Of a stretch of 5,884 nt of DNA, positions 1 to 5,884 are shown piece after piece (the first letter of the stretch is position 1; every line of letters begins with the position of its first letter). Both the position numbers and the translations under genes were made by a program. Source of the DNA: Candidatus Zhuqueibacterota bacterium (GTDB lineage Bacteria; BS750m-G25). The stretch is taken from positions 1-5,884 of the forward strand of contig JADHWK010000086.1 of assembly GCA_016783505.1 (NCBI GenBank), read 5' to 3'. Below the pieces are notes generated by a model that worked only from the letters and a program-made list of their open reading frames with translations, made no database searches and was not told where the DNA came from.

Positions 1-68
1 ACTACAACGACTCTGGCCAGTGGATAATTCCCAAAATTTTTGACTGCCGCAGTAAGGACATTTTTTCA

Positions 69-96
69 TAGCTGAAAAATAACTATTTTTCAGCTA
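69..96. repeat. 13-bp-stem inverted repeat in leader
   Basis: The arms TAGCTGAAAAATA (69-81) and TATTTTTCAGCTA (84-96) are perfect reverse complements separated by AC. The stem is AT-rich and no clear U-tract follows on either strand, so it is a poor intrinsic terminator. It could be the trailing structure of a gene left of the window or a dispersed palindromic repeat. The rest of 1-170 shows no credible coding sequence. Confidence 0.6.
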
Positions 97-175
97 GTTA
101 TCAATACCTTTTAGTGTAATTTTGATGGGCCATTACCATCTTTTTTATTCCCCTCCCTTCAGTCGGGCCCCTAAC

Positions 176-193
176 TGACCTGAATGACCTGGA
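176..193 (+). promoter_or_regulatory. 9-bp direct repeat upstream of promoter, possible operator
   Basis: TGACCTGAA (176-184) is followed immediately by TGACCTGGA (185-193), an 8-of-9 tandem repeat. The second copy overlaps where a -35 element would lie for the -10 at 212-217. A tandem site at this position would suit a regulator bound next to RNA polymerase, but no regulator is encoded nearby and two short copies can arise by chance. Confidence 0.25.
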
Positions 194-208
194 GGAAGCA
201 AAATTTTT

Positions 209-217
209 TGCTATACT
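209..217 (+). promoter_or_regulatory. extended -10 promoter for the C69 peptidase gene
   Basis: TGCTATACT matches the extended -10 pattern TGnTATAAT with one mismatch in the hexamer. No good TTGACA-like -35 is seen at 16-18 bp, which is tolerated by extended -10 promoters. A perfect 7-bp inverted repeat (AGCAAAA at 197-203, TTTTGCT at 206-212) overlaps the left edge of the -10 and might be an operator. The start would fall about 20 bp before the gene's ribosome binding site. Confidence 0.45.
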
Positions 218-230
218 TTAGAAAGAGAAC

Positions 231-239
231 AAAGGAGGT
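231..239 (+). promoter_or_regulatory. strong Shine-Dalgarno of the C69 peptidase gene
   Basis: AAAGGAGGT is a near-complete anti-16S match, with its AGGAGG core 7 nt before the ATG at 246. It fixes that start codon and shows that this organism uses Shine-Dalgarno initiation. Confidence 0.85.
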
Positions 240-245
240 CAAAAT

Positions 246-1826
246 ATGAAATTTAACGAAATCATCGTATGTATCGGTATTTTCGTACTGCTGGATGTCG
301 CTTTATCTTTTGCCTGTACTACCATCACCGTCGGGAAAAAAGCCTCTGTGGATGGGTCGGTGATGACCTCCCACACCTGTGACGGCCATGAGGGTCGTAC
401 CTGGATCGGGGTGGTGCCGCACCGATCTTACAAATCAGGGGCGATGGGGGCGATCCACAAGGGAACGGATAATCAATTAAGCCCAACTGATTTTACTGGG
501 GTCAACGTTTTAGGCAAGATACCCCAACCAAGAGAGACCTTCGGTTACCTTTATGGGATCTATGGTTTGATGAACGAGCACCAGCTCGCTATCGGGGAGT
601 CCACCTTTGATGGGCGGGAGGAGTTGAGGAATGAAAAGGCATTATTGGATTGTTGTGAGCTCACCCGGCTGGTTATGGAGCGGGCCAGGACCGCGCGGGA
701 AGCGATCCGACTAATAGATGAGCTGACGAAAAGATATGGCTACAATGATAAAGGCGAGTGTCTCACCATCGCAGATAAAGATGAGGTATGGCATTTAGAA
801 ATCCTGGGTTGCGGCGAGGACAGGGTTGGTGCGGTGTGGGCGGCACAAAGAATTCCCGACGATCATGTTGGTGTCTGTGCCAATGGCAGTCGCATTCGGC
901 AGCTCGACCTTTCCGACCCGGACCAGTTTATGGCCTCGGAAAATGTCTTCTCATTAGCCGAGGAGATGGGCTGGTGGGACCCCCAGGGTGGAGAGGCCTT
1001 CCAGTTCTGCTACGTCTACGCCGACCGGAGGAGCATGGCGGCCCGACGGAGGGAATGGAGGGTTTTTGATCTTCTGGCGCCCTCCCTCAAACTCGACCCC
1101 AACGGGGAAAACTTTCCCTTCTCTATTAAACCGGACAGCCTCGTATCCGTTCAGAAGATTATGGAGATATTCCGGGATACCTTTGAGGGTACGCCCTTTG
1201 ACATGACCAAATTCATGCTCGTCCCCGACGACAGTGGCAGGGCCGTAAAAAGCCCCTACGCCGACCCCTTCATCAACTATGAAGCGATGCCCCTGTTCAA
1301 GATCAGCGGCGGATGGCATGAGCCTGGGGGGCGGGGATGGGAAGAACTGGGGGAACGGTGTCTGGCCCGGTGGTACTGCATCTACGTGACGGTGACCCAG
1401 TCCCGCTGCTGGCTGCCCGATCCCATAGGCGGGCTGGTCTGGCTTGGCTACGCCAACCCGGCGATGACGGCCTACGCTCCATTTTACAACTGTGTCACCC
1501 GTTTGCCCCAATCCTACCGCATCAACGGTCGCCCCGGCTACAACCAGGATTGCGCCTGGTGGGCGTTTGAGCGGGTGGCGTGTCTGGCCAAGCGGATCTG
1601 GGGCCATATGCGGGTGGATGTGGATTCGGTGCGGAGCCAGATCGAAAAGCAGGGGTTTGAAGACCAGCCCGAAATCGAATCACAGGCGGCGGCGCTCTAC
1701 AAAAAAAGTCCGAAGCGAGCGATAAAACTTCTCACCAACTATACGAATGAGTATTGTGATCGCATCGTGAAGGCCTACTGGAACCTGGGAGATCATCTCT
1801 GGAGCAAGTACTACGATAAGATGTAA
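246..1826 (+). CDS. secreted C69-family (U34) dipeptidase
   Basis: This 526-residue protein resembles peptidase family C69 (dipeptidase A/PepD-like, Ntn-hydrolase fold), which cleaves dipeptides or short peptides using an N-terminal cysteine. Residues 1-23 form a signal peptide: charged start, hydrophobic 6-22, then S-F-A before the cut. Cys24 opens the family block CTTITVGKKASVDGS and would become the nucleophile after cleavage, so export and activation are coupled. Further family blocks are MNEHQLAIGEST (109-120), the helix around MERARTAREAI, and DKDEVW (177-182). The length is normal for the family and the frame is intact. The cysteine has no lipobox Leu at -3, so a lipoprotein is less likely. 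The likely location is periplasmic or extracellular. The gene has its own promoter and a strong ribosome site and is separated from the next gene by 389 bp. The family call is firm; the substrate is unknown. Confidence 0.9.
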   Translation: MKFNEIIVCIGIFVLLDVALSFACTTITVGKKASVDGSVMTSHTCDGHEGRTWIGVVPHRSYKSGAMGAIHKGTDNQLSPTDFTGVNVLGKIPQPRETFGYLYGIYGLMNEHQLAIGESTFDGREELRNEKALLDCCELTRLVMERARTAREAIRLIDELTKRYGYNDKGECLTIADKDEVWHLEILGCGEDRVGAVWAAQRIPDDHVGVCANGSRIRQLDLSDPDQFMASENVFSLAEEMGWWDPQGGEAFQFCYVYADRRSMAARRREWRVFDLLAPSLKLDPNGENFPFSIKPDSLVSVQKIMEIFRDTFEGTPFDMTKFMLVPDDSGRAVKSPYADPFINYEAMPLFKISGGWHEPGGRGWEELGERCLARWYCIYVTVTQSRCWLPDPIGGLVWLGYANPAMTAYAPFYNCVTRLPQSYRINGRPGYNQDCAWWAFERVACLAKRIWGHMRVDVDSVRSQIEKQGFEDQPEIESQAAALYKKSPKRAIKLLTNYTNEYCDRIVKAYWNLGDHLWSKYYDKM

Positions 1827-1884
1827 AATTGCCCTAAACATATTTTATATATTTGACCACCCTGATTCTGATGGGTTATCACAG

Positions 1885-1910
1885 GTAGTTGTAGCCGCAT
1901 GCGGCTACAA
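1885..1910 (+). repeat. REP-like element: GTAG plus 22-bp perfect palindrome
   Basis: The half-site TTGTAGCCGCA (1889-1899) is followed directly by its exact reverse complement TGCGGCTACAA (1900-1910). GTAG (1885-1888) abuts the left foot. A GTAG-type tetranucleotide at the 5' foot of a GC-rich palindrome is the known format of REP sequences processed by RAYT (TnpA-REP, Y1 HUH) transposases. No RAYT gene is in the window, so the assignment rests on form alone. Confidence 0.5.
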
Positions 1911-1984
1911 GAAAAGTTACGGCGAGGGTGACGAGGTCCGTTTCGTAGTTGGATTATGGTTAGGAAAATATTATAACTGCGATA

Positions 1985-2028
1985 AAAGAACCGACGCGAA
2001 AAGAAATCTTGTCGCTATGGAGTTCTTT
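1985..2028. repeat. interrupted long hairpin
   Basis: The outer arms AAAGAAC (1985-1991) and GTTCTTT (2022-2028) pair perfectly. Inside them, GCGA (1996-1999) pairs with TCGC (2012-2015), and after one mismatch AAGA (2001-2004) pairs with TCTT (2007-2010) around a two-base loop. The inner and outer stems are separated by unequal bulges of 4 and 6 nt. It could be a degenerate repeat or a structured leader; no known RNA family is recognised. Confidence 0.3.
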
Positions 2029-2074
2029 GGCGGGTCTTGTTTTTATTGAACTACCCTTACAAAAGAATCGGCAC

Positions 2075-2099
2075 AACAGGGTTTCAAACTATGTTAGAT
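2075..2099. repeat. degenerate copy of the 2177-2203 palindrome
   Basis: The stretch begins AACAGGGTT and continues through CAAAC, TGTT and GAT with the same spacing as the perfect palindrome at 2177-2203, differing at about four positions. Its arms (2075-2084 and 2086-2095) still pair at 8 of 10 positions. This is a second, decayed member of the same repeat family about 100 bp upstream. Confidence 0.5.
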
Positions 2100-2121
2100 T
2101 ACACATAAATAAAATGGATCT

Positions 2122-2142
2122 GACACCGTTTGTAACGGTGTC
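2122..2142. repeat. 9-bp-stem hairpin, loop TGT
   Basis: GACACCGTT (2122-2130) and AACGGTGTC (2134-2142) are perfect reverse complements around TGT. Its centre, GTTTGTAAC, is the exact reverse complement of the centre of the hairpin at 2177-2203, suggesting related elements in opposite orientation. A short T run follows (2143-2145), too weak to call a terminator with confidence. Confidence 0.6.
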
Positions 2143-2176
2143 TTTAAACCCCTTTCAAAATTAACCCTCTCAGCCC

Positions 2177-2203
2177 TCAAACAGGGTTACAAACCCTGTT
2201 TGA
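2177..2203. repeat. 12-bp-stem hairpin, loop ACA, next to the Omp85 start
   Basis: TCAAACAGGGTT (2177-2188) and AACCCTGTTTGA (2192-2203) are perfect reverse complements around ACA. It ends 12 nt before the annotated ATG at 2216, where a Shine-Dalgarno would be expected, so in the mRNA it may affect initiation or favour the later ATG at 2243. Its form matches a dispersed palindromic repeat more than a dedicated regulator. Confidence 0.65.
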
Positions 2204-2215
2204 TCAAGTTTTGCC

Positions 2216-3508
2216 ATGAGAATACAATTTTCATCCTTATTTATGAAATCAAGTCTGGAAGTCTACTTTGTTATTGTTTTCCTCTTTTCCGGTATGATCT
2301 TCGGGCAGACCCTGTCAGGAGACTACAGGGTGCTGGGGGGTCGGAGGATTAAGGAGATCATCATTCGGGGAAATTCAAAGACCAAGGATTGGGTCATCCG
2401 CCGGGAAATTTATTCCCAGGTGGGTGAACCCTTCGACCCCCAATTGATGGCGGAAGACCGCAACCGCATTGATAACCTGCAGATCTTCAGCGAGGTAAGG
2501 ATAACTCCGATCCCGTCTGAAGGGGATACCAGTATCACTTTATTAGTTAGGGTTAAGGAACGGCTCAATTTTTTTCCTTATCCGACTTTGGACTGGACAG
2601 AGGAAAATGGGTGGATGTACGGCGGCGGGGCGGCGCTTGAGAACTTCAGGGGGCGAAACCAAAAACTTTACTTCGAGGGCCTGTTCGGGGGGGTGACCAA
2701 TTTTTTCCTCAAGTTTTCCGATCCCTGGATCACCGGAAATCACGTCTCCATGGGGATCAAATTGTTCCGCAAAGAGAGGGAAAATAGATATGAGGAGTTT
2801 TACGAGACAAGCTACGGTTTTAGACTCTCTGCTGGACGGTATTTTTCTGAATACATCAAGACCAAGGCCGAGGGGGGTTACCTCAGCCTGACTGCCGACA
2901 GGGCGGGGAAGACCATATCCCCCTCCAGAAGGGATCATCTGCCCTGGGCCCGGGTGATCCTGTGCTACGACAACCGGGATCTGTATTATAATCCCCATAA
3001 GGGATGGCTCAACACTTTTTCTCTTTCCCATACCGGGTTGCTAAAACAGGACCAACCCAACTTTCAATCCTTCACCGCTGATGTGCGCAGATATTTGCCC
3101 CTATGGTTCGATCACGTGCTGGGGATAAACGGTCTGTTGGCCCTACAGGGGGGACGGGTTCCCATATATCAGGGGTTTTACCTGGGTGGGGTAGCGACAG
3201 TGCGGGGCTGGGATCCAAACTCCCGCCGGGGTAGGAATCTTTTCTTAGCATCAACTGAATATCGCTTTGACCTCCTCAGAAAAAAAGCCTATACAGAGTG
3301 GTTTGACTTCGGGTTGGGTGGGGTTTTGTTTGTGGATTCAGGAATTGTCTGGGATACCGGCGATCAATGCCGGTGGTCCCGGGGCTTAACGGGTTATGGA
3401 CTGGGAATTCGGTTGTTCATGCCCATCGTTGGGGTTTTTCGCATTGACCTCGCCTGGAATACCAGGGGTCAGATTCAATGGGAGATCTATCAAGGGGCGA
3501 AGTTTTAA
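2216..3508 (+). CDS. compact Omp85 (BamA/TamA family) outer-membrane protein, one POTRA
   Basis: This 430-residue Omp85-superfamily protein inserts or translocates polypeptides at the outer membrane. A signal peptide (hydrophobic about 16-29, cut near FGQ at 29-31) is followed by one POTRA domain at about 43-116 (IKEIIIRGN, then VIRREI, then the NLQIFSEVRI turn) and a barrel from about 120 to 430. VRGW (329-332) is the conserved VRGF/Y-type motif of the loop-6 region that folds into the barrel. The last residue is Phe, the usual outer-membrane C-terminal signature. BamA usually has five POTRAs and TamA three, so this is a short form; the barrel length (about 310) is close to that of TamA. No Shine-Dalgarno precedes 2216. 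Met10 (ATG at 2243) would give a more typical signal peptide but also lacks one. The family is firm; the substrate is unknown. Confidence 0.88.
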   Translation: MRIQFSSLFMKSSLEVYFVIVFLFSGMIFGQTLSGDYRVLGGRRIKEIIIRGNSKTKDWVIRREIYSQVGEPFDPQLMAEDRNRIDNLQIFSEVRITPIPSEGDTSITLLVRVKERLNFFPYPTLDWTEENGWMYGGGAALENFRGRNQKLYFEGLFGGVTNFFLKFSDPWITGNHVSMGIKLFRKERENRYEEFYETSYGFRLSAGRYFSEYIKTKAEGGYLSLTADRAGKTISPSRRDHLPWARVILCYDNRDLYYNPHKGWLNTFSLSHTGLLKQDQPNFQSFTADVRRYLPLWFDHVLGINGLLALQGGRVPIYQGFYLGGVATVRGWDPNSRRGRNLFLASTEYRFDLLRKKAYTEWFDFGLGGVLFVDSGIVWDTGDQCRWSRGLTGYGLGIRLFMPIVGVFRIDLAWNTRGQIQWEIYQGAKF

Positions 3509-3578
3509 CCCTCCCCGCCGCTCCATGCTGGGGACCGTTCCGTTAGACGAAATGATTTGGTATAAACATAGTAGGGAG

Positions 3579-3599
3579 TGAAAAAGCCCTGCTTTTTCA
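3579..3599. terminator. possible weak bidirectional terminator after the Omp85 gene
   Basis: TGAAAAAGC (3579-3587) and GCTTTTTCA (3591-3599) pair perfectly around CCT, 70 bp after the Omp85 stop. The A-run and T-run lie in the arms, so the distal T-run could act as a U-tract in either direction. The GC part of the stem is only two pairs, so termination would be weak. It could equally be another dispersed palindrome. Confidence 0.35.
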
Positions 3600-3601
3600 A
3601 T

Positions 3602-3625
3602 GCAATCCCGAGGTTTCGGGGTTGC
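3602..3625. repeat. GC-rich hairpin upstream of tldD
   Basis: GCAATCCCGA (3602-3611) pairs with TCGGGGTTGC (3616-3625) around GGTT, with one G-T wobble. The left foot TGCAAT (3601-3606) could instead pair with ATTGCA (3633-3638), so two mutually exclusive folds are possible. The structure ends 38 nt before the preferred tldD ATG. It may be a terminator stem without a U-tract, a repeat, or a leader structure. Confidence 0.45.
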
Positions 3626-3663
3626 GCTCCTCATTGCACAAGGGAATTTCTTTGGGACAAGTG

Positions 3664-5109
3664 ATGAAGGACCTCACGCAAATAGCTATTGATACCGCGG
3701 TTCAACGGGGGGCCAGCTACGCCGATTGCCGGATTGTGGAGACCCAAACCGAGGACATCACCGTTCGCAACGGTAAGATCGGGGCCCTCAATCATTCGGA
3801 AGACCTGGGGTTTGGGGTGAGGGTCATCGCCTCCGGAGCGTGGGGCTTTGCCTGCAGCAGCAGGGTGAACCGTGAGGAGGTAGCTCACGTCAGTGCCCAG
3901 GCGGTCCAGATCGCTCTGGCTAGCGCCCGGCTTAAGTCGGAAGATGTGCGGCTGGCCCCTGAAGGGCGCCACCATGATTGCTGGCAGACCCCTTTCCTCA
4001 TAGATCCCTTCCGGGTGTCCCTGGAAACGAAGCTGGATTTATTGCTGTCAATTGATAAGATTTTGAGAAAAAACCCTAAAATCAAGGCTGCTGAGGCCAA
4101 TCTGAGCTTTAAAAGGGAACATCAATGGCTGGCTACTTCGGAGGGTACGTTTATTGATCAACTCCTGTTAAGAAGTGGAGCCGGGTATACGGCCACCGCC
4201 GTGGAAGGTGACGATGTTCAAGTTCGGTCGTTCCCCAACTCCTTCCGGGGTCAGTTCATGACAATGGGCTATGAGCTGGTGCTGGGGCTGCCCTTGCTGG
4301 AAAATGCGGAGAGGGTCAGGGAAGAGGCACTAGCCCTGCTTAAGGCCAAGCCCTGCCCGTCGGGCCAAAAAGATCTCATCCTCGATGGTTCTCAACTGGC
4401 CCTCCAGATTCACGAATCGGTGGGGCATCCCACCGAGCTCGACCGGGTTATGGGGATGGAGGCTAACTACGCCGGTACCTCCTTCCTCAATACAGATAAG
4501 TTGAAAAATTTTCAATACGGATCGGAGATAATCAATCTGGTATGCGATTCAACCGTTCCCAACGGTCTGGCCACCCGGGGTTACGATGATGATGGGGTCC
4601 CATCCCAGCGCTGGCATCTGGTCGAGGATGGACGGTTTGTGGGCTATCAGTTTAATCGGGAACTGGCCCATCTGATAGATGCCTCCAGATCCAGCGGCAA
4701 CTCACGGGCTGACGGATGGGAGAACATTCCCATCATTCGAAACACCAACCTGAGCCTGATGCCGGGGGAATGGGAGCTTGAGGACCTGATCGCCGACACC
4801 AAAGAGGGGATCTACCTGGAGACCAACCGCAGTTGGAGTATAGACCAGCAGAGGTTAAACTTTCAATTCAGCACCGAAATCGGCTGGGAAATCAAAAATG
4901 GGAAGAAGGGGACCATATTAAAAAATCCCACCTATCAGGGGATTACCCCCCAATTCTGGCGTTCCTGTGATGCCATTTGTAATTCCAACTATTGGACGCT
5001 GTGGGGGGTGCACAACTGCGGCAAGGGCCAGCCTTCCCAGAGGGCGGAGATGTCACACGGAGCGGCCCCGGCCCGGTTCCGAAACGTCACTGTCGGTGTC
5101 CGGTCTTAA
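3664..5109 (+). CDS. tldD: TldD-type zinc metalloprotease
   Basis: This 481-residue cytosolic metallopeptidase of family U62 (TldD/PmbA) is complete. In enterobacteria TldD and TldE form a heterodimer that degrades unfolded peptides and removes leaders from some RiPPs, with the zinc site in TldD. HESVGH (residues 250-255) supplies the HExxxH motif, and Cys452 in NCGKGQP is the expected C-terminal zinc ligand, so this is the catalytic type rather than TldE. The N-terminal domain (ADCRIVETQTEDITVRNG) and the C-terminal FRNVTVG are both present. ATG 3664 is chosen over an in-frame TTG at 3622 because the TTG lies in a hairpin and adds 14 non-family residues; GTG at 3661 is an equal alternative. 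A weak GGGA lies 6 nt before the ATG. No tldE is next to it. Confidence 0.92.
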   Translation: MKDLTQIAIDTAVQRGASYADCRIVETQTEDITVRNGKIGALNHSEDLGFGVRVIASGAWGFACSSRVNREEVAHVSAQAVQIALASARLKSEDVRLAPEGRHHDCWQTPFLIDPFRVSLETKLDLLLSIDKILRKNPKIKAAEANLSFKREHQWLATSEGTFIDQLLLRSGAGYTATAVEGDDVQVRSFPNSFRGQFMTMGYELVLGLPLLENAERVREEALALLKAKPCPSGQKDLILDGSQLALQIHESVGHPTELDRVMGMEANYAGTSFLNTDKLKNFQYGSEIINLVCDSTVPNGLATRGYDDDGVPSQRWHLVEDGRFVGYQFNRELAHLIDASRSSGNSRADGWENIPIIRNTNLSLMPGEWELEDLIADTKEGIYLETNRSWSIDQQRLNFQFSTEIGWEIKNGKKGTILKNPTYQGITPQFWRSCDAICNSNYWTLWGVHNCGKGQPSQRAEMSHGAAPARFRNVTVGVRS

Positions 5110-5132
5110 AAAGTGGTTCTTCCCGGATTTGG

Positions 5133-5147
5133 GAGGGGTAATCAATT
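5133..5147 (+). repeat. left direct repeat of the DUF559 block
   Basis: GAGGGGTAATCAATT matches 5806-5820 (GAGGGTTAATCAATT) at 14 of 15 positions in the same orientation. It lies 24 bp after the tldD stop and may be a target-site duplication or the edge of the repeat family. Its GGGAGG also pairs loosely with CTTCCC (5119-5124), a weak post-tldD stem without a U-tract. Confidence 0.6.
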
Positions 5148-5173
5148 ATTCGATATCTATATTTAAGATCTTT

Positions 5174-5243
5174 CCCCTTGATGAGACTTGTAAGATTCCC
5201 TATTCGTAGGTTGCGATGGTTATCCCCCCGAAGCTTCGGGGGG
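5174..5243 (+). repeat. diverged copy of the 55-bp palindromic repeat unit, upstream of DUF559
   Basis: In order this stretch carries CCCCTT (5174-5179), GACTTGT (5185-5191), TAGG (5207-5210), ATGGTTAT (5216-5223) and a C-run (5224-5229). The downstream units carry the same blocks in the same order: CCCCTT, GACTTGT, TAGG, GTGGTAAT and a C-run. GACTTGT to the last C spans 45 bp here and 44 bp downstream. It ends in a perfect 20-bp palindrome, CCCCCCGAAG (5224-5233) against CTTCGGGGGG (5234-5243). This makes it a decayed relative of the tandem repeats beyond the gene. Confidence 0.5.
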
Positions 5244-5248
5244 GAATG

Positions 5249-5257
5249 AAAGGGGGG
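5249..5257 (+). promoter_or_regulatory. ribosome binding site of the DUF559 gene
   Basis: AAAGGGGGG sits 10 nt before the ATG at 5268. It is a slightly off-consensus Shine-Dalgarno whose G-run resembles the G-runs of the surrounding repeats, so the repeat may have supplied it. The strong palindrome at 5224-5243 is just upstream. Confidence 0.5.
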
Positions 5258-5267
5258 TGTTTAAGAC

Positions 5268-5642
5268 ATGGTAAAGAAAACTTATTACAATCCAAAACTG
5301 AAAGCACTCTCAAGAAGATTGCGTAGGAAAGGCACTTTATCTGAAGTTCTGCTTTGGATGCAAATCAAAGGAGGACAGATAAAAGGCTATAAATTCACCC
5401 GGCAAAAACCTATGGGGAATTACATTGTAGATTTCTATTGCGGCAGACTTCGTTTGGCGATTGAAATTGATGGCATCAGCCATGAAGACAAGTTCAAAGA
5501 GGATAAGATACGACAGAAGGAAATCGAAAAACAAGGTGTAAAATTCTTAAGGTTTTATGATTCTGATATAAAAAACAACATGGAAGGTGTGATAGCAGTT
5601 ATTAGGGATTGGATTGAGAGGGAGGAAAAAAAAGGGGTATAA
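5268..5642 (+). CDS. DUF559 (Vsr-like, PD-(D/E)XK) endonuclease-like protein
   Basis: This 124-residue protein is a complete DUF559 domain, a family related to the very-short-patch-repair endonuclease fold and predicted to cut DNA. Visible family blocks are TLSEVLLW (23-30, with Glu26), GYKFTRQ (40-46), YIVDFYC (52-58, with Asp55), AIEIDGISH (64-72, with Glu66 and Asp68), then the D79..R82 helix and FLRF (93-96). Asp55 and Glu66-x-Asp68 fit the acidic part of the active site, so it should be catalytically intact. It lacks obvious membrane segments or extra domains. Codon use is clearly AT-richer than in the three upstream genes, suggesting transfer. It is flanked on both sides by related palindromic repeats. 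The cellular role of DUF559 proteins is not established; repair, restriction-like activity or element mobility are possible. Confidence 0.88.
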   Translation: MVKKTYYNPKLKALSRRLRRKGTLSEVLLWMQIKGGQIKGYKFTRQKPMGNYIVDFYCGRLRLAIEIDGISHEDKFKEDKIRQKEIEKQGVKFLRFYDSDIKNNMEGVIAVIRDWIEREEKKGV

Positions 5643-5683
5643 TGCCTTAATAGCATTTAATAGGTTTTAACACCCCCCTACAT

Positions 5684-5811
5684 CCCCCCTTAATAGGGGG
5701 GACTTGTAGAAATGATAAAAGTATAGGCTTGGTGGTAATACCCCTTAATAGGGGGGACTTGTTAAAGGGATGAAGTGTAGGCTTGGTGGTAATCACCCCT
5801 TCATAGAGGGT
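5684..5811 (+). repeat. tandem 55-bp palindromic repeats, two units plus a partial third
   Basis: Hairpin cores lie at 5684-5701, 5741-5756 and 5796-5810 with a constant 55-bp period. In the first, CCCCCCT pairs with AGGGGGG around TAAT. Units one and two share 22 identical bases (5686-5707 and 5741-5762) and 16 identical bases, TAGGCTTGGTGGTAAT (5724-5739 and 5778-5793), around a variable 15-16 nt middle. The third core is decayed (TTCATAGAGGG). Additional TTAATAG fragments lie at 5647-5653 and 5657-5663, nearer the gene. Confidence 0.85.
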
Positions 5812-5820
5812 TAATCAATT
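5806..5820 (+). repeat. right direct repeat of the DUF559 block
   Basis: GAGGGTTAATCAATT matches 5133-5147 at 14 of 15 positions. It overlaps the G arm of the third hairpin core, so it may be part of the repeat family rather than a true target duplication. Confidence 0.6.
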
Positions 5821-5884
5821 TATAAAATAATTCATATAAATATTGCTACTTACAATAATCCGGGAATTACTAAAAAAGTTATCG
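5821..5884. other. AT-rich tail, nothing recognised
   Basis: No ORF, RNA or convincing promoter is visible in the last 64 bases. If a tldE/pmbA gene follows tldD in this genome, it would begin beyond the window. Confidence 0.5.

Follow-up and report, generated by a model that had tools for sequence, protein, structure and literature searches.

The locus analyzed here raises the question of whether a small nuclease gene lying among palindromic repeats is a mobile element, where such an element would end, and what would move it. The window, by which we mean the whole 5,884-nt stretch, spans the whole of contig C41 in a bacterial assembly (G000) of 2.5 Mb and 60% completeness and carries genes for a C69 peptidase, an Omp85-type protein and TldD, with a gene for a 124-aa DUF559 protein downstream of tldD. 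The original prediction placed this last gene in a 688-bp mobile cassette with a 15-bp direct repeat at either edge, in which a Vsr-like nuclease disperses with its own palindromic repeats by RAYT/REP-like logic. We retain the mobile-element reading but not the boundaries drawn for it: the locus is probably, if not assuredly, a copy of a minimal self-dispersing nuclease-repeat element, whose nuclease would drive its spread by cutting the cognate repeat. The repeats are of the BoxC/PIT/triplex type, a class recognized since the 1990s whose dispersal still lacks an explanation. The final 139 bases of the window (5746-5884) are identical, in reverse, to the end of contig C72 (G000:C72:43469-43607), so the sequence continues into C72, where the next long gene encodes a 431-aa membrane protein resembling an NfeD/ClpP-type protease.

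Parts of the element

The components that had been described at this locus are present. The tldD stop codon lies at 5109, and the block begins 24 bp later, as stated, with the first copy of the 15-bp direct repeat (GAGGGGTAATCAATT, 5133-5147); the second copy (GAGGGTTAATCAATT, 5806-5820, forward strand) matches it at 14 of 15 positions. Since a direct-repeat pair of equal quality and spacing is expected about 0.017 times per shuffled segment, the pair is not a product of chance. Related palindromic units flank the gene on both sides, with CCCCCCGAAGCTTCGGGGGG upstream (5224-5243) and, downstream, two copies of CCCCTTAATAGGGG (5686-5699 and 5741-5754) and a third that is degenerate (5795-5810). 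The gene is also AT-richer than tldD, as had been noted of its neighbours, having a G+C content of 36.8% compared to 55.0%. In addition, there is a perfect 10/10 inverted repeat, TTCCCGGATT at 5120-5129 and AATCCGGGAA at 5857-5866, which would form the terminal inverted repeats of a larger unit only.

The two repeats closest to the gene are both built of three blocks in the manner of BoxC/PIT/triplex motif (TM) class II repeats, with a mirror third block. A triplex-motif scan located the upstream repeat at 5223-5257 on the forward strand, as a pyrimidine (Y) block, a purine block and a mirror third block toward the gene, and the downstream repeat, which is inverted and likewise has its third block toward the gene, at 5672-5702 on the reverse strand. 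The DUF559 gene lies between them on the forward strand (5268-5642). The second downstream palindrome (5740-5757, at a spacing of 55 nt) has no third block; this and the degenerate palindrome at 5795-5810 belong to repeat family D3, and neither is assigned to a strand. The window repeats do not match the E. coli BoxC consensus, CCCTCNCCC N3-6 GGGNGAGGG N3 GGGNGAGGG, and constitute a different variant.

The gene product was identified as a DUF559 protein, in agreement with the original prediction, by a PF04480 match over residues 10-114 (E = 4.8e-31, 107.3 bits against a cut-off of 20.6). DUF559 and MTES_1575 were the only Pfam families found in the element's gene, and no Y1 (HUH) tyrosine transposase was detected there. 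An AlphaFold model of the protein (pLDDT 93.7) has as its nearest solved structure the DUF559 protein NGO0050 (3HRL; Z 16.0), followed by the EDxHD homing endonuclease I-Bth0305I (PDB 3R3P; Z 12.0, 2.3 Å over 94 residues) and Vsr (1CW0; Z 9.7), and its similarity to TnsA is weak (Z 6.3). The modeled fold is thus that of a Vsr/EDxHD-type PD-(D/E)XK nuclease. Four residues, E26, D55, H72 and D79, show no variation among 44 proteins, occur in an order that fits the EDxHD name, and are candidate catalytic residues. Taken together, the fold and these invariant residues make it likely that the protein is a DNA-cutting enzyme. As judged by comparison with the copy of the gene on contig C7 (dN/dS 0.37), the gene is under purifying selection.

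Copies in the host genome and the extent of the element

We located copies in the host genome by Pfam and blastn searches. There are four gene-bearing copies including that in the window, the other three being mostly decayed, and two shortened copies. The C7 copy retains an open frame and 86% DNA identity, the frame of the C17 copy is broken, and the C1 copy bears the gene with an insertion of approximately 215 bp. Of the shortened forms, that on C31 has an internal deletion, and that on C26 keeps both outer parts with one palindrome replacing the gene and its repeats. The copies sit in intergenic regions, and the neighbours of the C7, C1 and window copies all differ. The insertion in the C1 copy (G000:C1:140400-140646, L057) has inverted ends, TCGGTCAGGCACCCAGCCC and CAGTCGGGCTGGCC, which are like GTCGGGCGCC-type repeats found elsewhere in the genome.

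Alignment of these copies bears directly on where the element ends. Sequence similar to the outer left end (TTCTTCCCGGATT, 5117-5129, forward strand, including the left arm of the inverted match to 5857-5866) starts the C7, C1, C17 and C31 copies, and the adjoining left flank (5130-5222, forward strand), which includes the direct-repeat copy at 5133-5147, was aligned in the C7, C1, C17, C26 and C31 copies at unrelated loci. On the right, the copies on C26 and C17 both have sequence corresponding to the second direct-repeat copy at the equivalent position, and the outer right flank and right end (5821-5868, forward strand, inverted pair I10) were aligned with these two copies. Because the copies extend outward to approximately 5117 and 5868, the direct repeats do not bound the element; and because the direct repeat recurs at corresponding inner positions in most copies at unrelated loci, it represents subterminal sequence of the element rather than a target-site duplication. 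The 688-bp cassette flanked by a 15-bp target-site duplication is therefore highly improbable, notwithstanding that the direct repeat exists and is unlikely to be due to chance. No target-site duplication was recognized by eye at the aligned copy ends, which are uncertain by some bases.

The shared outer sequence leaves room for a larger unit, perhaps with a different agent of movement. The nuclease would then be a passenger, carried with its repeats inside a MITE-like unit of approximately 5117-5868 that an unlinked transposase moves in trans. This would fit the outer flanks and 10-bp terminal inverted repeat shared by the host-genome copies, as well as the C26 copy, in which both outer ends surround a single palindrome at the gene position. 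Alternatively, single-palindrome forms like that on C26 are the expected product of recombination between two repeats, which is compatible with recombination-prone G-run palindromes that spread by homologous recombination and horizontal transfer only, the nuclease having a host role. In other genomes, however, the shared unit ends at or near the repeats, and this comparison suggests a minimal unit of repeat, gene and repeat, 5223-5702 in the window.

The palindromes were also expected to be enriched near DUF559 genes. This was borne out within the host genome, where 7 of the 10 matches to CCCCTTAATAGGGG with at most one mismatch lie in element copies or 76 bp from a second DUF559 lineage. That second lineage (G000:C87:24405-24722, L009) has its own repeat variant, CCCCTCCCTTGATGGGAGGGG, together with a decayed gene remnant at C37:17466-17552 (L016) and solo repeat copies elsewhere.

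Pairing of repeats and nuclease genes across genomes

Scanning GTDB species genomes with a profile yielded 80 DUF559 loci, and a single scanner was applied both to 66 stand-alone DUF559 genes, which represent 13 phylum-level groups, and to 150 other genes from the same contigs. A triplex-type repeat was found within 200 bp of 53/66 DUF559 genes compared to 10/150 controls (Fisher 1e-27), and repeats were found on both sides of 38 and 0 genes, respectively (Fisher 1e-24). The mirror third block pointed toward the gene in 88 of 97 repeats (p = 2e-17), and the third block beside hairpins was a mirror copy at 62 loci versus a direct copy at 7 (p = 4e-11). A simpler inverted-repeat score was in agreement (median 25 versus 11, p = 6e-21), as was an independent set from unrelated genomes, in which 14 of 15 stand-alone DUF559 genes had a repeat. 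Where DUF559-like domains belong to large or Vsr-type proteins, none of the 12 examined had a repeat nearby. The scanner reported no repeat at 13 of the 66 stand-alone genes; several of these have interrupted or longer-loop variants, and at least two lack any. The DUF559 genes at L034 (G006:C31), L129 and L145, where the scanner missed the flanks, have longer hairpins or an extra hairpin between blocks, possibly further variants of the repeat.

Such repeats also adjoin DUF559 genes in named organisms, namely E. coli (ycjD), Klebsiella, Azospirillum and Picosynechococcus, and flank a gonococcal NGO0050-like DUF559 gene. The paired Klebsiella and Azospirillum replicon records, which have DUF559 genes beside repeats, share the same site and thus afford no empty-site comparison. 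In Klebsiella pneumoniae (L230, L231), an unannotated DUF559 sequence flanked by cysP and a gene for a Dyp-type peroxidase has E. coli-like BoxC repeats at its 3′ end. E. coli ycjD adjoins BoxC/TM copy number 9 of Table 1 in PMC4666352. At least 80% of a fabI-ycjD-sapF query was found in 3333 of 5426 E. coli genomes. The fabI-sapF interval (L166, L227) contains ycjD in K-12 and, in two other genomes inspected, an efflux operon after fabI instead, which we take from its published description to be eefRABCD; a third genome (L228) has an SMI1/KNR4-family gene in the place of ycjD. As ycjD is swapped with eefRABCD in the two genomes with that operon, this is not a simple empty site, and we rejected ycjD as a clean insertion polymorphism. 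We likewise rejected clean insertion of a single repeat at the E. coli BoxC sites adk-hemH and tauD-hemB, where the repeat is not the only difference between alleles.

Another genus, that of G004, has related cassettes for which we found cassette-free sites. Among its 16 species we scored repeats at 15 DUF559 loci belonging to at least four lineages. Similarity among nucleases correlated with similarity among repeats at these 15 loci (Mantel r = 0.83, p = 2e-4), and by this comparison the repeat variant tracks the nuclease lineage and not the genome: repeats of the same lineage in different genomes were 79-100% similar, compared to 39-65% for different lineages within one genome. In lineage A, a 34-nt repeat is identical at 34/34 positions between genomes, with gene dS near 1 and dN/dS near 0.07. 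The homology between cassettes of different genomes (approximately 445 bp) mostly ends at or near the outer repeat edges, and some cassette pairs at orthologous positions share flanks too. In the rpsB-rimO interval, the cassette of G004 was not found in 13 aligned congeners, among them G047, which has a solo repeat. A second interval contains the cassette in G043, G052, G053 and G054; it is absent from G049, where approximately 112 nt separate the conserved flanking motifs, and G047 has there a solo repeat of another lineage. No nucleotide-exact empty site and no clean target-site duplication was found in these comparisons, the cassette-free sites differing in the adjacent intergenic DNA as well. 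Repeat matches numbered 4-52 in congeners with the gene versus 1-4 in those without it (p = 7e-4), and repeat number was also higher with the gene across 41 diverse genomes (p = 1e-4). The outer repeat AAAATTATTTACACCATCTTCAACTATTTGTTAACCTG is common to two copies of one cassette, at G004 loci L048 and L051, and is also found elsewhere in L048.

Pairing within single genomes, as read from these sequences, argues most clearly against each of the three remaining alternatives. Movement in trans of a larger unit would be consistent with the outer sequence shared by the G004 copies as it is with that in the host genome, and this sharing counts against the reading we favor; the passenger explanation is nevertheless unlikely, if the least so of the alternatives, given that the repeat sequence follows the nuclease lineage within single genomes and that the same arrangement occurs in 13 phylum-level groups without a common outer element. 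Spread by homologous recombination and horizontal transfer only could draw on the hypervariability of TM loci in E. coli (PMC4666352) and on a DUF559 tree in which phyla are to some extent intermingled. We hold it to be improbable, as it leaves unexplained why each nuclease lineage has its own repeat variant within one genome and why repeat number follows gene presence. Finally, the nuclease may serve repair or restriction, the repeats being merely terminators or regulators of its expression. The Vsr- and restriction-type fold, a weak PADLOC hit (E = 6e-7) for a methyl-directed restriction enzyme and the closeness of the repeats to the start and stop of the gene would be in keeping with this; we give it only a slim chance in view of the tens of solo repeats in gene-bearing genomes, the lack of a partner methylase within the cassette, and the report that PIT/BoxC elements have neither promoter nor terminator activity (PMC4666352).

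We also considered and rejected two further lines of argument. The DUF559 tree, in which phyla are partly mixed, was not accepted as proof of transfer, most of its forks being weakly supported, and a phage origin was dismissed because a DUF559 relative occurs in only 1 of 50,697 phage records. This near absence from phages also counts against self-dispersal, as does one lineage, that of L048 and L051, in which the mirror block points outward, unlike in most.

A repeat-gene-repeat unit that recurs across genomes, is dispersed in copies, has repeats matched to its nuclease lineage and is present or absent at the same site would be accounted for if the nuclease itself drove the spread. The enzyme would recognize its own repeat, the probable form being a hairpin or triplex that extrudes when the DNA is supercoiled or single-stranded, and would cut at or beside it. 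Repair of the break could then copy to new places either the repeat alone, giving rise to solo BoxC/TM repeats, or the whole cassette, with an outcome like that of homing endonucleases and RAYT/REP pairs reached by other chemistry. While the association of gene and repeats is observed directly, it is in this sense that we infer nuclease-driven spread, and we regard the DUF559 nuclease as the first good candidate for the spreader of BoxC/triplex repeats. The origin of these repeats thereby becomes testable in a laboratory strain, through a family that spans from E. coli (ycjD) to candidate phyla. This link would also offer a reason why BoxC/TM loci are reportedly unstable, and it points to a function for a family that is still labeled as a domain of unknown function.

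Comparison with known systems

The repeats, the protein family and the logic of RAYT/REP pairs are separately known, and what appears to be new is the joining of DUF559 to these repeats. We found no earlier report of this link in a literature search to which most subscription journals and bioRxiv were outside. Like published BoxC/PIT/TM elements, the repeats described here have class II pyrimidine, purine and mirror purine blocks, are intergenic and dispersed, and also occur as inverted pairs. They differ from them as published in being linked to a nuclease gene, and those of the window are a sequence variant. In E. coli, triplex motifs were reported to have no link to gene function and no mobility genes nearby, and a single strand of the motif forms a triplex in vitro (Holder et al., 2015, PMC4666352).

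Vsr mismatch endonuclease resembles the window protein in fold, and a profile search with YcjD had detected Vsr (PMC1189080); unlike Vsr-type and large proteins, stand-alone DUF559 genes lie between repeats. The closest characterized fold to the window protein is that of I-Bth0305I, which comprises several domains and has an extended DNA-binding region (PMC3943268), whereas the window protein consists of the catalytic domain alone and its gene lies between palindromic repeats. In its arrangement, the locus most resembles REP/REPIN-RAYT systems, as a single enzyme gene is placed between inverted palindromic repeats and many solo repeats occur in the genome. RAYT (TnpA-REP) belongs to the IS200/IS605-type Y1 (HUH) transposases (PMC6006769, PMC8266576), while the enzyme here is an EDxHD/Vsr-like nuclease, and where REP palindromes are tagged with GTAG or CGTC, the DUF559-associated repeats have a mirror third block.
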